Shown piece by piece: positions 1-64,000 of a stretch of 64,000 nucleotides of DNA. The notes beneath the pieces are model-generated. The model was not told the DNA's origin. It made no database searches and was given only the letters and a program-made list of their open reading frames with translations. Position 1 is the stretch's first letter. Each line of letters starts with the position of its first letter. The position numbers and the translations under genes are program-made. The DNA is from an uncultured Paracoccaceae bacterium (GTDB lineage: Bacteria; Bacteroidota; Bacteroidia; Flavobacteriales; Flavobacteriaceae), in contig CALSPC010000003.1 in the NCBI GenBank assembly GCA_943788135.1, forward strand, positions 124,001 to 188,000. The letters are read 5' to 3'.

Positions 1-1667
1 AACACCTTATCCTGTGCTTGTTGCCGTTCTAAAAATGATTTTAATTTTTGTTGATCACTGAAATTTAGTTGCGCTTTTTCTTTTTGAGTTTTAGAAAGAT
101 TTTCCAAGTTTTTGTCTTGCTCAGAAAGAGCGTTGAGCGCGTTTTGAAATGCTTTTGACAATTCACTTTGCGCTTTGAGTTGAAGGTCTTGAATGGTGTT
201 TTCGCTTTTAGAGTTATAATTAAAAACACGACTCCTCGTTGTTTTGAAATTATGAAATGGATCATTGTCTGACACCTCAAAATAGAGCGCGTAGGCCGTG
301 TCCTCCATGAGCTTTAGGTTGGAAGGAAAAGCGTGCGTAAATTCTTGAAAAGCTGTAGTGTTGGAAGGCAATAGAAGTTCGGAACGCTTAGCGGAGTCGC
401 CAACAGGGTAATAATGTAATTTTAAAGCGCTAATGCCATAATCATCTGAAATTTGCCCATAGAAGTATAGCGATTTATGAAGCGTGGAGTCTTGTTTCAT
501 TTCGACCTTGATCGTTGGGGGTTGGTCTCGAACTGAGGTTATTGCAAAAGAAAGCTGTTCGTAGTTTTTTAGGTGGACATTACTCGTTTGAATCGTGTAG
601 TTTAAAGACTCAAAAATGCGTTTACTATACTGAAAGTTGTGCTGGTTTTTCTCGAAAAATGCGAGAGTGTCTTTATAAACAAACGCCACTGAATCTGTTG
701 ATTTGGTAAGTAAATCCCATTTTAGAATAGTGCCTTCAGGAAGTGTGGCGTTTCCATTGTTTGTAATGCTTTCATCGCTTTTGCCTGTGTAGGCTGGATA
801 GTCGAGGTACATGTCAAAACTCAACAAGACTGGGGTGGGCGACACCTCTAAACGATAGGGTTTGGAGACCACTTCATTGGCGACTAGCTTGAAATCAAGC
901 GCTGATTTTGGCCGTGTAAAAGTATATTCAAAAACCCCTAATTGGGTTTGACTGAGAACATAAGTTTCATCATTGTAAACAATCTGAACATCTTCGGGAA
1001 CCACGGCGCCCACAGTTTTTGCAACCACCGTAAAAGGGGTGTTTTCAATAGCGTCAAGGCTAGTGTTCATGACAAAAAACGCAAACGGCGCAGGAGGCGC
1101 ATAGGCTGTTTTATAATTGACAACACGTTTTAGACTATCCGTAAAAACCGCTTGTTTTCCGAATACGATAGCCGCAAAGACAATACAAATTGGCACTACC
1201 GCATACCGTAAATATTTAAGGTTCTCCGAAAAATCGACCGCGCTTTTAAAAGAAATGAGGCTTAAATTTTTTGATTTTTGTTCGATACTGGCTATGAGAA
1301 ATTCGGTGTGTTCGGAATGTTGGTTGAGCTGAAGTACATTTAAAAGTTTGTCTTTTACTTCTGGAAAATGATCCCCAACAATTTTTGATGCAGTTTCGTG
1401 GTTTATCCCTTTTTGAATCTTGAAATACTTGGCTAATGGGATACAAATAAATCTATAAAACAAAATGACTTCAAACCCTACAACCCCCACAAACAAAAGC
1501 CCACGCCCAAAAGAATTCAGCCAGAAAAAATGTTCGATACTCAAGACTACTAAGGCATAAAACAATCCAATACCAAAAAACAACAATACGCCTTTCAATA
1601 GCGCACTAATATAGTAGCGCCTTATAAAGTGTTCCAGTTTTTGCTCTATGTGATGAAAGCTGTCCAA
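1..1667 (-). CDS. DUF4175-type large membrane protein, 5' part (runs off the left edge)
   Basis: An open frame runs unbroken from about 1667 to the left edge, roughly 555 codons. Two membrane segments lie at residues about 24-44 and 55-73 and a third at about 153-170. A long extracytoplasmic beta-rich part follows, and then a Gln/Lys/Glu-rich helical region begins near the edge. This layout matches the large DUF4175 proteins of Bacteroidota, whose function is unknown. There is no in-frame ATG near the start. The best start is a TTG at 1667-1665, followed by LDSFHHIEQKLEHF, which is where family members usually begin. An upstream in-frame stop limits other choices. The family call rests on layout and remembered sequence style, so it is moderate; the reading frame itself is clear. 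Confidence 0.65.
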   Translation of the reverse strand, partial: MDSFHHIEQKLEHFIRRYYISALLKGVLLFFGIGLFYALVVLSIEHFFWLNSFGRGLLFVGVVGFEVILFYRFICIPLAKYFKIQKGINHETASKIVGDHFPEVKDKLLNVLQLNQHSEHTEFLIASIEQKSKNLSLISFKSAVDFSENLKYLRYAVVPICIVFAAIVFGKQAVFTDSLKRVVNYKTAYAPPAPFAFFVMNTSLDAIENTPFTVVAKTVGAVVPEDVQIVYNDETYVLSQTQLGVFEYTFTRPKSALDFKLVANEVVSKPYRLEVSPTPVLLSFDMYLDYPAYTGKSDESITNNGNATLPEGTILKWDLLTKSTDSVAFVYKDTLAFFEKNQHNFQYSKRIFESLNYTIQTSNVHLKNYEQLSFAITSVRDQPPTIKVEMKQDSTLHKSLYFYGQISDDYGISALKLHYYPVGDSAKRSELLLPSNTTAFQEFTHAFPSNLKLMEDTAYALYFEVSDNDPFHNFKTTRSRVFNYNSKSENTIQDLQLKAQSELSKAFQNALNALSEQDKNLENLSKTQKEKAQLNFSDQQKLKSFLERQQAQDKV

Positions 1668-1843
1668 GTGAGATTTGTTTTGAGGTATTAAAATTACAAT
1701 AATAATTGGTATGGAGTGGCTCTTTTTTGGATAGCTCAAAAAAAATTTATAAGTTTAACACTGATTTTGATCCCAAGTCTAAATCTTCATAAGCAGCTTA
1801 ACCGAAGTTTTTAGATTTTATTTTTTTGAATTTTGAGAAACTA

Positions 1844-1886
1844 GAGTGATTCAATATATGCTGTATTTGGATGTGTTGAACCACTC
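1844..1886. repeat. Imperfect inverted repeat, 11-base arms
   Basis: GAGTGATTCAA at 1844-1854 pairs with TTGAACCACTC at 1876-1886, 10 of 11 positions, around a 21-base loop. No T-run follows, so it is not an obvious terminator. Confidence 0.6.
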
Positions 1887-1904
1887 CAAACAAAATATAA
1901 GCGA

Positions 1905-1930
1905 TATATAAACCGCTAGTGGTTTATATA
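1905..1930. repeat. Perfect 10-bp inverted repeat
   Basis: TATATAAACC at 1905-1914 and GGTTTATATA at 1921-1930 are exact reverse complements around the loop GCTAGT. A competing pairing, CTAGTG at 1916-1921 with CACTAG at 1931-1936, shares bases with it, so two exclusive structures are possible. No T-run follows. Confidence 0.75.
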
Positions 1931-2072
1931 CACTAGTTAGCGCTAATACCGAAAAAGAACACGGTATACAGAAATAAATCCATTCATAGGCTATGACTAA
2001 GAAATAATACTTGAAAAGCAAAACGAGAAGAAGCTGAAAAAATCTTAATTGAAATTAATAAAACTCCAGCTA

Positions 2073-2095
2073 GCGCGCGCATCTTTTGCACGCGC
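2073..2095. repeat. GC-rich hairpin in AT-rich spacer
   Basis: GCGCGCGCA at 2073-2081 pairs with TGCACGCGC at 2087-2095 (8 of 9) around a 5-base loop. It is about 105 bases before the gltX -7 element. It stands out as almost pure G+C in an AT-rich spacer. Confidence 0.65.
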
Positions 2096-2174
2096 CACCA
2101 AGAGTACTAAGCCTAAGAAGAACAGACCAATTCCTCAACCTCGTTTTACTTTCCTAAAAACACCGCCTAAATTT

Positions 2175-2206
2175 TTTGGGGAATGTGTCCAGCAACTCTA
2201 TCTTTG
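2175..2206 (+). promoter_or_regulatory. gltX promoter (TTTG-N20-TATCTTTG)
   Basis: TTTG at 2175-2178 and TATCTTTG at 2199-2206 are separated by 20 bases. They match the Bacteroidota -33 (TTTG/TTG) and -7 (TANNTTTG) elements exactly. The gltX start codon is 19 bases after the -7 element, so the leader is short. Confidence 0.75.
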
Positions 2207-2224
2207 TGGCACTAATACAAGACC

Positions 2225-3742
2225 ATGAATACTCCTATTCGCGTACGATTTGCACCAAGCCCCACAGGGCCACTTCATATTGGAGGGGTGCGAACCGCTC
2301 TTTTTAACTATCTATTTGCCAAAAAACACGGCGGCACTTTTGTGCTTCGCATAGAAGATACCGACCAAAAACGCTATGTGAAGGGTGCTGAAGATTATAT
2401 TGTAAATGCGCTCGATTGGTGTAACATCCCCTTTGATGAAGGCCCAGGAAAAGAGGGTGGTTTTGGACCGTACAGACAAAGTGAGCGCAAGCATTTGTAC
2501 AAACAGTATGTCGATTTACTCATTGCGAACAACAAGGCCTATTATGCGTTTGATACTGCCGAGGCTTTAGACGAAGAACGTAAAAACCACGAGGAAAAAG
2601 GAAAAACATTTATCTATAATTGGCACAACCGAACACGAGGACGACTCATAAATTCCCTAGTGTTATCTAAAGAGGAGGTCGCTAATAAAATTGCAAATGG
2701 AGACGACTATGTTGTACGTTTTTTAGCGCCTCAAGACGAAACTCTTGAACTCACCGATTGTGTGAGAGGCCAAATAAAAATTGACACAAATACCTTAGAC
2801 GATAAAGTGTTGTTCAAGTCGGATGGGATGCCAACCTATCACCTTGCCAATGTTGTGGACGATCATTTGATGGAAATCACACATGTAATTCGTGGAGAAG
2901 AATGGTTGCCTTCCTTAGCATTGCACCAACTGCTCTATACGGCATTGGGTTGGGAAGCGCCTGAGTTTGCACACTTGCCTTTAATCTTAAAACCAACAGG
3001 AAAAGGAAAATTAAGCAAGCGCGATGGCGACAAATTAGGGTTTCCTGTATTTCCATTGAACTGGACAGATCCTTCAAACAACAGTATTTCAAAAGGCTAC
3101 AAAGAAAGTGGTTACTTTGCGGAAGCGGTCATAAATTTTCTAGCCTTTTTAGGGTGGAACCCAGGCACAGAACAAGAAGTTTTTTCACTTAGTGAGCTTG
3201 TAGAGTCCTTTGATTTGAAAAACGTTAATAAAGCAGGTGCACGCTTTGATCCTGATAAAACAAAATGGTTTAACCATCAGTACATGCAGAAAGCAGAACT
3301 TGATGACTTAACATCCTCTTTTATAAGTGCAACTCCAGAACTTGCGTCAATAGATTCCGGTTATGTAGAGCTTGTGGTCAACCTCATCAAAGAACGTGCA
3401 ACATTTCCATCAGACTTTTGGGGGTTAAGCCATTACTTTTTCAAAGCGCCTGAAAACTTTGCAGAAGCAGCGCTTAAGAAAGCATGGAAAGAACACTCAA
3501 AAGACCTAATGCTACAACTGATTGCGGCGCTTGAAACTGCCGATGACAGTAGTGTTGAGGCGCTTCAAACCGCTGTAAAAGGGTGGATTACTCAAAACGA
3601 AATTGGGTTTGGAAAAATCATGATGCCGCTAAGAGTGGCGCTTGTAGGCGCCCTAGAAGGCGTAGATGTTTTTGACATCATTTATTTAATTGGAAAGTCC
3701 GAAACCATCAAACGAATTCAAACTCTCATTGACCAGCACTAA
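2225..3742 (+). CDS. gltX: Glutamyl-tRNA synthetase
   Basis: Class I aminoacyl-tRNA synthetase that charges tRNA-Glu in the cytoplasm. The 505-residue length is normal for the family. The HIGH-type motif lies in PSPTGPLHIGG (residues 11-21), and the KMSKS-type loop is KLSKR at 262-266. The C-terminal third is the helical anticodon-binding part. The ATG at 2225 follows a well-formed promoter at 2175-2206, and the N-terminus (RVRFAPSPTG) begins where the family normally begins. lepA follows 71 bases downstream behind its own -7 element, so the two are probably separately transcribed. The residue that decides discriminating versus non-discriminating activity cannot be judged here. The presence of GlnRS further along suggests the discriminating type. 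Confidence 0.97.
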   Translation: MNTPIRVRFAPSPTGPLHIGGVRTALFNYLFAKKHGGTFVLRIEDTDQKRYVKGAEDYIVNALDWCNIPFDEGPGKEGGFGPYRQSERKHLYKQYVDLLIANNKAYYAFDTAEALDEERKNHEEKGKTFIYNWHNRTRGRLINSLVLSKEEVANKIANGDDYVVRFLAPQDETLELTDCVRGQIKIDTNTLDDKVLFKSDGMPTYHLANVVDDHLMEITHVIRGEEWLPSLALHQLLYTALGWEAPEFAHLPLILKPTGKGKLSKRDGDKLGFPVFPLNWTDPSNNSISKGYKESGYFAEAVINFLAFLGWNPGTEQEVFSLSELVESFDLKNVNKAGARFDPDKTKWFNHQYMQKAELDDLTSSFISATPELASIDSGYVELVVNLIKERATFPSDFWGLSHYFFKAPENFAEAALKKAWKEHSKDLMLQLIAALETADDSSVEALQTAVKGWITQNEIGFGKIMMPLRVALVGALEGVDVFDIIYLIGKSETIKRIQTLIDQH

Positions 3743-3772
3743 TAAATCTAAATATTGTGTGAGAAATTTGAT

Positions 3773-3780
3773 TACTTTTG
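3773..3780 (+). promoter_or_regulatory. lepA -7 element (TACTTTTG)
   Basis: TACTTTTG fits the Bacteroidota -7 consensus TANNTTTG and lies 33 bases before the lepA ATG. The -33 element is weak: the nearest TTG upstream is only 15 bases away. Confidence 0.5.
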
Positions 3781-3813
3781 CCTTCGCATACAACGCAACT
3801 TGAACTCGAGTAA

Positions 3814-5610
3814 ATGAAGCACATTAGAAATTTTTGTATCATCGCCCATATTGACCACGGTAAAAGCACCTTAGCAGATCGTTTGTTAGATTTTACTGGC
3901 GCTGTAAACGAACGCGAAAAACAAAACCAACTGCTAGACAGTATGGATTTGGAGCGAGAACGTGGTATTACCATCAAGTCGCATGCGATTCAAATGGAAT
4001 ATACTCATAAAGGACAAGACTATATTTTAAATTTAATTGACACGCCTGGCCATGTCGATTTTAGTTATGAAGTGTCCCGATCGATTGCTGCTTGTGAAGG
4101 CGCACTTTTAATTGTCGATGCTGCTCAAAGTATTCAAGCACAAACCATTTCTAATTTATACTTAGCTTTAGAGAATGACTTAGAGATTATTCCGGTTTTA
4201 AACAAGGTTGATTTGCCAAGTGCAAACCCTGAAGAAGTCACCGATGATATTGTAGAATTGCTCGGTTGTGATGCTTCAGAAGTCATTCCTGCGAGTGCCA
4301 AAACAGGCATAGGGATCGAAGCCATTCTGACTGCTATTATAGAAACCATTCCGCCGCCAAAAGGCGATCCGGAGGCACCGCTACAAGCGCTTGTTTTTGA
4401 TTCTGTTTACAACTCTTTTAGAGGAGTTGAAACCTATTTTAAAGTCGTAAACGGTAGCATTAAAAAAAACCAACAGGTAAAATTTATAGCAACAGAAAAA
4501 GTCTATGGAGCAGATGAGGTGGGCACGCTCAACCTTACTCAAACACCAAAACAAGAAATTAAAACCGGGGATGTTGGTTATCTTATTACCGGGATAAAAG
4601 ACGCTCGTGAAGTCAAAGTTGGAGATACCATTACGGATGCAAAATTCCCAACAACAGCCGCTGTCGAAGGGTTTGAAGATGTTAAGCCAATGGTTTTTGC
4701 TGGATTATATCCCGTGGATACCGAAGAATACGAGGAACTTCGTGCATCTATGGAAAAACTACAGCTTAATGATGCCTCTTTAGTTTTTCAGGCTGAAAGC
4801 TCTGCGGCATTAGGGTTTGGTTTTCGTTGCGGATTTTTAGGGATGCTGCATTTAGAAATCATACAAGAACGTTTAGAGCGTGAATTTAATATGACGGTAA
4901 TTACAACCGTTCCCAATGTGTCTTACCACGCCTATACACGCAAAAACCCTGATACGATTGTCATTCTTAACAACCCTTCTGATTTGCCAGACCCATCGGG
5001 GCTGGACCGAATTGAAGAGCCCTATATCAAAGCTTCCATTATCACAAAATCTGATTTTGTAGGAAATGTAATGTCCTTATGTATTGAAAAACGCGGACAA
5101 ATTACAAGTCAGAATTACTTAACGCCAGAGCGTGTAGAGCTAACTTTTGATATGCCCTTGGCTGAAATTGTTTTTGATTTCTATGACCGTTTAAAAACAG
5201 TTTCTAAAGGCTATGCTTCATTTGATTATTCTCCTATCGGGATGCGCGTATCAAAACTCGTAAGGGTAGATGTATTACTAAATGGGCAGTCTGTAGATGC
5301 GCTTTCAGCTTTGGTTCACTTAGATAACTCGGTTGGGATTGGAAGAAAAATGTGCGCCAAACTAAAAGAACTTATTCCAAGGCAGCAATTTGACATTCCT
5401 ATTCAAGCGGCAATTGGCGCAAAAATTATTTCTAGAGAAACCGTGAAAGCAGTGCGTAAAGATGTTACCGCCAAGTGTTATGGTGGCGATATCTCTAGAA
5501 AACGTAAGCTTTTAGAGAACCAGAAAAAAGGTAAAAAACGAATGCGTCAAGTTGGAAGTGTCGAAATTCCACAAGAAGCATTTATGGCTGTACTGAAGCT
5601 TAACGATTAA
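3814..5610 (+). CDS. lepA: Elongation factor 4 (LepA), ribosomal back-translocase GTPase
   Basis: Translational GTPase that binds ribosomes and affects translocation and initiation under stress. The 598-residue length is typical. G motifs are in order: the P-loop region AHIDHGKST near residues 10-18, DTPGH near 76-80 and NKVD near 130-133. The C-terminal domain specific to LepA is present, ending in the basic [16 protein letters not shown] segment, which rules out EF-G, EF-Tu or TypA. The ATG at 3814 gives the usual [16 protein letters not shown] beginning. It is monocistronic or read together with gltX. Confidence 0.97.
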
Positions 5611-5680
5611 TCGATTTTTCAGTTTTTATAGTTTTAAAGAAAGTCTTATCTTTCAGGATAATCTTTAAACATCAAATTGA

Positions 5681-6529
5681 TTGAATACTATTGCTTTTAA
5701 AACAATTGGAATTGGAGTTACTTTTTCTCCAAACCTAGAGGCAAATATTAATGAGGCCGCACGCTTTGCGCTGTGTTTTGGTAGTAAATTAGTGCTTATA
5801 CATGTCGGAAAGGCTTCTGAGCAAAAATCAAAAGCATTTCAAAAATTTTTAAGCCCCTTTAAAACTAAAAACCTAGAGTATGAGGTTTTATTTAAGTCTG
5901 GTAATCCTGTAGATGTGATTTTATCTTCTACTGTTGAAAAAAAGGTGGACCTCCTTATTATTGGTGCACTTAAAAAAGAAAATTTTTTAAAATACTATTT
6001 GGGATCCATCGCTCGAAAAATCACACGACAAGCCAAATGCTCTGTTTTGCTTTTAATTAATCCTTCTATAGAACGCGTGCCGTGTAAACATATCGTTGTT
6101 AATGGCCTAAAAGACCCTAAAACAAAAGAAACGGTGACGGCTGCATTTTTGGTTGGTCACAAACTAGGTGTCGACAAGGTTACGGTCGTTGAAGAAATAG
6201 ATCAAGAAGAAGTAAGTGTTAATGTTGATGATGACAAATCGCTTCGAAAATCAACCATTATCAAAGAGCGTTTACGCTTGAGAGAAGAGGCGCGTGTAAA
6301 AACAATATTAAGTACAATTCCCGCTAATTATACAAAAGATACGGCTATAAAGTCTCAACCAATTTTTGGAAAACGGGGCTATTCAATAGGGCACTATGCA
6401 CAAGTCGTGCGCGCCGATTTATTGGTCATGAATGCGCCAACCAAAATGACATTTTGGGACCGCTTGTTTCCACATGACATTGAGCATATTTTAACTGAAT
6501 TACCAACCGACGTACTAATTATACAATGA
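5681..6529 (+). CDS. Universal stress protein, tandem UspA domains
   Basis: A 282-residue cytosolic protein with two UspA-like folds, residues about 1-128 and 130-282. The first ends in GSIARKITRQAKCSVLLL, the usual Usp ATP-site region, and the second in a degenerate version. Start: a TTG at 5681 is the only sensible initiation codon, because no in-frame ATG lies nearby. Its stop overlaps the next start as ATGA, so it is translationally coupled to the SulP transporter that follows. This pairing suggests it senses stress or a nucleotide and modulates that transporter. That role is inferred from context only. Confidence 0.85.
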   Translation: MNTIAFKTIGIGVTFSPNLEANINEAARFALCFGSKLVLIHVGKASEQKSKAFQKFLSPFKTKNLEYEVLFKSGNPVDVILSSTVEKKVDLLIIGALKKENFLKYYLGSIARKITRQAKCSVLLLINPSIERVPCKHIVVNGLKDPKTKETVTAAFLVGHKLGVDKVTVVEEIDQEEVSVNVDDDKSLRKSTIIKERLRLREEARVKTILSTIPANYTKDTAIKSQPIFGKRGYSIGHYAQVVRADLLVMNAPTKMTFWDRLFPHDIEHILTELPTDVLIIQ

Positions 6530-8721
6530 GAACAAAAGAAACTTCCTTTCGTGGGTTTATAAAAGCCCTACCTCAAAATATGTTTTCTGGGTTGGTTGTA
6601 AGTCTTATTGCGCTACCGCTGGGCCTTGGGCTAGCGATGGCAAGTGAAGCACCGCCAATTGCCGGGGTGATTACCGCCATCATTGGAGGAATTGTCGTAT
6701 CCATTTTGGGCGGCAGTTATGTCACTATATCTGGCCCTGGAAATGGGTTAGTAGGCGTTGTTTTGGTGGCCATCACAACACTTGGGTTGAGCGCCACCTA
6801 TGCGGCTATTATATGTTCGGGGATTATTCTGATTATCCTTGGATTTTTAAGACTTGGTAAATTAGCGGACTATTTTCCGTCATCTGCGATTCAGGGAATG
6901 TTAGCTGCTATTGGGCTTATTATTTTAGGCAAACAATTTCATATCATGATGGGTAATAAAATTGTGAGAGCAAATGGAATTGAATATTTGATAGAAATCC
7001 CAAATACTATATTCACAGTAATGAATTTTCAAGATAAGAGCTTGATCTATGCCGCTTTGGCTGGAGTGCTTAGCTTGGGTATTATGGTTTTTTATTCTAA
7101 GATTCGAAACAAATACTTGCAGTTGATTCCCGCGCCTATGTGGATTGTTATTATCTCTGTTGGGTTTAGTTATTATTATGAACTGATTCTAAAAATGCCC
7201 AACCCCATTTCAGGTAATTATATGATTCCTGCAATTCCGAATATCCAAGAAATACTCACTGATATTCCTACTCCAAATTTTGAAATGGTGGGAACACTGC
7301 CTTTTTGGTCGAGCGTAATAGCCCTGACGTTAATAGCGAGTATAGAATCCTTATTAAGTATAAAAGCCGTGGATAAATTAGACGTCCAAAAAAGACGTTC
7401 AAACGTTAACAAAGACATTAAGGCGCTTGGGTTAGCAACGGTTTTTAGTGGGTTTTTAGGCGGATTAAACGTGGTGACAGTGATTGCGAGAAGCTCGGTT
7501 AACGTCAATAACGGCGGTAGCAACAGATCCTCAAACTTGTTCCATGCCTTGTTTTTGGTGGTGTTTATTCTTCTTTTTAGCACTGAACTTACTAGAATTC
7601 CCCTTACCGCCTTAATGGCAATACTTGTATATACCGGCTATAAACTCGCCTCGCCGGATGTTGTGCGCCGCATTTTCACCATTGGAAAAGAGCAGCTGAT
7701 CATCTTTTTTGCGACCCTGTTTGTAACCTTAAAAGTTGGATTGATCTCAGGGATTGTTGCGGGCTTAATTGCTACCTTTATAATTCATATTGTGGTAACT
7801 AAAAGCCTTAGCTTGTTTATTAAAAACATTCTAAAACCAAATGTGCTAATGTTCAAAGAAGAGGATGGAAGCTATTTTGTGAGTGTAAAACACTTTTGTA
7901 GTTTTTTGAATTTTAATATGTTGAAAAGCAAATTAGAGGCTATTCCTGAACAAAGCGATGTTATTGTAGATTTTTCATTATGTGGTTTTGTGGACCATTC
8001 TGTGATGGAAAACGTCCATGATTATCAAGAATTGTTTCACAAAAAAGGGGGGAATATTGGCGTGATTGGACTAGAAATTTTAGGAACCAAATCCGAACAC
8101 CCTTTTGCGTTAAGACGGCTGTTGCCGCTTCAAAACATCATTTCTGACAATAAAACGAAACGGCAAAAGAATCTTGAGTTGATCGCTGATGATTTTGAAT
8201 TGACATACAAACCGTTAAAAAGTAGAAAAGTTGAGTTTTTAGAAAACTTCATCTATTTTAAAACTAAAAAAATTGAACATATTTTTAATCAGCTTTCAGC
8301 TAAAAAAGATCCCTGTCGACTTTTTGATATAACTTTTTCAGAAGGTGAATTTATTGCTAAGGAAGTTGTGAGGTCAACCATGCTCTTTATTAAAACATCT
8401 AAAACCTTACCCGCATTTACACTAGATCGGGAAGGGTTATTAGAACGACTTTATGTCCTAGCGGGCTACAAAGATATTGACATAAAAAACCATGCAGATT
8501 TTTCAAAACGGTTTTATTTAAGAGGTGAAAATGAAAACGCTATTCGATCACTTTTTAATGATGAACTTGTACGGTTTTTCGAAAGTAACGCCTACTATCA
8601 TATTGAATCTAGCAAAAGTGGGGTGCTCATTTTTAGCAAAGAACGGGTCGCTAGTATCAAAGAGATAAAAGCATTGTTAGATTTTGGAATTCGATTGAAT
8701 AAAATCTTAAGCCAACACTAA
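6526..8721 (+). CDS. SulP-family anion transporter with STAS and extra C-terminal domain
   Basis: A 731-residue inner-membrane transporter. Residues about 15-435 are the multi-helix SulP core (GLVVSLIALPLGLGLAMAS at the first helix). A STAS domain follows at about 443-540, including DFSLCGFVDHSVMENV. The remaining 190 residues are cytosolic, charged and unusual for SulP. They contain YLRGENENAIRSLFNDELVRFF near 663-684, and I cannot name this domain. Substrate (sulfate, bicarbonate or other) cannot be read from sequence. The overlap with the upstream Usp gene (ATGA) and the 1-base gap to the MBL gene indicate one operon. Compare the shorter SulP at 33400-35241, which lacks the tail. Confidence 0.88.
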   Translation: MRTKETSFRGFIKALPQNMFSGLVVSLIALPLGLGLAMASEAPPIAGVITAIIGGIVVSILGGSYVTISGPGNGLVGVVLVAITTLGLSATYAAIICSGIILIILGFLRLGKLADYFPSSAIQGMLAAIGLIILGKQFHIMMGNKIVRANGIEYLIEIPNTIFTVMNFQDKSLIYAALAGVLSLGIMVFYSKIRNKYLQLIPAPMWIVIISVGFSYYYELILKMPNPISGNYMIPAIPNIQEILTDIPTPNFEMVGTLPFWSSVIALTLIASIESLLSIKAVDKLDVQKRRSNVNKDIKALGLATVFSGFLGGLNVVTVIARSSVNVNNGGSNRSSNLFHALFLVVFILLFSTELTRIPLTALMAILVYTGYKLASPDVVRRIFTIGKEQLIIFFATLFVTLKVGLISGIVAGLIATFIIHIVVTKSLSLFIKNILKPNVLMFKEEDGSYFVSVKHFCSFLNFNMLKSKLEAIPEQSDVIVDFSLCGFVDHSVMENVHDYQELFHKKGGNIGVIGLEILGTKSEHPFALRRLLPLQNIISDNKTKRQKNLELIADDFELTYKPLKSRKVEFLENFIYFKTKKIEHIFNQLSAKKDPCRLFDITFSEGEFIAKEVVRSTMLFIKTSKTLPAFTLDREGLLERLYVLAGYKDIDIKNHADFSKRFYLRGENENAIRSLFNDELVRFFESNAYYHIESSKSGVLIFSKERVASIKEIKALLDFGIRLNKILSQH

Positions 8722-8722
8722 A

Positions 8723-9580
8723 ATGAAGCTCTACCCCTTAAATGTTGGTAATTTTAAATTAGATGGTGGCGCTATGTTTGGTGTAGTGCCAAAAGTAATG
8801 TGGAATAAAACAAACCCTGCAGACGAAAACAACAGAATTGATATTGCATCTCGCTGTTTATTAATTGAAGACGAAAATCGTTTGATTTTAATTGATACCG
8901 GAATGGGAACAAAACAAAGTGATACGTTTTTTAGTTATTATCAACGTTGGGGAGACCACACCTTAGACGGCGCTCTTGCATCGCACGGGTTCTGCAGAGC
9001 TGACGTAACTGATGTGTTTTTAACGCATTTACATTTTGATCATTGTGGCGGCTGTGTGCAATGGAATTCGAGCAGAACAGGATATGAAATTGCCTTTGAA
9101 AACGCAACGTTTTGGAGCAACCAAGAGCACTGGAACTGGGCAACCAAGCCCAATAAACGTGAGCGCGCCTCCTTTCTCACCGAAAATATTATGCCACTGA
9201 AAACTAGTGGTAAATTAAAACACATCCCTGTTCCAGATGTTGATATATTACACGACTCTCCTCTAGGTTTCGATGTGTTTTTTGCAAATGGACATACAGA
9301 CAAACAAATGATTCCTATGATTTCCTACAAAGGCGAAACAATTTGTTTTATGGCGGATCTATTGCCCACGGTTGGACATCTCTCTGTTCCTTTTGTAATG
9401 GGATACGACACAAGGCCACTGCTAACCTTAGACGAAAAAGAGCGCTTTCTAAACCTTGCGGCGGATCAAAATTATTTTTTATTTTTGGAACATGATGCTC
9501 ATAATGAATTAATTACCGTCAAACACACCGAGAAAGGCGTGCGCCTGAACGAGGTTCACCGCTTTAACGCTCTGTTTTAA
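8723..9580 (+). CDS. MBL-fold metallo-hydrolase
   Basis: A 285-residue metallo-beta-lactamase-fold enzyme without a signal peptide. The metal motif HLHFDH is at residues 102-107, GHTDKQM supplies the third-ligand region and the final EHDAHNE region provides a late His. The overall pattern is like the lactonase/MBL group that includes quorum-quenching lactonases. The true substrate is unknown. It follows the SulP gene by one base and precedes the subtilase gene by 9 bases, so it is probably co-transcribed, though nothing links their chemistry. An AHL-lactonase label would be over-reading. Confidence 0.85.
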   Translation: MKLYPLNVGNFKLDGGAMFGVVPKVMWNKTNPADENNRIDIASRCLLIEDENRLILIDTGMGTKQSDTFFSYYQRWGDHTLDGALASHGFCRADVTDVFLTHLHFDHCGGCVQWNSSRTGYEIAFENATFWSNQEHWNWATKPNKRERASFLTENIMPLKTSGKLKHIPVPDVDILHDSPLGFDVFFANGHTDKQMIPMISYKGETICFMADLLPTVGHLSVPFVMGYDTRPLLTLDEKERFLNLAADQNYFLFLEHDAHNELITVKHTEKGVRLNEVHRFNALF

Positions 9581-9589
9581 CCTAATTAT

Positions 9590-11203
9590 ATGAACCCAAA
9601 TTTGAACAAACAATTTCAAGTATTCGTCTATTTTATAATGGCGTTACTTTTGTCAAGCTGCGGATCGACAGCAGCTATCCTATCGACACCGATTGAAAAT
9701 ATTGATTTAACTCCTCTAAAAATAGAAGCGCTTACAGAGGCTGAAAAAAAAGAGTGGAGCCACTTAGACCTCAAAACAGATACCGTTCCTGGTGTAAGTC
9801 TGAACAGGGCTTATAAAGAAATCGTAAAACCAAAAGGCAAAACCATTATTGTAGCGGTTATTGACTCCGGAATCGATATTGACCACGAAGATCTCGAGGG
9901 GCAGATTTGGGTAAACACTGATGAAATTCCAAACAATGGAATAGACGATGACGCTAATGGCTATATCGATGACATCAACGGATGGAATTTTTTGGGAGAC
10001 GCCGACAAAGAGCAATTAGAATACGTGAGGCTAATCGCAAGTGGCGATACAAGTAACCCGCGATTTACTGAAGCACAAGAACTTCTCTCTAAAGAACTCG
10101 AAAAAACCAACCGAGACATCGCGCAGTACGAAAACATTTTAAAGCCAATAAAAGAAGCCCATGCAGGAATCGTGAAATATTTAAATAATCCTAACTACAC
10201 CAAAGAAGATGTTGAAGCTATTCTTACACCCGATTGGGACATCCTAAGGTACGTGAGAGTCATCAAACAATCCTACGATTTTGGCTTTGACAGTATCGAT
10301 GCGCTCATAGACGATTTAGAAACGGGACTAAAAACATTCAACACACGCTTGGATTATAATTTAAATTTGGCATATGATGGACGGTCAGTTGTTGGAGATA
10401 ATCCAGATGACCTTCAAGACCGTGCTTATGGTGATAATGACGTACGTGCAAGACATGGGCGCACACATGGCACGCATGTTTCGGGAATTATTGCGGCCAA
10501 ACGCCATAACGGAATAGGCATAAATGGTGCTGCTAATAGGGTAAAAATAATGGCTATTCGCAATACGCCTAGCGGCGACGAATATGATAAAGATGTGGCT
10601 TTAGGGGTTTATTATGCTGTGGATAACGGTGCTAAAGTAATCAATATGAGTTTTGGAAAACAATTCTCTCCTCATAGTAATTGGGTTAGAGATGCTATTG
10701 CATACGCCGCTAAAAACGATGTGTTGATTGTGGCAGCAGCTGGAAATGACGCCCAAAATACCGATGAAATAAACTATTTTCCAAACGATCAGATAAATAA
10801 CGGCGAAGAAGTCTCAAACACCTTTTTGAAAGTTGGTTCAATTGGTCCAAAATATGGCTCAACTATGGTTGCAAGCTACTCAAATTATGGGAAAAACACG
10901 GTTGACGTCTTTGCGCCAGGATCTGAAATTTATTCAACATACCCCAAAGAAAGCTATGAATTTGCAAGCGGCACCTCTATGGCAGCGCCTTTAGTGTCAG
11001 GAGTCGCGGCTTTAGTGTTTTCTCAATACCCAAGCCTAAGCGCTGCTCAAGTTAAACAACTATTAATGTCATCTGGAATTCCTATCAATAAGAAAGTGTC
11101 TCTAGAAAATGGTGCAGTAGTTCCTTTTGATGAATTATCTAAATCTGGGAAACTCGTAAATGCCTATAATGCATTGCTAATGGCGTCTAAACTATCTAAA
11201 TAA
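9590..11203 (+). CDS. S8 subtilisin-like lipoprotein peptidase
   Basis: A 537-residue secreted serine peptidase. The N-terminus is a lipoprotein signal with lipobox LSSC (Cys24), so it should be anchored in an envelope membrane. The catalytic triad is D92 (AVIDSGID), H293 (HGTHVSG) and S463 (GTSMAAP). The D-to-H spacing of about 200 residues is far longer than in classical subtilisins (about 32). The insert, residues about 120-285, is mostly helical and carries no family I recognise. No propeptide inhibitor domain or C-terminal sorting domain is seen. It is followed 10 bases later by the M1 peptidase gene, so the two may be made together for extracellular or periplasmic protein degradation. 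Confidence 0.92.
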   Translation: MNPNLNKQFQVFVYFIMALLLSSCGSTAAILSTPIENIDLTPLKIEALTEAEKKEWSHLDLKTDTVPGVSLNRAYKEIVKPKGKTIIVAVIDSGIDIDHEDLEGQIWVNTDEIPNNGIDDDANGYIDDINGWNFLGDADKEQLEYVRLIASGDTSNPRFTEAQELLSKELEKTNRDIAQYENILKPIKEAHAGIVKYLNNPNYTKEDVEAILTPDWDILRYVRVIKQSYDFGFDSIDALIDDLETGLKTFNTRLDYNLNLAYDGRSVVGDNPDDLQDRAYGDNDVRARHGRTHGTHVSGIIAAKRHNGIGINGAANRVKIMAIRNTPSGDEYDKDVALGVYYAVDNGAKVINMSFGKQFSPHSNWVRDAIAYAAKNDVLIVAAAGNDAQNTDEINYFPNDQINNGEEVSNTFLKVGSIGPKYGSTMVASYSNYGKNTVDVFAPGSEIYSTYPKESYEFASGTSMAAPLVSGVAALVFSQYPSLSAAQVKQLLMSSGIPINKKVSLENGAVVPFDELSKSGKLVNAYNALLMASKLSK

Positions 11204-11212
11204 TATACAATT

Positions 11213-13021
11213 ATGAAAAACTATGTTTATCTACTTACTTTTTTTATGGGCCTAAGCTTTGCCCATGGACAAAACAATTTTGAATATTGGCAACAACACG
11301 TTGACTATACAATGGATGTTACTATTGACGTAAAAACCTTTCAATATGAGGGCACACAAAAATTAATATATAGCAACAATTCCCCCGATGATTTAGAGGT
11401 TGTCTATTATCATTTGTTCTATAATGCGTTTCAACCTGGAAGTGAAATGGATGTGCGCTCAAGGACTATCGCAGATGCAGATCCTAGGGTTAGTGACCGG
11501 ATTAGCAAACTCTCAAATGAAGATGTTGGATTTCTTAACGTTGTCAGTCTAACTCAAAACGGTGAACCCTTAAATTATAGTGTTGCGGGGACTGTTTTGG
11601 AGGTGCAACTAAACACGGCGATAAAATCGGGCGAGTCGGCAATTTTTGAAATGGTTTTTAAAGGGCAGATTCCGCCAGTAATCCGCCGCGCAGGAAAAAA
11701 CAGCAGTGAAGGCGTAGCTTTATCAATGGCGCAGTGGTATCCAAAAATGGCAGAATATGATTTCGAAGGCTGGCATGCCGACCCTTATATTAGTAGAGAA
11801 TTTCATGGCGTTTGGGGAGATTTTGACGTTAAATTAACACTTGATAAGCATTATACCGTTGGAGGAACTGGGTATTTACAGAACCCAAGCGAAATAGGAC
11901 ATGGCTATGGTAAAAAAGAAAGTAAAAACAAATCTGATGTACTAACTTGGCATTTTATTGCGCCAAACGTTCATGATTTTACTTGGGCAGCAGACCCTAA
12001 CTTTGTGCATGACACCTTACAGGTGCCAGACGGGCCTTTATTGCATTTTTTATATAAAAAATCACTTGAGCGCAAATATAAGAAGCGTTGGAAAGACCTT
12101 CAGAAGCCAACTAGTGAAATTATGCAATATTATAGCAATTCGGTAGGGAAATATCCCTATAAGCAATACTCTGTGATTCAGGGTGGTGATGGCGGAATGG
12201 AATATGGGATGTGTACACTGATTACTGGTGAACGAAGTTTTGAAAGTTTGGTTGGGGTAACGGCTCACGAAATTGGACATACGTGGTTCCAGTTTCTTAT
12301 GGCTTCTAATGAAAGTAAACACCCTTGGCTAGATGAAGGGTTTGCAGAATACACCTGTACTTTTATTGAAAATACGGTATTAGGTGTAGATACCAAAGAG
12401 CCGCTAAAGCGTCATTATGACCGGTATTATTACCTTGTAAAAAGCGGAAAAGAACAACCGATGAGTACGCATGCGGATCGTTTTGCATATAACGCTTCTT
12501 ATGGCATATCAACATATAGCAAAGGTGCACTTTTGTTAGCGCAATTACGGTATATTATTGGCGATGTGAATTTTGAGAAAACATTAAAAAAATATTTTAA
12601 CGACTGGGCGTTTAAACACCCTACCCCAAATAATTTCATTCGTTCTGCTGAGAAAACAACTGCACTAGAATTGGACTGGTTTTTGACGGATTGGACACAA
12701 ACCACAAACACCATTGATTACGGCATAAAAAGCGCAGTCGCTTTAGGAGGACAAACAGAAATCACATTGGAACGCATTGGTTTAATGCCTATGCCTGTTG
12801 AGGTGCAAGTGCTTTTAAAAAATGGAGACGTGCTTAATTACTACATTCCTTTGCAAATGATGCGTGGTGAAAGACCGCTTCAAGAGGGGGAACTAGTATT
12901 AGAAGACTGGGCGTGGTCCTATCCTGAATATAGCTTTTTGGTCAATGTGGATCCCTCAACAATTGATACGTATTACGTTAGACAAAAACAATGCTACTGC
13001 AGATATAAACAAAAACAATAA
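11213..13021 (+). CDS. M1-family metallopeptidase, secreted
   Basis: A 602-residue zinc aminopeptidase-like protein with a cleavable signal peptide (first about 19 residues, ending near AHGQ). The zinc site is HEIGH at 352-356, with the third ligand Glu at 375 in WLDEGFAEY. The GGMEYG segment just upstream corresponds to the family's exopeptidase GxMEN motif but reads MEY, common in Bacteroidota secreted M1 proteins. An N-terminal beta domain precedes the catalytic part. It is probably periplasmic and in one operon with the S8 lipoprotein before it. The specific substrate is unknown. Confidence 0.92.
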   Translation: MKNYVYLLTFFMGLSFAHGQNNFEYWQQHVDYTMDVTIDVKTFQYEGTQKLIYSNNSPDDLEVVYYHLFYNAFQPGSEMDVRSRTIADADPRVSDRISKLSNEDVGFLNVVSLTQNGEPLNYSVAGTVLEVQLNTAIKSGESAIFEMVFKGQIPPVIRRAGKNSSEGVALSMAQWYPKMAEYDFEGWHADPYISREFHGVWGDFDVKLTLDKHYTVGGTGYLQNPSEIGHGYGKKESKNKSDVLTWHFIAPNVHDFTWAADPNFVHDTLQVPDGPLLHFLYKKSLERKYKKRWKDLQKPTSEIMQYYSNSVGKYPYKQYSVIQGGDGGMEYGMCTLITGERSFESLVGVTAHEIGHTWFQFLMASNESKHPWLDEGFAEYTCTFIENTVLGVDTKEPLKRHYDRYYYLVKSGKEQPMSTHADRFAYNASYGISTYSKGALLLAQLRYIIGDVNFEKTLKKYFNDWAFKHPTPNNFIRSAEKTTALELDWFLTDWTQTTNTIDYGIKSAVALGGQTEITLERIGLMPMPVEVQVLLKNGDVLNYYIPLQMMRGERPLQEGELVLEDWAWSYPEYSFLVNVDPSTIDTYYVRQKQCYCRYKQKQ

Positions 13022-13043
13022 TCAGCTTAAGGAGTTCTAAAAC

Positions 13044-13397
13044 ATGGAGCGTTTAAAAGGAAAAAAACAGATAGAGCACTTATTCATGACTGGAAAATCG
13101 GTCGGCGCATTTCCTTTAAGAATGGTCTATTTAAAAAACAACACCAAGAATACTGTTGGAGTTTCGGTGAGTAAAAAACACTTTAAAACAGCTGTTGACA
13201 GAAATCGTATTAAACGCCTGTTAAGAGTGGCTGTAAAAGATCAACTCGCCGAAGCACTCAATGTTCTGGACTCAAGTTTTTGTATGATGATTTTATATCT
13301 TGGAAAAGAAGTGCCAAAATCTTCAGAACTTAAAATACACTTTGAAGCATTAATAAAACGATTTGAAAAAAAATTATCAAATGAAATGGAATCCTAA
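13044..13397 (+). CDS. rnpA: Ribonuclease P protein component
   Basis: The small basic protein subunit of RNase P, which helps the catalytic RNA trim the 5' leader of tRNAs. The 117-residue length is typical, and the signature RNRIKRLLRVAV is at about residues 52-63. An AAGGAG-like run lies about 10 bases before the ATG at 13044, a Shine-Dalgarno-like feature rarely needed in this phylum. rpmH, its usual neighbour, is absent. Here it sits between the M1 and S41 peptidase genes, and the latter's start overlaps its 3' end. Confidence 0.95.
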   Translation: MERLKGKKQIEHLFMTGKSVGAFPLRMVYLKNNTKNTVGVSVSKKHFKTAVDRNRIKRLLRVAVKDQLAEALNVLDSSFCMMILYLGKEVPKSSELKIHFEALIKRFEKKLSNEMES

Positions 13398-15012
13398 AAA
13401 AAGAGGAGTGCTTTTTGGTGTTATCGCATTGATTTTTATAGCTACCACCGCTTATAAAAATGATTATTTTGAAATTGCTAAACAGTTAGACATCTTTAGT
13501 ACACTTTTCAAAGAAGTTAACATGAACTATGTTGACAAAACAAATCCTGCGGAATTAATGCAGTCTAGTGTAACACAAATGCTAAAAGAACTAGACCCCT
13601 ATACGACGTACGCAAGCGAACAAGACGTAGAAGCGGGGCGTATGAAGCAGTCTAATGCTTATGTGGGTATTGGAGCGACCTTAAACAGCTCGGAAAATAA
13701 ATTAATAATTGTTGAGGTTTTTAAAGATTTGCCCGCGGATAATGTGGGTTTAAAAGCAGGGGATGAAATTATTGAAATTGATGGATTTAATGTTGCGGAT
13801 TTAAAAGAAACAGCCACTCAAGTTTTAAACGGCAAAAAAAATACAAAAGTCGCATTGACTTATATGAGAAACGGGAAAAAATCAACAGTTATGGTAAAAC
13901 GGGGAGATAAAACCCCTAAAGCTGTTCCTGTGTACAAAATATTAGAAAAAGGTGTGGGTTATATTGCTTTGGACCGTTTTACACAAACCGCTTCAAGAGA
14001 GGTTGAAAACGCGGTAAAACTTATGCTTATCGATGAAGTTAAAGGAATTGTTCTTGACTTAAGAAATAACCCAGGAGGATTGGTTAGTGAGGCCGTAAAA
14101 ATTGTAAATCTTTTTGTAGAAAAGGGACAGCTTGTGGTCTCCACAAAATCTAATATAGAGACGTATAATCAAACCTATATAACAAAAAAACAACCCTTAA
14201 GCTTAGATGTTCCTTTGGTTGTAATAATAAATCAAAAAAGTGCGTCGGCTAGTGAAATCGTGGCCGGAGCTTTACAAGATCTAGACCGTGCGGTGGTTAT
14301 TGGTAAACGAAGTTTTGGAAAAGGCTTAGTTCAGCGCTATAAGCCTCTACCTTATGGATCACAATTAAAAGTAACAATATCGCGTTATTACACACCATCG
14401 GGGCGTTGTATACAGGCTTTGGATTATAGAAACCGAAAAGAAGATGGAACCGCTATAAGGTTTAAAAAAGAGGAGTACGCCGCATTTAAGACGAAAAATG
14501 GCCGTTTAGTGTATGACGGCGGAGGAATTAATCCAGATATTGTTGAAGGAACAAAAACGACAAGTAAATTTATAGAAACCCTTTTAAATAGTGCTCTGGT
14601 TTTTGATTATGTGAACCGCTATTACTATGCGAATACGCTTGATAATTTTGAAGGTTTTAGTTTAAATACCGGAGATTTTGAGCGTTTTAAAAGCATGAGT
14701 CTAGATAAAAAATACAATTTTGACGATGAATCCTTAAAAGAAATTAACAATTTAAAAAAAACGCTGAAAGACGAAGGTTTTGGTGCAATGACGTCAAGTT
14801 TTAAAACTTTTGAAAAATCACTTCAGAACGCAAAACTCGAACTTATCAATCAATTTAAAGACGATATTTTGGCTGCTTTAGAAAATGAAATTATAAAACG
14901 CTATTTTTACAGGGAAGGAATGTATTCGTATTTACTTTCTACCAATGCTGAAATATTTAAGGCTCAAGAAATTATTACTGATATACAGACGTATCAAAAT
15001 ATATTAAAATAG
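13381..15012 (+). CDS. S41 C-terminal processing protease (CtpA/Tsp-like)
   Basis: A periplasmic serine protease of about 543 residues. An N-terminal membrane or signal segment (GVLFGVIALIFIATTAY) is followed by a PDZ domain at about 80-165 and the S41 catalytic domain. The Ser-Lys dyad is S289 (KSASASEI) and K314 (SFGKG), exactly 25 residues apart, as in E. coli Tsp. The ATG at 13381 is preferred over an in-frame TTG at 13363, because it starts directly at MKWNPKKRG before the hydrophobic segment. Either start overlaps the end of rnpA. The C-terminal 150 residues are helical and probably dispensable for catalysis. Confidence 0.93.
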   Translation: MKWNPKKRGVLFGVIALIFIATTAYKNDYFEIAKQLDIFSTLFKEVNMNYVDKTNPAELMQSSVTQMLKELDPYTTYASEQDVEAGRMKQSNAYVGIGATLNSSENKLIIVEVFKDLPADNVGLKAGDEIIEIDGFNVADLKETATQVLNGKKNTKVALTYMRNGKKSTVMVKRGDKTPKAVPVYKILEKGVGYIALDRFTQTASREVENAVKLMLIDEVKGIVLDLRNNPGGLVSEAVKIVNLFVEKGQLVVSTKSNIETYNQTYITKKQPLSLDVPLVVIINQKSASASEIVAGALQDLDRAVVIGKRSFGKGLVQRYKPLPYGSQLKVTISRYYTPSGRCIQALDYRNRKEDGTAIRFKKEEYAAFKTKNGRLVYDGGGINPDIVEGTKTTSKFIETLLNSALVFDYVNRYYYANTLDNFEGFSLNTGDFERFKSMSLDKKYNFDDESLKEINNLKKTLKDEGFGAMTSSFKTFEKSLQNAKLELINQFKDDILAALENEIIKRYFYREGMYSYLLSTNAEIFKAQEIITDIQTYQNILK

Positions 15013-15047
15013 ACAAGTTATAAATAGCTGTAAGGTTATACTATCGT

Positions 15048-15866
15048 ATGAAAAAAATTAGTGTTTTACTTCTTTTATTGATAAACACAATAAGTGCGCA
15101 AACAGACAATACACATGTTGTTTATTTTGAGACGGGTCAATTTAGAGTACCTGAAATAGAAACTAATCGGTTGGTATTATTTGTTCAAAGTCTGAAAGAT
15201 ATCGAAATTGAACGAATATCAATTTATGGGTTTTGTGATGATCGCGGTACGGATTCCTATAATCTTGTCTTATCACAACAGAGAGCTGATGCCATCAAAA
15301 GTATTTTTTCAGGATTTGGAGTAGATGATAATCTAATAAGTAATGTAGACGGAAAAGGAGAAATATTATTACGTATAATTTCATCAGAAAATCTTAATAT
15401 TATAAGAGGATTGAACCGTAAGGTTGAAATAAATGTTACTTATAAAAATTCAGAACCAGAGAAAATAAAACAAAAAGAAGAGCGGTTTTTAAGAGAAGAT
15501 TTAGAGGTTGGAGATAAAATTAGACTTGAAAATATTCTGTTTAAAACTGGGTATAGTTATGTTATTGAAGAATCTATTCCGGTGTTAGAAAAAATGGCTG
15601 CAGAACTAAGAGAAAGAAAAGACCTTTATTTCACTATTCAAGGTCATGTGTGTTGTACACTAAACGAACGTGATGCTTTTGATAAAAAAACAGGAAAACG
15701 CAATTTATCCTTAGCTCGAGCCCGATACATCTATGACTATCTCGTTCAGAAAGGGGTTAAAAAAACGCGAATGCGTTATGTGGGATTAAAGAATAAATAT
15801 CCATTAGGAAAAGAACTAAAATATGATAGACGTGTAGAAATAAAAATTACGTCAATTTCTAATTAA
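15048..15866 (+). CDS. Tandem OmpA-domain envelope protein
   Basis: A 272-residue secreted protein with a signal peptide (MKKISVLLLLLINTISAQ). Two OmpA/MotB-like peptidoglycan-binding units follow, residues about 24-140 and 160-270. The second contains IQGHVCCTLNERDAF and the RARYIYDYL helix. There is no beta-barrel, so it is a periplasmic cell-wall binder rather than a porin. Two adjacent cysteines in the second unit are unusual. The gene is clearly AT-rich, and it converges on the broken elaA-like gene with only 3 bases between the stop codons. Confidence 0.85.
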   Translation: MKKISVLLLLLINTISAQTDNTHVVYFETGQFRVPEIETNRLVLFVQSLKDIEIERISIYGFCDDRGTDSYNLVLSQQRADAIKSIFSGFGVDDNLISNVDGKGEILLRIISSENLNIIRGLNRKVEINVTYKNSEPEKIKQKEERFLREDLEVGDKIRLENILFKTGYSYVIEESIPVLEKMAAELRERKDLYFTIQGHVCCTLNERDAFDKKTGKRNLSLARARYIYDYLVQKGVKKTRMRYVGLKNKYPLGKELKYDRRVEIKITSISN

Positions 15867-15869
15867 AAA

Positions 15870-16314
15870 TTAGTTTTTCACCATAGCAATATGAGGAATT
15901 CCATCTTCTAAATAGGGTTCACCAATAGTTGTAAAACCTAAATTATTGTAAAAATTTTCTAGATATTTTTGGGCAGAGAGTTTTATCTCTTTAGTTCCAA
16001 AGTTATCTTCAGTTGCTTGTATTGATGCTTTCATAAGTAGCTCACCATACTTTTGATGGCGTTCTTTTTTGGATACAACTACACGTCCTATACTTGCTTC
16101 TTTAAAATAATCCCCAGGCTTAAAAATACGTGTATAGGCTATAATTATATTATCTTATTTTTCCAATAACATGCAACGCTTTTTGATCTTTTCCATCCAC
16201 ATCTTGATAGACACAATCTTGCTCCACTACAAAAACTTCACTTCTTAATTGTAATATATAATACAAGTCGTCTAATGACAATTGATTATACGTTTTGATA
16301 GTAATATCTAGCAT
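15870..16314 (-). pseudogene. ElaA-type GNAT acetyltransferase, frameshifted
   Basis: Reading from the ATG at 16314-16312, the frame gives MLDITIKTYNQLSLDD and continues with LRSEVFVVEQ, the start of an ElaA-type acetyltransferase. It reaches a stop after about 54 codons. The protein continues in another frame with IIIAYTRIFKP, SIGRVVVS (acetyl-CoA site region) and ends at 15870. The shift is a net +1 base near 16153-16163 and can be explained by one extra base between GGAAAAA and GATAAT on the coding strand. Repaired length would be about 147 residues, normal for ElaA. It is either a recent pseudogene or a sequence error. The small-molecule or protein acceptor of the family is unknown. Confidence 0.8.
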
Positions 16315-16351
16315 GATTAATTTTAAGTAATTGGTACGTATAAATTATAGT

Positions 16352-16783
16352 CTAACAGTTGGTGATTTTGTTTATTCGATTTTGATGACGACCACCTTCA
16401 AATTCTGTGTTAAGAAAAGTCTCTACCATTTCTAGAGCTTGCTCAATTGCTGTGAAACGCGCTGGAATACAAAGAATATTAGCATTGTTATGTTGACGAA
16501 TTAAAGTTACAATTTCTTTAGTCCAACATATTCCAGCTCTTATATTAGCATATTTATTAGCTGTCATTGCAACACCATTTGCACTGCCACAAATAAGAAT
16601 TCCATATGTAGATTTATGAGATTCCACGTCTTTTGCTACAGGATGTACAAAATCTGGATAATCAACACTTGCATCAGTATCTGTACCATGATTTATAACA
16701 TCAATGTGTTTAGACTTTAAAAATTCAATTATTCTAAATTTATACGTGGTTCCAGCGTGATCGTTTCCTATTGATATATTCAT
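16352..16783 (-). CDS. rpiB: Ribose-5-phosphate isomerase B
   Basis: Interconverts ribose-5-phosphate and ribulose-5-phosphate in the pentose phosphate pathway. The 143-residue length fits RpiB. Visible motifs are GNDHAGTTYK at the N-terminus and CGSANGVAMTANK, in which the Cys is the catalytic base of the family. The C-terminal part is slightly altered but complete. It starts at an ATG at 16783 facing the AT-rich spacer and lies upstream of the broken acetyltransferase on the same strand, 37 bases apart. It is divergent from rnr. Confidence 0.93.
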   Translation of the reverse strand: MNISIGNDHAGTTYKFRIIEFLKSKHIDVINHGTDTDASVDYPDFVHPVAKDVESHKSTYGILICGSANGVAMTANKYANIRAGICWTKEIVTLIRQHNNANILCIPARFTAIEQALEMVETFLNTEFEGGRHQNRINKITNC

Positions 16784-17254
16784 TTGGTAGAGTTTATAAT
16801 ATTAGTAAATTTACAAAAAAGAGTGGGATCTCATTTAAATTGTTGATAGCCTTTTTAATTAGTTGTTAATAATTAATGAACGATTTTTAAAACTATATTT
16901 TTAAATTTCAATTTATTTTTTCATTGGTATTTTTTAAATTATAAAACTAATTAAGTTATCTTTTTTAGTTGAAGACTTTTCAATACAACAACTAGTATTA
17001 TAAACAAAAAAAATAGTATTAGTTATGAGTCATTATGTGTTAATTGCAGTTATTAACAGTTAATATAAAATATAGTTAAATATTTATAAATCATTAATTT
17101 ATAAAATTATTAAGTGTTTATAAGCTGTTTATTAAATGTAGATATGAATAAATACTAGTACTTTTAATAAAAGTTATTGTAACTATTAACAGACTATAAT
17201 AACACCCATTAGTTTTTAAAAATTTAAATAAAAAATAACTATAATTATACTAAA

Positions 17255-17263
17255 TGTGGATAA
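17255..17263 (-). promoter_or_regulatory. Perfect consensus DnaA box
   Basis: TGTGGATAA on the plus strand is the exact complement of TTATCCACA, the bacterial DnaA-box consensus. It lies 14 bases upstream of the rnr -33 element. A single box may be chance in AT-rich DNA, or a DnaA-responsive control site. Confidence 0.45.
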
Positions 17264-17276
17264 AGTTGAAACAGAG

Positions 17277-17309
17277 TTGACTTTTGGCGGATTTAAAGTG
17301 GTAGCTTTG
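17277..17309 (+). promoter_or_regulatory. rnr promoter (TTG-N22-TAGCTTTG)
   Basis: TTG at 17277-17279 and TAGCTTTG at 17302-17309 are 22 bases apart and match the Bacteroidota -33 and -7 elements. The rnr ATG is 18 bases after the -7 element. Confidence 0.7.
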
Positions 17310-17327
17310 CTTAATTAGATAAGTTAA

Positions 17328-19497
17328 ATGAAAAGAAGAAAGAATAATAAACGTTCGGTTAAAAATTACAGTCAAAGTATATTAACGATATTAAAATCAG
17401 ATAGAAAACAAGCGTTTAATCATAAACAGATTGCTGCAAAATTAAAGGTAAATGATGCTAGTAGCAGAAATCAAATCATAAAAAATCTCCATAAACTCGC
17501 AGGACAAAAAGAAATAGAAGAAGTAGAGCGAGGTAAATTTCAAATAGTAACATCAACTGAATATTTTGTTGGAACTGTCGATATGGCTTCTCGAGGCAAT
17601 GCTTATGTTATAAGTGAAGATTTTGAAGAGGATATTTTTATCGCTTCTAATAATATGAATAAAGCCTTACATGGCGATACGGTCGAATTATATGTTTATA
17701 AACGTAAGAAAAATGGAAAACACGAAGGTGAAATTACACAAATAATAGAACGAGCACGTTCAGAATATGTTGGGGTTATACAGTTGAATGAAAAGTTCGC
17801 TTTTGTAGTTCCCGATAGTAATAAAATGCCTGTAGATATTTTTGTTCCCATATCTAAGACATTAAAAGCAGAAGATGGTGATAAAGTACTAGTACGTTTA
17901 GAAGAATGGCCTGACAAAGCAGATTGTCCAAATGGAACCATATTAAAACTTATTAGGAAAACCAGGCGATCATAACACAGAAATTCATTCTATACTTGCT
18001 GAATATGGTTTGCCTTATGAATTTCCTCATGAAGTTGAAGTATTTGCAAATAATATTGACACTTCAATAACTGAAGAAGAAATTGCAAAACGCCGCGATA
18101 TGAGATCAACACTTACCTTTACGATTGATCCTAAAGATGCGAAAGATTTTGATGATGCTTTGTCTTTTAAATTATTAGAAAATGGAAATTATGAAATAGG
18201 AATTCATATTGCCGACGTTTCTCATTATGTACAAGAAGGGACTATTTTAGATGATGAAGCATATGAACGTGCCACATCTGTTTATTTAGTAGATAGAGTG
18301 GTGCCGATGTTACCAGAAGTTTTATCTAATAACGCATGCTCTTTACGGCCATTAGAAGAAAAATACACCTTTTCAGCAGTTTTTGAATTAAACACTAAAG
18401 CGGGTATAGAAAATCAATGGTTTGGAAGAACAGTGACTTATAGTGACGCACGATTTGCTTATGAAGAAGCACAACATATTATTGAAACAGAAGACTGTAA
18501 TATTCCTGATGAAATAGCTATTAAAGGGAAAGCCTATAAAGTAGATAAACGTATAAAGGATGCTATTTTAAAATTAGATGAATTAGCAAAAATAATGCGA
18601 TCAAAACGCATGAAAAATGGTGCTATTTCTTTTGACAAGTCAGAAGTCAAATTCAACCTTGATGCAACTAATAACCCCGTAGGTGTGTTTTTTAAAACAT
18701 CGAAAGATGCGAATAAACTTATTGAGGAATTTATGTTATTAGCAAATAAAAAAGTATCAGAATTTATTGGAAAACAAAATCCTCCCAAAACATTTATTTA
18801 CAGAGTTCATGATGAACCAGATGATCAAAAATTAGCAGGGCTACAAAGAATAGTGTCACAATTTGGTCACCAACTTAATTTTAAAACTAGAGCAACAACA
18901 ACACAATCTTTAAACACACTTTTAAAAGATGTTAAAGGCACAAAAGAGCAAAATTTAGTAGACACACTTACGATTCGATGTATGAGTAAAGCGGTATATA
19001 CAACAAAAAATATAGGACATTATGGCCTTGCTTTTAAATATTATAGCCACTTTACATCGCCAATACGCCGCTACCCGGATGTTATGGCACATCGTTTGTT
19101 ACAATATTATTTAGAAGGCAACAAATCTACTAATGAAGGGGTGTATGAAGAAAAATGCAAGCATTCTTCAAATATGGAATATCTTGCCACAAAAGCTGAA
19201 CGAGATTCTATAAAATACATGCAGGTTAAATACATGCAGGACCACAAAGAAGATACTTTTTTAGGTGTAATTTCTGGAGTTACAGAATGGGGAATGTATG
19301 TAGAAATTATAGAAAATAAATGTGAAGGCATGGTAAGAATTAGAGATATTAAAGGCGATTTTTATAGATTTGACGCCGATGAATTTGCATTAATAGGAGA
19401 ACGAACCAAAACAAAATATCAACTAGGTGATGAAGTTGAAGTTCGAGTCAAAAATGCAGACTTAGTTAAAAAACAATTAGATTTTATTTTATCATAA
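17328..19497 (+). pseudogene. rnr: Ribonuclease R, split by a +1 frameshift
   Basis: A 3'-5' exoribonuclease for structured RNA. The first frame (17328-17975) carries the basic N-terminus, the winged-helix part and the cold-shock domains. The second frame, usable from about 17957 and ending at 19497, carries the RNB catalytic domain (DPKDAKDFDDALS with the metal-binding Asp residues) and the C-terminal S1 domain. At 17950-17965 the coding strand reads CTTATTAGGAAAACCAGG. One extra base turns the expected LxGKPGDHNTEIHSILAEY into RKTRRS-stop. Removing it restores a normal protein of about 720 residues. As it stands, the break falls between the RNA-binding and catalytic domains, and a TTG at 18010 could restart translation. 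Error or true mutation cannot be decided here. Confidence 0.85.
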
Positions 19498-19519
19498 CTC
19501 ATATTTAAACACTTATATA

Positions 19520-20191
19520 ATGAAACCATATTTTTTATTTTTACTATTTTCAAGTTTAGTAGTAGGCGCACAAACACCAATTAGTAAATCGATAGGAGAA
19601 TTTTCCGAACTAAAAGTTTATGATTTAATAAACGTAGAACTTATTGAAGCTTCTGAAAACAAAATAGAAATTAGCGGAGAAAACGCATCAGACGTTTCTA
19701 TAATTCAAAAAAACGGTCTCCTTAAAATAAAGATGAATATTAATAAGGTATTTAATGGAGACAATACTTTTGTTAAGCTTTTCTACACTAAAATAAATAC
19801 AATTGATGCAAATGAAGGTGCTAAAATAGTTTCTGAATCTATATTTAAGCAATACGAGTTGGAACTTAAAACTCAAGAAGGCGCAGAGATTACTCTTGTA
19901 GCTGACACAAAATTATTAGCAATCAAAAGCGTAACAGGTGGAGTAATAAAAGTTAGTGGAAGTACACAATCTCAAACAATACAAATAAGTACAGGCGGTG
20001 CTTATAATGCCCCAGATTTAGTAGCAAATAACTCCAAAATAAAAATTAAAGCTGGAGGCAATGCAGATCTAAACACGACAGAATTTTTGGACGTAAAAAT
20101 AATTGCTGGAGGAAACCTTATCATTAGAGGAAAACCGAAAAAAACAAAACAAACCAAAATTATTGGTGGCACAATTCGTTACGAAGACTAA
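19520..20191 (+). CDS. Secreted GIN-domain (DUF2807) protein
   Basis: A 223-residue exported protein with a signal peptide (about 18 residues, ending near VVGAQ). A head GIN domain follows (Pfam DUF2807), a right-handed repetitive beta fold. It shows the repeating pattern of short beta strands broken by N/G turns, for example AGGNADLN and AGGNLIIRGKP near the end. The function of the family is not known; it is common and multi-copy in Bacteroidota. It sits 22 bases after rnr and 25 bases before the LysE gene, on the same strand, so all three may be read together. Confidence 0.8.
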   Translation: MKPYFLFLLFSSLVVGAQTPISKSIGEFSELKVYDLINVELIEASENKIEISGENASDVSIIQKNGLLKIKMNINKVFNGDNTFVKLFYTKINTIDANEGAKIVSESIFKQYELELKTQEGAEITLVADTKLLAIKSVTGGVIKVSGSTQSQTIQISTGGAYNAPDLVANNSKIKIKAGGNADLNTTEFLDVKIIAGGNLIIRGKPKKTKQTKIIGGTIRYED

Positions 20192-20216
20192 TATTAGGTT
20201 CAATTATTAAACCGCG

Positions 20217-20888
20217 ATGATTCAAGATATTCAAGCAGCGATACCTTTAGGTTTTTTTCTAGCATTCATGATAGGACCGGTGTTTTTTGTGCTCATAGAA
20301 ACCAGCGCAACAAAGGGATTTAGAGCTGCCGTTGCTTTCGATATTGGTGTAATATTAGCGGATATTATTTTTATTGGCGTTGCCTATTTTAGTAGTTTTC
20401 AATTGCTAGAAAATTTAAGTAACTACCCAGGATTATACGTGTTTGGTGGAACAATTTTAGCCGTATATGGCCTTATTGTATTTCTCAAAAAACCGAAACC
20501 AACCGATCTTAAAGCACAGCTATCGAGCGCTTTTCGCCCAAACTATGTTGAGCTTTTTGTTAAAGGGTTTTTATTAAACTTCATTAACGTTGGTGTCCTT
20601 ATTTTTTGGCTTGGTATAATTATCGTCACAGGTCCAAGTCTCGAAAATGATATCAATAGGTTTTACGTGTTTTTTGGAACACTCGTTTTAGTGTACTTTA
20701 TCACAGATGTGTTCAAAATAGCATTAGCAAAACAGTTAAAAAAACAATTAACCCCCGTTATAATAATAAAAATTAAAAAGATCTTAGGGCTTGTTTTAAT
20801 CATCTGTGGGCTTGTACTACTAACAAAAGGATTTTTACCTAAAGATCAATTAAATCCACAAACAATCATCGAAGATATAAGAGAATAA
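20217..20888 (+). CDS. LysE/RhtB-family exporter
   Basis: A 223-residue inner-membrane protein with about six hydrophobic helices. The N-terminal motif IPLGFFLAFMIGPVFFVLIE matches the LysE family's conserved G-x-GP pattern near the first helix. The family exports amino acids or other small solutes by proton exchange; the substrate is unknown. It is the last gene before a strong bidirectional terminator at 20891-20920. Confidence 0.82.
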   Translation: MIQDIQAAIPLGFFLAFMIGPVFFVLIETSATKGFRAAVAFDIGVILADIIFIGVAYFSSFQLLENLSNYPGLYVFGGTILAVYGLIVFLKKPKPTDLKAQLSSAFRPNYVELFVKGFLLNFINVGVLIFWLGIIIVTGPSLENDINRFYVFFGTLVLVYFITDVFKIALAKQLKKQLTPVIIIKIKKILGLVLIICGLVLLTKGFLPKDQLNPQTIIEDIRE

Positions 20889-20890
20889 AA

Positions 20891-20920
20891 AAACCACAAC
20901 CTAATTGTTGTGGTTTTTTT
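20891..20920. terminator. Bidirectional terminator between the LysE gene and tRNA-Cys
   Basis: AAACCACAAC and GTTGTGGTTT form a perfect 10-bp stem around CTAATT. A T-run follows, and A-residues precede it for the opposite direction. Confidence 0.9.
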
Positions 20921-20924
20921 ATTT

Positions 20925-20998
20925 TGGAGGCGTCTAGCGGATTCGAACCGCTGTAGAAGGTTTTGCAGACCTCTGCCTAGCCACTCGGCCAAGACGCC
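20925..20998 (-). tRNA. tRNA-Cys (GCA)
   Basis: The minus strand folds as a full cloverleaf. The acceptor arms are GGCGTCT and AGACGCC, the T-loop is GTTCGAATC, and the anticodon GCA is at 20966-20964. A discriminator T and an encoded CCA end at 20925. It is a single tRNA, not part of an array. Confidence 0.95.
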
Positions 20999-21097
20999 AA
21001 AATTGAACGCAAATTTAAGCAAATTTAAACGTTACACAAGATAAAAGAAAAGAATCCACTAAAAAGAAAGGCTTAAAATAGTTTAACTACAAAAAGT

Positions 21098-21457
21098 TTA
21101 CTTGCGGGATTCATTTAAAATAATAGTTACTTTTTCTACATCTCCGCCAAGTGGTGGATTAATCTTTGAAACTGAAATTGAAACTGACGAAACGGAAAGA
21201 CACTCTTTAAACACACGGGTAATGATACGTTTTGCAACAGCCTCTAGTAATTTTGAGGGAATTCGCATTTCTTCTACAACAATAGCATTCAAAGTGACGT
21301 AGTCAACCGTATCATTTAAAGCATCAGAAAGCGACGATTTTTCCAAATCAGCCTCTACGCTTACATCTACTCTATAGTCGCTACCAATAACCGTTTCTTC
21401 ACTTAAACACCCATGATACGCATACACTCTAATATTCTCTACTTTAATAACTCCCAT
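21098..21457 (-). CDS. folB: Dihydroneopterin aldolase
   Basis: A folate-pathway enzyme that cleaves 7,8-dihydroneopterin to 6-hydroxymethyl-dihydropterin and glycolaldehyde. The 119-residue length is normal. The N-terminal pattern IRVYAYHGCLSEE matches the family's start (VxAxHGVxxxE). The late part SVSVSKINPPLGGDVEKVTI carries the conserved K-P pair near the active site. The ATG at 21457 is divergent from glnS. No other folate genes are adjacent. Confidence 0.92.
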   Translation of the reverse strand: MGVIKVENIRVYAYHGCLSEETVIGSDYRVDVSVEADLEKSSLSDALNDTVDYVTLNAIVVEEMRIPSKLLEAVAKRIITRVFKECLSVSSVSISVSKINPPLGGDVEKVTIILNESRK

Positions 21458-21524
21458 TCCGAATTTTTGTTTCGATAAAAATAATAATTATCCTGAAGAT
21501 ATATCTATAAACTTTTTATTTGAT

Positions 21525-21532
21525 TAATTTTG
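21525..21532 (+). promoter_or_regulatory. glnS -7 element (TAATTTTG)
   Basis: TAATTTTG fits TANNTTTG and lies 31 bases before the glnS ATG. No convincing -33 element is seen at the normal distance. Confidence 0.5.
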
Positions 21533-21563
21533 CGATGTATTTATTCAAGAAATACACATTATT

Positions 21564-23594
21564 ATGTCAGATACTCATAAACCGCTCAACTTTTTAGAGC
21601 AAATAGTCGAAGAAGATTTAAAAAATGGTTTGCCACAACACAAACTACGCTTTAGGTTTCCACCAGAACCCAATGGTTACCTTCACATAGGCCACACAAA
21701 AGCAATTGGAATTAGCTTTGGTCTAGGAGAAAAGTATAATGCACCTGTTAATTTGCGTTTTGACGATACTAACCCTACAAAAGAAGATCAGGAATATGTA
21801 GATGCGATCAAAGAAGATGTTGATTGGTTGGGTTATAAATGGGATAAGGAAGTTTATTCCTCAGACTATTTTGAGCAACTCTATTTGTGGGCATTACAAA
21901 TGATAAAAGATGGCAAAGCATACGTAGATTCACAATCTAGTGAAACAATGGCAGCTCAAAAAGGAACGCCAACCCAACCTGGTGAAGACAGTCCGTTTAG
22001 AACACGCTCTGTTGATGAAAACCTAACACTTTTTAATAAAATGAAGGCTGGCGAATTCAAAGCAGGAACTCATGTGTTAAGAGCAAAAATAGACATGAAA
22101 CACGCCAATATGCTAATGCGCGACCCTTTGATGTATCGCATATTACACGCGGATCATCACCGTACAGGATCTACATGGTGTTTATATCCAATGTATGATT
22201 GGACCCATGGAGAAAGTGATTATTTAGAGCAAGTTTCACATTCTTTATGTTCTTTAGAATTTAAACCGCACAGAGAGTTATATGACTGGTTTAAAAACAA
22301 CGTTTATACTTACAGCAAAAATACTCTCCCCTTAGTTCCAAAACAACGCGAATTTGCGCGCTTAAATTTAAGCTACACAATTATGAGTAAGCGTAAATTA
22401 TTAAAGCTAGTTGAGGACAATATAGTAAGAGGGTGGGACGATCCACGAATGCCAACAATTTCGGGGTTAAGACGCCGCGGCTATACTCCATCATCAATTC
22501 GAAATTTTATAGATAAAGTAGGAGTTGCAAAACGTGATAATATAATCGATGTTTCTCTTTTAGAGTTTTGTGTACGAGAAGACCTTAACAAAAAAGCGGC
22601 TCGAATTATGGCGGTTTTAGAGCCGGTAAAGTTGATCATTCAGAACTATCCTGAAGATCAAGTTGAATGGCTAGAGGCAGATAACAATCCCGAAGAAGAA
22701 AACGCAGGAACGCATAAAGTTCCATTTTCAAGAACACTTTATATTGAACGCGAGGACTTTAAGGAAGAAGCTAATAGTAAATATTTCAGACTCACTATTG
22801 GAAAAGAGGTCCGACTTAAAAGCGCTTTTATCATAAAAGGAGAAAGCGTTGTAAAAGATGCCAATGGAAATGTTTTAGAAATTCACTGCAGTTATGATCC
22901 AAAAAGTTTAAGTGGTAGTGGATCTCCAGAAAGCCTTCGAAAAGTAAAAGGCACTTTACACTGGGTATCGGTTGCCCACGCCATCGAAGTTGAGGTTCGA
23001 GAATATGATCGCTTATTTTCCCATGAAGATCCGGACAATCAAACCGAAAATTTCATGACGTTCGTGAACCCTGAATCTTTAAAAGTAAAAAAAGCGTTTA
23101 TGGAGCCACACATCAAAAACGCAACCATTGGACAGCAGTTTCAATTTCAACGTTTAGGATATTTTAATGTGGATAAAGATAGCTCCGACACCCAATTAGT
23201 TTTTAATAAGACCGTTGGATTACGTGATACGTGGGCAAAACAAGCGCCAAAAGCGACTCAACCCCAAACCTCGTCAAAACCTGCCCAGCACTCTCAAAGA
23301 AAACCGATTGATGTTATTAAGCAACTAGGAAAAAAGTATACTAATTTGCCTGAAGAGAAACAACAAAAGGTAAGGGCGGAGATTCTTACACTCGCCAAGG
23401 CGGTGTCTTATGAAGATCTAGAACCTTTATTTGGTACCGCTGCAAAAAAAATAGGAACGCGTATCGCAGTCGTACTTGTTTTAGGGGTAATGATAGAGAA
23501 TGGTCAAGAAAAAAATGATCAAATCGAAGCGTTTATTACCACCGCAAAAGCAGACAACAACCCCTTATTGAGTTCTGAAGCTCACCAAATTTAG
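21564..23594 (+). CDS. glnS: Glutaminyl-tRNA synthetase fused to a YqeY-like domain
   Basis: Charges tRNA-Gln directly. Residues about 1-550 are a class I GlnRS, with the HIGH motif in PPEPNGYLHIGH (near 31-42) and the KMSKS motif as MSKRK (near 273-277). After a Gln/Ser/Pro linker near 560-575, a helical domain of about 100 residues (PIDVIKQLGKKY onward) resembles YqeY/GatB tail domains, which bind tRNA. The total of 676 residues is longer than the about 555 of E. coli GlnRS and matches the GlnRS/YqeY fusion type of Bacteroidota. It stands alone between folB and a bidirectional terminator. Confidence 0.95.
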   Translation: MSDTHKPLNFLEQIVEEDLKNGLPQHKLRFRFPPEPNGYLHIGHTKAIGISFGLGEKYNAPVNLRFDDTNPTKEDQEYVDAIKEDVDWLGYKWDKEVYSSDYFEQLYLWALQMIKDGKAYVDSQSSETMAAQKGTPTQPGEDSPFRTRSVDENLTLFNKMKAGEFKAGTHVLRAKIDMKHANMLMRDPLMYRILHADHHRTGSTWCLYPMYDWTHGESDYLEQVSHSLCSLEFKPHRELYDWFKNNVYTYSKNTLPLVPKQREFARLNLSYTIMSKRKLLKLVEDNIVRGWDDPRMPTISGLRRRGYTPSSIRNFIDKVGVAKRDNIIDVSLLEFCVREDLNKKAARIMAVLEPVKLIIQNYPEDQVEWLEADNNPEEENAGTHKVPFSRTLYIEREDFKEEANSKYFRLTIGKEVRLKSAFIIKGESVVKDANGNVLEIHCSYDPKSLSGSGSPESLRKVKGTLHWVSVAHAIEVEVREYDRLFSHEDPDNQTENFMTFVNPESLKVKKAFMEPHIKNATIGQQFQFQRLGYFNVDKDSSDTQLVFNKTVGLRDTWAKQAPKATQPQTSSKPAQHSQRKPIDVIKQLGKKYTNLPEEKQQKVRAEILTLAKAVSYEDLEPLFGTAAKKIGTRIAVVLVLGVMIENGQEKNDQIEAFITTAKADNNPLLSSEAHQI

Positions 23595-23636
23595 GTCGTA
23601 ACTTACGCAAGTTATAAAAGCTCAGCTACTCATATT

Positions 23637-23673
23637 AAAAACGCCTATAAAATTTGAATCTTATAGGCGTTTT
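23637..23673. terminator. Bidirectional terminator between glnS and the SPFH gene
   Basis: AAAACGCCTATAA and TTATAGGCGTTTT form a 13-bp stem around a 10-base loop between two convergent genes. Confidence 0.88.
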
Positions 23674-23691
23674 CTAGTGTTTTAAAAAATC

Positions 23692-24621
23692 TTATTTTTT
23701 AGGTAATCCTTTTTTAGGATTATTTTTCATAGCTTCTCCAATCTGGTTGCTTGCGGTAAAGCTAGCGACCATATCGTTCAGCATCGTACTTCCTGCTTGT
23801 GGAGAGTTCGGTAACAATATAAGGTTACTGTTTGTCTCTTGTCCAATAGATTGAAGTGTATCATAATGCTGCGTCACCACAATCAGCGCAGAAGCCTCTT
23901 GAGAATTGATCCCCACTTTATTTAGGACTTCTACAGATTCTTCAAGACCACGTGCAATTTCACGACGCTGGTCGGCAATACCCTGTCCCTGAAGACGCTT
24001 GCTTTCTGCTTCTGCTTTTGCTTTTTCTACAATCAAAATACGTGCAGCATCCCCTTCAAATTGAGCGGCGATTTTTTCACGTTCAGAGGCATTAATTCGG
24101 TTCATTGCTTCTTTAACCTGAGCATCAGGATCAATATCGGTTACTAATGTTTTTATAATGTCATAACCATAATCCATCATGGCTTGGTTCAACTCTGATT
24201 TGACAGCAATTGCAATGTCATCTTTTTTGACAAAAACATCATCAAGTTTCATTTTTGGCACTTCAGCTCTTACCACGTCAAACACATAAGACGTGATTTG
24301 ATCGTGTGGGTAATCTAGCTTATAAAATGCGTCATAAACCTTCATTTTAATGACTTTAAATTGAACAGAAACTTTCAAGCGGACAAACACATCATCCAGG
24401 GTTTTTGTTTCAATTAAAACATCTAATTGTTGAATTTTTAAACTTAAACGACCAGCGATACGGTCTATTATAGGAATTTTTAAGTGGAGTCCAGATTGAC
24501 GAATGCTTTGAAATTTTCCAAAACGCTCAATAATAGCAGCGGTTTGTTGTTTGACAGTGAAAAAGGCGGCAAATAAAATAATTAACCCCAAAACGATTAA
24601 AGGAATGAAGAAGAAAGGCAT
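23692..24621 (-). CDS. SPFH/stomatin-like membrane protein
   Basis: A 309-residue protein with one N-terminal membrane helix (FFFIPLIVLGLIILFAAFF). An SPFH/Band-7 domain covers about 25-190 (AAIIERFGKFQSIRQSGLH near its start). A charged helical stretch rich in Ala/Glu/Lys follows near 190-235. The order and the EREKIAAQFEGDAARI segment match the stomatin/YbbK type. Such proteins form ring-like assemblies that organise membrane microdomains or regulate proteases. No NfeD partner gene is next to it, so the partner is unknown. Confidence 0.88.
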   Translation of the reverse strand: MPFFFIPLIVLGLIILFAAFFTVKQQTAAIIERFGKFQSIRQSGLHLKIPIIDRIAGRLSLKIQQLDVLIETKTLDDVFVRLKVSVQFKVIKMKVYDAFYKLDYPHDQITSYVFDVVRAEVPKMKLDDVFVKKDDIAIAVKSELNQAMMDYGYDIIKTLVTDIDPDAQVKEAMNRINASEREKIAAQFEGDAARILIVEKAKAEAESKRLQGQGIADQRREIARGLEESVEVLNKVGINSQEASALIVVTQHYDTLQSIGQETNSNLILLPNSPQAGSTMLNDMVASFTASNQIGEAMKNNPKKGLPKK

Positions 24622-24726
24622 GGTTTTTTAAATTTAAGTTATACATATTCAAACAATTTAATATTTTAAATTGATTAAACCAAGCAGGATACTAAAAATG
24701 AAAAAGAAATTAATAAAAAGAGATTT

Positions 24727-25638
24727 TTAACGCCCTAATTTTAAAGAAACTACGGTATTTTCTTTTAGAGCATTGGCATTCACAAAATACACAGCAATGC
24801 CGTTGAGGTTTGCTTCGATCAGATAGGAATCCCCTTTATAGAAACTGCGTTTTACAACTGCTTTCAATGTACTTTCTTCTACGACAGAAATCTGATGTGC
24901 ATAATAAAATGAGCCATTGATCTGGCTATATTCGCTAAAAAATGCGGCAACAAGAGGGTGTTGTGGATTTGAATAAATGCTACTTGGGTGATCAGTTACT
25001 AGTATAGTCCCATTATGGAGTACCATCATTTGGTCTGCAAACGAAAGCACATCCTCTTTGTCGTGAGTTGCCAAAACACAGGCGATGTTATTGGCTTTTA
25101 AATAGTCAAATACGTTGCGCCTTAATGTTTGTTTTTTGAAATTATCGATATGACTAAAAGGTTCATCTAAAAGCATAATTTCCGGGCGCTTTGCTAACGC
25201 TCTTGCCAAGGCCACTCGCTGTTTTTGTCCACCACTCAAAAACTGCACTTTTGTATGTTCAAACCCTTCAAGTTCTACCACTTTAATGAGTTCTGTTACG
25301 CGTTCTTTCTTTTTCTCAGGATAGAAATTTGAAAGATGGTCTCCGATATTTTCTGAAACACTCGTGTAGGGCATCAAATCAAATTCTTGTGCCACGTATT
25401 TCATGAAATCATGTCCAACAACAAGTTTGTTTTTAGGGCCTAAAATAGGTTTGTCGTTCCAAGTAATGGAGCCACCATCAACATCCATCTGACCGAAAAT
25501 AAGTTTTAGTAGGGTACTTTTCCCAGAGCCACTTTCTCCTACAATAGCCAAACAGTCGCCGCTTTTCACGCGGGCAGAAATGTTATTTAATACAGTGCGC
25601 TTATTGTATCGAAAAGAGACCTCCGTTAAAGACAGCAT
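24727..25638 (-). CDS. ABC transporter ATP-binding protein
   Basis: A 303-residue ATPase subunit. The Walker A motif is GESGSGKST near residue 34, the signature LSGGQKQR near 140, Walker B MLLDEP near 160 and the switch-His region ATHDKED near 193. A C-terminal extension from about 235 forms a small beta-rich domain like the regulatory or TOBE tail of importer ATPases. No permease or binding-protein gene is adjacent, so the substrate and partner cannot be inferred. It lies 8 bases downstream of asd on the same strand. Confidence 0.88.
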   Translation of the reverse strand: MLSLTEVSFRYNKRTVLNNISARVKSGDCLAIVGESGSGKSTLLKLIFGQMDVDGGSITWNDKPILGPKNKLVVGHDFMKYVAQEFDLMPYTSVSENIGDHLSNFYPEKKKERVTELIKVVELEGFEHTKVQFLSGGQKQRVALARALAKRPEIMLLDEPFSHIDNFKKQTLRRNVFDYLKANNIACVLATHDKEDVLSFADQMMVLHNGTILVTDHPSSIYSNPQHPLVAAFFSEYSQINGSFYYAHQISVVEESTLKAVVKRSFYKGDSYLIEANLNGIAVYFVNANALKENTVVSLKLGR

Positions 25639-25646
25639 CTTAGGGC

Positions 25647-26633
25647 CTATAAAATATTAGCCACTAAATACTCGGCTATTTGAATAGCATTGGTTGCTGC
25701 ACCTTTACGTAAGTTGTCCGCTACAATCCACATGTTTAATGTGTTTGGTTGACTTTCATCTCTTCGGATACGGCCAACAAAAACATCGTCTTTCTCGTGC
25801 GCATAAATTGGCATAGGGTAGGTGTTTGTGTCTGTGTTGTCCTGTACGGTTACACCATCAAATTGATTTAGTAAAGCACGCACCTCTTGAAGATCGAAGT
25901 CCGTTTCAAATTGAACGTTTACAGCTTCAGAATGCCCACCAGCCGTAGGAATTCTAACGGCTGTCGCGGTAATTGCAAATGAGCTATCATTTAATATTTT
26001 TTGTGGCTCTTTTGCTAATTTCATTTCTTCTTTTGTATAGCCGTTTTCAAGGAAGACATCACAATGAGGCAAGGCATTTCTTCCGATCGGATAAGGATAC
26101 GCCATATCACCCTTAACCCCATTGATTTCGTTTTCTAATTGTTGAACCGCTTTTACCCCCGTTCCAGAAACGGATTGGTAAGTAGAAACAACCACACGCT
26201 TCATTTTGTATTTATCATGTAATGGTGATAGTGCCATTACAAGCTGAATTGTGGAACAGTTTGGATTGGCGATAATTTTATCTTCAGACGTTAATTCAGA
26301 AGCATTAATTTCAGGAACAACTAGTTTTTTAGTTGGGTCCATGCGCCATGCAGAGGAATTATCAATTACAATTGTGCCTGCCTCAGCAAATTTAGGTGCC
26401 CATTCTAATGAGGTATCTCCACCAGCAGAAAAGATGGCAATATCAGCCTTCATTTCAACCGCTGTTGCTAGCCCAACAATGGAATAGTCAACTCCTTTAT
26501 AAGTCACTTTTTTACCTACACTACGTTCGGAAGCAACAGGAATTAGTTCCGTAACAGGAAACTGGCGTTCTTCAAGTAATTTTAACATAACGGTTCCTAC
26601 CATTCCGGTAGCGCCTACAACTGCAATTTTCAT
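25647..26633 (-). CDS. asd: Aspartate-semialdehyde dehydrogenase
   Basis: Reduces aspartyl-4-phosphate to aspartate semialdehyde on the way to lysine, diaminopimelate, threonine and methionine. The 328-residue length is typical. The N-terminal nucleotide-binding motif is GATGMVGTVML, and the catalytic Cys is in NPNCSTIQL near residue 127. The substrate-binding and late His region (AGGHSEAV) is present. The ATG at 26633 is followed by KIAVVGATG, the usual start. It precedes the ABC ATPase gene by 8 bases, probably co-transcribed but functionally unrelated. Confidence 0.95.
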   Translation of the reverse strand: MKIAVVGATGMVGTVMLKLLEERQFPVTELIPVASERSVGKKVTYKGVDYSIVGLATAVEMKADIAIFSAGGDTSLEWAPKFAEAGTIVIDNSSAWRMDPTKKLVVPEINASELTSEDKIIANPNCSTIQLVMALSPLHDKYKMKRVVVSTYQSVSGTGVKAVQQLENEINGVKGDMAYPYPIGRNALPHCDVFLENGYTKEEMKLAKEPQKILNDSSFAITATAVRIPTAGGHSEAVNVQFETDFDLQEVRALLNQFDGVTVQDNTDTNTYPMPIYAHEKDDVFVGRIRRDESQPNTLNMWIVADNLRKGAATNAIQIAEYLVANIL

Positions 26634-26693
26634 TCTTTTTAGATCTTTAATTGAAGCCCCAAAATTAATAAATAAACCAACAAAAAAACAGTT

Positions 26694-26728
26694 AAAATAA
26701 AAAAAGACGAACAGATTAGTTCGCCTTT
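26694..26728 (-). terminator. mscL terminator
   Basis: On the minus strand, AAAGGCGAAC and GTTCGTCTTT pair (9 of 10) around TAATCT and are followed by a T-run. It separates mscL from asd. Confidence 0.8.
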
Positions 26729-26748
26729 ATGAATTTCGTTAAAAACAG

Positions 26749-27150
26749 CTATTTTTTTAGTAAATCTCTAATTTCAGACAACAGCTCATTGTCTGATGGA
26801 CCCACGGCTTCTGGTGGCAAAACCTCTTCTTTGCGTTTAAAGGCGTTAACACCTTTTACAAGTAGAAACATTACGAAGGCAACAATTATGAAATCAATTG
26901 TATGTGTCAAGAACTGTCCCCATAACAGTACAGATCCGCCCTCTACAACGCCTTCGCTGTTTATCGATCCTTCCGAAATCACGTATTTCAAGTCTTTTAA
27001 ATCCGCTTTAAAAACTAATCCAATAAGTGGTGAAACAATTCCTCCAGTAAAACTAGTAACAACCTGTTTGAAAGCCGCTCCCATTACAAAGCCAACCGCG
27101 ATATCGACCAGGTTGCCTTTCATTGCAAATTCTTTGAATTCTTTTAACAT
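26749..27150 (-). CDS. mscL: Large-conductance mechanosensitive channel
   Basis: A pentameric inner-membrane channel that opens under hypoosmotic stress. The start at 27150 gives MLKEFKEFAMKGNLVDIAVG, the standard N-terminal helix followed by TM1. An ORF extension to 27204 adds 18 hydrophobic and aromatic residues not found in the family and is rejected. At 133 residues the length is normal. TM2 (FIIVAFVMFLLVKGVN) and the C-terminal charged helix are present. It is monocistronic, with its own terminator at 26694-26728. Confidence 0.95.
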   Translation of the reverse strand: MLKEFKEFAMKGNLVDIAVGFVMGAAFKQVVTSFTGGIVSPLIGLVFKADLKDLKYVISEGSINSEGVVEGGSVLLWGQFLTHTIDFIIVAFVMFLLVKGVNAFKRKEEVLPPEAVGPSDNELLSEIRDLLKK

Positions 27151-27212
27151 AATTAAGTAGGTTTGGGTTAATAAATAAACTCTAAAATAATAAATTAACG
27201 GCAAGAGTTATA

Positions 27213-28322
27213 TTATTTCTTTAAAATTTTTCGATTGACACGCTGAGAGATCCCTGTTATTAATTCATAAGAAATTGTATTGGCGGTTTCTGCGGATGTT
27301 TCTGCGGAAAGCGCTGGCCCAAACAGCTCTACTTCGTCTCCTTCTTCACAATCGATGTGTGTAACATCTACCATGATCATATCCATACACACGTTTCCAA
27401 CAATTGGGGCTTTTTTGTTCCCAATTGAAACACATCCTACGCCATGGCCAAAATGCCGTCCAATGCCGTCCGCATGACCAATTGGCAGCGTAGCAATTTT
27501 AGAACTGGAAGGACTTATAAACCCTCGGTTATAACCCACGCTTTCACCTTTTTCTACAACATGAATTTGAGAGATTACAGATTTTAGGGCTGCTATAGGC
27601 TTAAAGTTCTGTTCTTCTGATTTTGAGTTGCCATAGCCATATAATCCTATTCCACACCGCACCATATCGAAATGAGCCTCAGGGTAGTTGAGCACTCCAG
27701 AAGTATTACACAAATGCCGTATCACGGGGTATCCTAATTTTTTGGTAAAGGCTGAAGAAAGCGATTTATACAAAGCGATTTGGTTTAAAGTAAATCCTTT
27801 TTCTTCCAAATCTTCACTAGCCGCTAAGTGAGAAAACACAGACTTGACCTTTAATGCTGTTGTTTCGGAAAACTGTTCTGCCACCAAGTCGAGTTCTTCG
27901 GACTCAAATCCTAGCCGATTCAAACCGGTGTTAAACTTTATGTGTACTGGGTAGTTTTTTTGATTAAGCGCTCTAGCTACACGCGCAAACGCTTTCAGTA
28001 TTTTAATGGTGTATAAGCTAGGCTCCAAACAATGTTCTATTGCTAAACTTAAGTTATTTAACTGAGGGTGAAGCACCAAAATAGGCGTTTTAATTCCCGC
28101 TTTTCTCAACGTAACTCCTTCGCTTGTATAAGCTACTGCAAAGTAATCTACCTCTAATTCTTGAAGTGTTTTAGCAACTATTGAAGCATCGCTGCCGTAA
28201 GCAAATGCTTTCACTACTGCCAAAAAAAGAGTATTATTTTGGAGTTTTGATTTTAGGTATTCAAAATTATGCTTTAGAGAAGCTAGGTTGATTTCTAAAG
28301 TAGTTTCGGAGACTTTAGGCAT
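27213..28322 (-). CDS. alr: Alanine racemase, with His at the usual catalytic Tyr position
   Basis: A PLP enzyme making D-alanine for peptidoglycan. The PLP lysine is K38 in AVVKAFAYG. The C-terminal beta domain has [13 protein letters not shown]. The motif that reads IGYADG in classical enzymes, carrying the catalytic Tyr265 of the Geobacillus enzyme, reads IGHADG here, with His at residue 283. The start is placed at 28322 ([19 protein letters not shown]), because upstream in-frame Met codons at 28349 and 28370 only add a non-family extension. It overlaps the end of tdk by 8 bases, so the two are coupled. Confidence 0.92.
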
Positions 28323-28962
28323 TCGAGTTGTTTTTGTTTGCGCTGACATCAATAGGGTTCTTAACATCAATATCTTTTACCCTCTCTTTTGTTATTGCTT
28401 TATAATACGCCGCACGACTTAGAGGCTCATATTCGTCAACCTCTCCTAGCAGGACAAGGTTGTCGTTTTTAGATTTACGGTGACTATATTGTGCTAAATT
28501 TCCGGTATGTGTACATACGGCGTGCACTTTTGTAACGTACTCTGCGGTTGCCATTAGATTTGGCATGGGGCCAAAAGGATTGCCTTTAAAGTCCATATCA
28601 AGACCAGCAACAATTACACGAATTCCTTTGTTTGCAAGTACATTACAGACGTTGACAATTTCATCGTCAAAAAACTGGGCTTCGTCAATACCAACCACGT
28701 CACAGCCGTCTGCTAGCAACGGAATGTTGGAAGCTGAAGGCACAGGCGTTGAGCGAATTTCATTAGCGTCATGAGACACAACCATTTCATCGTCATAACG
28801 CACATCAATCGCAGGCTTAAAAATTTCAACCTTTTGCTTCGCAAATTGGGCTCGTTTTAACCGACGAATTAATTCTTCGGTCTTTCCAGAAAACATCGAT
28901 CCACAGATGACTTCGATCCAACCAAATTGTTCTTTAGGGTTTACTGTATTTTCGAGAAACAT
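28315..28962 (-). CDS. tdk: Thymidine kinase
   Basis: Phosphorylates thymidine in the salvage pathway. The 215-residue length is normal for the type II bacterial enzyme. The P-loop is [14 protein letters not shown] near residues 21-34, and [12 protein letters not shown] holds the Walker-B-like and catalytic Glu region. The lid region carries one cysteine ([11 protein letters not shown]) near residue 150, so the zinc site usual in this family is probably incomplete. It starts at ATG 28962, divergent from a conserved hypothetical, and overlaps alr downstream. Confidence 0.94.
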
Positions 28963-29116
28963 TTTGTAATTTTAACACCAAACGAAATTATATTCGTTTT
29001 TATAAAGGTGGTATAAATTTATTAAAAATCAAAAGTATAAATTTAAAAGTTATAAAAAACCATTAATAACGAGTTTACAGACATTTGAAACGGGTATAAA
29101 CAGTTAATATAATACA

Positions 29117-29848
29117 ATGAAAAAAAAATTAGAGTCCGAGTTAATAAGTGTTGCCCATCGAATCCTTAAACTAACAGGCAAAGAGGATTTAGGAAAAATG
29201 CAAGCCGAAATAGCGCTATTGTATCAAAAAATCTCGATTTTGAAATTTTTAGAAGACAATCACGACGGACAATTAGCTGAAACAAAAGGACTAGAAGCCT
29301 CTTTTTTTAATGCTCTTGACGGGGCGTTCAACAATACGGTTACGGATTCGGTTGAGGTTGCTGACAAAACATTTGTAAACATTGACACAGAAGAAACGGA
29401 GTCCATCATGGAGCCTGCAATCGAAAAAATTAAAGATATAGTTGCTCAAATGCCCGAAGAAACGGCAGAAGTAGATGCCATGTTGGATGCCATTAACGAC
29501 TCACCAGAAGTGATCGAGCAAGACCTAAATGAACTTTCTCCAAGTTTTGCTCAGCTTCCGATTTTTGACGCGGTTGAGCTAGATCCTCCAGCCCCTTCTC
29601 TAAATGACCAACTCAAAACACAAGGATTTCAAATCGGACTTAACGACCGACTAGCATTTGTCAAAAACCTATTCGAAAACAGTATTGAAGATTATGACCG
29701 CGTGTTGTCTCAATTAAGTACTTTAGGGTCTTTTGATGAGGCCAGTGACCTCCTAAACACGATTATCAAGCCTGATTACAATAATTGGGAAGGCCAAGAT
29801 GATATTGAAGCACGATTTTTGGAAATAATTGAACAGAAATTTAAGTAA
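29117..29848 (+). CDS. Conserved flavobacterial hypothetical protein
   Basis: A 243-residue, strongly acidic cytosolic protein with no signal peptide or membrane segment. The N-terminal 60 residues are helical (LESELISVAHRILKLTGKED, then LLYQKISILKFLED). The middle is acidic and low in structure, and the C-terminal 70 residues (LNDRLAFVKNLFENSIEDYD) look like a compact helical domain. I do not recognise a characterised family. It lies 65 bases before gpsA but has a separate promoter behind it, so functional linkage is weak. Confidence 0.75.
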   Translation: MKKKLESELISVAHRILKLTGKEDLGKMQAEIALLYQKISILKFLEDNHDGQLAETKGLEASFFNALDGAFNNTVTDSVEVADKTFVNIDTEETESIMEPAIEKIKDIVAQMPEETAEVDAMLDAINDSPEVIEQDLNELSPSFAQLPIFDAVELDPPAPSLNDQLKTQGFQIGLNDRLAFVKNLFENSIEDYDRVLSQLSTLGSFDEASDLLNTIIKPDYNNWEGQDDIEARFLEIIEQKFK

Positions 29849-29885
29849 GCTTTTTTCATTATTCTTTTCAACGTATTATTTTTAG

Positions 29886-29893
29886 TACTTTTG
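29886..29893 (+). promoter_or_regulatory. gpsA -7 element (TACTTTTG)
   Basis: TACTTTTG fits TANNTTTG, 20 bases before the gpsA ATG. The -33 region has TTTTC rather than TTTG. Confidence 0.5.
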
Positions 29894-29913
29894 AACGCTA
29901 AAACAAGATTTAA

Positions 29914-30915
29914 ATGTCTTCAAAATTAAAATATGCCGTTTTTGGTAGTGGAAGTTGGGCAACAGCAATTGTTAAAATGCTGTGCGAAAACTTAGACCAA
30001 GTTGGCTGGTATGTTCGTAATCAACACACGATAGATCATATTATTTCCGAAGAACATAACCCTTCTTATTTGAGCTCTGTAGAGTTTAATATCGATCAGC
30101 TTCAACTAGACTGTGACATTAATAAAATAGCGGACTATGCTGATGTGTTGATTTTTGCGATTCCCTCCGCCTTTATCGATAGTGAGCTTCAAAAACTAAC
30201 CACAACTATTTCTTCTAAAATAATTATGTCCGCAGTAAAGGGAATAATTCCTGAATCTGGATTATTGGTTGCCGAACATTTTCACCAAAAGTATGCTATT
30301 GACGTTCAAAAGAGCGTTGTTTTAGCAGGGCCCTGCCACGCCGAAGAAGTTGCTCTAGAACGCCTGTCTTATCTCACGATAGCTTGTGCGGACCTTGATA
30401 TTGCAAATGAAATCGCAGAGCAACTTTCAAGTAATTATATAAGAACAAGCACAAATGATGATGTTATAGGAGCCGAATATGCAGCTATGCTCAAGAATAT
30501 TTATGCAATTGCCGCAGGAATAGCACACGGTCTAGGCTATGGAGATAATTTTCAAAGCGTTTTAATGAGTAATGCCACACGCGAGATGAAACGCTTCATC
30601 AAAGAGGTGCATGAGATGAAACGAAATATTAATGAGACGGTTTACTTAGGCGATTTGTTGGTCACTTGTTACTCCTTGTTTTCTCGAAACAGAATGTTTG
30701 GAAACATGGTGGGTAAGGGTTATACTGTGAAATCGGCGCAAATGGAAATGAGTATGATTGCCGAAGGGTATTATGCGACAAAGAGCGCTTACCACATTAA
30801 CCAAGTCAAAGAAACGCCTGCTTCAACGCCGATTATTGATACGGTTTATGAAATTTTGTACAGGAACAAAAACGCAAAAAACGCGTTTAAAAGACTAACA
30901 GAAATGTTGAGTTAG
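29914..30915 (+). CDS. gpsA: Glycerol-3-phosphate dehydrogenase (NAD(P)+)
   Basis: Makes sn-glycerol-3-phosphate from dihydroxyacetone phosphate for phospholipid synthesis. The 333-residue length is typical. The Rossmann motif is FGSGSWATAIVKML at about residues 11-24. The catalytic-Lys segment AMLKNIYAIAAGIAHGLGYG lies near 191-210, and GDLLVTCYSLFSRNRMFG is the conserved substrate region. The ATG at 29914 is followed by a normal short N-terminus. Its stop is 2 bases from the convergent hypothetical gene, with no hairpin terminator visible. Confidence 0.95.
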   Translation: MSSKLKYAVFGSGSWATAIVKMLCENLDQVGWYVRNQHTIDHIISEEHNPSYLSSVEFNIDQLQLDCDINKIADYADVLIFAIPSAFIDSELQKLTTTISSKIIMSAVKGIIPESGLLVAEHFHQKYAIDVQKSVVLAGPCHAEEVALERLSYLTIACADLDIANEIAEQLSSNYIRTSTNDDVIGAEYAAMLKNIYAIAAGIAHGLGYGDNFQSVLMSNATREMKRFIKEVHEMKRNINETVYLGDLLVTCYSLFSRNRMFGNMVGKGYTVKSAQMEMSMIAEGYYATKSAYHINQVKETPASTPIIDTVYEILYRNKNAKNAFKRLTEMLS

Positions 30916-30917
30916 TA

Positions 30918-31313
30918 TTACGATTTTAAAACCCCTTTCACATTCATGAGCGGAATATTTTGAAGCGCCTTTTCGTTAATCGTGTTTTTTCTAAATTCAA
31001 AGGATTTTTCAAACACGGTATTGTTTTCAAAGAAAGAGACATCAAACCGATTGTTTATTGCTAAAATATCGTCTAGAAGGAGTTCAATTTTTGCAAAACT
31101 TTTTGCTGGAAGCAGCTCAATTTTTTTTCTAAAGGTTGCTGTTTTTTTAGCTTCAGAATAGCCTTTTGTTACAATGATAACCATCTCTAAGTCCACAGCT
31201 TTGTCATTGATAATATAAGCGTTCCAGTCATAGACTTTGTAGTTCTCGTTATAGTCGTGGACGACAGCAATATAAACGTCTTTCACTTCGGGAATGTGGA
31301 TGTCCTTTTTCAA
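30918..31313 (-). CDS. Small conserved hypothetical downstream of pheS
   Basis: A 131-residue cytosolic protein with alternating beta strands and Lys/Glu-rich surfaces, no signal peptide and no membrane segment. Notable stretches are VYIAVVHDYNENYKVYDWNA and LLPAKSFAKIELLLDDILA. I recognise no domain. It lies 29 bases after pheS on the same strand and is probably in one operon with it. That neighbourhood alone does not make it a tRNA synthetase subunit. Confidence 0.75.
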   Translation of the reverse strand: MKKDIHIPEVKDVYIAVVHDYNENYKVYDWNAYIINDKAVDLEMVIIVTKGYSEAKKTATFRKKIELLPAKSFAKIELLLDDILAINNRFDVSFFENNTVFEKSFEFRKNTINEKALQNIPLMNVKGVLKS

Positions 31314-31342
31314 AATAATTAAGAGTCTTCAGTTGAGGAGAA

Positions 31343-32362
31343 TTATAAGTGGCTTTTAAACTGCTCTAGAAAGCGCACATTGTTTTCGCTTAACAATCGA
31401 ATATCACTAATTTGGTGTAATAGTAGTGCAATTCTATCGATTCCCATACCAAAAGCAAACCCAGAATATTCCTTTGAATCAATCCCGCAGTTTTCAAGAA
31501 CATTAGGATCTACCATTCCACAGCCCATAATTTCTAACCACCCCGTTCCTTTAGTCATTTTATAGTCGGTTTCGGTTTCTAAACCCCAATACACATCCAC
31601 CTCAGCACTAGGCTCTGTAAATGGAAAGTATGATGGACGAAGTCTAATTTTTGATTTCCCAAAAAGTTCAGTTGTAAAATATTGTAAGGTCTGTTTTAGA
31701 TCAGAAAAACTCACGTTTTTGTCAATATATAACCCTTCTACTTGATGGAAAAAGCAATGTGAACGCGCTGAAATCGCTTCATTCCGATACACTCGTCCAG
31801 GAGAAATTGTTCGAATAGGCGGTTGGTTATTTTCCATATAACGCACTTGCACAGAACTGGTGTGTGTGCGTAATAAAATATCGGGATCGGTTTGAATAAA
31901 GAAGGTGTCTTGCATGTCTCTTGCAGGATGATGTTCTGGCAAGTTTAAGGCTGTAAAATTATGCCAATCATCTTCAATTTCAGGACCCTCACTGACGTTG
32001 AACCCAATTCTTGAAAAAATCTCTGTAATTTGATTTTTCACCAACGAAATGGGGTGTCTAGCACCAATATTGAAGGGTTCGCCAGGTCGTGTCAAATCGC
32101 CAAAAAGAGCCGCCTCACTCGAGCTGTTTTCAAGAGCTGTTTTTATGGAGTTTACTTTCTCTTGAGCAACACTTTTTAGTTTATTTATCGCTTGTCCAAA
32201 ATCCTTTTTTTGTTCGTTCGGAACTTCTTTAAAGCTGGCAAATAAGTCAGTTAAAAGTCCTTTTTTTCCAAGAAACTTAATTCGAAAAGTTTCTAGCTCG
32301 TCTAGAGATTGTGTCGAAAAAGCATCTGCTTCTTCAATGAGTTTTTGGATCTTTTCTATCAT
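31343..32362 (-). CDS. pheS: Phenylalanyl-tRNA synthetase alpha subunit
   Basis: The catalytic subunit of the alpha2-beta2 enzyme that charges tRNA-Phe. At 339 residues the length is normal. The N-terminal coiled-coil (residues 1-90) binds tRNA. Class II motif 2 lies around RTISPGRVYRNEAISARSH, and motif 3 is GFAFGMGIDRIALL near the C-terminus. pheT is not adjacent, which is common in Bacteroidota. It is flanked by two small conserved hypotheticals on the same strand and probably forms a three-gene unit. Confidence 0.96.
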   Translation of the reverse strand: MIEKIQKLIEEADAFSTQSLDELETFRIKFLGKKGLLTDLFASFKEVPNEQKKDFGQAINKLKSVAQEKVNSIKTALENSSSEAALFGDLTRPGEPFNIGARHPISLVKNQITEIFSRIGFNVSEGPEIEDDWHNFTALNLPEHHPARDMQDTFFIQTDPDILLRTHTSSVQVRYMENNQPPIRTISPGRVYRNEAISARSHCFFHQVEGLYIDKNVSFSDLKQTLQYFTTELFGKSKIRLRPSYFPFTEPSAEVDVYWGLETETDYKMTKGTGWLEIMGCGMVDPNVLENCGIDSKEYSGFAFGMGIDRIALLLHQISDIRLLSENNVRFLEQFKSHL

Positions 32363-32396
32363 GATAAAATTAAATAATGGCCAAATTTAATAAAAC

Positions 32397-32753
32397 TTAA
32401 CTAATAAACTCCGCCTCAATAAAATAGTTTACAATAGCGTCCTTCATTAGGATGCTTTGTTCTCCGGCTTTCAAATTCGGCAATTCTTCTTTTATGGTAT
32501 AATGTGGCCACCCTTGTTCGTCGAAATAGTCAAACTCATAGTAGCCATAAGGCTCCAAAAGGCGGCATATTGCAATGTGCATCAAGTTAAGTTTTTCGTC
32601 CTTTTTAAATGTTCTGTGGAGCTGTCCCAGCTCTTGTACACCAATAAGATAAATGATGCCATCTAGGTCCAAAGGATCACCGTCAGCAAATTGAGTAGAT
32701 AGCTTTTCAACCACCTCTTCCCATCGTTTTTTAAGTTCTTCGTCTCGAGCCAT
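32397..32753 (-). CDS. Small conserved hypothetical upstream of pheS
   Basis: A 118-residue acidic protein, mostly helical, with the aromatic-rich segment RLLEPYGYYEFDYFDEQGWP near 84-103. No signal peptide, membrane helix, metal motif or recognised domain is seen. It precedes pheS by 34 bases on the same strand. Its start at 32753 is divergent from cvpA. Confidence 0.75.
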   Translation of the reverse strand: MARDEELKKRWEEVVEKLSTQFADGDPLDLDGIIYLIGVQELGQLHRTFKKDEKLNLMHIAICRLLEPYGYYEFDYFDEQGWPHYTIKEELPNLKAGEQSILMKDAIVNYFIEAEFIS

Positions 32754-32856
32754 AATTATTTCGTAAATTTAGGGTGTATTAAAATAGAAACGAAACATTT
32801 GAGTTGTTATGTTGAGATTCATTGTTATTTTTTTTAAATCCATTAAATAAAACACC

Positions 32857-33390
32857 ATGGCAATTATTGATATTATATTGGGAGCACTTATTCTTTACGG
32901 ACTCATCAAGGGCTTGTCTAAGGGTTTTTTTGTTGAGGTGACGTCCTTACTTGCGCTCTTGGTTGGCGTTTATGGGGCTGTTCATTTCAGTAATTACGCC
33001 GCTGAATTTTTGTCGAACCGTTTTGAATGGGGAGAAAAAACAATCAACATCACGGCGTTTGCAATCACATTTGTGGCTATTGTATTTGCGATTTCTCTAG
33101 CAGGCAAAGCACTGACGAAGCTTGCTGATTTTGCAGCTTTAGGGGTTTTAAACAAGTTGTTGGGCGGGCTTTTTGGGGGGCTAAAAATTGCGTTAATCCT
33201 TAGTATATTAGTATTAATTTTTAACACCCTAAACAAAACCATTCCGTTTGTTTCTGACGAAGAAATCGAATCGTCTCTACTTTACAACCCCGTGAAATCA
33301 TTAGCGCCGATGATATTTCCAAATTTCATAAATGAGGATGCCCCATTAAAACTTCCGGATGGTCTTGCGCCTGCTGAAGATTCTGAATGA
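32857..33390 (+). CDS. CvpA-family membrane protein
   Basis: A 177-residue inner-membrane protein with four hydrophobic helices. The N-terminal IIDIILGALILYGLIKGLSK and the GFFVEVTSLLALLVGVYGA segment are typical of CvpA. Members are linked to colicin V production and envelope stress, but the molecular role is not settled. It ends in an acidic tail. It converges with the second SulP gene, with only 9 bases between the stop codons and no terminator hairpin visible. Confidence 0.85.
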   Translation: MAIIDIILGALILYGLIKGLSKGFFVEVTSLLALLVGVYGAVHFSNYAAEFLSNRFEWGEKTINITAFAITFVAIVFAISLAGKALTKLADFAALGVLNKLLGGLFGGLKIALILSILVLIFNTLNKTIPFVSDEEIESSLLYNPVKSLAPMIFPNFINEDAPLKLPDGLAPAEDSE

Positions 33391-33399
33391 AATTTGCGC

Positions 33400-35241
33400 C
33401 TAAGTTAGCCCTTTAATACAGGCATTAAAACTATCATAAATATGTTCCTCAGGAATAAAATCCGGAATGATGTCAATACGTTCCATCATATAGCGCGGTT
33501 GTTTTAGGACGTTCACAAACAAAACCTCTATGTTTTTGGTTTTTAAGTCCTGAATCATGTCTTCCATCGCATACAGTCCAGATTGATCCATATACGGCAT
33601 CCGTTCCAAACGTAAAATCACAGTTGTCGCTGTTTTTGGAATTTGTTTGTAAAGTTGCTGAAAGTCAGAGGTTGATCCAAAAAATAACGGTCCTTTTATG
33701 TGTTTAATAAACACAGACTCTTTTAGGTGTTTAGGAAAATCTTTTTCATCTGGCCACGATTTTTCTTTTAATGGCTTCACATCTGAATATTCAGTGGTTA
33801 GATCGCCAATTTTTTTCATAAACATTAAACACGAAATAATCAGTCCAATTCCTACAGCAAAAATTAAATCCCAAAAAGTCGACAAGACCAATACAACAAG
33901 CATTATTAATACTTCTGAACTCAGTTTGATGGGGCCTAAAGACACATCTCTTGGTAGGGCAGGAATTGCTTTTAACCCTTTATAATCCATGACGCCAATC
34001 CCCACAGTTATTAAAATTCCAGAGAGCACAGCGGTAGGGATTTTTGAGGCGACTGGACCTAAAGCAAGTAAAATAAATAAAAGCATCACACCAGCAATCA
34101 TTCCAGAAAGTTTTGTTTTCCCTCCAGAATTTATATTCACAACCGTTCTTATGGTAGCTCCAGCACCAGGGATTCCCCCAAAAATAGACGCAATACTATT
34201 TCCAATACCTTGACCAATAAGCTCTTTGTTAGGGTTGTGTTGAGTTTTGGTCATGTTATCAGCTACAATACTAGTGAGTAATGAGTCAATAGCCCCCAAC
34301 AATGCAAGTGTAAATCCGGTGAAAATATAGGGTGTAATCGTCGCGAATTTAAAGGTAGTGAAAATTTCCAGTTGAAGAATAGGTAATCCGCTAGGGATTT
34401 CTTCGATAGGTTTATAATCCAACCCAAATGCGATGGCGATTCCCGACATTACAACCAATGCCACCAAGGTGCTTGGGATCGCAGTGGTAATGTGTTTAAA
34501 GCCATAAATAATAAGAATAGTTCCTAAGGCTAGTAGAAATTCTAACCAGTTAATGTTTTGAAGCGCTCTTGGCATTACTTTTAGCGCACCAACAGTCCCT
34601 GAAGCGCTTTTTGTAGCCAATATTTCTGACTCTTTTCGGATATCATCCTGAGAAATTAAAGAGGCTCTAGCGATCGTTTCTGTAAAATCTTCTAATACTA
34701 GGATCCCATCACTCGCTTCATCTATTAAGATGTTTTCAAGGATTACCTCTTCTGCTTGTGCTTTAAATTGGTTGACATAGTCTATGTCTTCCTTTGGGCT
34801 ATACCCAAGAGAAGGTAAGATTTGAGTTAACAAAATGATCACTCCAATAGCGGTCATAAACCCAGAAACAACGGGATACGGAATGTATTTAATATATTTT
34901 CCAAGCCCCAAAACGCCCAACCCAACTTGTGAAAGTCCAGCGATTAAAAATACCGTTAGAATCGCGGGCAGTGCAATTGACAAATTACCGTCATTAGCCG
35001 CGACAATTCCCGAAATAACCACCATACTCACTGCGGTCATTGGCGCAGTAGGTCCAGATATTTGAGTGTTAGTGCCGCCAAAAAGTGCCGCAAAAAAGCT
35101 AATAAAAATGGCGCCATATAAGCCGGCACTTGGCCCTAATCCAGAAGAGACTCCAAAAGCTAAAGCTAGTGGTAATGCAACCACTCCAGCAGTGATGCCA
35201 CCAAAGGCATCGCCTTTTATGTTTGAAAAAAACTGTTTCAT
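33400..35241 (-). CDS. SulP-family anion transporter with STAS domain
   Basis: A 613-residue inner-membrane transporter. The SulP core opens with AGVVALPLALAFGVSSGLGP (family consensus near the first helix) and runs to about residue 470. An insert of about 90 mostly hydrophilic residues between helices, near 155-225, is longer than in the other SulP here. The STAS domain is at about 500-600 (FGSTSDFQQLYKQ and RLERMPYMDQSG). Substrate is not readable from sequence; bicarbonate or sulfate are the usual candidates. It may be co-transcribed with the small gene upstream at 35312-35617. Confidence 0.9.
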   Translation of the reverse strand: MKQFFSNIKGDAFGGITAGVVALPLALAFGVSSGLGPSAGLYGAIFISFFAALFGGTNTQISGPTAPMTAVSMVVISGIVAANDGNLSIALPAILTVFLIAGLSQVGLGVLGLGKYIKYIPYPVVSGFMTAIGVIILLTQILPSLGYSPKEDIDYVNQFKAQAEEVILENILIDEASDGILVLEDFTETIARASLISQDDIRKESEILATKSASGTVGALKVMPRALQNINWLEFLLALGTILIIYGFKHITTAIPSTLVALVVMSGIAIAFGLDYKPIEEIPSGLPILQLEIFTTFKFATITPYIFTGFTLALLGAIDSLLTSIVADNMTKTQHNPNKELIGQGIGNSIASIFGGIPGAGATIRTVVNINSGGKTKLSGMIAGVMLLFILLALGPVASKIPTAVLSGILITVGIGVMDYKGLKAIPALPRDVSLGPIKLSSEVLIMLVVLVLSTFWDLIFAVGIGLIISCLMFMKKIGDLTTEYSDVKPLKEKSWPDEKDFPKHLKESVFIKHIKGPLFFGSTSDFQQLYKQIPKTATTVILRLERMPYMDQSGLYAMEDMIQDLKTKNIEVLFVNVLKQPRYMMERIDIIPDFIPEEHIYDSFNACIKGLT

Positions 35242-35311
35242 AGTAATAGAATTGAATAAAATTAAAATTTACAAAGAGAAGCGCTTTGCGTGCGTAGATG
35301 TGGAATATATT

Positions 35312-35617
35312 CTACAAAAACCTTGGAGGCGGTGAGGTGTTTTTAAGAGGGGTTTCGACTGGAGCTTTGCTGTGAAACACAAACGATAACGACTGATGTG
35401 TTCTAAACAAACAAGCGTTTAGGACTTGGGTATTGTCAAAATCAAGCTCTGCAAACTCCTTAATATCTTCAATATCTTTTTGCTCAGTTTCTTTTTCTAA
35501 GGACACTACAATAGAAGGCGCCTTTTTGTCCGAGTTTAAAAGCATAAGTGTGGGCGCCGTTAAAATGAACAGAAAAAAAACAGAGAACATTAAAGCAAGG
35601 TGTTTTGCGAATTTCAT
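35312..35617 (-). CDS. Small single-helix membrane protein upstream of SulP
   Basis: A 101-residue protein with an N-terminal hydrophobic helix (ALMFSVFFLFILTAPTLMLL) acting as anchor or signal, then an acidic stretch and a Pro-rich C-terminus ending TSPPPRFL. Similar small flavobacterial proteins end in SPPP motifs, but no function is known to me. It is 70 bases upstream of the SulP gene on the same strand, so it may be made with it. Confidence 0.65.
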   Translation of the reverse strand: MKFAKHLALMFSVFFLFILTAPTLMLLNSDKKAPSIVVSLEKETEQKDIEDIKEFAELDFDNTQVLNACLFRTHQSLSFVFHSKAPVETPLKNTSPPPRFL

Positions 35618-35682
35618 TTCATTTAAAGTATATATGTAAATATATAATAAAAATTAACACATAAAAATAAATTTTATCTAAA

Positions 35683-36429
35683 TTAAAGTGCTTTTAATTC
35701 AATAGAAGAAATCCAACCCGTTTCTCCATTCGAAAGCTTAATTTTTGACCAGTTGGAGTTATAGGTTTCAAGGATCAAAACCTTAGTGCCCTCATGAAGT
35801 GTAAAGGCTGTTTCAGACCTAAGGTTAGGTTCGGCCTTTACCTCAGCCTCTACTGCAAAAATAATTGCGGGGTTCGTTTTGTCGTCCAGACGTTCTTTTT
35901 TAAATAGCAAGGTCAAAGAGGCTATTAACAGTACTATGGCAAGACTACTAGACACAAAAAACAGGCGTTTTTTAGATTCGGAATGTGATAAGTAATACCC
36001 TAAAAATAAAAATACAAAAAGAAATGCCAAGCAGACACTTCGAATAGCCCAACCCTCTACACTGTAGCTGTTCAGGGTTTTAGTTAGTAATTTTGAAACG
36101 CCATTTTCAGGGACTTCCTGAATAGCATCAATGGTCATTTTTTGTGCATACCCGAGGTTATTTATAATATCCGGGTCGTTAGGCGCTAGTTGAAGCGCTT
36201 TTTCATAATAAAAAACACTAGGACCAATTTCATTTAATTTATAATAACAGTTTGCAAGATTGTAGTAGAGTTCTGCAGAATGCAGGTTAGACTCCAATAT
36301 AGAAGAATACAGCTCGATAGCGTCTTGATAAAAACCGGTATTATATAGGTCATTTGCTTCCTTAAAAGAAGTATCAGCCTGGGAAAAGCCAATGGCGCAA
36401 ATTAACCAAAAAATAAGCGTTTTTTTCAT
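35683..36429 (-). CDS. batE: BatE: TPR and SH3-type membrane protein
   Basis: A 248-residue exported, membrane-attached protein of the Bat (Bacteroides aerotolerance) cluster. It has a signal peptide ending near GFSQA, TPR repeats at about 20-105 (NDLYNTGFYQDAIELYSSI) and two hydrophobic helices at about 130-182. The C-terminal bacterial SH3 domain includes VLILETYNSNWSKIKL and GETGWIS. It is the last gene of the MoxR-Bat operon. Its ATG overlaps the batD stop (ATGA). It probably assembles with the other Bat proteins at the inner membrane facing the periplasm; the molecular activity of the complex is unknown. Confidence 0.88.
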   Translation of the reverse strand: MKKTLIFWLICAIGFSQADTSFKEANDLYNTGFYQDAIELYSSILESNLHSAELYYNLANCYYKLNEIGPSVFYYEKALQLAPNDPDIINNLGYAQKMTIDAIQEVPENGVSKLLTKTLNSYSVEGWAIRSVCLAFLFVFLFLGYYLSHSESKKRLFFVSSSLAIVLLIASLTLLFKKERLDDKTNPAIIFAVEAEVKAEPNLRSETAFTLHEGTKVLILETYNSNWSKIKLSNGETGWISSIELKAL

Positions 36430-38192
36430 GAGTTTAACTGTTTGTCTAAGGCATTAATTACTGAGGCGGCTTTATCATAATCATTTTGCATCTCTACCAC
36501 TGAAAGCGGCGTGTAACGAGCGAGCTCACAAGCCGTCAAAAGCGCGATAAATCCATCGCGCGTAGCACGCGTTACATTTTTTTGACTTAATAACTCTTCA
36601 ATCTTTTCTTTGTTAAATTCACTGGTTTCTAAACGTAATTTTGATTTTAAGTAATTGTGAAGAGCCCGTTCAAGCGCATCATAAAACTGTTCTTTTTGTC
36701 CTAACGATTTTTTAGCATGTTTTAAATACTTGCGCGCTAAACGGTTTGTTTTACGAATTTTATTTCCACTGACGTCCAAAGCACGTATTGTTCGGTTTCT
36801 TACAATAAACACAACCAGCGGAATTGCTAAAAAAGGCGCTAGTAACAACCACCAAAACAGGGTTGAATTAAAAAATGAGGCGGCGTCAATTGGCTCAAGA
36901 ACTGTTGTTGTTTTAAAAGCGCTAAAAGAGTTTAGGCTGGGTTGAATTATATTTTTTGAAACACTTGTAGGTGCACCGCTAGTTGAAGTCGTTGCACTTA
37001 CAGGGCCTTCGTTCACTTCTATAACTACCCGATCAGAGGTTAGTGTTTTGTAGCGCTTTGACTTGATATCAAAAAATGAAAAAGAGACTTTTGGAATGGG
37101 ATAACTTCCTTGATAATTTGGCACTACTGTATAAGTATCACTAATGGAGCCTTGCATACCAGAGCCTCTTACTTGGACGTTTTCGGAGTGTTCAGGCTCA
37201 TAAACTTCTAAGGCACTAGGCAGTATTAATTTTGGCAGTTGAAACAGTTTTAAGTTTCCTTTCCCAGCAACTTCAACTTTTAACTCTAGTGCTTCAGTCG
37301 CTTTAAGTGTTTGTTTATTGGTTGTGACTTTAAATCCGAAATTCCCCACAGCTCCAGAAAAGTTTTCGGGTTTACCAGCCTCAGGCAGCGCTTTTACGTT
37401 TATAGTTCGATTTCCGCTTGAGACTGTCCGATTAACGGTACTTGTAAACGCTCTACCAAAAACATCACGCCTCTGAGACGGAACTTCTACAGTCACGTCA
37501 AGCGATAAGGGTTCTATTTTTAGCTTTCCTGTTTTTTGAGGGTATAACACCGTTTTTCTTAGAACAACATAGCGGTAATCCTCTCCTTTATACGTGCCTT
37601 GTTTAGCATCAAATCCTTGTACATCAATGTTTTGACTCCAAAAGTCACTAAATCGAGGACTGTCAATCTCGCGCCAGTTTCGAACGCCCGTATTTTGAGC
37701 TACATAAAGCTTATACACAACTGTAATTGCTTCATTTAAGTACGGGTTTGCGTTAGAAATTTCAGCAACAAGGTGAATGTTATTCGACGCAATATAATCA
37801 GGGTCATTAGGGTCTTTAGGCTTATCTATGGCCGCAGTGACGGTTATATTTATCGGAAGGGTTTTATAGGTTTCTCCTTCAATTTTAATGGTGGCTTGAC
37901 CAATAGTAAATTTTCCACGCTTTTTTGGAGCTAGAAAAAAACTATAGCTTTTTGAAAACGAGCGTACACCATTTACCCAAGAATTACTAATAGATTGACT
38001 CGGCCCACCGACGACAGTAAAATTCTCAAAATTAGGCGGCTCAAAATCATCACCATCTTTGTTCATGGTAAAATCTACACGAAGCCGCTCATTGATACCG
38101 AGTTGTGTTTTGCTCACTTTAGCATCAAAGGCAACCTGAGCGGAAAGCATTCCACACATAAAAAAAGTCAGTATAACCGTTGTCAATCTCAT
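36426..38192 (-). CDS. batD: BatD: periplasmic beta-domain protein with TM anchor
   Basis: A 588-residue secreted protein. A signal peptide (about 18 residues, ending MLSAQ) is followed by several immunoglobulin-like beta domains to about residue 430. One membrane helix (FWWLLLAPFLAIPLVVFIV) and a cytoplasmic helical tail come next. The early VAFDAKVSKTQLGINERLRV segment is typical of BatD. It lies between batC (3-base gap) and batE (ATGA overlap). It is expected to be a scaffold for the vWA proteins BatA and BatB. Confidence 0.9.
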   Translation of the reverse strand: MRLTTVILTFFMCGMLSAQVAFDAKVSKTQLGINERLRVDFTMNKDGDDFEPPNFENFTVVGGPSQSISNSWVNGVRSFSKSYSFFLAPKKRGKFTIGQATIKIEGETYKTLPINITVTAAIDKPKDPNDPDYIASNNIHLVAEISNANPYLNEAITVVYKLYVAQNTGVRNWREIDSPRFSDFWSQNIDVQGFDAKQGTYKGEDYRYVVLRKTVLYPQKTGKLKIEPLSLDVTVEVPSQRRDVFGRAFTSTVNRTVSSGNRTINVKALPEAGKPENFSGAVGNFGFKVTTNKQTLKATEALELKVEVAGKGNLKLFQLPKLILPSALEVYEPEHSENVQVRGSGMQGSISDTYTVVPNYQGSYPIPKVSFSFFDIKSKRYKTLTSDRVVIEVNEGPVSATTSTSGAPTSVSKNIIQPSLNSFSAFKTTTVLEPIDAASFFNSTLFWWLLLAPFLAIPLVVFIVRNRTIRALDVSGNKIRKTNRLARKYLKHAKKSLGQKEQFYDALERALHNYLKSKLRLETSEFNKEKIEELLSQKNVTRATRDGFIALLTACELARYTPLSVVEMQNDYDKAASVINALDKQLNS

Positions 38193-38195
38193 GCG

Positions 38196-39080
38196 CTACC
38201 AGTCTTTTTCTGTTTTCACTTTTACTCCTTTTGTTTTTGAGGCGTTCATTTTTTCTTGAACTTTTTTCTCTTCATTGTTCATGGCTTCAAGTAAATTTTT
38301 TACTTGTTGTGGCGAAAGTTTACCAGGCTGTTGCTGTGGTTGGCCTTTATCCTCTTTAGGGTCTTTGTTTTTCTGATTGCCTTTATCGTCTTTAGGTTTT
38401 CCATCCTCATCTTCTTTGTCGTCACCTTCATTTTTATCCTCGTCTTCGTCTCCTTTTTCTTTGTTTTTGTCGTCCTTATCTTTTTCCTCGTCGCTGTTAT
38501 CTTTTTCGTCTTTGTTTTCGTCTTTATCCTTGTCTTTGTCTTCGTTTTCGTCATCACCTTCGCCACCGCCTTGCTCTTTGGCACAGTCTTGAGCGAGCGC
38601 TAAGTTGTATCGACTCTCATCATCTGTTGGATCATTTCTTAAGGCATTTTTAAATGCTGAAACGGCTTCCTTACATTGTTTTTGTTGCATCAAAATATTA
38701 CCAATATTATGATAGGCTTTGTGTTTTTCGCTTTTCGAACGGCTGTTTTTCACCGCTTCTAAATGGCGCAATAATGCTTCATCATAGAGCTTAGAATTAT
38801 AATAAGCGTTTCCTAAATTAAACGATCCAGTAGCATTATCTTGCTTTGTAGAAACCGCTAAGCGGTATTTTTTTTCAGCTTCGACAAAATCAGTATCCAC
38901 AATTGAGTTGCCTTCAAACACATAGTCGTTGGACGCGGACAGCTGCGGATCCGCTTCTTGACTATACCCAACAAACACAGCCATAAAGAGTAAGACTATG
39001 CAGCTATAAAACGGCCTAAGACTTGTATGTTTGTACCCTTCTGTAGCCATGATTTTGTGTATGTTATTTAAACGGTTCAT
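38196..39080 (-). CDS. batC: BatC: TPR protein with long acidic/lysine-rich low-complexity segment
   Basis: A 294-residue exported protein. After an N-terminal signal or anchor helix (about 25-42), TPR repeats at about 55-160 include GSFNLGNAYYNSKLYDEALL. A strongly charged low-complexity segment (about 168-245) is built of Asp, Glu and Lys with little else. A short Q/P-rich and helical C-terminus follows. The ATG at 39080 overlaps the batB stop as ATGA. The segment would make the protein elongated and may vary in length between strains. Function within the Bat complex is not established. Confidence 0.88.
   Translation of the reverse strand: MNRLNNIHKIMATEGYKHTSLRPFYSCIVLLFMAVFVGYSQEADPQLSASNDYVFEGNSIVDTDFVEAEKKYRLAVSTKQDNATGSFNLGNAYYNSKLYDEALLRHLEAVKNSRSKSEKHKAYHNIGNILMQQKQCKEAVSAFKNALRNDPTDDESRYNLALAQDCAKEQGGGEGDDENEDKDKDKDENKDEKDNSDEEKDKDDKNKEKGDEDEDKNEGDDKEDEDGKPKDDKGNQKNKDPKEDKGQPQQQPGKLSPQQVKNLLEAMNNEEKKVQEKMNASKTKGVKVKTEKDW
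38375..38580 (-). repeat. Low-complexity tract inside batC
   Basis: About 200 bases of near-repetitive GAT/GAA/AAA codons (seen as TCTT/ATC/GTC on the plus strand) encode the charged segment of BatC. It is prone to slippage, so length variation between strains is plausible. Confidence 0.75.
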
Positions 39081-40114
39081 AAATTTTCATTAAATAAATT
39101 TAGGCGTTTTAACCAAGCGGTCTTTCGTTCTAAAAACAAGAGGTCTAAAATTAAAAAGAATAAACCAAATCCTAAAAACCACTGAAACTGGTCTTTATAC
39201 TCTGCAAATTCCTTGGCTTCAAACTCCTTTTTGTCCATTTTATTTAGAACATCTCGAATTTGTTCCACAACGACAGCCGTAGTATTTCCGTCGATATAAG
39301 CACCCTTTGCTTCCGAGGCAATTAACTTTAGGGTTTCTATATTAAGTTTGGTGATCACTGTTTCGTCGTTTTTATCTTTTTTATAACGCATTACCACACC
39401 ATTTCTTTTGATTGGAATAGGCCCTCCTTTTGCACTACCCACCCCAATGGTGTATATTTTTATACCCTCTTCTGAAGCTGCTTCTGCAACCTCAGCGCTG
39501 AGGTCGTTATGATCTTCTCCATCAGAAATGATAACCAATACTCGATTTGTTTGCTCTTCATCATCAAAATAATTTCGTGACAATTGAATCGCCTCATCAA
39601 TGGCTGTACCTTGTGAGGACAGCATATCGGTATTCATACTTTGCAGAAACATCTTTGCTGTACCATAATCTGTTGTAATTGGCAGTTGTGGGAACGCCTT
39701 TCCAGCGTAGGCAATAATTCCGACGCGATCACTAGCCAAATTATTTATGATCTGAGTGACCAATTGCTTAGATTTTTCCAAGCGGTTTGGCGCTACATCT
39801 TCCGCAAGCATACTTTTAGAGACGTCAATTGCAAAAACAATATCTACCCCTTCGCGTTTGATTGTTTCAAGTTTTGTGCCAATTTTTGGATTAACCAAAG
39901 CAATGACAAAACACCCTATAGCAAGACCCAATACTCCTAGTTTTAGCACCGATTTGAAAACGGACTGATTTGGACTTAATCGTTTTATGGCCGTCGTATT
40001 CCCAAACTTTTTTTGCACTCTTTTTTTCCAGAGCAGTGTCCAGAGAAATACTACAACCATGACGGGCAGTATCAAGAGTAACCAAAACCATATTTTTTCT
40101 TCAAGTTGATACAT
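39077..40114 (-). CDS. batB: BatB: membrane-anchored von Willebrand A protein
   Basis: A 345-residue inner-membrane protein. Two N-terminal helices (about 8-27 and 57-75) precede a vWA domain at about 85-290. The metal-ion adhesion site starts FAIDVSKSMLAED (DxSxS) and has the later Asp in ISDGEDH. A C-terminal helix (FLGFGLFFLILDLLFL) closes the chain. It is paralogous to the upstream batA product. It lies between batA (directly abutting) and batC (ATGA overlap). It binds partner proteins in a cation-dependent way within the Bat assembly. Confidence 0.93.
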   Translation of the reverse strand: MYQLEEKIWFWLLLILPVMVVVFLWTLLWKKRVQKKFGNTTAIKRLSPNQSVFKSVLKLGVLGLAIGCFVIALVNPKIGTKLETIKREGVDIVFAIDVSKSMLAEDVAPNRLEKSKQLVTQIINNLASDRVGIIAYAGKAFPQLPITTDYGTAKMFLQSMNTDMLSSQGTAIDEAIQLSRNYFDDEEQTNRVLVIISDGEDHNDLSAEVAEAASEEGIKIYTIGVGSAKGGPIPIKRNGVVMRYKKDKNDETVITKLNIETLKLIASEAKGAYIDGNTTAVVVEQIRDVLNKMDKKEFEAKEFAEYKDQFQWFLGFGLFFLILDLLFLERKTAWLKRLNLFNENL

Positions 40115-41113
40115 CTAAATAAAACTTCTAAAAATTGTAAATCGCATTAAAAACTCAAATACCAACAATCCTAATGCAATCCATATCAAAGGCCTAAATT
40201 TTTCTTCATAATTATAAAACTTAAACTCCTCTATTTCTGTTTTTTCGAGCGCGTCTATTTCTTTGTAGATTTCTTTTAGTTTACGGTTGTTAGTCGCTCT
40301 AAAGTATTTTCCTCCTGTGACCTCGGCAATTTCTTTTAGGAGCTTTTCATCAATCTCTACCTGAATTTTTCCATATTGAAACACACCGTTTCTTATGGCA
40401 ACAGGCGATAATGCCATACCATTTGTGCCCAGTCCAATAGTGTAGGTTTTAATGCCGTACTCTACAGCCAATTCGCTTGCGGTTTGTGGGTCAATAAACC
40501 CGGCGTTATTCACGCCGTCGGTCAAAAGAATAATAATTTTACTTTTTGCCTTACTGTCTTTGATGCGGTTAACTGCCGTTGCCAGCCCCATTCCTATTGC
40601 GGTTCCTCCCGTAATCACTGTATTGTATTTGATGCTTTTCAAAGACTGAAGTACAATACCCTTATCGCTTGTGATTGGGGTTTTGGTATAACTTTCTCCG
40701 GCATATTCTACCAGACCGATACGGTCATTTGGACGGCCCTTAATAAAATCACCAGCGACATTTTTCAGAGCTTCAAGTCGATTTGGTTTTAAGTCTTTTG
40801 CCAACATACTAGCCGAAACATCAATAGCCATTACAATATCGATACCACGAGTTGTTTTGGTTTTGGACGACACCTCAACAGTTTGAGGACGCGCAAGCGC
40901 AAGCACGACAAGCACCACTGCAAGCATTCTGAACCCAAATAAACAGTGCTTGAGCACCGTCCAAATCGTGTTTTTTTGAAATCCTTGCACGCTCGAAATG
41001 CTTAACTGAGCGGTTTGTTTTTTGTGCTTAAACACATACCAAACCACCAAAAGAGGCACTAATACAAGTAGCCATAAAAATTCTTTCTGAGTAAAATTGA
41101 TTCCTTCAAACAT
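40115..41113 (-). CDS. batA: BatA: membrane-anchored von Willebrand A protein
   Basis: A 332-residue inner-membrane protein of the same plan as BatB: N-terminal helices at about 10-28 and 60-78, then a vWA domain at about 90-290. The metal site starts MAIDVSASMLAKD (DxSxS), with TGGTAIGMG and LTDGVNN. A C-terminal helix follows. Its start overlaps the stop of the broken gene upstream (TAATG). Together with MoxR, DUF58 and BatB-E it makes the family-typical operon, thought to act in envelope or stress maintenance. Confidence 0.93.
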   Translation of the reverse strand: MFEGINFTQKEFLWLLVLVPLLVVWYVFKHKKQTAQLSISSVQGFQKNTIWTVLKHCLFGFRMLAVVLVVLALARPQTVEVSSKTKTTRGIDIVMAIDVSASMLAKDLKPNRLEALKNVAGDFIKGRPNDRIGLVEYAGESYTKTPITSDKGIVLQSLKSIKYNTVITGGTAIGMGLATAVNRIKDSKAKSKIIILLTDGVNNAGFIDPQTASELAVEYGIKTYTIGLGTNGMALSPVAIRNGVFQYGKIQVEIDEKLLKEIAEVTGGKYFRATNNRKLKEIYKEIDALEKTEIEEFKFYNYEEKFRPLIWIALGLLVFEFLMRFTIFRSFI

Positions 41114-42784
41114 TACTTTTCGTCGTCTTTAAGTTTAATAAGCTCAATAGAATTTAAAATACGCTCCACAATTTGGTCGGCATAAATGTCGTTCGCAGTC
41201 CAAGTCAAAATAACCTGTTGTAATATATTAGGAGTCGAAAACCCTAAAATGATGTATTCGCTTTTTACAAGGTTCTCGCCGACAAGAAATTCTCCTGTTC
41301 CGAACGTTTTAACTCCTTCTTGACCGTTTGGGGTTATAAATTGTTCGTTACGTGTGATGATGTTTTTAGCGCCCCTGTTTTTCAAAGCGATCTAAAACGC
41401 CTTCAGCCACCTTTAAGACATCTATTGGGACGTCTTTTGCTTTGCCATCTTCTCCAGCTTGTGCAGCAAATTTAGAACTGTTTACAATTATATCTACGGG
41501 CGTGTCAACCTCTGCATAGGCGAAGGAGACCACTTGAGCCTTTCCTTTCATCTCTTCTGCAAGCTCCACCTTTTGGCGCTCAAGCACTACAGGTGTTGAA
41601 ATTGTGACTCCTGGCGCGCCATATTCACTCCTAACCCAAGGGGTTTTTTCTAATAAAATTTTGCCAGGATTTCTAAGCACAGTGTCTTTCACGTTAGTAA
41701 ATCCTGAATGTATGACAAACCCTGTCAAAGCGATTAAGAGCACACCAGCAGCAATGGCTATGGCTTGTTTTGTTTTTTTGCGTTTTTGTGCTTTTGCAAG
41801 TGCCTCACGATAAGCCAAATCTTGTAGCAACTCTTCTTCTGTTGGCTCTGGAAGCCCTTCTTTTACGTGGTCAATTTCGAGCTCGATAGTGCTTTTGTCA
41901 AATCTTGCGAGCTGAAAATCGGGTTTAGATTTCGCAAATTTTACCAAATCGGCACGTTTCAAAATCGTTTCAATATTCCGAATGGTTTCTGGACTTAGTG
42001 TAATCTGATTTGCCTCTTTGAGTGTTTTAAGGCGCAATACCAATTCGTCTGTTGTGCTTTCTAACGATTGCTCATATACTTTTTCATCGAGATATTGTCT
42101 CAGAATCAATGTGAGATCTGAGTAGTAGGTTTTGATTTCTTCATTTTGAAAGTACTGTTCCTCATCCAGTTTTTCAAGCGCTAATTTTGCACGCTCATAG
42201 GGCTTAAGGGCTGCAATTTTTTCAGCTTCTGAGAGTGGTTTTTTTCGCCAAACAAACCAGTACAATAGGCCACTAACACTCAAGAAAATCAACATAAAAA
42301 GCGCAAATCCGCCCCAAAAACCAGAAGGACTTTTTTCAACTTCTGTTAAGGGTTTGATGTCAAAAAGTTTTTGTTTGGTGGTATCAACCAGAACAGGGTT
42401 TACCTGAACCTCTAAAGAGTCTGTATAAAATAGTTTACCTCCAAGATTGATTTTTTGCCTTGGAATAGTATAAACTCCCGAATCAAATTGGGTAAGGCCA
42501 TAGGTTTTTGTGAATTGATAATACCCGTCTTTTTTAGTGGTATCAACGGCATAACTATTGATCATTTCAAGGGGTAGAAACGTTTGCTCTTCAGAAAACA
42601 CCACAAGTGTGGAGGAGTCGGTTTTTACCTCGATTTTATACAACAACTCAGCGCCAATTTTTATAGCTGTTGAGTCAATACTTGAGGAAATTTGACCATA
42701 GCCTAAAAGAGAAATGAAGCTGCAACACATACTCAAAAGCAAGTTTTGAGAAGCACGACGTTTTATGGTTTTTTGTAATTTCAT
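41113..42784 (-). pseudogene. Bat-cluster membrane protein (DUF4381-like), frameshifted
   Basis: One gene is split in two frames. From the start near 42784 (MKLQKTIKRRASQNL, then a signal segment ending LLGYGQ) the frame encodes a beta-rich exported part, a membrane helix (FALFMLIFLSVSGLLYWFVW), a cytoplasmic helical part and a second helix (IAIAAGVLLIALTGFVIHSG). It ends in a stop just after FEKQGR. The product continues in the next frame as GAKNIITRNEQF and ends SIELIKLKDDEK at 41113. Removing one base from the four-C run at 41372-41375 (GGGG on the coding strand) rejoins FEKQ-GAKNII. Every other gene of the operon is intact, so an assembly error is plausible. Confidence 0.85.
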
Positions 42785-42791
42785 GTATTGC

Positions 42792-43658
42792 TTATCCACG
42801 TTGTTTAAAATACCCTAATAATTTTTTCACATAACTTTCATCTATTCTGCAATCGAGCGCCCCTGCACCTGATTTTTTGAAGCTTTCAGAAAAATAGCCA
42901 ACCTTATTTTGATAGTTCACTTGATAGTTTTTACGCACGGTTTTTGAAGCAGTATTCACTAAAAACGAGGCGCCTGTCTCTTGATCCTGCATTTGGACCA
43001 TTCCTAAGTTTGGAATTTCAGCTTCGTATTTGTCAAAAACCCTAATGCCTGTAATATCGTGTTTGCCGGAAGCAATTTTTAAATTGTGTTGGTAATCTTC
43101 GGTCATAAAATCTGAAAGTAAAAACACAATTGCTTTCTTTTTCATCACATTGGATAAAAATTTAAGTGCTTCAGCAATATTTGTGAGCTTACTTTTGGGC
43201 TCAAACTCAATCAATTCTCGTATAATCCTTAGCACATGAGAACGCCCTTTTTTTGGTGGAATGTACAGTTCAATTTGATCAGAGAATAAAATCAGACCAA
43301 TTTTATCATTGTTTTGTGTGGCCGAAAACGCTAGAGTTGCCGCAATTTCTGTTACAATTTCATTTTTAAACTGCGCTTCGGTTCCAAAAAGTTTAGATCC
43401 AGAGACGTCAACCATAAGCATCATCGTCAGCTCACGTTCTTCCTCAAACACTTTAATGTGAGGTTCGTTGCATCGTGCGGTAACATTCCAGTCAATATTT
43501 CGAACGTCGTCGCCATATTGATAGGGCCTTACTTCAGAAAACGTCATCCCACGACCTTTGAAAGTCGAGTGGTATTCCCCACCAAACACATGGTCGGACA
43601 ACCGCCGTGTTTTGATTTCTATTTTCCGAACTTTTTTAAGTAATTCCTTGGTATCCAT
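42792..43658 (-). CDS. DUF58 protein of the MoxR-Bat operon
   Basis: A 288-residue cytosolic protein. The core DUF58 motif region is GRGMTFSEVRPYQYGDDVRNIDW at about 36-58. A vWA-like fold follows, with MLMVDVSGSKLFG (DxSxS type) near 85. No membrane segments are present. DUF58 proteins accompany MoxR ATPases and are taken to be their targets or adaptors. It is separated from moxR upstream by 60 bases and from the frameshifted gene downstream by 7. Confidence 0.92.
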   Translation of the reverse strand: MDTKELLKKVRKIEIKTRRLSDHVFGGEYHSTFKGRGMTFSEVRPYQYGDDVRNIDWNVTARCNEPHIKVFEEERELTMMLMVDVSGSKLFGTEAQFKNEIVTEIAATLAFSATQNNDKIGLILFSDQIELYIPPKKGRSHVLRIIRELIEFEPKSKLTNIAEALKFLSNVMKKKAIVFLLSDFMTEDYQHNLKIASGKHDITGIRVFDKYEAEIPNLGMVQMQDQETGASFLVNTASKTVRKNYQVNYQNKVGYFSESFKKSGAGALDCRIDESYVKKLLGYFKQRG

Positions 43659-43718
43659 TTGATAAGTGTGCTGTGTGTTGTGAGTGATTTATAAATCAAA
43701 CAATAGAGTCACTACGAA

Positions 43719-44723
43719 TTAAGGTACCTCAATGACATTCACAATTTTGCTAATAATATCTTCTGATGTTACATTTTCTGCTTCTGCTTCATACGTAATC
43801 CCGATACGGTGACGCAGCACATCATAAACAACAGCACGCACATCTTCAGGGATGACATAGCCACGTCGTTTGATAAATGCGTAGCATTTAGCAGCAGTTG
43901 CGAGGTTAATACTTCCCCTTGGCGAAGCTCCAAAAGAGATTAAAGGCTTCAATTCTTCTAGGCGGTATTTTTCTGGATAACGTGTTGCAAAGATGATGTC
44001 TAAAATATAGTTTTCAATTTTCTCATCCATGTAAACGTCTCTAACAGCAGCTTGTGCACTCAAAATTTGCTTTATTGTAACAACAGGCTTAATTTTTTCA
44101 AACGCTCCTTTTAGGTTTGCTCTTACAATCATTTGCTCATCCTCGATTTTTGGATAATCAATAATTGTTTTTAACATAAAACGATCGACTTGAGCCTCAG
44201 GAAGTGGATAAGTTCCTTCTTGTTCAACCGGATTTTGAGTGGCCATGACAAGAAATGGTTTATCCAAAACAAAGGTTTCATCTCCGATAGTAACTTGTTT
44301 TTCTTGCATAGCTTCTAGCAGCGCTGATTGCACTTTTGCTGGCGCACGGTTGATTTCATCTGCAAGCACGAAGTTGGCAAAAATAGGCCCCTTTTTTATG
44401 GTAAAATCATTAGCTTTAATATTGTAAATCATGGTTCCAACAACATCGGCAGGCAAGAGGTCTGGCGTAAATTGGATTCGACTAAAACTCCCCGCAACAG
44501 CTTGAGATAGCGTATTAATGGCAAGGGTTTTAGCAAGGCCAGGAACACCTTCCAAAAGAATGTGACCTTGGCCCAAAAGTCCAATAAGCAAGCGTTCTAC
44601 CATGTGTTTTTGTCCAACAATCACTTTTCCCATTTCGAGAGTAAGCAAGTCCACAAAAGCACTTTCTTTTTCAATTTTTTTATTTATTGCCTGTATATCA
44701 ACAGCAGTATTGTTTTCTTCCAT
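43719..44723 (-). CDS. MoxR-family AAA+ ATPase
   Basis: A 334-residue cytosolic ATPase. Walker A is EGVPGLAKT near residue 59, Walker B is LADEINRAP near 122, and VMATQNPVEQEGTYPLPEAQ is the sensor-1/MoxR signature near 157-176. An all-helical lid follows. It is the first gene of the MoxR-DUF58-Bat operon. It probably acts as a chaperone that remodels the vWA proteins or their metal sites. The promoter lies in the spacer shared with the divergent aldo/keto reductase gene. Confidence 0.95.
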   Translation of the reverse strand: MEENNTAVDIQAINKKIEKESAFVDLLTLEMGKVIVGQKHMVERLLIGLLGQGHILLEGVPGLAKTLAINTLSQAVAGSFSRIQFTPDLLPADVVGTMIYNIKANDFTIKKGPIFANFVLADEINRAPAKVQSALLEAMQEKQVTIGDETFVLDKPFLVMATQNPVEQEGTYPLPEAQVDRFMLKTIIDYPKIEDEQMIVRANLKGAFEKIKPVVTIKQILSAQAAVRDVYMDEKIENYILDIIFATRYPEKYRLEELKPLISFGASPRGSINLATAAKCYAFIKRRGYVIPEDVRAVVYDVLRHRIGITYEAEAENVTSEDIISKIVNVIEVP

Positions 44724-44880
44724 TATGATAATTTAAAAAGTGGGTTTTGGGTCAATTATTTTTTGTAACGCAATTTGTTAAAATATTTCCGTTCTCTTTG
44801 TTAATAATTGGTTAAAACTTAGAAGGATTTTACGGTATATTGAATTATTGTTTGTTAATTTTAGAACCCAATTCACAAAA

Positions 44881-45756
44881 ATGAATACAACGAAATTTTC
44901 AAAACTAATTGCGGGCACCATGTCTTGGGGGGCTTGGGGAAGACACTTTAACAGTATCGACATGCAACGGCAGATCGAAAGTACTGTTGGTTTAGGGATC
45001 AGTACTTTTGATCACGCTGATATTTATGGCGGATATACTACAGAATCTGCTTTTGGAGCCGCATTTTCTAAAACCAATATTTCACGCTCTAGTATTCAGT
45101 TGATTTCTAAATGTGGGATTCAATTACAAACGCCAAACCGTTCCAATAGACTCAAGCATTATGACTGCTCTAAAAATTATATAATATCCTCTGCGGAGGC
45201 GTCACTGAAGCACTTAAAAACAGCATATTTAGACTTGCTTTTGATTCATCGTCCAAGCCCGTTGATGGACCCACATGACATTATGGAAGCGGTTCAACAC
45301 TTAAAAAAAGAAGGAAAAATAATCAACTTTGGAGTGTCTAATTTCACACCTTCACAAGTCGAGCTTCTTTCGAGCGAAGTCGCCGTAGCAGTGAATCAAA
45401 TTGAGTTTTCTCTAGTACAGCATCAAGCCCTATTTGACGGCACTCTGGACCAGTTAATAACCCAAAAAATAACGCCTATGGCATGGGCGCCTTTGGGAGG
45501 TGTTTTTAGTGCTGAAAACACCCTTCAAAACGCACGTATATTAGAAGCTTTAGAAGCGCTATCTCCACGATATAATGCACGCCCTGATCAGTTGTTGTTG
45601 GCTTGGATTTTAAAGCATCCTTCCGGAATTCACCCAGTAATTGGCAGCACAAATTTGGAACGAATCAAAGCCGCTTCAAAAGCGGTTTCTATAACTCTAT
45701 CAACCGAAGATTGGTTTAAACTGCTAGAAGCCAGTCAGGGCCACGAAGTCCCTTAA
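44881..45756 (+). CDS. Aldo/keto reductase
   Basis: A 291-residue NADP-dependent oxidoreductase with a TIM-barrel fold. The catalytic set is visible as DHADIYGGYT (Asp and Tyr) near residues 45-54 and Lys in LISKCGIQL near 75. The His lies in LDLLLIHRPSPLMDP, and the cofactor end-motif is IGSTNLERI near 261. The ATG at 44881 is preferred to a TTG 33 bases upstream. Substrate is unknown. It is divergent from moxR and followed 11 bases later by the AlbA_2 gene on the same strand. Confidence 0.9.
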   Translation: MNTTKFSKLIAGTMSWGAWGRHFNSIDMQRQIESTVGLGISTFDHADIYGGYTTESAFGAAFSKTNISRSSIQLISKCGIQLQTPNRSNRLKHYDCSKNYIISSAEASLKHLKTAYLDLLLIHRPSPLMDPHDIMEAVQHLKKEGKIINFGVSNFTPSQVELLSSEVAVAVNQIEFSLVQHQALFDGTLDQLITQKITPMAWAPLGGVFSAENTLQNARILEALEALSPRYNARPDQLLLAWILKHPSGIHPVIGSTNLERIKAASKAVSITLSTEDWFKLLEASQGHEVP

Positions 45757-45767
45757 AACACTGTAAA

Positions 45768-46907
45768 ATGATTAACAAACGACTACTTATCAAAAACCTT
45801 CTTGCGCATAATGACGAGAGTAGTTTTTATGATAAAAAGTTAAAAATTAATATCAGCAGTAAAGAAGGTAAAGCAAAATTTCTTAAGCACATTTGTGCGC
45901 TGTCCAACAGCAACCCCAACAACAATTCGTACATCGTTATTGGAGTAGACGATCAGCACAATCATATTGTTGGGGTCGATTTTTTTGACGATAGTAAAAT
46001 TCAAAACCTGGTCAATGCCTATCTAAGCCACCCTCCGATTATTCAGTATGAAAATATTCCGTTTCCGCATTTGAGTGATGATAAGGTTGTTGGCTTGGTG
46101 ACGATTCGCCCAAAAGACCCTCAAGAAGTTACCTCGCTCCGTAAAAATATTTGGAAATATTATGGTGGCAATGTGTTTTTTAGAGAAGGCAGTATGAGTA
46201 TGCCAAAAGTGTTTGATATTGAATTGACAGATTCTAATTCTGAAATTGTGACCTCTATCGAAGCACACTCTCGAAATAATATTGAATATACTCTTGATGG
46301 CGTCTTTGATTTTATGGCAGAACGCAAAGATTATGACCCCTCATATAAGGTGTTCAAAGAGTATTTTGTCATGTGTTGGTCTGGTCAAAAGAAAATTATA
46401 AATAATCAAACCTTTTATTCGCGGGTAGATATTGCATTGATTAATGAGCAGGTGCGCTTATTTTACTCGACTCTTGATGCGGTGGAACTTTTTTATGACA
46501 ATGATTCTTTTAAAATTATTGAGTATGTCAACCTTGGGTTAAATGGTCAAAACACCTATTTTCCATTAGAAGAAACGATTATCACTTTTGGAAACAATGC
46601 AACTTATAGTATCGATTCTCAATTGTTGTTCAAACCGCCGCAATACGACAAAAAAGTGCTTCACCATATTTTCAATGCCAATAATGCGCTTATGGAGCGT
46701 CTGAAACAGGGCAAACCATTTACAACGGCAGAGCTCAAAGATTTGAAAAATGTTCCTGCGACATATCTGATTTGTTATTTTAATGGGATCGATGCGGCAT
46801 TAACGCAGCTTCAAGCCGCAAAGCCGTTATTGTATAAACACAGTGAGGAAGTGTATGCACTTTACAAAGAAAGTATGCGCATTTTAAGAAAGGCGAAGTA
46901 TAGTTAG
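45768..46907 (+). CDS. AlbA_2 (Schlafen-type) putative nucleic-acid or ATP-binding protein
   Basis: A 379-residue cytosolic protein. Residues about 1-150 resemble the AlbA_2 domain: a helical start, KINISSKEGKAKFLKHICAL, then SYIVIGVDDQHNHIVGVDFF and a later VFFREGS. The rest is an alpha/beta region with no recognised family. Such proteins are often labelled ATP-binding, but no P-loop is visible here. Its role is unknown. It follows the aldo/keto reductase by 11 bases and converges with the small sigma-partner gene 7 bases away. Confidence 0.75.
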   Translation: MINKRLLIKNLLAHNDESSFYDKKLKINISSKEGKAKFLKHICALSNSNPNNNSYIVIGVDDQHNHIVGVDFFDDSKIQNLVNAYLSHPPIIQYENIPFPHLSDDKVVGLVTIRPKDPQEVTSLRKNIWKYYGGNVFFREGSMSMPKVFDIELTDSNSEIVTSIEAHSRNNIEYTLDGVFDFMAERKDYDPSYKVFKEYFVMCWSGQKKIINNQTFYSRVDIALINEQVRLFYSTLDAVELFYDNDSFKIIEYVNLGLNGQNTYFPLEETIITFGNNATYSIDSQLLFKPPQYDKKVLHHIFNANNALMERLKQGKPFTTAELKDLKNVPATYLICYFNGIDAALTQLQAAKPLLYKHSEEVYALYKESMRILRKAKYS

Positions 46908-46914
46908 GTGGAGC

Positions 46915-47166
46915 TTAAAGCTTACGGCGTTCTTTTTCGAACTGGCGTTGTAGTTTTTCGCGTTCAGCGTCTTTAAGGCAATTCATTTCAGCTTCCTTGA
47001 TGCTGCTTGTCAATCTGCTGTTTTTTTTAGAGTATGTTCTTGTAAGCTTACACCATGCCAAACGAATGCTCAACTTAATTCGCTCCGAAAACTTCGCTTC
47101 ACCATACTGCATTTTATCACAGATGTGTTTTGCGTGTTCGTGGCTTATGAATACGTTATTTTCCAT
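46915..47166 (-). CDS. Small partner of the ECF sigma factor, degenerate ZAS anti-sigma-like
   Basis: An 83-residue basic cytosolic protein, 5 bases after the sigma-factor gene on the same strand. The arrangement resembles small zinc anti-sigma proteins: HAKHICDKMQYGEA, then IKLSIRLAWCKLTRTY. In the usual zinc motif H-x3-C-x2-C this segment has R35, C39 and T42, so two of three ligands are missing, while the helical framework is kept. It therefore either inhibits sigma without zinc or has lost function. The ZAS relation is inferred from pattern memory. If wrong, it is simply a conserved small sigma-linked protein. Confidence 0.6.
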   Translation of the reverse strand: MENNVFISHEHAKHICDKMQYGEAKFSERIKLSIRLAWCKLTRTYSKKNSRLTSSIKEAEMNCLKDAEREKLQRQFEKERRKL

Positions 47167-47171
47167 TTTTT

Positions 47172-47735
47172 TTAAGCTTTAAACCAGTTTTTTTCCAAAC
47201 AAGTCGCAAGAGCAGTTCGTGCTCTGTGTATTTGCACCCATAAATTAGACGTTGTAATGTCCAATTCATTACAAAGGGTTTCGGTGTCATATCCTAAGAT
47301 TGTTTTGAGCTTAAAAATATGCGCTTGTTTTTTGGGCAATTTACTCATACAGTCATAGATTGCATCCCCGAGTTCGGCGTTTTCTATAACGCCTTCTGCG
47401 GAGGTGTCAAAAGAATCGGCGACCCGTTCTTCTAGCCAATCGCCTTCAGATTCTGAGGTGGTATTATACTGCATTCTAACCTCTGCCTTTCCCTTATTAG
47501 AATTTATTTTGCGGTAGTAATCAATGATTTTACGTTTCAAAATAGAAGTAAGCCAGGTGCGTTCGCTCGCTTTGCCTCTAAAATTGTCCATTGATTTCAA
47601 GCCCGACAGAAAGGTTTCTGAGACTAAATCCTGAGCGATTTCTCTATCATTCACACGAGAGATCGTGTAATTAAATAGGTAATCAGAATACAGAGTTATC
47701 CAATGATTTGGATCTATTTTATGATTTGGGGTCAT
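47172..47735 (-). CDS. ECF-type RNA polymerase sigma factor
   Basis: A 187-residue sigma-70-family protein. Region 2 spans about 15-80, with DLVSETFLSGLKSMDNFRGK and TWLTSILKRKIIDYYRK (core binding and -10 recognition). Region 4 is at about 125-180, with LPKKQAHIFKLKTILGYDTE and a helix-turn-helix ending LWVQIHRARTAL. A linker of charged residues lies between them. Low-copy ECF factors of this type control stress or envelope genes; the regulon is not known. It is followed by a probable cognate small protein. Confidence 0.92.
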   Translation of the reverse strand: MTPNHKIDPNHWITLYSDYLFNYTISRVNDREIAQDLVSETFLSGLKSMDNFRGKASERTWLTSILKRKIIDYYRKINSNKGKAEVRMQYNTTSESEGDWLEERVADSFDTSAEGVIENAELGDAIYDCMSKLPKKQAHIFKLKTILGYDTETLCNELDITTSNLWVQIHRARTALATCLEKNWFKA

Positions 47736-47771
47736 CTAATATAGGTCTAACACAAAACTAAGCTAATTTAT

Positions 47772-48050
47772 TTAAATAGGAAACAGGCGGTATTGGGCGT
47801 AGTTTTTATTCGGATAATCTATTTCTTCATGAATTGCATTTTTTAAAGCAATTACTTTGCTTTCTTCTTCTTCCAAAAGTCTTAATCCTGCACGAATAAC
47901 TTCGCTAACGTTTTTAAATCTTCCTTCACTAATGCTACTTTGAACGAAATTGTCAAAATTTGGTATAATCTCAAAATTTTTATCAAATTGCGGAGAACGG
48001 TCTCGGCTATGAGTAGTTGCGTGGGTTAGCACTAAGCTTTGTAAGTACAT
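47772..48050 (-). pseudogene. ParD-type antitoxin remnant
   Basis: The 92-codon frame holds a clear CopG/ParD core, residues about 32-77 (about 47957-47820). It includes FDNFVQSSISEGRFKNVSEV and IRAGLRLLEEEESK, the ParD ribbon-helix-helix dimer and helix. The first 30 residues do not look like ParD: the usual short strand is replaced by FEIIPN after an unrelated leader. The C-terminal tail that would bind the ParE toxin is short and unlike the family. No ParE toxin gene is next to it. The likely reading is a toxin-antitoxin locus that lost its toxin and both ends. It could be a small functional DNA-binding protein. Confidence 0.6.
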
Positions 48051-48067
48051 ACCAAGCTGAAAATCCG

Positions 48068-48093
48068 CGAGTCCCGATAGCTAACGGGGTTCG
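48068..48093. repeat. Stem-loop beside the ParD remnant
   Basis: CGAGTCCCG at 48068-48076 and CGGGGTTCG at 48085-48093 can pair over 9 positions with two G-U wobbles, around an 8-base loop. It is GC-richer than its surroundings. It lies in the 85-base piece of odd composition next to the remnant, with TAGCACT and GTAAGTA words on both sides. Confidence 0.45.
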
Positions 48094-48139
48094 TAAGTAG
48101 GCTATAACTAGCACTTAATTTTATACATTAAAGTCCAAC

Positions 48140-48171
48140 AAAAAAGCCACAACCGGAGGGCTGTGACTTTT
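48140..48171 (-). terminator. Terminator of the ALDH7-like gene
   Basis: On the minus strand, AAAGTCACAGCC and GGTTGTGGCTTT pair around CTCC with two weak pairs and are followed by a T-run. It lies 22 bases after the stop of the aldehyde dehydrogenase gene. Confidence 0.8.
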
Positions 48172-48192
48172 AAAAGCGTAAGAGTATACCCC

Positions 48193-49746
48193 CTACAAAT
48201 CAAACTTAATGCCTTGCGCCAGTGGCAACTCATCAGAATAGTTAATCGTATTGGTTTGTCGGCGCATATACACCTTCCAGGCATCAGAACCAGACTCTCG
48301 TCCGCCTCCCGTTTCTTTTTCGCCACCAAAAGCCCCTCCAATTTCGGCGCCAGAAGTTCCAATGTTCACATTGGCAATGCCACAATCAGAACCGGCATAA
48401 GACAAGAATTTTTCAGCTTCTTTCAGTTCATTGGTCATAATCGCAGACGACAAGCCTTGTGCAACTCCATTTTGTTTGTCAATAGCATTTTCTACACCAC
48501 CAGAATAGGTCATTAGGTATAAGATCGGCGCAAAGGTTTCATGCTGTACAATTTCAAAATGATTTTCAGCCTCAATAATTGCGGGCTTTACATAGCAGCC
48601 ACTTTCATAGCCTTCACCTTCTAATACGCCGCCATCCACCAACACCTTTCCGCCTTCAGCTTTTGCTTTTTCAATCGCTGCTAAATAGGTGTTTACAGAA
48701 TCCTGATCGATTAAAGGTCCAATATGGTTGTTTTCATCCAAAGGATTTCCTATTGTCAATTGTCCATAAGCGCTCACAATGGCATCTCTTACTTTAGCAT
48801 AAACAGATTCGTGAATAATTAAACGCCGGGTAGAGGTACAGCGTTGACCGCAAGTCCCCACAGCCCCAAAAATAGCGCCCGGAACCACGACCTTTAAATC
48901 TGCAGTTGGAGTGATAATAATGGCGTTGTTTCCCCCTAATTCTAGCAAGGATTTTCCGAAACGCTGGGCAACTGTTGTGCCCACAATTCGTCCCATTCGG
49001 GTAGAGCCTGTTGCAGACACTAATGGCACTCTTGTGTCGGTGGTCATCATCTCACCCACTGTATAATCGCCATTAATGATAGACGAAATGCCTTCTGGCA
49101 AGTTGTGATCTTTTAAAATTGCGGCAATAATGTTTTGACAAGCAACAGCACACAGAGGTGCTTTTTCAGAAGCTTTCCACACACAAACATCGCCACAAAT
49201 CCAGGCTAAAGCCGTGTTCCAAGCCCAAACCGCTACGGGAAAATTAAAAGCAGATATAATCCCGACCACGCCAATTGGGTGCCATTGCTCGCGCATCACG
49301 TGACCCGGACGTTCAGATGGAATGGTTTGCCCATTTAATTGTCGAGACAATCCAACCGCAAAATCACAGATGTCAATCATTTCTTGAACTTCGCCATACC
49401 CTTCTTGTAGGGATTTCCCCATTTCGTAGGACACTAGTTTTCCCAGTGGTTCTTTTAAATCGCGGAGTTTATTTCCAAACTGACGTACAATTTCGCCACG
49501 TTGAGGCGCTGGCATTGTGCGCCACACCGGAAACGCTGCCGTTGCCGCCGTCATCACCGCTTCGTAATCCGCTGCAGCGGTGCAGACAACGGTGCCAATT
49601 TTTTTACCATCAACAGGTGAAAAACTATCTAGATGGGCACCATTAGCAAAACTGTTTGCTCCCGTTGATGTTCCTAAATTTATAGCCTTTATACCAAGCG
49701 CATCGAGTGCATCTTGAATTTTAAAATCAATTGAGCTTGTGTTCAT
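48193..49746 (-). CDS. Aldehyde dehydrogenase, ALDH7 (alpha-aminoadipate semialdehyde)-like
   Basis: A 517-residue NAD-dependent aldehyde dehydrogenase. The catalytic Cys is in GTCGQRCTSTRRL near residue 300 and the general-base Glu in LLELGGNNA near 266. FNFPVAVWAWNTALAWICGD carries the ALDH7-type segment. The whole resembles bacterial AmaB and vertebrate antiquitin, which oxidise alpha-aminoadipate semialdehyde in lysine breakdown. No lysine-degradation genes are adjacent, so the substrate remains inferred. It is monocistronic, with a terminator at 48140-48171. Confidence 0.9.
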   Translation of the reverse strand: MNTSSIDFKIQDALDALGIKAINLGTSTGANSFANGAHLDSFSPVDGKKIGTVVCTAAADYEAVMTAATAAFPVWRTMPAPQRGEIVRQFGNKLRDLKEPLGKLVSYEMGKSLQEGYGEVQEMIDICDFAVGLSRQLNGQTIPSERPGHVMREQWHPIGVVGIISAFNFPVAVWAWNTALAWICGDVCVWKASEKAPLCAVACQNIIAAILKDHNLPEGISSIINGDYTVGEMMTTDTRVPLVSATGSTRMGRIVGTTVAQRFGKSLLELGGNNAIIITPTADLKVVVPGAIFGAVGTCGQRCTSTRRLIIHESVYAKVRDAIVSAYGQLTIGNPLDENNHIGPLIDQDSVNTYLAAIEKAKAEGGKVLVDGGVLEGEGYESGCYVKPAIIEAENHFEIVQHETFAPILYLMTYSGGVENAIDKQNGVAQGLSSAIMTNELKEAEKFLSYAGSDCGIANVNIGTSGAEIGGAFGGEKETGGGRESGSDAWKVYMRRQTNTINYSDELPLAQGIKFDL

Positions 49747-49816
49747 TTTTTTGTTTTAAAGGAATTCGAATTGCGAATATAATAATTTTAGGCACGATTT
49801 TATGATAATTACACAA

Positions 49817-50287
49817 TCATTTCCAGTCGCAAAACGGGGTTTGGCTGAGTTTGGAATTGTAATACGATATATCGCCTGTGACTTCTTGTCCAAGCCAATC
49901 TGGTTTAGAGAATTTTTCAGCTTCTGAGCGAAGCTCAACTTCTGCGATAACCAATCCTTTATTGGCGCCTAAAAACTCATCAACTTCAAAGATATGATGC
50001 CCCACAGACACATGGTATCGGATTTTGCGGATTTCATGATCTTCACAGAGGTTTAGAAGCGCCTCAGCATCGGATTTAGAAATTTCTTTTTCCCATTCGA
50101 ACCGGCTAAGTCCGCTAGCATTACTTTTGCCTTTTACCGTGATAAACCCTGTTTGATCTCTAAGCCGAATACGAACAGACCGCTCAGGATCTGAATTTAA
50201 ATAGCCTTGACGTATATTGGAGGTTTTGGAAGCCACCACCCGATAAGCGTCAGAGCTTACCAAAAATTTGCGTTCGATTTCAATCAT
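49817..50287 (-). CDS. CYTH-domain protein (triphosphate tunnel metalloenzyme)
   Basis: A 156-residue cytosolic protein. It starts IEIERKFLV, the family's ExExK signature, which binds metal and triphosphate inside the tunnel. Paired Arg/Lys strands follow (VRIRLRDQ, FITVKGKS). The ATG at 50287 is chosen because the extension to 50344 is unrelated. The small bacterial group is usually inorganic triphosphatase-like, with the physiological role unknown. It is divergent from ppc. Confidence 0.9.
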   Translation of the reverse strand: MIEIERKFLVSSDAYRVVASKTSNIRQGYLNSDPERSVRIRLRDQTGFITVKGKSNASGLSRFEWEKEISKSDAEALLNLCEDHEIRKIRYHVSVGHHIFEVDEFLGANKGLVIAEVELRSEAEKFSKPDWLGQEVTGDISYYNSKLSQTPFCDWK

Positions 50288-50527
50288 AAAACAAAAATAT
50301 AGGTTAGAAGCTCTAAATTTACAGTAAGTCAGGCGATTTATCAATAGAAATCAAAAAACAACGTCTTTTTCTAACGATACAGGGTAAGTATGCTAGAAAA
50401 TATGAAACGATTCTTCTGGTTTGCTAAGATTTTGCCCAGAGAACGCAATCAATATTTCAATATTCGTAAAAATATTGATTTTATAGATGTGTATTGGATC
50501 GGCTTTAGTAATTTTGGAGGCACAAAA

Positions 50528-53119
50528 ATGAAATCAGCAATGTCCACACAGCCAAAAATCACAAGGTTTAATCAAAACGTATTATCAAAATATCAAATAT
50601 ACAACAGTATATTTATGACTTTGCCTTTTGATACCATTACCAAAACGGGAGCATTGTTACCTCTTTTCTTTGAAACCTGTCAAAAAGGATTTGCCAATAA
50701 CGAAGACCCGACAACAATTGTAGAATCATTTTTTAAGAAATACCAAGCCCGACGCTCTCCAAAAAGTCAAATAGATTTACTGTTCCGTTTTATACAATAC
50801 ATCGAACGTCAGGTCGTATTGTTTGACGCGATTGAAGATGCTGCCTTTCCGGTCGTTAACAATATGGACGGAATTGGAACGCTGCGAAGCTTGAAAGAAA
50901 CGGTGAAGTCCGAAAACAAATTAGAGCTACTGCAGAAGTACTTAGAGGAATTTAAAGTGCGTATTGTCCTGACAGCTCACCCGACACAATTTTATCCAGG
51001 TTCTGTTTTGGGGATTATTACGGATTTAACGGAAGCCATTCGCGAAAACAACTTGTTCCGTATCAATGAACTTCTAGCGCAATTAGGAAAAACACCGTTT
51101 TTTAAACATAAAAAACCAACGCCATACGACGAAGCGGTTAGCTTAATATGGTATTTAGAGCATGTGTTTTACAAGTCTTTTGGAACGGTATATGACTATA
51201 TCCAACAAAACATCTTTGAAGGGAAACACATTGATAATGATATTATAAACATTGGATTCTGGCCCGGTGGCGACCGCGATGGAAACCCGTTTGTTACGCC
51301 AGAAATCACATTGAAGGTTGCGGCAAGACTTCGAGAAACAATTATAAAAAACTACTACCGTGACGTTCGTAAACTAAAAAGAAAATTATCTTTTGCAGGA
51401 GTTGAAGACCGGATTATAGCACTAGAAGTAGAGCTTTATAAAATTGTAACACAAAAGAAATCGACCCTTACTTTAGAGGGGTTAACTTCAGAGCTAAAAG
51501 AAATTAAAGCCATAATTGTTGACAAACACCAATCCATGTATGCTTCTGAGGTAAATAGCCTCTTGAATAAGATTCACTTATTTGGATTTCATTTTTCGAC
51601 TTTAGACATCCGACAGGACAGTCGTGCGCACGCCAAGGTCTTCAATACGATGGTAGATGCATTGATTGAAAGCGGAAGTGAAGTGTTTCCTAAAAATTAC
51701 CACAGCTTAGCAGAAAAAGATCAAGTTGAAATATTATCAACAATAAAAGGGTCCGTGGACTTGTCATTAATTTCAGATAAGGATACGTTAAAGGCACTCA
51801 AGACTATGGAGGCCATAAAAACAATCCAACACACCAATGGAGAAAGAGCCGCGAATCGCTATATTATAAGTAACAATCAAAGCACGCTTCACGTGATGCA
51901 ATTGTTTGCGATGTTAAAGCTTGTTGCCTTTCATGAAAAACTTACAGTTGATGTGGCGCCTCTTTTTGAGACGATAACCGATTTGGAAAATGCTCCGCAA
52001 GTGATGGAAGATTTGTATTCTAACCCAGAATATGCAGCGCACCTAAAATCTCGAGGCAATAGACAAACGATAATGCTTGGATTTAGTGATGGCACTAAAG
52101 ATGGGGGGTATTTGATGGCCAACTGGGCAATCTATAAGGCTAAAGAATTGTTGACAGCGATGTCTAGAAAATATGATGTTACTGTGATTTTCTTTGACGG
52201 TCGAGGTGGACCACCAGCAAGAGGCGGTGGAAAAACACATAATTTCTATGCGTCTTTAGGACCAACAATTGAAGATAAAGAAGTGCAGTTAACGATCCAA
52301 GGGCAAACGATTAGCTCTAATTTTGGAACACTAGAATCCTCGCAATATAACCTTGAACAGTTGATTAGCTCAGGAATACACAACAGTCTTAGCGATAAGG
52401 ACCTTAGAATGACGCCCGAAAACAGAGAAGTCATGTCTCAGCTGTCTAAATTGAGTTATGAGGCCTATGTTGATTTTAAAGCGCATCCTAAGTTTATTTC
52501 ATATTTAGAGCACATGAGTACGTTAAAGTTTTATGCCAAAACCAACATTGGAAGTCGCCCATCCAAACGCGGAAAAGCGGAAGGCTTGGTGTTCGAAGAC
52601 TTACGTGCCATTCCATTTGTAGGGTCTTGGAGTCAGTTGAAACAAAACGTTCCAGGATTTTTTGGCGTTGGAACTGCATTAAAGCATTATGAAGATATCG
52701 GAGAGTTTGACAAAGCACAACACTTATTTCAAACATCGGATTTTTTCAAAACATTGATAGAAAACAGTATGATGTCCTTATCGAAATCTTTCTTTGATTT
52801 GACAAAATATATGTCTAAAGATCCTGAATATGGGGCATTTTGGAACGTAATTTATAGCGAATATGTCACCACTAAACGCTTGTTATTAAAGCTTACGGGG
52901 TATTCTGAATTGATGCAAGAAGAACCCGCAGGAAAAGCGTCTATTTCGGTAAGAGAATCCATAGTATTACCACTGTTAACGATTCAACAATATGCGTTAA
53001 AGAAAATTCAAGAGCTTGAAAAAGAAAGCCCTAAGGACGAAGCTCAGATAGCAATTTATGAAAAAATTGTTATGCGCTCTTTATTCGGAAATATAAATGC
53101 GAGTCGAAACTCAGCGTAA
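50528..53119 (+). CDS. ppc: Phosphoenolpyruvate carboxylase
   Basis: Carboxylates PEP with bicarbonate to oxaloacetate, an anaplerotic CO2-fixing step. From the ATG at 50528 it is 863 residues, normal for the bacterial enzyme. The start is favoured by a GGAGG run 8 bases before it and by the family beginning near FNQNVLSKYQIYNSIFMTLP. An ORF extension to 50390 is aromatic junk. Catalytic segments AHPTQFYPGS and FFDGRGGPPARGGGKTH (bicarbonate and PEP loop) are intact. The C-terminus ends NASRNSA rather than the classical NTG. It is followed by a bidirectional terminator. Confidence 0.95.
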   Translation: MKSAMSTQPKITRFNQNVLSKYQIYNSIFMTLPFDTITKTGALLPLFFETCQKGFANNEDPTTIVESFFKKYQARRSPKSQIDLLFRFIQYIERQVVLFDAIEDAAFPVVNNMDGIGTLRSLKETVKSENKLELLQKYLEEFKVRIVLTAHPTQFYPGSVLGIITDLTEAIRENNLFRINELLAQLGKTPFFKHKKPTPYDEAVSLIWYLEHVFYKSFGTVYDYIQQNIFEGKHIDNDIINIGFWPGGDRDGNPFVTPEITLKVAARLRETIIKNYYRDVRKLKRKLSFAGVEDRIIALEVELYKIVTQKKSTLTLEGLTSELKEIKAIIVDKHQSMYASEVNSLLNKIHLFGFHFSTLDIRQDSRAHAKVFNTMVDALIESGSEVFPKNYHSLAEKDQVEILSTIKGSVDLSLISDKDTLKALKTMEAIKTIQHTNGERAANRYIISNNQSTLHVMQLFAMLKLVAFHEKLTVDVAPLFETITDLENAPQVMEDLYSNPEYAAHLKSRGNRQTIMLGFSDGTKDGGYLMANWAIYKAKELLTAMSRKYDVTVIFFDGRGGPPARGGGKTHNFYASLGPTIEDKEVQLTIQGQTISSNFGTLESSQYNLEQLISSGIHNSLSDKDLRMTPENREVMSQLSKLSYEAYVDFKAHPKFISYLEHMSTLKFYAKTNIGSRPSKRGKAEGLVFEDLRAIPFVGSWSQLKQNVPGFFGVGTALKHYEDIGEFDKAQHLFQTSDFFKTLIENSMMSLSKSFFDLTKYMSKDPEYGAFWNVIYSEYVTTKRLLLKLTGYSELMQEEPAGKASISVRESIVLPLLTIQQYALKKIQELEKESPKDEAQIAIYEKIVMRSLFGNINASRNSA

Positions 53120-53146
53120 TCCACAAGTCTTAGATATTAAAAAATT

Positions 53147-53177
53147 AAAAAGCCTCTAGAATTACTAGAGGCTTTTT
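53147..53177. terminator. Bidirectional terminator between ppc and amt1
   Basis: AAAAAGCCTCTAG and CTAGAGGCTTTTT form a perfect stem around AATTA, between convergent genes. Confidence 0.92.
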
Positions 53178-53200
53178 GTTGACTAATTTAAATAAACAAC

Positions 53201-54442
53201 CTAATGCTCATTTAATCGAAAATCTGGGTAAGCGTCCATTTGGTGTTCGTGTGCGTCAAGGCCCTCAAGCTCTTCACGTTCCGATACTCTTATGCCTGCT
53301 GTTTTCTTCAGCACGAATATGATGATAAACGAAGTTGCTACACAAAATACAGCGTAACACAACACCCCAACAAGTTGCACTAGAAATTGATCAAACCCAG
53401 CCTTAGCGCCAAAAAGCCCTACAGCTAAAGTTCCCCATATTCCACAAACAAGGTGTACGGCAATTGCCCCAACAGGGTCGTCTAATTTTATTTTATCCAC
53501 TAAGCTAACAGCAAATACAATAAGTGCTCCAGCAATGGCTCCAATTAGGATGGCATCGCCTGGACTCATTTGATCAGCGCCAGCAGTAATCCCTACAAGA
53601 CCACCTAAAACCCCATTAAGAAACATGGTTAGGTCTAAGTTTTTATAAAGTAATGTTGAGGTTAGCATCGCAACAACACCTCCGGCAGCAGCGGCCAGAC
53701 AAGTCGTTACTAATGTTAGTGAGGTTGCCTCTGGGTTTGCAGAAAGCACAGAGCCACCATTAAAACCAAACCATCCTAACCAAAGAATAAGCACACCTGC
53801 AGTTGCCAATGGAATACTATGTCCAGGGATAGCCTGAGGTTTTCCATTATTAAATTTCCCAATTCGAGAACCTAAAAGGTAGACTGCAATTAACGCAGCC
53901 CATCCACCAACAGAATGCACAAGTGTTGAGCCTGCAAAATCATAAAATCCCTCAGCGTCTCCGATTGATAGGGAAGATAAAAATCCACCACCCCATTGCC
54001 AAGAGCCCGCAATTGGATAAACAAAGCCTACATATACAATCGTAAAAATCATAAACGCCCCAATTTTCATGCGTTCTGCCACAGCTCCAGAAACGATGGT
54101 TGCTGCAGTTGCTGCAAACATGCCTTGGAATAAAAAGTCAGTCCAATAAGTGTAGCCTTCGTTGTAAGCTAAGTCAAGTGCGCCATCTGCTAATGGAGCA
54201 TCCAATCCAAATCCAGCAAATCCAACGACGCCGTTAAAATCACCAGGATACATTAGGTTAAAGCCTACGATATAGTAAAGCAAAAGCCCAACAGTAATAA
54301 TAAAGATGTTTTTAAATAATATGTTAATCGTATTTTTTTGTCGTGTGAGTCCGATTTCTAAAAACGCAAACCCTGTATGCATAAAAAATACGAGTGCCGT
54401 ACAGATCATCATCCATACGTTATTGATAGTCAGTAATTCCAT
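53201..54442 (-). CDS. amt: Ammonium transporter (first copy)
   Basis: A 413-residue inner-membrane trimer-forming channel with about 11 helices. FLEIGLTRQKNTINILFKNI and DFAGSTLVHSVGGWAALIAV (with the pore His) are recognisable, as is FGFNGGS. The C-terminal regulatory tail is on the cytoplasmic side, where P-II binds. Its start is 4 bases after the P-II gene, the classic glnB/glnK-amt pair, so P-II probably blocks the channel when nitrogen is sufficient. A second Amt lies at 55040-56329. Confidence 0.95.
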   Translation of the reverse strand: MELLTINNVWMMICTALVFFMHTGFAFLEIGLTRQKNTINILFKNIFIITVGLLLYYIVGFNLMYPGDFNGVVGFAGFGLDAPLADGALDLAYNEGYTYWTDFLFQGMFAATAATIVSGAVAERMKIGAFMIFTIVYVGFVYPIAGSWQWGGGFLSSLSIGDAEGFYDFAGSTLVHSVGGWAALIAVYLLGSRIGKFNNGKPQAIPGHSIPLATAGVLILWLGWFGFNGGSVLSANPEATSLTLVTTCLAAAAGGVVAMLTSTLLYKNLDLTMFLNGVLGGLVGITAGADQMSPGDAILIGAIAGALIVFAVSLVDKIKLDDPVGAIAVHLVCGIWGTLAVGLFGAKAGFDQFLVQLVGVLCYAVFCVATSFIIIFVLKKTAGIRVSEREELEGLDAHEHQMDAYPDFRLNEH

Positions 54443-54446
54443 GGTG

Positions 54447-54785
54447 TTATTTTAATGTGTTTCCGCCTTTTTCGCCGGTTCTAATTCTATATACTTCATC
54501 GACCTGTGAGACAAAGATTTTTCCATCTCCAACATCTCCAGTGGAGCCTGCTGTGAGAATGGCATTGATGGTTACCTCTTCATAATCGTCGTTAACGACA
54601 ATAGATAAATAACGTCTTTGAATATCACTTGTGCTATAAGAAACACCTCGGTAAACATGGCCTTCTTTTTCATTACCTAGGCCTGTGACGTCCCAGTACG
54701 AAAAGAAATTCACACCGACGTCATGCAGTGCTTTTTTGACACTAGAAAACTTAGATTTTCTAATGATTGCCTCTACTTTTTTCAT
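54447..54785 (-). CDS. P-II family nitrogen regulatory protein
   Basis: A 112-residue trimeric signal protein that senses 2-oxoglutarate, ATP and ADP. It starts KKVEAIIRKSKFSSVKKAL (family N-terminus). The T-loop reads EGHVYRGVSYSTSD, two residues shorter than E. coli GlnB at its stem but with a Tyr at the equivalent of Tyr51, so uridylylation remains possible. VGDGKIFVSQVDEVYRIRTGE closes the nucleotide site. The start is set at 54785, since the ORF extension to 54827 is not family sequence. It is the first gene of the operon with amt1. The upstream palindrome at 54832-54851 is a candidate control site. Confidence 0.93.
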   Translation of the reverse strand: MKKVEAIIRKSKFSSVKKALHDVGVNFFSYWDVTGLGNEKEGHVYRGVSYSTSDIQRRYLSIVVNDDYEEVTINAILTAGSTGDVGDGKIFVSQVDEVYRIRTGEKGGNTLK

Positions 54786-54808
54786 TGAATTAATTTTTAG
54801 TTTGTCGT

Positions 54809-54816
54809 CAAAAATA
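54809..54816 (-). promoter_or_regulatory. -7 element of the P-II/amt1 operon (TATTTTTG)
   Basis: On the minus strand TATTTTTG fits TANNTTTG, 23 bases before the P-II ATG. No TTG lies at the usual -33 distance; that place is taken by the end of the palindrome at 54832-54851, which would suit activation by a bound factor. Confidence 0.55.
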
Positions 54817-54831
54817 AATAAAAACAAGACA

Positions 54832-54851
54832 ACCCCTATAATTTTAGGGGT
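54832..54851. promoter_or_regulatory. Candidate operator palindrome, P-II/amt1 promoter
   Basis: ACCCCTATAATTTTAGGGGT is a 20-base palindrome with one mismatched pair. It is GC-rich at both ends inside AT-rich DNA, 15 bases upstream of the -7 element. Related sites occur at the porin/amt2 promoter (57405-57424 and 57458-57476). Confidence 0.65.
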
Positions 54852-54932
54852 GTGTCTCTAGTGTTTTTATGATATTGACAAAATTACCTAGTTTATTATA
54901 GCGGTATGTTAAGTATTTGGTTTAAAATAAAT

Positions 54933-54966
54933 AAAAACCCCAGAAGCGCGAGCCCCTAGGGTTTTT
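54933..54966 (-). terminator. Terminator of amt2
   Basis: AAAAACCC and GGGTTTTT pair around an 18-base GC-containing loop and are followed by T on the minus strand, 74 bases after the amt2 stop. Confidence 0.65.
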
Positions 54967-55039
54967 AACACAAACTAAAAATCACAAACTTTATTTTTAA
55001 TTTTTTGAGAGTATCTAAATACTCAATAGTCTTTTGAAA

Positions 55040-56329
55040 TTAGTCTTGACCTCTTTCTCTTTTTCCAGGATATGCAATAGATCCATGCTCAGAGATATCA
55101 AGTCCAGCAACTTCTTCTTCTTCTGTTACTCTTAATCCAACAGTCTTTTTAAGGATTCCAAATACGATGAAAGACAAAACAACTGCCCATACAGCATAAG
55201 CTAATCCGCCGGTAAGCTGTGCGATAAGTTGATCGGTTACACCGCCGTTGAATAGTCCAATTTTAGTGTCGCCGTCTACACCCCAAAGTCCGATTACAAT
55301 GGTTCCCCAGAACCCAACGATTCCGTGAACAGAAGCAGCACCAATAGCATCATCAATTTTAAGTTTCTTCTCGATAAATTCGATAGAGAACACTACAATG
55401 ACACCACCAATAAGACCCGCTAATACAGCACCACCAGCCGTCATGTTTCCACAACCTGCAGTAATACTTACTAGACCAGCTAAAGCACCGTTTAATGATT
55501 GTGCTAAATGTGGCTTTCCGTACCAGATCCATGTTGTGATTAGTGCACCTAATGCACCAGCAGCAGCAGCAAGATTCGTGATCAACACTACAGTTGAAGC
55601 GGCAACAGCATCGTCTCCACCCCAAGCAAGTTGAGATCCACCATTAAAACCAAACCATCCTAACCATAGAATGAACACCCCTAAGGTTGCTAATATCTGG
55701 TTGTGACCTGGAATAGGCATTACTTTTCCATCTACAAATTTTCCAATTCTAGGACCTACTAAGTAAGCGGCAACTAAAGCAGCAAACCCACCTACAGCAT
55801 GAACGATTGAAGATCCAGCGAAGTCAATAAACCCAAGTTCTGTCAACCATCCTGACCCTTGCCATTGCCATCCACCAGCGATTGGGTAGATGATAGCTGT
55901 CATTACAATTGAAAAGATAACGTAAGTTGAATATTTTGTTCTTCCGGCAATTGCTCCAGAAACAATAGTAGCAGCAGTTGCAGCAAACATTGTTTGGAAG
56001 AACAAATCAGCGCCTTCACCTTGCATGATTCCACTCCAGAAAAACCATCCGTTTGAAGTATCACCATACATTAAAGAGTACCCTACAAACCAGTAGGTAA
56101 GAGATCCTACAGCAATATCAAGCAGGTTTTTCATGGCGATATTTACTGCATTTTTTGAACGTGTCATTCCAGATTCCACTAAAGTAAAACCGGCTTGCAT
56201 AAAGAATACTAAGATACCAGATAATAGCATCCATAACATTCCCATGTCGTCTTTGATCGCTCCAGCAAGACTTTCAACCGCAGCGGCATCCTGAATTACT
56301 AGAGGTAAGTTGTTAATTAAATGTGACAT
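55040..56329 (-). CDS. amt: Ammonium transporter (second copy)
   Basis: A 429-residue inner-membrane ammonium channel, similar in plan to amt1. Motifs TLVESGMTRSKNAVNIAMKN and FIDFAGSSIVHAVGGFAAL (pore His), then FGFNGGS, are intact. The N-terminus has an extra 25-residue segment before the first core helix. It follows the porin gene by 31 bases on the same strand and likely shares its promoter and operator. Two Amt copies suggest different affinity or regulation, one with P-II and one with an outer-membrane porin. Confidence 0.94.
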   Translation of the reverse strand: MSHLINNLPLVIQDAAAVESLAGAIKDDMGMLWMLLSGILVFFMQAGFTLVESGMTRSKNAVNIAMKNLLDIAVGSLTYWFVGYSLMYGDTSNGWFFWSGIMQGEGADLFFQTMFAATAATIVSGAIAGRTKYSTYVIFSIVMTAIIYPIAGGWQWQGSGWLTELGFIDFAGSSIVHAVGGFAALVAAYLVGPRIGKFVDGKVMPIPGHNQILATLGVFILWLGWFGFNGGSQLAWGGDDAVAASTVVLITNLAAAAGALGALITTWIWYGKPHLAQSLNGALAGLVSITAGCGNMTAGGAVLAGLIGGVIVVFSIEFIEKKLKIDDAIGAASVHGIVGFWGTIVIGLWGVDGDTKIGLFNGGVTDQLIAQLTGGLAYAVWAVVLSFIVFGILKKTVGLRVTEEEEVAGLDISEHGSIAYPGKRERGQD

Positions 56330-56360
56330 AAATTATATTTTTGGTTGGTTAATAGTTGTC

Positions 56361-57338
56361 TTAGAAAGAATAGATTGCGGCCACGGTAAATGCTGCTAAA
56401 CTTTTTGAAGCAACACCATCTGAGTCAACATACGGCTCGTCATCGCTCCAAGAGTCTAATCTTACTTCTGGCTTAATTGTTAAGTTTTCTACAGTGTAGC
56501 TTCCTGTTAAGGTTGTAGCAAATACACTTGGTAGATCGTCAACATCTTCTGCGTGTAATCCAAAAAGCTCTCCTCTTAATCCAATAGAGAACGAATCAGA
56601 TGTTGTTAGCTGTGGGTATAATGCTGCTCCGTAAAAACCAGCATCATCACTTACTTGGTATGCGCCGTTAATTCCTAAGAAAAACGAATCAGATAAATCA
56701 AATCCACCCGTATAGTCAATTTCGAAACCTAATACAGAATCATTGTCATAGTAAAGGTTTAAATACTGTCCTGAAAAGCCTAACTGAGCGCCAAATCCAT
56801 AATCACCAGTAGCGTTGTTGTTGGTGTCTGTTGGGTTCATTATAGCTAACATTAAGCTAAAGTCTTCACTTAAAGCAAAATCAGCTTTTAATCCAACATG
56901 AGAAAAAGGACCGCTTGAGAATAAATAAGACGTACTGTAGTTAAAGTTTCCTGCAGGAGAAATCACTTCATACCCTAAGTAAGTGTTGAAACGACCAGCT
57001 GTTAATGTAGTTGTTTCTGAAACATTCCAGTAAGCATATAACTGGTTAAGGTTGTACCCGCCAGCTGCAGAGTCGCCTCTTGGACCGTATACTAGGTCAG
57101 CAACGACCCCTGTTTTTTCGCCTTCATAGCTAAGAACAAGATTAGCCATACCTAAAGCAAATCCAGCTTCATCTGCAAATGAAGTTCCAAAAGAGCCAGA
57201 CACATCATCTGATGCAGATAGATACGTTTGGTAGTAAGCATCTACAGTACCTGAGATTGATAATTTTGGAGCATCATCTTGTGCGTTTAGAGTCATCGCT
57301 CCAACAAAAACAATTGCACTTAAAATAATTTTTTTCAT
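56361..57338 (-). CDS. Outer-membrane beta-barrel porin (BBP2/OmpL-like)
   Basis: A 325-residue exported protein with a signal peptide (KKIILSAIVFVGAMTLNAQ). An all-beta barrel follows, with alternating hydrophobic residues and aromatic girdles. It ends in FTVAAIYSF, with the C-terminal Phe needed for outer-membrane assembly. Segments such as AGFALGMANLVLSYEGEKTG and TLTAGRFNTYLGYEVISPAG fit the putative porin-2 (OmpL-like) family. Its place in front of amt2 suggests it admits nitrogen compounds or ions under nitrogen limitation; that is inference. It is transcribed from a promoter with a proximal and a distal candidate operator. Confidence 0.82.
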   Translation of the reverse strand: MKKIILSAIVFVGAMTLNAQDDAPKLSISGTVDAYYQTYLSASDDVSGSFGTSFADEAGFALGMANLVLSYEGEKTGVVADLVYGPRGDSAAGGYNLNQLYAYWNVSETTTLTAGRFNTYLGYEVISPAGNFNYSTSYLFSSGPFSHVGLKADFALSEDFSLMLAIMNPTDTNNNATGDYGFGAQLGFSGQYLNLYYDNDSVLGFEIDYTGGFDLSDSFFLGINGAYQVSDDAGFYGAALYPQLTTSDSFSIGLRGELFGLHAEDVDDLPSVFATTLTGSYTVENLTIKPEVRLDSWSDDEPYVDSDGVASKSLAAFTVAAIYSF

Positions 57339-57380
57339 AATAGTTAAATTTTAGTAGTTAATTTTTTTTAGTTAACGGCT

Positions 57381-57388
57381 CAAAACTA
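57381..57388 (-). promoter_or_regulatory. -7 element of the porin/amt2 operon (TAGTTTTG)
   Basis: On the minus strand TAGTTTTG fits TANNTTTG, 43 bases before the porin ATG. A TTG in the proximal operator lies 23 bases upstream of it, so operator and -33 element overlap. Confidence 0.65.
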
Positions 57389-57404
57389 AGTATTAATTAT
57401 ATAT

Positions 57405-57424
57405 ACCCCCACAAAATAGAGGGT
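57405..57424. promoter_or_regulatory. Proximal candidate operator, porin/amt2 promoter
   Basis: ACCCCCACAAAATAGAGGGT sits inside a larger dyad, TATACCC (57402-57408) with GGGTATA (57421-57427). It is 16 bases from the -7 element, nearly the same as the 15 bases at the P-II promoter. Confidence 0.55.
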
Positions 57425-57457
57425 ATAAACCAAACTTTTATGTAATATTTATTTTAA

Positions 57458-57476
57458 ACCCCTAAAATTTTGGGGT
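57458..57476. promoter_or_regulatory. Distal candidate operator, porin/amt2 promoter
   Basis: ACCCCTAAAATTTTGGGGT, a near-palindrome one base shorter than the P-II site. It starts 53 bases (about five helical turns) from the proximal site, so two dimers could sit on the same DNA face. Confidence 0.6.
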
Positions 57477-57750
57477 ATTACAATTTTGTTTACATTTTTT
57501 TTGATATTTCAATAGCTCGTAATATTTTGATTCCTCATTTTTTCATAGCCAACGACCTTGTGGGCGTTGTGAAGAAAACAGCTAATTTCTCATTGATTAT
57601 TCGATAGTCTAAAGAGGGTTTCATTGCTCAAAACGCATTAATAGGTAATCTAAATTGGAATTTCGAAAAAGTGACTTCGCTTTTTTCAAAATCGACTTTT
57701 ACCAAGTATCTTACAGGCTTATTAAGGTTAAACCAGAAATAATTTTAAGT

Positions 57751-60700
57751 ATGTTAGAAAAGCAAGGACTTTATTTACCCGAATTTGAGCACGACAATTG
57801 TGGTGCTGGATTTATATGTAGTTTGACAGGGAAGCGCTCCAACGACATTATCCATAAAGCATTAGAAATCTTAGTTAAACTTGAGCATAGAGGTGCGGTG
57901 AGTTCTGACGGAGTTACTGGAGATGGCGCAGGAATACTTATCGATATCCCGCATGAGTTTTTTAAATTATTTTGTGAATTTGAATTGCCAGAAGCAGGAC
58001 AATATGCGGTGAGTAATGTGTTTTTACCTCGTAAAGAAAACCAAAGAGCATATTGTGTTGAAGTTTTTGAAGCTGAAATAAAAAAACAAGGGTTGCAAAT
58101 TCTTGGTTGGAGAGATGTGCCTGTAAATAGTGCGGTTTTAGGAGACATCGCCAAAACAACCGAACCCTTTGTTAAGCAGATATTTATCAGTAAGTCGGAT
58201 AGCAAACAAACAGAATTTGACTTTAACCTTAAACTATTTGCTGCACGAAAAATAGCAGAACATACTATATATGACTCAAAACTATCTGAGTCAAAATTCT
58301 TTTACCTTCCAAGTCTTTCTACTAAGATTATTATTTTTAAAGGGTTATTGAAACCAGAGCATATAAACGAATATTATTTAGATCTTTTTAATTCGGCACT
58401 AGACACTCGATTAGCGTTGGTGCATCAGCGGTTTTCAACCAACACCTTTCCAACATGGGATCTGGCACAGCCGTTCCGATATATTTGCCATAATGGAGAA
58501 ATAAACACCTTAAGAGGAAATGTTTCTCGCATGTTCTCCAGAGAAGAAATTATAAAAAGCGATGCCTTCGGCGATGATATTAAAAAAATCATTCCAACAA
58601 TCCTTAAAGGAAAATCAGATTCTGCAACCCTAGATATGGTGGTTGAGTTATTATTAATGACAGGGCGATCCTTGCCAGAAGTTATGATGATGTTAGTGCC
58701 AGAAGCTTGGGAGAAAAACCCAGACATGTCTGATTCTAAAAAGGCATTCTATGAATACAACTCTTGCCAAATGGAACCATGGGATGGACCAGCGTCTATA
58801 CCCTTTACTGATGGAAACTTTATTGGTGCAGTTTTAGATAGAAATGGGCTGCGACCATCGCGATATACGGTCACCAAAGACGGAAACGTAATTATGTCCT
58901 CCGAAACAGGAGTTGTTGATATTGAGCCAGAAGACGTAGAGTTTCACGGCCGATTAGAGCCAGGAAAAATGTTCCTCGTGGACATGAACGAAGGGCGCAT
59001 CGTAAATGATGAAGAAATTAAAGAAAAAATCGCAGCCAAACAACCGTATAGAAAATGGCTTAATGAAAACTTAGTCCATTTAAAAGACATTTCAGCAAAA
59101 CAAGGTCCTATTATATATGACGAAGTCGAGCTGAAGAAAAGAGAAGTTGCTTTTGGATATACTAAAGAAGATCTTAATACGATTATTCGACCCATGGCAC
59201 AATTAGGAAAAGAACCTATTGGGTCTATGGGTAGCGATACACCAATCGCTGTTTTGTCCGAAAAACCGCAACTGATTTATAACTACTTCAAACAAATATT
59301 TGCACAAGTAACCAACCCGCCTTTGGATGGGATTCGTGAAGAATTGATTACCGACATTAGTCTAACACTAGGAAGTGACACGAATATTTTTGATTGTAAT
59401 TCAGAAGCCTGTAAAAAATTAAAAATTCAAAATCCTGTGATTTCAAAACACGATTTAGATAAAATCAGAAATTATGATTCAAATCCTAATTTCAAAGTGG
59501 AGTCTATTTCTATTTTGTATGAAGTAAAAAGAGGATTAAACGAGCTAGAAAGCGCACTTGAAGCATTGGTTTTAAAGGCGTCTAAAGCTATTGACGAAGG
59601 GGCCAATATTATTATTCTTTCGGACCGCTATGTAGATGAAGATCATGCGCCAATCCCAGCCCTTTTAGCTTGTTCGTACGTAAATCACGGGCTTCACAAA
59701 CTCAATAAACGTTCGAAAATTAGTTTAATAATCGAATCTGCTGAACCAAGAGAAGTGCATCATTTTGCACTCTTATTTGGATTTGGGGCAAGTGCTATAA
59801 ATCCATATATCGTAAATGAGATTGTGGAGAAACAAATTAAAGATTCAGACATAGCGGATTTAGAATACCTTACGGCCATAAAGAACTACAACAAAGCTGT
59901 AGGAAAAGGCATTTTGAAGGTCATGAATAAAATTGGAATTTCGACATTAAATTCATACCGAGGTTCTCAATTGTTTGAGTGTGTTGGAATTAACACAAAC
60001 ACCGTTGAAAAATATTTTCCAAACACCCCTACTCGAATTCAAGGTATTGGATTATTGGAAATCGAAAAAGAAATCGCCAAACGTCATAAAAAAGCATTTA
60101 ACCCTAACATAGAACCAGGCATTGAAATAGGTGGTGAATATAGATGGCGTCGTGGACAGGAAAAACACATGTTTAACCCCTTGACTGTTGCAAAACTTCA
60201 AGAGTCGGTTCGTACGAATAAAGCCTCAACCTTTAAAGAATACTCCGAACTTGTAAACGATCAGTCTAAGCAATTAATGACTATTAGAGGGCTGTTTGAA
60301 TTTGATCAATTTGACCCGATCTCAATTGATGAGGTTGAACCATGGACTGAAATCGTAAAACGTTTCAAAACAGGTGCCATGTCTTATGGATCTATTAGTA
60401 AAGAAGCACATGAGAATTTGGCGGTAGCCATGAACAGAATTGGTGGAAAAAGTAATTCTGGAGAAGGTGGAGAAGATGAAGAACGATTTTATAAAGATGC
60501 ACAAGGCGATTGGAAAAACTCCTCTATTAAGCAAGTTGCTTCAGGTCGTTTTGGAGTGACTTCAAACTATCTTACAAGTGCAAGTGAAATTCAAATTAAA
60601 ATAGCACAGGGTGCAAAACCTGGTGAAGGTGGGCAATTGCCTGGACCAAAAGTGAACCGTGAAATTGCTAAAACAAGAAATTCAACCCCTTATGTTGGAT

Positions 60701-62247
60701 TAATTTCACCTCCTCCACATCACGATATATATTCTATTGAAGATTTATCGCAATTAATATACGATGTGAAATCAGCAAATAGAGCTGCTCGAGTTAATGT
60801 GAAATTAGTTTCGGAAATCGGAGTCGGAACCGTAGCTGCAGGAGTTGCTAAGGCAAAAGCAGATGTGATATTAGTTTCTGGTTTTGATGGTGGAACAGGA
60901 GCTTCACCACTTACGTCCTTGAAACACGCTGGTCTTCCTTGGGAATTAGGAATTGCCGAAGCCCAACAAACATTGGTTATGAATAATTTGAGAAATCGAA
61001 TTGTTCTAGAATGCGATGGTCAGTTAAAAACTGGTCGCGATGTGGCCATAGCATGTTTATTAGGAGCTGAAGAATTTGGATTTGCAACGGCACCGTTAGT
61101 GGCCTCTGGATGTATCATGATGCGTGTATGTCATTTAAACACCTGTCCAGTAGGAATTGCAACTCAAAACCCAGAATTGCGTAAAAAATTCAAAGGCAAA
61201 CCAGAACATGTGGTCAACTATATGTATTTCGTTGCTCAAGAATTACGAGAGATTATGGCACAGTTAGGCTTTAAAACCGTTGATGAAATGGTTGGTCAGG
61301 TTCAAAAACTAAACCGAAACAAAGCGATTGAGCATTATAAATCTTCTGGAATTGATTTGACACCAATTCTTCATAAGGTTGAAGTTGCGCAAGACGTAAA
61401 ATTATATAACACTGAAGAGCAAGATCATAATCTAGATGTTCATTTAGATTTTAAAATGATAAAACAAGCCCACCAAGGTATTTTTAGAAGACAACGAACA
61501 CACTTAAAACTTCCAATTACCAATATTGATAGAGCGGTTGGTGCAATTTTAAGTAATGAAATCTCTAAAATTTATGGTGCAGATGGTTTGCCACAAGACA
61601 CTATAAACGTTGATTTCAATGGTTCTGCTGGACAAAGTTTTGGTGCCTTTACTACAAAAGGGGTTACCATGACTGTTCACGGCAATACAAATGATTATCT
61701 CGGAAAAGGCTTGTCAGGAGCAAAACTAATTATCAAAGTTCCTGAAATCAGTTCAATTGTTCCAGAAGATAACATTATCACAGGAAACGTGACCTTATAT
61801 GGTGCGACTTCCGGAGAAGTGTATATCAATGGAAAAGCAGGCGAACGTTTTTGTGTGCGTAACTCTGGAGCAAAAGCCGTAGTTGAAGGGATTGGAGATC
61901 ACGGATGTGAGTACATGACCGGAGGCGTTGCTGTAATTCTTGGAGCGGTAGGCCGAAACTTTGGCGCTGGAATGAGTGGTGGTGTAGCATACATTTTAGA
62001 TGCGGATAATACGTTTACTAAAAACTGTAATGGAGAAGATTTAAATATCGACCCTGTTGAACTTCAAGAAGACGTGAATCAATTACGAACATTAATCGAA
62101 AACCATTTTGTGGCGACATCAAGTCCGTTAGCAAAACGAATTTTAGAAAATTGGGAAGCAACACTTCCTCAATTCAAAAAAGTACTGCCAGAAGAATATA
62201 GACAGGCTTTAATAAGATTAGAAAAAGAACAACTCGAAACAGTTTAA
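57751..62247 (+). CDS. gltB: Glutamate synthase large subunit
   Basis: Transfers the amide nitrogen of glutamine to 2-oxoglutarate. The product is 1498 residues from the ATG at 57751; the ORF extension to 57655 is rejected because the family begins with a short propeptide ending at the catalytic Cys. That Cys is C17 in HDNCGAGF, freed by propeptide cleavage, and starts the glutaminase domain. The FMN-binding synthase domain follows, with the 3Fe-4S cysteines C1121, C1127 and C1132 (C-x5-C-x4-C). A C-terminal beta-helix domain includes GGVAVILGAVGRNFGAG. It is in one operon with gltD, 2 bases apart. Confidence 0.97.
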   Translation: MLEKQGLYLPEFEHDNCGAGFICSLTGKRSNDIIHKALEILVKLEHRGAVSSDGVTGDGAGILIDIPHEFFKLFCEFELPEAGQYAVSNVFLPRKENQRAYCVEVFEAEIKKQGLQILGWRDVPVNSAVLGDIAKTTEPFVKQIFISKSDSKQTEFDFNLKLFAARKIAEHTIYDSKLSESKFFYLPSLSTKIIIFKGLLKPEHINEYYLDLFNSALDTRLALVHQRFSTNTFPTWDLAQPFRYICHNGEINTLRGNVSRMFSREEIIKSDAFGDDIKKIIPTILKGKSDSATLDMVVELLLMTGRSLPEVMMMLVPEAWEKNPDMSDSKKAFYEYNSCQMEPWDGPASIPFTDGNFIGAVLDRNGLRPSRYTVTKDGNVIMSSETGVVDIEPEDVEFHGRLEPGKMFLVDMNEGRIVNDEEIKEKIAAKQPYRKWLNENLVHLKDISAKQGPIIYDEVELKKREVAFGYTKEDLNTIIRPMAQLGKEPIGSMGSDTPIAVLSEKPQLIYNYFKQIFAQVTNPPLDGIREELITDISLTLGSDTNIFDCNSEACKKLKIQNPVISKHDLDKIRNYDSNPNFKVESISILYEVKRGLNELESALEALVLKASKAIDEGANIIILSDRYVDEDHAPIPALLACSYVNHGLHKLNKRSKISLIIESAEPREVHHFALLFGFGASAINPYIVNEIVEKQIKDSDIADLEYLTAIKNYNKAVGKGILKVMNKIGISTLNSYRGSQLFECVGINTNTVEKYFPNTPTRIQGIGLLEIEKEIAKRHKKAFNPNIEPGIEIGGEYRWRRGQEKHMFNPLTVAKLQESVRTNKASTFKEYSELVNDQSKQLMTIRGLFEFDQFDPISIDEVEPWTEIVKRFKTGAMSYGSISKEAHENLAVAMNRIGGKSNSGEGGEDEERFYKDAQGDWKNSSIKQVASGRFGVTSNYLTSASEIQIKIAQGAKPGEGGQLPGPKVNREIAKTRNSTPYVGLISPPPHHDIYSIEDLSQLIYDVKSANRAARVNVKLVSEIGVGTVAAGVAKAKADVILVSGFDGGTGASPLTSLKHAGLPWELGIAEAQQTLVMNNLRNRIVLECDGQLKTGRDVAIACLLGAEEFGFATAPLVASGCIMMRVCHLNTCPVGIATQNPELRKKFKGKPEHVVNYMYFVAQELREIMAQLGFKTVDEMVGQVQKLNRNKAIEHYKSSGIDLTPILHKVEVAQDVKLYNTEEQDHNLDVHLDFKMIKQAHQGIFRRQRTHLKLPITNIDRAVGAILSNEISKIYGADGLPQDTINVDFNGSAGQSFGAFTTKGVTMTVHGNTNDYLGKGLSGAKLIIKVPEISSIVPEDNIITGNVTLYGATSGEVYINGKAGERFCVRNSGAKAVVEGIGDHGCEYMTGGVAVILGAVGRNFGAGMSGGVAYILDADNTFTKNCNGEDLNIDPVELQEDVNQLRTLIENHFVATSSPLAKRILENWEATLPQFKKVLPEEYRQALIRLEKEQLETV

Positions 62248-62249
62248 GG

Positions 62250-63716
62250 ATGGGAAAGACAACAGGATTTTTAGAATTTGAGCGCCAGGATGAGACGTAT
62301 CAGGCACCAAAAGAGAGAATAAAAAACTATAAAGAATTTACAATTCCGTTAGAGGAATCTAAATTAAAGGACCAAGGCGCACGTTGTATGGATTGCGGAA
62401 TTCCGTTTTGTCATAGCGGCTGTCCGCTAGGAAATTTAATTCCAGATTTTAACGACAAAGTCTATAAAGGCAAATGGAAAGAAGCTGCTGAAATTTTACA
62501 TTCCACCAATAATTTTCCTGAATTTACAGGGCGATTATGTCCGGCACCTTGCGAAGAAGCTTGTGTTTTAGGGATTAATGAAGATCCAGTAAGTATTGAA
62601 AATATAGAAAAAAATATTGTGGAAACGGCCTTTACCGAAGGGTGGATTACCGCACAACCTCCAAAAGTACGAACCGACAAAACCGTGGCTGTTATAGGGT
62701 CTGGTCCTGCAGGACTTGCTGCTGCACAACAATTAAATAGAGCGGGTCATACCGTTACTGTTTTCGAACGTGATCATAAAGTTGGTGGATTATTACGTTA
62801 TGGTATTCCAGATTTCAAAATGGAAAAAAACGTAATTGACCGTCGTATTGATGTTTTGAAGGAGGAAGGGATTGTGTTTAAAACCAATGCTCATGTTGGA
62901 AAAAACATAGATGCCAAGCAGATAAAAGCCGATTTTGATGCCGTAGTTTTATGCGGAGGAGCAACAGTCAAAAGAAACATTCCAATCCCAGGTGCTGATC
63001 TTGAAGGAGTTCACCAAGCGATGGAGTTTTTGAAGCTTAATAATCAACATGTAGACGGCTTAGTAGACTTTAAAGACATTCTTTCTGCAGAAAATAAAAA
63101 TGTTATTGTAATAGGTGGAGGTGATACAGGTTCAGACTGTATTGGAACCTCTAATCGTCATGGTGCAAAATCTGTCACTAATTTTGAAATTTTAACGAAA
63201 CCAACCGAAGGACGACCAGCAAATCAACCGTGGCCCTATTGGCCAATGAAACTCAAAACAACCTCTTCACATCAAGAAGGTGTTGAGCGCTTTTTTAGTA
63301 TTTCTACAAAAGAATTTATTGGCGATGCCAAGGGCAAATTGAAAGCGTTAAAAACTGTTGAAGTCGAGTGGATTTTTAGAGAAGGCGAACGCCCAGAACT
63401 AAAGGAAGTTCCAAACTCTGAAAAACTTTGGGATTGTGATTTAGCTCTATTGGCTTTAGGATTCACAGGTGCCGAAAAGACATTAGCAGATCAATTTGGT
63501 TTAGAAATGGATTTTAGAACCAACATCAAAGCTACAACAAAGGACTACGTTACAAACGTTCCGGGCATATTTGCAGCAGGAGATATGAGACGAGGACAAT
63601 CGCTAATTGTGTGGGCTATTTCTGAAGGAAGACAGGCAGCACATCATGTAGACACCTATTTAATGGGGGCTTCAGAGTTGCCTTTGAAGGATGATAGTGA
63701 TTTACCGCGTATTTAA
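62250..63716 (+). CDS. gltD: Glutamate synthase small subunit
   Basis: A 488-residue NADPH-oxidising subunit that feeds electrons to GltB. The N-terminal Fe-S motif is CMDCGIPFCHSGCP (C46, C49, C54, C58), with CPAPCEEAC further on. Two nucleotide-binding folds follow: FAD motif GSGPAGLAAAQQL near 147 and NADPH motif GGGDTGSDCIGT near 290. The C-terminal GIFAAGDMRRGQSLIVWAIS closes the FAD site. No sign of damage. Confidence 0.97.
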   Translation: MGKTTGFLEFERQDETYQAPKERIKNYKEFTIPLEESKLKDQGARCMDCGIPFCHSGCPLGNLIPDFNDKVYKGKWKEAAEILHSTNNFPEFTGRLCPAPCEEACVLGINEDPVSIENIEKNIVETAFTEGWITAQPPKVRTDKTVAVIGSGPAGLAAAQQLNRAGHTVTVFERDHKVGGLLRYGIPDFKMEKNVIDRRIDVLKEEGIVFKTNAHVGKNIDAKQIKADFDAVVLCGGATVKRNIPIPGADLEGVHQAMEFLKLNNQHVDGLVDFKDILSAENKNVIVIGGGDTGSDCIGTSNRHGAKSVTNFEILTKPTEGRPANQPWPYWPMKLKTTSSHQEGVERFFSISTKEFIGDAKGKLKALKTVEVEWIFREGERPELKEVPNSEKLWDCDLALLALGFTGAEKTLADQFGLEMDFRTNIKATTKDYVTNVPGIFAAGDMRRGQSLIVWAISEGRQAAHHVDTYLMGASELPLKDDSDLPRI

Positions 63717-63849
63717 TGTTATTTTTGCATACTGAACATCATACAGAAGTGACTTTAATTGTTTGTTTTTCAAGCTATTAGAGTCATTTTTTAACAATTG
63801 AATTTAGACCAATTAAGGACATGTTTTCTACGCTAAATATGTAAAAATA

Positions 63850-63857
63850 TAATTTTG
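63850..63857 (+). promoter_or_regulatory. ilvD -7 element (TAATTTTG)
   Basis: TAATTTTG fits TANNTTTG, 25 bases before the ilvD ATG. The -33 region has TTTTC only. The 166-base spacer from gltD holds nothing else obvious. Confidence 0.5.
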
Positions 63858-63882
63858 GTACTTTTAAGGCATAAAATTGATA

Positions 63883-64000
63883 ATGAAAAAACTAAATAAA
63901 TACAGCCAAGCGGTAACTCAAGATCCAACGCAACCCGCTGCACAAGCCATGCTTCACGCTATTGGTTTATCTAAAGCAGACTTCGAAAAACCTTTGGTAG
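63883..64000 (+). CDS. ilvD: Dihydroxy-acid dehydratase, 5' part (runs off the right edge)
   Basis: Only the first 39 codons are present. LNKYSQAVTQDPTQPAAQAM and LHAIGLSKADFEKPLV match the N-terminus of IlvD, the Fe-S dehydratase of branched-chain amino-acid synthesis. The ATG at 63883 follows a -7 element. The rest of an ilv operon is expected beyond the window. Confidence 0.88.
   Translation, partial: MKKLNKYSQAVTQDPTQPAAQAMLHAIGLSKADFEKPLV

Follow-up and report, generated by a model that had tools for sequence, protein, structure and literature searches.

This locus raises the question of how a flavobacterium controls its ammonium-assimilation genes, and whether the short palindromes that stand in front of two ammonium-transport promoters are the operators of that control. 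Flavobacteria count as major degraders both in the sea and in soil, and the switching-on of these genes is undescribed in the literature searched, which included few subscription papers and yielded none on this motif or on a flavobacterial nitrogen regulator. We examined a window of 64,000 nucleotides (the whole stretch of DNA analysed), the 1.91-Mb genome to which it belongs, and related genomes. In our view the palindromes are probably operators of a conserved nitrogen regulon in Flavobacteriales, whatever the sign of the control.

Palindromes and genes in the window

The three palindromes reported in the first-pass annotation are present at 54832–54851, 57405–57424 and 57458–57476 (no strand assigned). 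The first, in the P-II/amt1 promoter, has two perfect arms, ACCCC and GGGGT, around a core of 10 bp and is conserved in relatives; the third also has two perfect arms, with a core of 9 bp, and the second has one arm mismatch (AGGGT instead of GGGGT). Their description as GC-rich holds for the arms but not for the core, which is AT. The second and third had been placed upstream of porin/amt2, which is right for the porin side, but the gap is divergent and gltB lies on its other side. They are 53 bp apart, a spacing that the first-pass annotation did not record. We regard 54832–54851 and 57405–57424 as the putative proximal operators of the P-II/amt1 and porin/amt2 promoters, respectively, and 57458–57476 as the putative distal operator of the porin promoter, which is also the site nearest to gltB.

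On the minus strand, the gene for the P-II signalling protein (54447–54785; Pfam PF00543) is followed by ammonium transporter 1 (53201–54442; PF00909), and an OmpL-like beta-barrel porin (BBP2; 56361–57338; PF07642), the first gene of porin-amt2, is followed by ammonium transporter 2 (55040–56329; PF00909). A terminator-like stem of 16 pairs with a T-rich tail (54932–54967, minus strand) separates amt2 from the P-II promoter. Divergent to the porin, on the plus strand, are gltB, the large subunit of glutamate synthase (57751–62247; named by eye from its sequence, with the start ATG at 57751 picked by eye within the open reading frame 57655–62247), and gltD, the small subunit (62250–63716; named by eye, with Pfam domains as further evidence). 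The gene order was compared in relatives.

Pattern matches to the σA −7 box were found on the minus strand at 54809–54816 (TATTTTTG), 15 bp from the P-II palindrome, and at 57381–57388 (TAGTTTTG), 16 bp from the proximal porin palindrome. If the −7 box is placed at −12 to −5, the position given in PMC9723704, the P-II palindrome would occupy approximately −28 to −47. A weak, degenerate match to the motif (54886–54905, minus strand; ACCGC-N10-TAGGT, three arm mismatches) lies upstream of the P-II palindrome, with 54 bp between the two centres, and we list it as a possible distal site because of the tandem spacing found at other promoters. A possible −7 box for gltB (TACATTTT; 57491–57498, plus strand), with five of the six defined bases and 14 bp from 57458–57476, is tentative; it is not conserved in relatives, and an exact −7 box at 14–18 bp is found in none of 30 gltB regions.

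Four places in the window match the motif with up to one arm mismatch and an AT-rich core, namely the three palindromes and 51464–51482, which lies within a 909-codon open reading frame (50390–53119). In 100 dinucleotide shuffles the mean count was 0.54, with at least three matches in four shuffles and four in none, so that the count inside the window is only moderately improbable. We judge a chance argument from the window to be thin and do not base our conclusions on it; the significance of the palindromes derives from their position and their conservation across genomes.

Conservation, target genes and promoter geometry

A scan of the 1.91-Mb genome with ACCCCTA-N6-TAGGGGT, the form proposed in the first-pass annotation, gave the P-II site as the sole match at zero or one mismatch. 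With up to three mismatches there were 57 places compared with 43 for the reversed control, which is near background, and such loose matches therefore mean little. When the −7 box was included (CCC-N12–14-GGGT-N14–18-TAnnTTTG) the genome contained four matches, two of which are the P-II and porin promoters of the window. A palindrome with two mismatches also lies between the divergent glnA and glnN genes, which on sequence grounds adds this pair to the putative target set.

The motif common to the related loci is ACCCC-N9–11-GGGGT, with arms that are constant and an AT core that varies in sequence and length. In a set of 80 related loci, exact arms were counted 26 times in intergenic and never in coding DNA; arms with up to one mismatch were counted 72 and 13 times, respectively. 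The one-base-shifted form CCCCT/AGGGG carries the same signal (15 and 52 intergenic matches at zero and up to one mismatch), and each of the other 13 permuted arms gave at most two and 16 such matches, respectively. Neither of the two outcomes that the first-pass annotation named as refuting it was observed: coding DNA carries the motif less often than the DNA upstream of nitrogen genes, and the motif is conserved in related species, with a site of up to two mismatches present in 58 of 74 loci and lacking in the other 16. Nine P-II genes from eight further genomes include five with no site at up to two mismatches, those of G096, G095, G189 and G050 and one of the two copies in G183. We note that the P-II gene of G050 follows a porin-like coding frame, as judged by eye, and that the siteless copy in G183 likewise follows coding sequence.

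In 249 genomes of the family the combined pattern of site and −7 box has 60 matches in 56 genomes, compared with three for the reversed control, and 50 of the 60 precede nitrogen-assimilation genes: 19 a porin, 21 amt1, one an amt-like gene, seven GSIII and two GSII. The amt1 class comprises loci with amt1 as the largest nearby open reading frame, usually with P-II in between. Sites collected by the palindrome alone, a set that overlaps with the first, lie at nitrogen genes in 48 of 62 cases. Hairpins before an atpD-like gene, found with the combined pattern in the genus, have GC-core stems followed by a T-run and were excluded as terminator-like. Of the ten non-nitrogen matches to the combined pattern, six belong to this type (L168, L171, L175, L183, L184 and L195); the remaining four, L174, L180, L188 and L194, do not.

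The targets comprise porin-amt, P-II-amt, gltB, two glutamine synthetases and alanine dehydrogenase; a further site, seen in the single genome G516, lies between the genes for urease and a urea-binding protein. Outside the family, sites were found at P-II in one f3 genome and at GSIII or amt in five f7 genomes. The suggestion of a dimeric regulator of ammonium-uptake genes in Flavobacteriaceae is thus supported but was too narrow in both targets and family, and the dimer is presumed. The apparent scope of the motif is wider, taking in glutamine synthetases, GOGAT and alanine dehydrogenase as well as ammonium uptake. With an operator, a promoter geometry and a target list to hand, the control of nitrogen genes in Bacteroidota becomes a concrete and tractable question, and a motif scan could reveal the nitrogen strategy of uncultured genomes.

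The site mostly ends 15–17 bp before the −7 box. An exact TAnnTTTG lies 14–18 bp away in 19 of 59 promoters, always at 15–17 bp, compared with a mean of 0.32 and a maximum of three in shuffled controls; in addition, two exact boxes stand closer to the site, at 8 bp. Where sites are paired, 34 of 35 pairs are 51–54 bp apart. This spacing is not circular, since a partner at 51–54 bp is also seen in loci picked by the palindrome alone (15 of 20 porin and seven of 12 P-II promoters). Promoters of GSII and GSIII are usually single-site, 16 of 19 being without such a partner.

Proposed mode of action and candidate regulators

We consider the most likely mechanism to be activation from about −38. A conserved transcription factor, binding DNA as a symmetric dimer, would control nitrogen assimilation; its proximal dimer would sit at about −38, overlapping the −33 region 15–17 bp before the σA −7 box, and at many promoters a second dimer, centred near −90, would bind the same face of the helix five turns (about 52 bp) upstream of the first. 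Under nitrogen scarcity, activation would raise ammonium import (porin and Amt) as well as P-II, GOGAT and the glutamine synthetases. In Prevotella ruminicola, amtB, glnK, glnN, gltBD and asnB shift together with ammonium (PMC5552732), which favours the regulon reading. The same operator could have the opposite sign, with an AmtR-like repressor at −38 covering the −33 region and shutting the genes when nitrogen is plentiful, and the −90 site contributing looping or cooperativity. The overlap with the region contacted by RNA polymerase fits this. The absence of a −33 element would argue for an activator, but the depletion of TTG in that region is not significant (four of 27 site promoters versus 17 of 66 controls, p = 0.29; TTTG, p = 0.72). 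However, activators more usually keep a constant same-face distance to the −7 box and have a second dimer upstream, and we regard repression as the unlikelier sign; the choice concerns the sign alone and leaves the operator reading intact. It is extremely improbable that the palindrome instead acts as RNA, as the stem of a terminator, attenuator or riboswitch. The P-II palindrome does score as a terminator-like stem of seven pairs, shows good RNA folding together with its flanking sequence (z = −5.2) and overlaps one of two sub-threshold Rfam matches to His_leader (E = 0.12; the other, 0.35), but at the sites no Rfam family attains its gathering score. Moreover, the palindrome lies upstream of the −7 box, so that the transcript of that promoter would not contain it, the porin stem is unremarkable (z = −1.3), the arm sequence itself is conserved and a stronger T-tailed stem already stands behind amt2.

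As to the protein that would bind these operators, a member of the Lrp/AsnC (feast/famine) family seems improbable, although several observations point towards it. AT-core palindromes and phased sites fit this family, and paralogues were found in all 12 small genomes tested. Lrp also exerts direct positive control on E. coli gltBDF, according to PMC1784095. Group C adjoins P-II-amt-porin in three loci (L085, L086 and L094) and the porin in two (L298 and L300), and in the genome of the window some 4 kb separate it from glnN, but an old synteny with prfA, pyrF and crcB (genes named by eye) may account for this linkage. Group C is also absent from G080 and G183, both of which have the site at P-II-amt; we rejected it as the one regulator because it is too patchy. 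Group B was plausible as a sole or required regulator in the 12 small genomes but is refuted by site-bearing genomes that lack it. In seven of these the best match does not rise above the E-value level of group A: the site precedes GSIII in G561 and an amt-like gene in G553, lies between the urease and urea-binding protein genes in G516, and is found some 300 bp upstream of a porin (29–39% identity) in G541, G461, G365 and G466. In three f7 genomes (G298, G042 and G327) the group B query matched nothing although the site is present at amt or GSIII; a divergent Lrp could escape such a search. Group A is uninformative because it is universal in the set. No sign of autoregulation was seen, since none of 34 genes checked (33 Lrp; L299 is not an Lrp reading frame) has a palindrome at up to two mismatches within 350 bp upstream; six have one at three mismatches.

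A MerR-type protein such as MliR, which would give a Gram-negative parallel to GlnR/TnrA, appears very doubtful. The outer arms ACCC/GGGT and the total length of 19–21 bp resemble MerR-type operators, but the GlnR/TnrA pattern TGTNA-N7-TNACA is absent from these promoters. According to PMC9478572, MliR is the only MerR-superfamily gene reported in Bizionia and an activator that lacks an effector domain, and the ten transcripts that fall most in the mliR deletion include asparagine synthetase B. That paper, however, concerns iron and metal genes in cells grown in marine broth; in its main text glutam-, gltB and glnA do not occur, and ammonium appears only in a stain. CRP/FNR proteins were rejected because each of the two types (sorted by eye) is missing from some motif-bearing genomes; the genome of the window, which is 92% complete, has only one type and G080 only the other. 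The regulators recurring near the 80 P-II loci, among the first 150 neighbour clusters with a representative shorter than 420 residues (read by eye), were Lrp group C at three loci and LacI-like, MarR-like and response-regulator-like proteins at two each.

Comparison with known nitrogen control systems

The NtcA regulon of cyanobacteria (CRP/FNR family, with 2-oxoglutarate and P-II/PipX) likewise has one palindrome near −40 of σ70-type promoters of amt, glnA, glnB and urea genes, but its GTA-N8-TAC motif, with 12 matches in the window, has none within 54786–55039 or 57339–57750, and no single CRP type occurs in all motif-bearing genomes here. TnrA and GlnR of Bacilli (MerR superfamily) share the target class and a palindrome upstream of a housekeeping promoter, whereas TGTNA-N7-TNACA occurs twice in the window, both times away from these promoters, and the layout here is a 52-bp tandem. 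NtrC and σ54 in Proteobacteria act on the same gene set (glnK-amtB, glnA, gltBD and urea genes), but the present promoters have a σA −7 box at a fixed spacing. The −24/−12 pattern TGGCAC-N5-TTGC is at chance level as an overall rather than site-specific count (271 matches versus 256 expected at up to three mismatches), and σ54 promoters of F. psychrophilum serve mainly protein quality control, envelope stress and gliding, according to PMC9723704.

AmtR of Corynebacterium (TetR family) also has a palindromic operator at amt and gln genes, but it is a repressor with another motif. Lrp at E. coli gltBDF resembles the present case in its control of a GOGAT operon through phased multiple sites, whereas Lrp groups B and C here do not follow the motif. 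The data tentatively suggest a new nitrogen master regulator of Flavobacteriales, distinct from NtrC, NtcA, GlnR, TnrA, AmtR and NrpR, which might read ACCCC-N10-GGGGT as two helix-phased dimers at −38 and −90 of σA promoters and so govern the whole ammonium-assimilation programme.

Palindromes in the window and its genome

The minus strand of this part of the window carries, in order, a porin gene (BBP2), amt2, a terminator-like stem (54932–54967), the P-II gene and amt1; gltB and gltD, on the opposite strand, diverge from the porin gene. The first-pass annotation had placed three palindromes here, and all three were found, at 54832–54851, 57405–57424 and 57458–57476. Its description of common arms around an AT core holds in that ACCCC and GGGGT flank 9–10 mostly A/T bases, with the qualification that the 57405–57424 copy has one arm mismatch. 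The latter two sites are 53 bp apart within the gltB/porin gap, and 54 bp above the P-II site there is a degenerate copy with three mismatches (54886–54905).

A scan that required an AT-rich core and allowed no more than one arm mismatch gave four matches in the 64-kb window, the fourth (51464) being within a 909-codon ORF. Dinucleotide shuffles of the window (n = 100) gave a mean of 0.54 matches; four shuffles reached three and none reached four. The pattern ACCCCTA-N6-TAGGGGT, proposed for a genome-wide scan, proved selective in the 1.91-Mb genome at zero or one mismatch, where it returned the P-II site alone, and unselective at three, where 57 places compared with 43 for the reversed control pattern are near background. 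The window by itself is therefore no more than suggestive, and comparison with relatives must decide.

Conservation and target genes

In 80 P-II loci from the family Flavobacteriaceae, ACCCC/GGGGT arms separated by 8–11 bases occurred 26 times in intergenic DNA and never in coding DNA, and with up to one mismatch 72 times compared with 13, intergenic DNA making up 88,053 of the 909,813 bases by simple ORF calls. Fourteen permuted arm pairs were counted in the same way. One of them, CCCCT/AGGGG, with 15 and 52 intergenic hits, represents the motif itself displaced by one base; the remaining 13 gave intergenic maxima of 2 (no mismatch) and 16 (up to one). Gaps of at least 110 bp ahead of porin, P-II or amt genes provided 96 upstream regions from 74 loci (six gave none), and 58 of the 74 carry one or more sites within two mismatches, whereas 16 carry none. 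The expectations of an intergenic position and of conservation in relatives were thus borne out.

A search of 249 family genomes for the site followed by a −7 box returned 60 matches in 56 genomes, compared with three for the reversed pattern. When each match is assigned to the largest ORF that begins no more than 800 bp away, the matches precede porin (19), amt1 (21, most at a distance that leaves room for P-II), type III glutamine synthetase (seven), other glutamine synthetase (two) and an amt-like gene of 27% identity (one); ten lie elsewhere, of which six have GC-containing cores and then a T-run and were set aside as terminator-like.

The AT-core palindrome alone, with or without a −7 box, occurs in 120 of the 249 genomes. 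Its gene context was read, from the places listed, at 62 loci (L212–L273; 30 returned and 32 fetched); listed places already met through the combined search were left out, and several of the 30 returned loci repeat such places. Sixty-one loci held 62 sites, 48 of them at nitrogen genes: 21 in the gltB/porin gap, ten at P-II, seven between two glutamine synthetases, five at type III glutamine synthetase, three at amt, and one each at gltB and alanine dehydrogenase. Nine of the other 14 precede other genes, two are convergent and three were called coding; in two of these (L225, L260) the site precedes P-II once the P-II start is corrected. Alanine dehydrogenase is an additional target in L107, L247, L347 and L348.

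In genome G516 (L339:1224–2998) a palindrome lies between divergent genes for ureA (PF00547) and a urea-transporter-type periplasmic binding protein (PF13433), which suggests that urea use belongs to the regulon. By eye, AT-core palindromes also precede serine-dehydratase-like, saccharopine-dehydrogenase-like, ECF-sigma-like and response-regulator genes and genes of unknown kind (L214, L245, L228, L259, L246, L248, L266), and some may be true extra targets.

Beyond the family, an order-wide sample of Flavobacteriales contained the AT-core palindrome in 98 of 392 genomes; matches in families f5, f8, f9 and f12 are sequence matches without gene context, including about 27 f5 genomes (e.g. G387, G522, G563). 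In the five matching f7 genomes the site precedes type III glutamine synthetase or an amt-like gene of 29% identity, and in one f3 genome (G038) it precedes P-II. A co-occurrence set drawn from eight genomes comprised nine P-II genes, four of which have sites with up to two mismatches (G083, one G183 copy, G173, G038); none was found at the P-II genes of G189, G096 and G095, nor in the stretch seen for G050 and the second G183 copy.

Promoter geometry

In Flavobacterium psychrophilum the sigma-A −7 box reads TAnnTTTG and spans −12 to −5 (PMC9723704). On the minus strand, TATTTTTG stands 15 bp past the P-II palindrome and TAGTTTTG 16 bp past the porin-proximal one; the box position would centre these proximal sites near −38 and the distal porin site near −91. 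In 59 promoters from the family P-II loci having a site with up to two mismatches, an exact box follows at 14–18 bp in 19, all at 15–17 bp (shuffled control: mean 0.32, maximum 3), and two more exact boxes lie at 8 bp. Neighbouring sites are 51–54 bp apart, centre to centre, in 34 of 35 pairs and 43 bp apart in the remaining one. In the L212–L273 set, picked without regard to promoter layout, such a 51–54 bp partner accompanies 15 of 20 porin, seven of 12 P-II and only three of 19 glutamine-synthetase promoters.

In the parent genome CCC-N12..14-GGGT-N14..18-TAnnTTTG has four matches: P-II, porin, a contig 9 junction of two same-strand ORFs, and an atpD-like hairpin; a palindrome with two mismatches also lies between divergent glnA and glnN. 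The hairpin (C3:27385–27430 = L127:1501–1546, outside the window) has a GC core, ACCCAGAGC..GCTCTGGGT or near variants, and a T-run, about 60 bp ahead of a gene whose product begins MSKVTGKV.. and was identified by eye as atpD. Kept across the genus (L114, L123, L126, L128, L129, L133, L136, L140, L141), it looks like a terminator or leader.

On the gltB side an exact box at the expected spacing was found in none of 30 cases; that these sites control gltB is therefore unproven, save in G017 and L211, which have a box, and in L271, whose box lies at 19 bp. Inspection by eye shows a repeated block resembling ATTTTxTGAAATATCAATAA at 57491–57520 and on the gltB side of 30 relatives, about 15–35 bp from the distal palindrome in the gltB direction and without an exact −7 box; it is possibly a gltB promoter with a variant box.

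Mode of action, candidate regulators and known systems

We prefer an activator. The proximal site, ending 15–17 bp ahead of the −7 box, would overlap the −33 region, and the second site, five turns up on the same helix face, could allow cooperative binding or a double contact with RNA polymerase; such a second site is typical of activators. A repressor using the same operator would occupy the same bases, and we regard it as a possible though less likely reading; a test for a lost −33 element (4 of 27 compared with 17 of 66 promoters) was not significant.

For the predicted regulator, two families were tested, Lrp/AsnC (PF01037) and CRP/FNR. The CRP/FNR proteins fall by eye into two types, of which the parent genome and G080 share none, and neither type was accepted as the one regulator. 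PF01037 proteins occur in 12 of 12 small genomes, paralogue group A in 12, group B in ten, and group C in the parent genome and five others, with a few singletons; tree row L299 is a wrong ORF, and group C in G264 rests on coordinates and its sister G095. Group B was rejected as the sole regulator after an order-wide search, in which seven genomes of the Flavobacteriaceae gave a best match no better than the group A E-value level and yet retain the palindrome: G561 before glutamine synthetase, G553 before an amt-like gene, G516 at urease/urea genes, and G541, G461, G365 and G466 some 300 bp from a porin of 29–39% identity. The group B query had no match in three site-bearing f7 genomes, although a divergent Lrp could escape it. 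None of 34 genes checked at Lrp loci has an upstream palindrome with up to two mismatches. Group C is the most recurrent regulator adjoining P-II operons (L085, L086, L094), adjoins the porin in L298 and L300, and may contribute to nitrogen control in some members of the family. In the parent genome (L326:8810–9250) it lies near glnA/glnN. Genes named by eye as prfA, pyrF and crcB accompany it, and the linkage may be old synteny with these three. A MerR-type regulator such as MliR, a lead from the literature alone, seems improbable to us: MliR is described as an activator and as the sole MerR-superfamily regulator reported in Bizionia, and its loss reduces expression of iron genes and of asparagine synthetase B, but the main text contains no 'glutam-', gltB or glnA (PMC9478572).

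We found no description of this motif in the literature searched, coverage of which was partial. In Prevotella ruminicola, also of the Bacteroidota, amtB, glnK, glnN, gltBD and asnB shift together with ammonium supply, the direction being given both ways, and the available text names no regulator (PMC5552732). In the window scan the NtcA and GlnR/TnrA patterns were absent from these promoters, and the sigma-54 scan, whose matches were at chance level, was uninformative. On comparative sequence grounds, the palindrome is probably a conserved cis-regulatory element that serves a nitrogen regulon through a predicted regulator, and its promoter geometry is clear. Its targets are those of the NtrC, NtcA, GlnR/TnrA and AmtR regulons.
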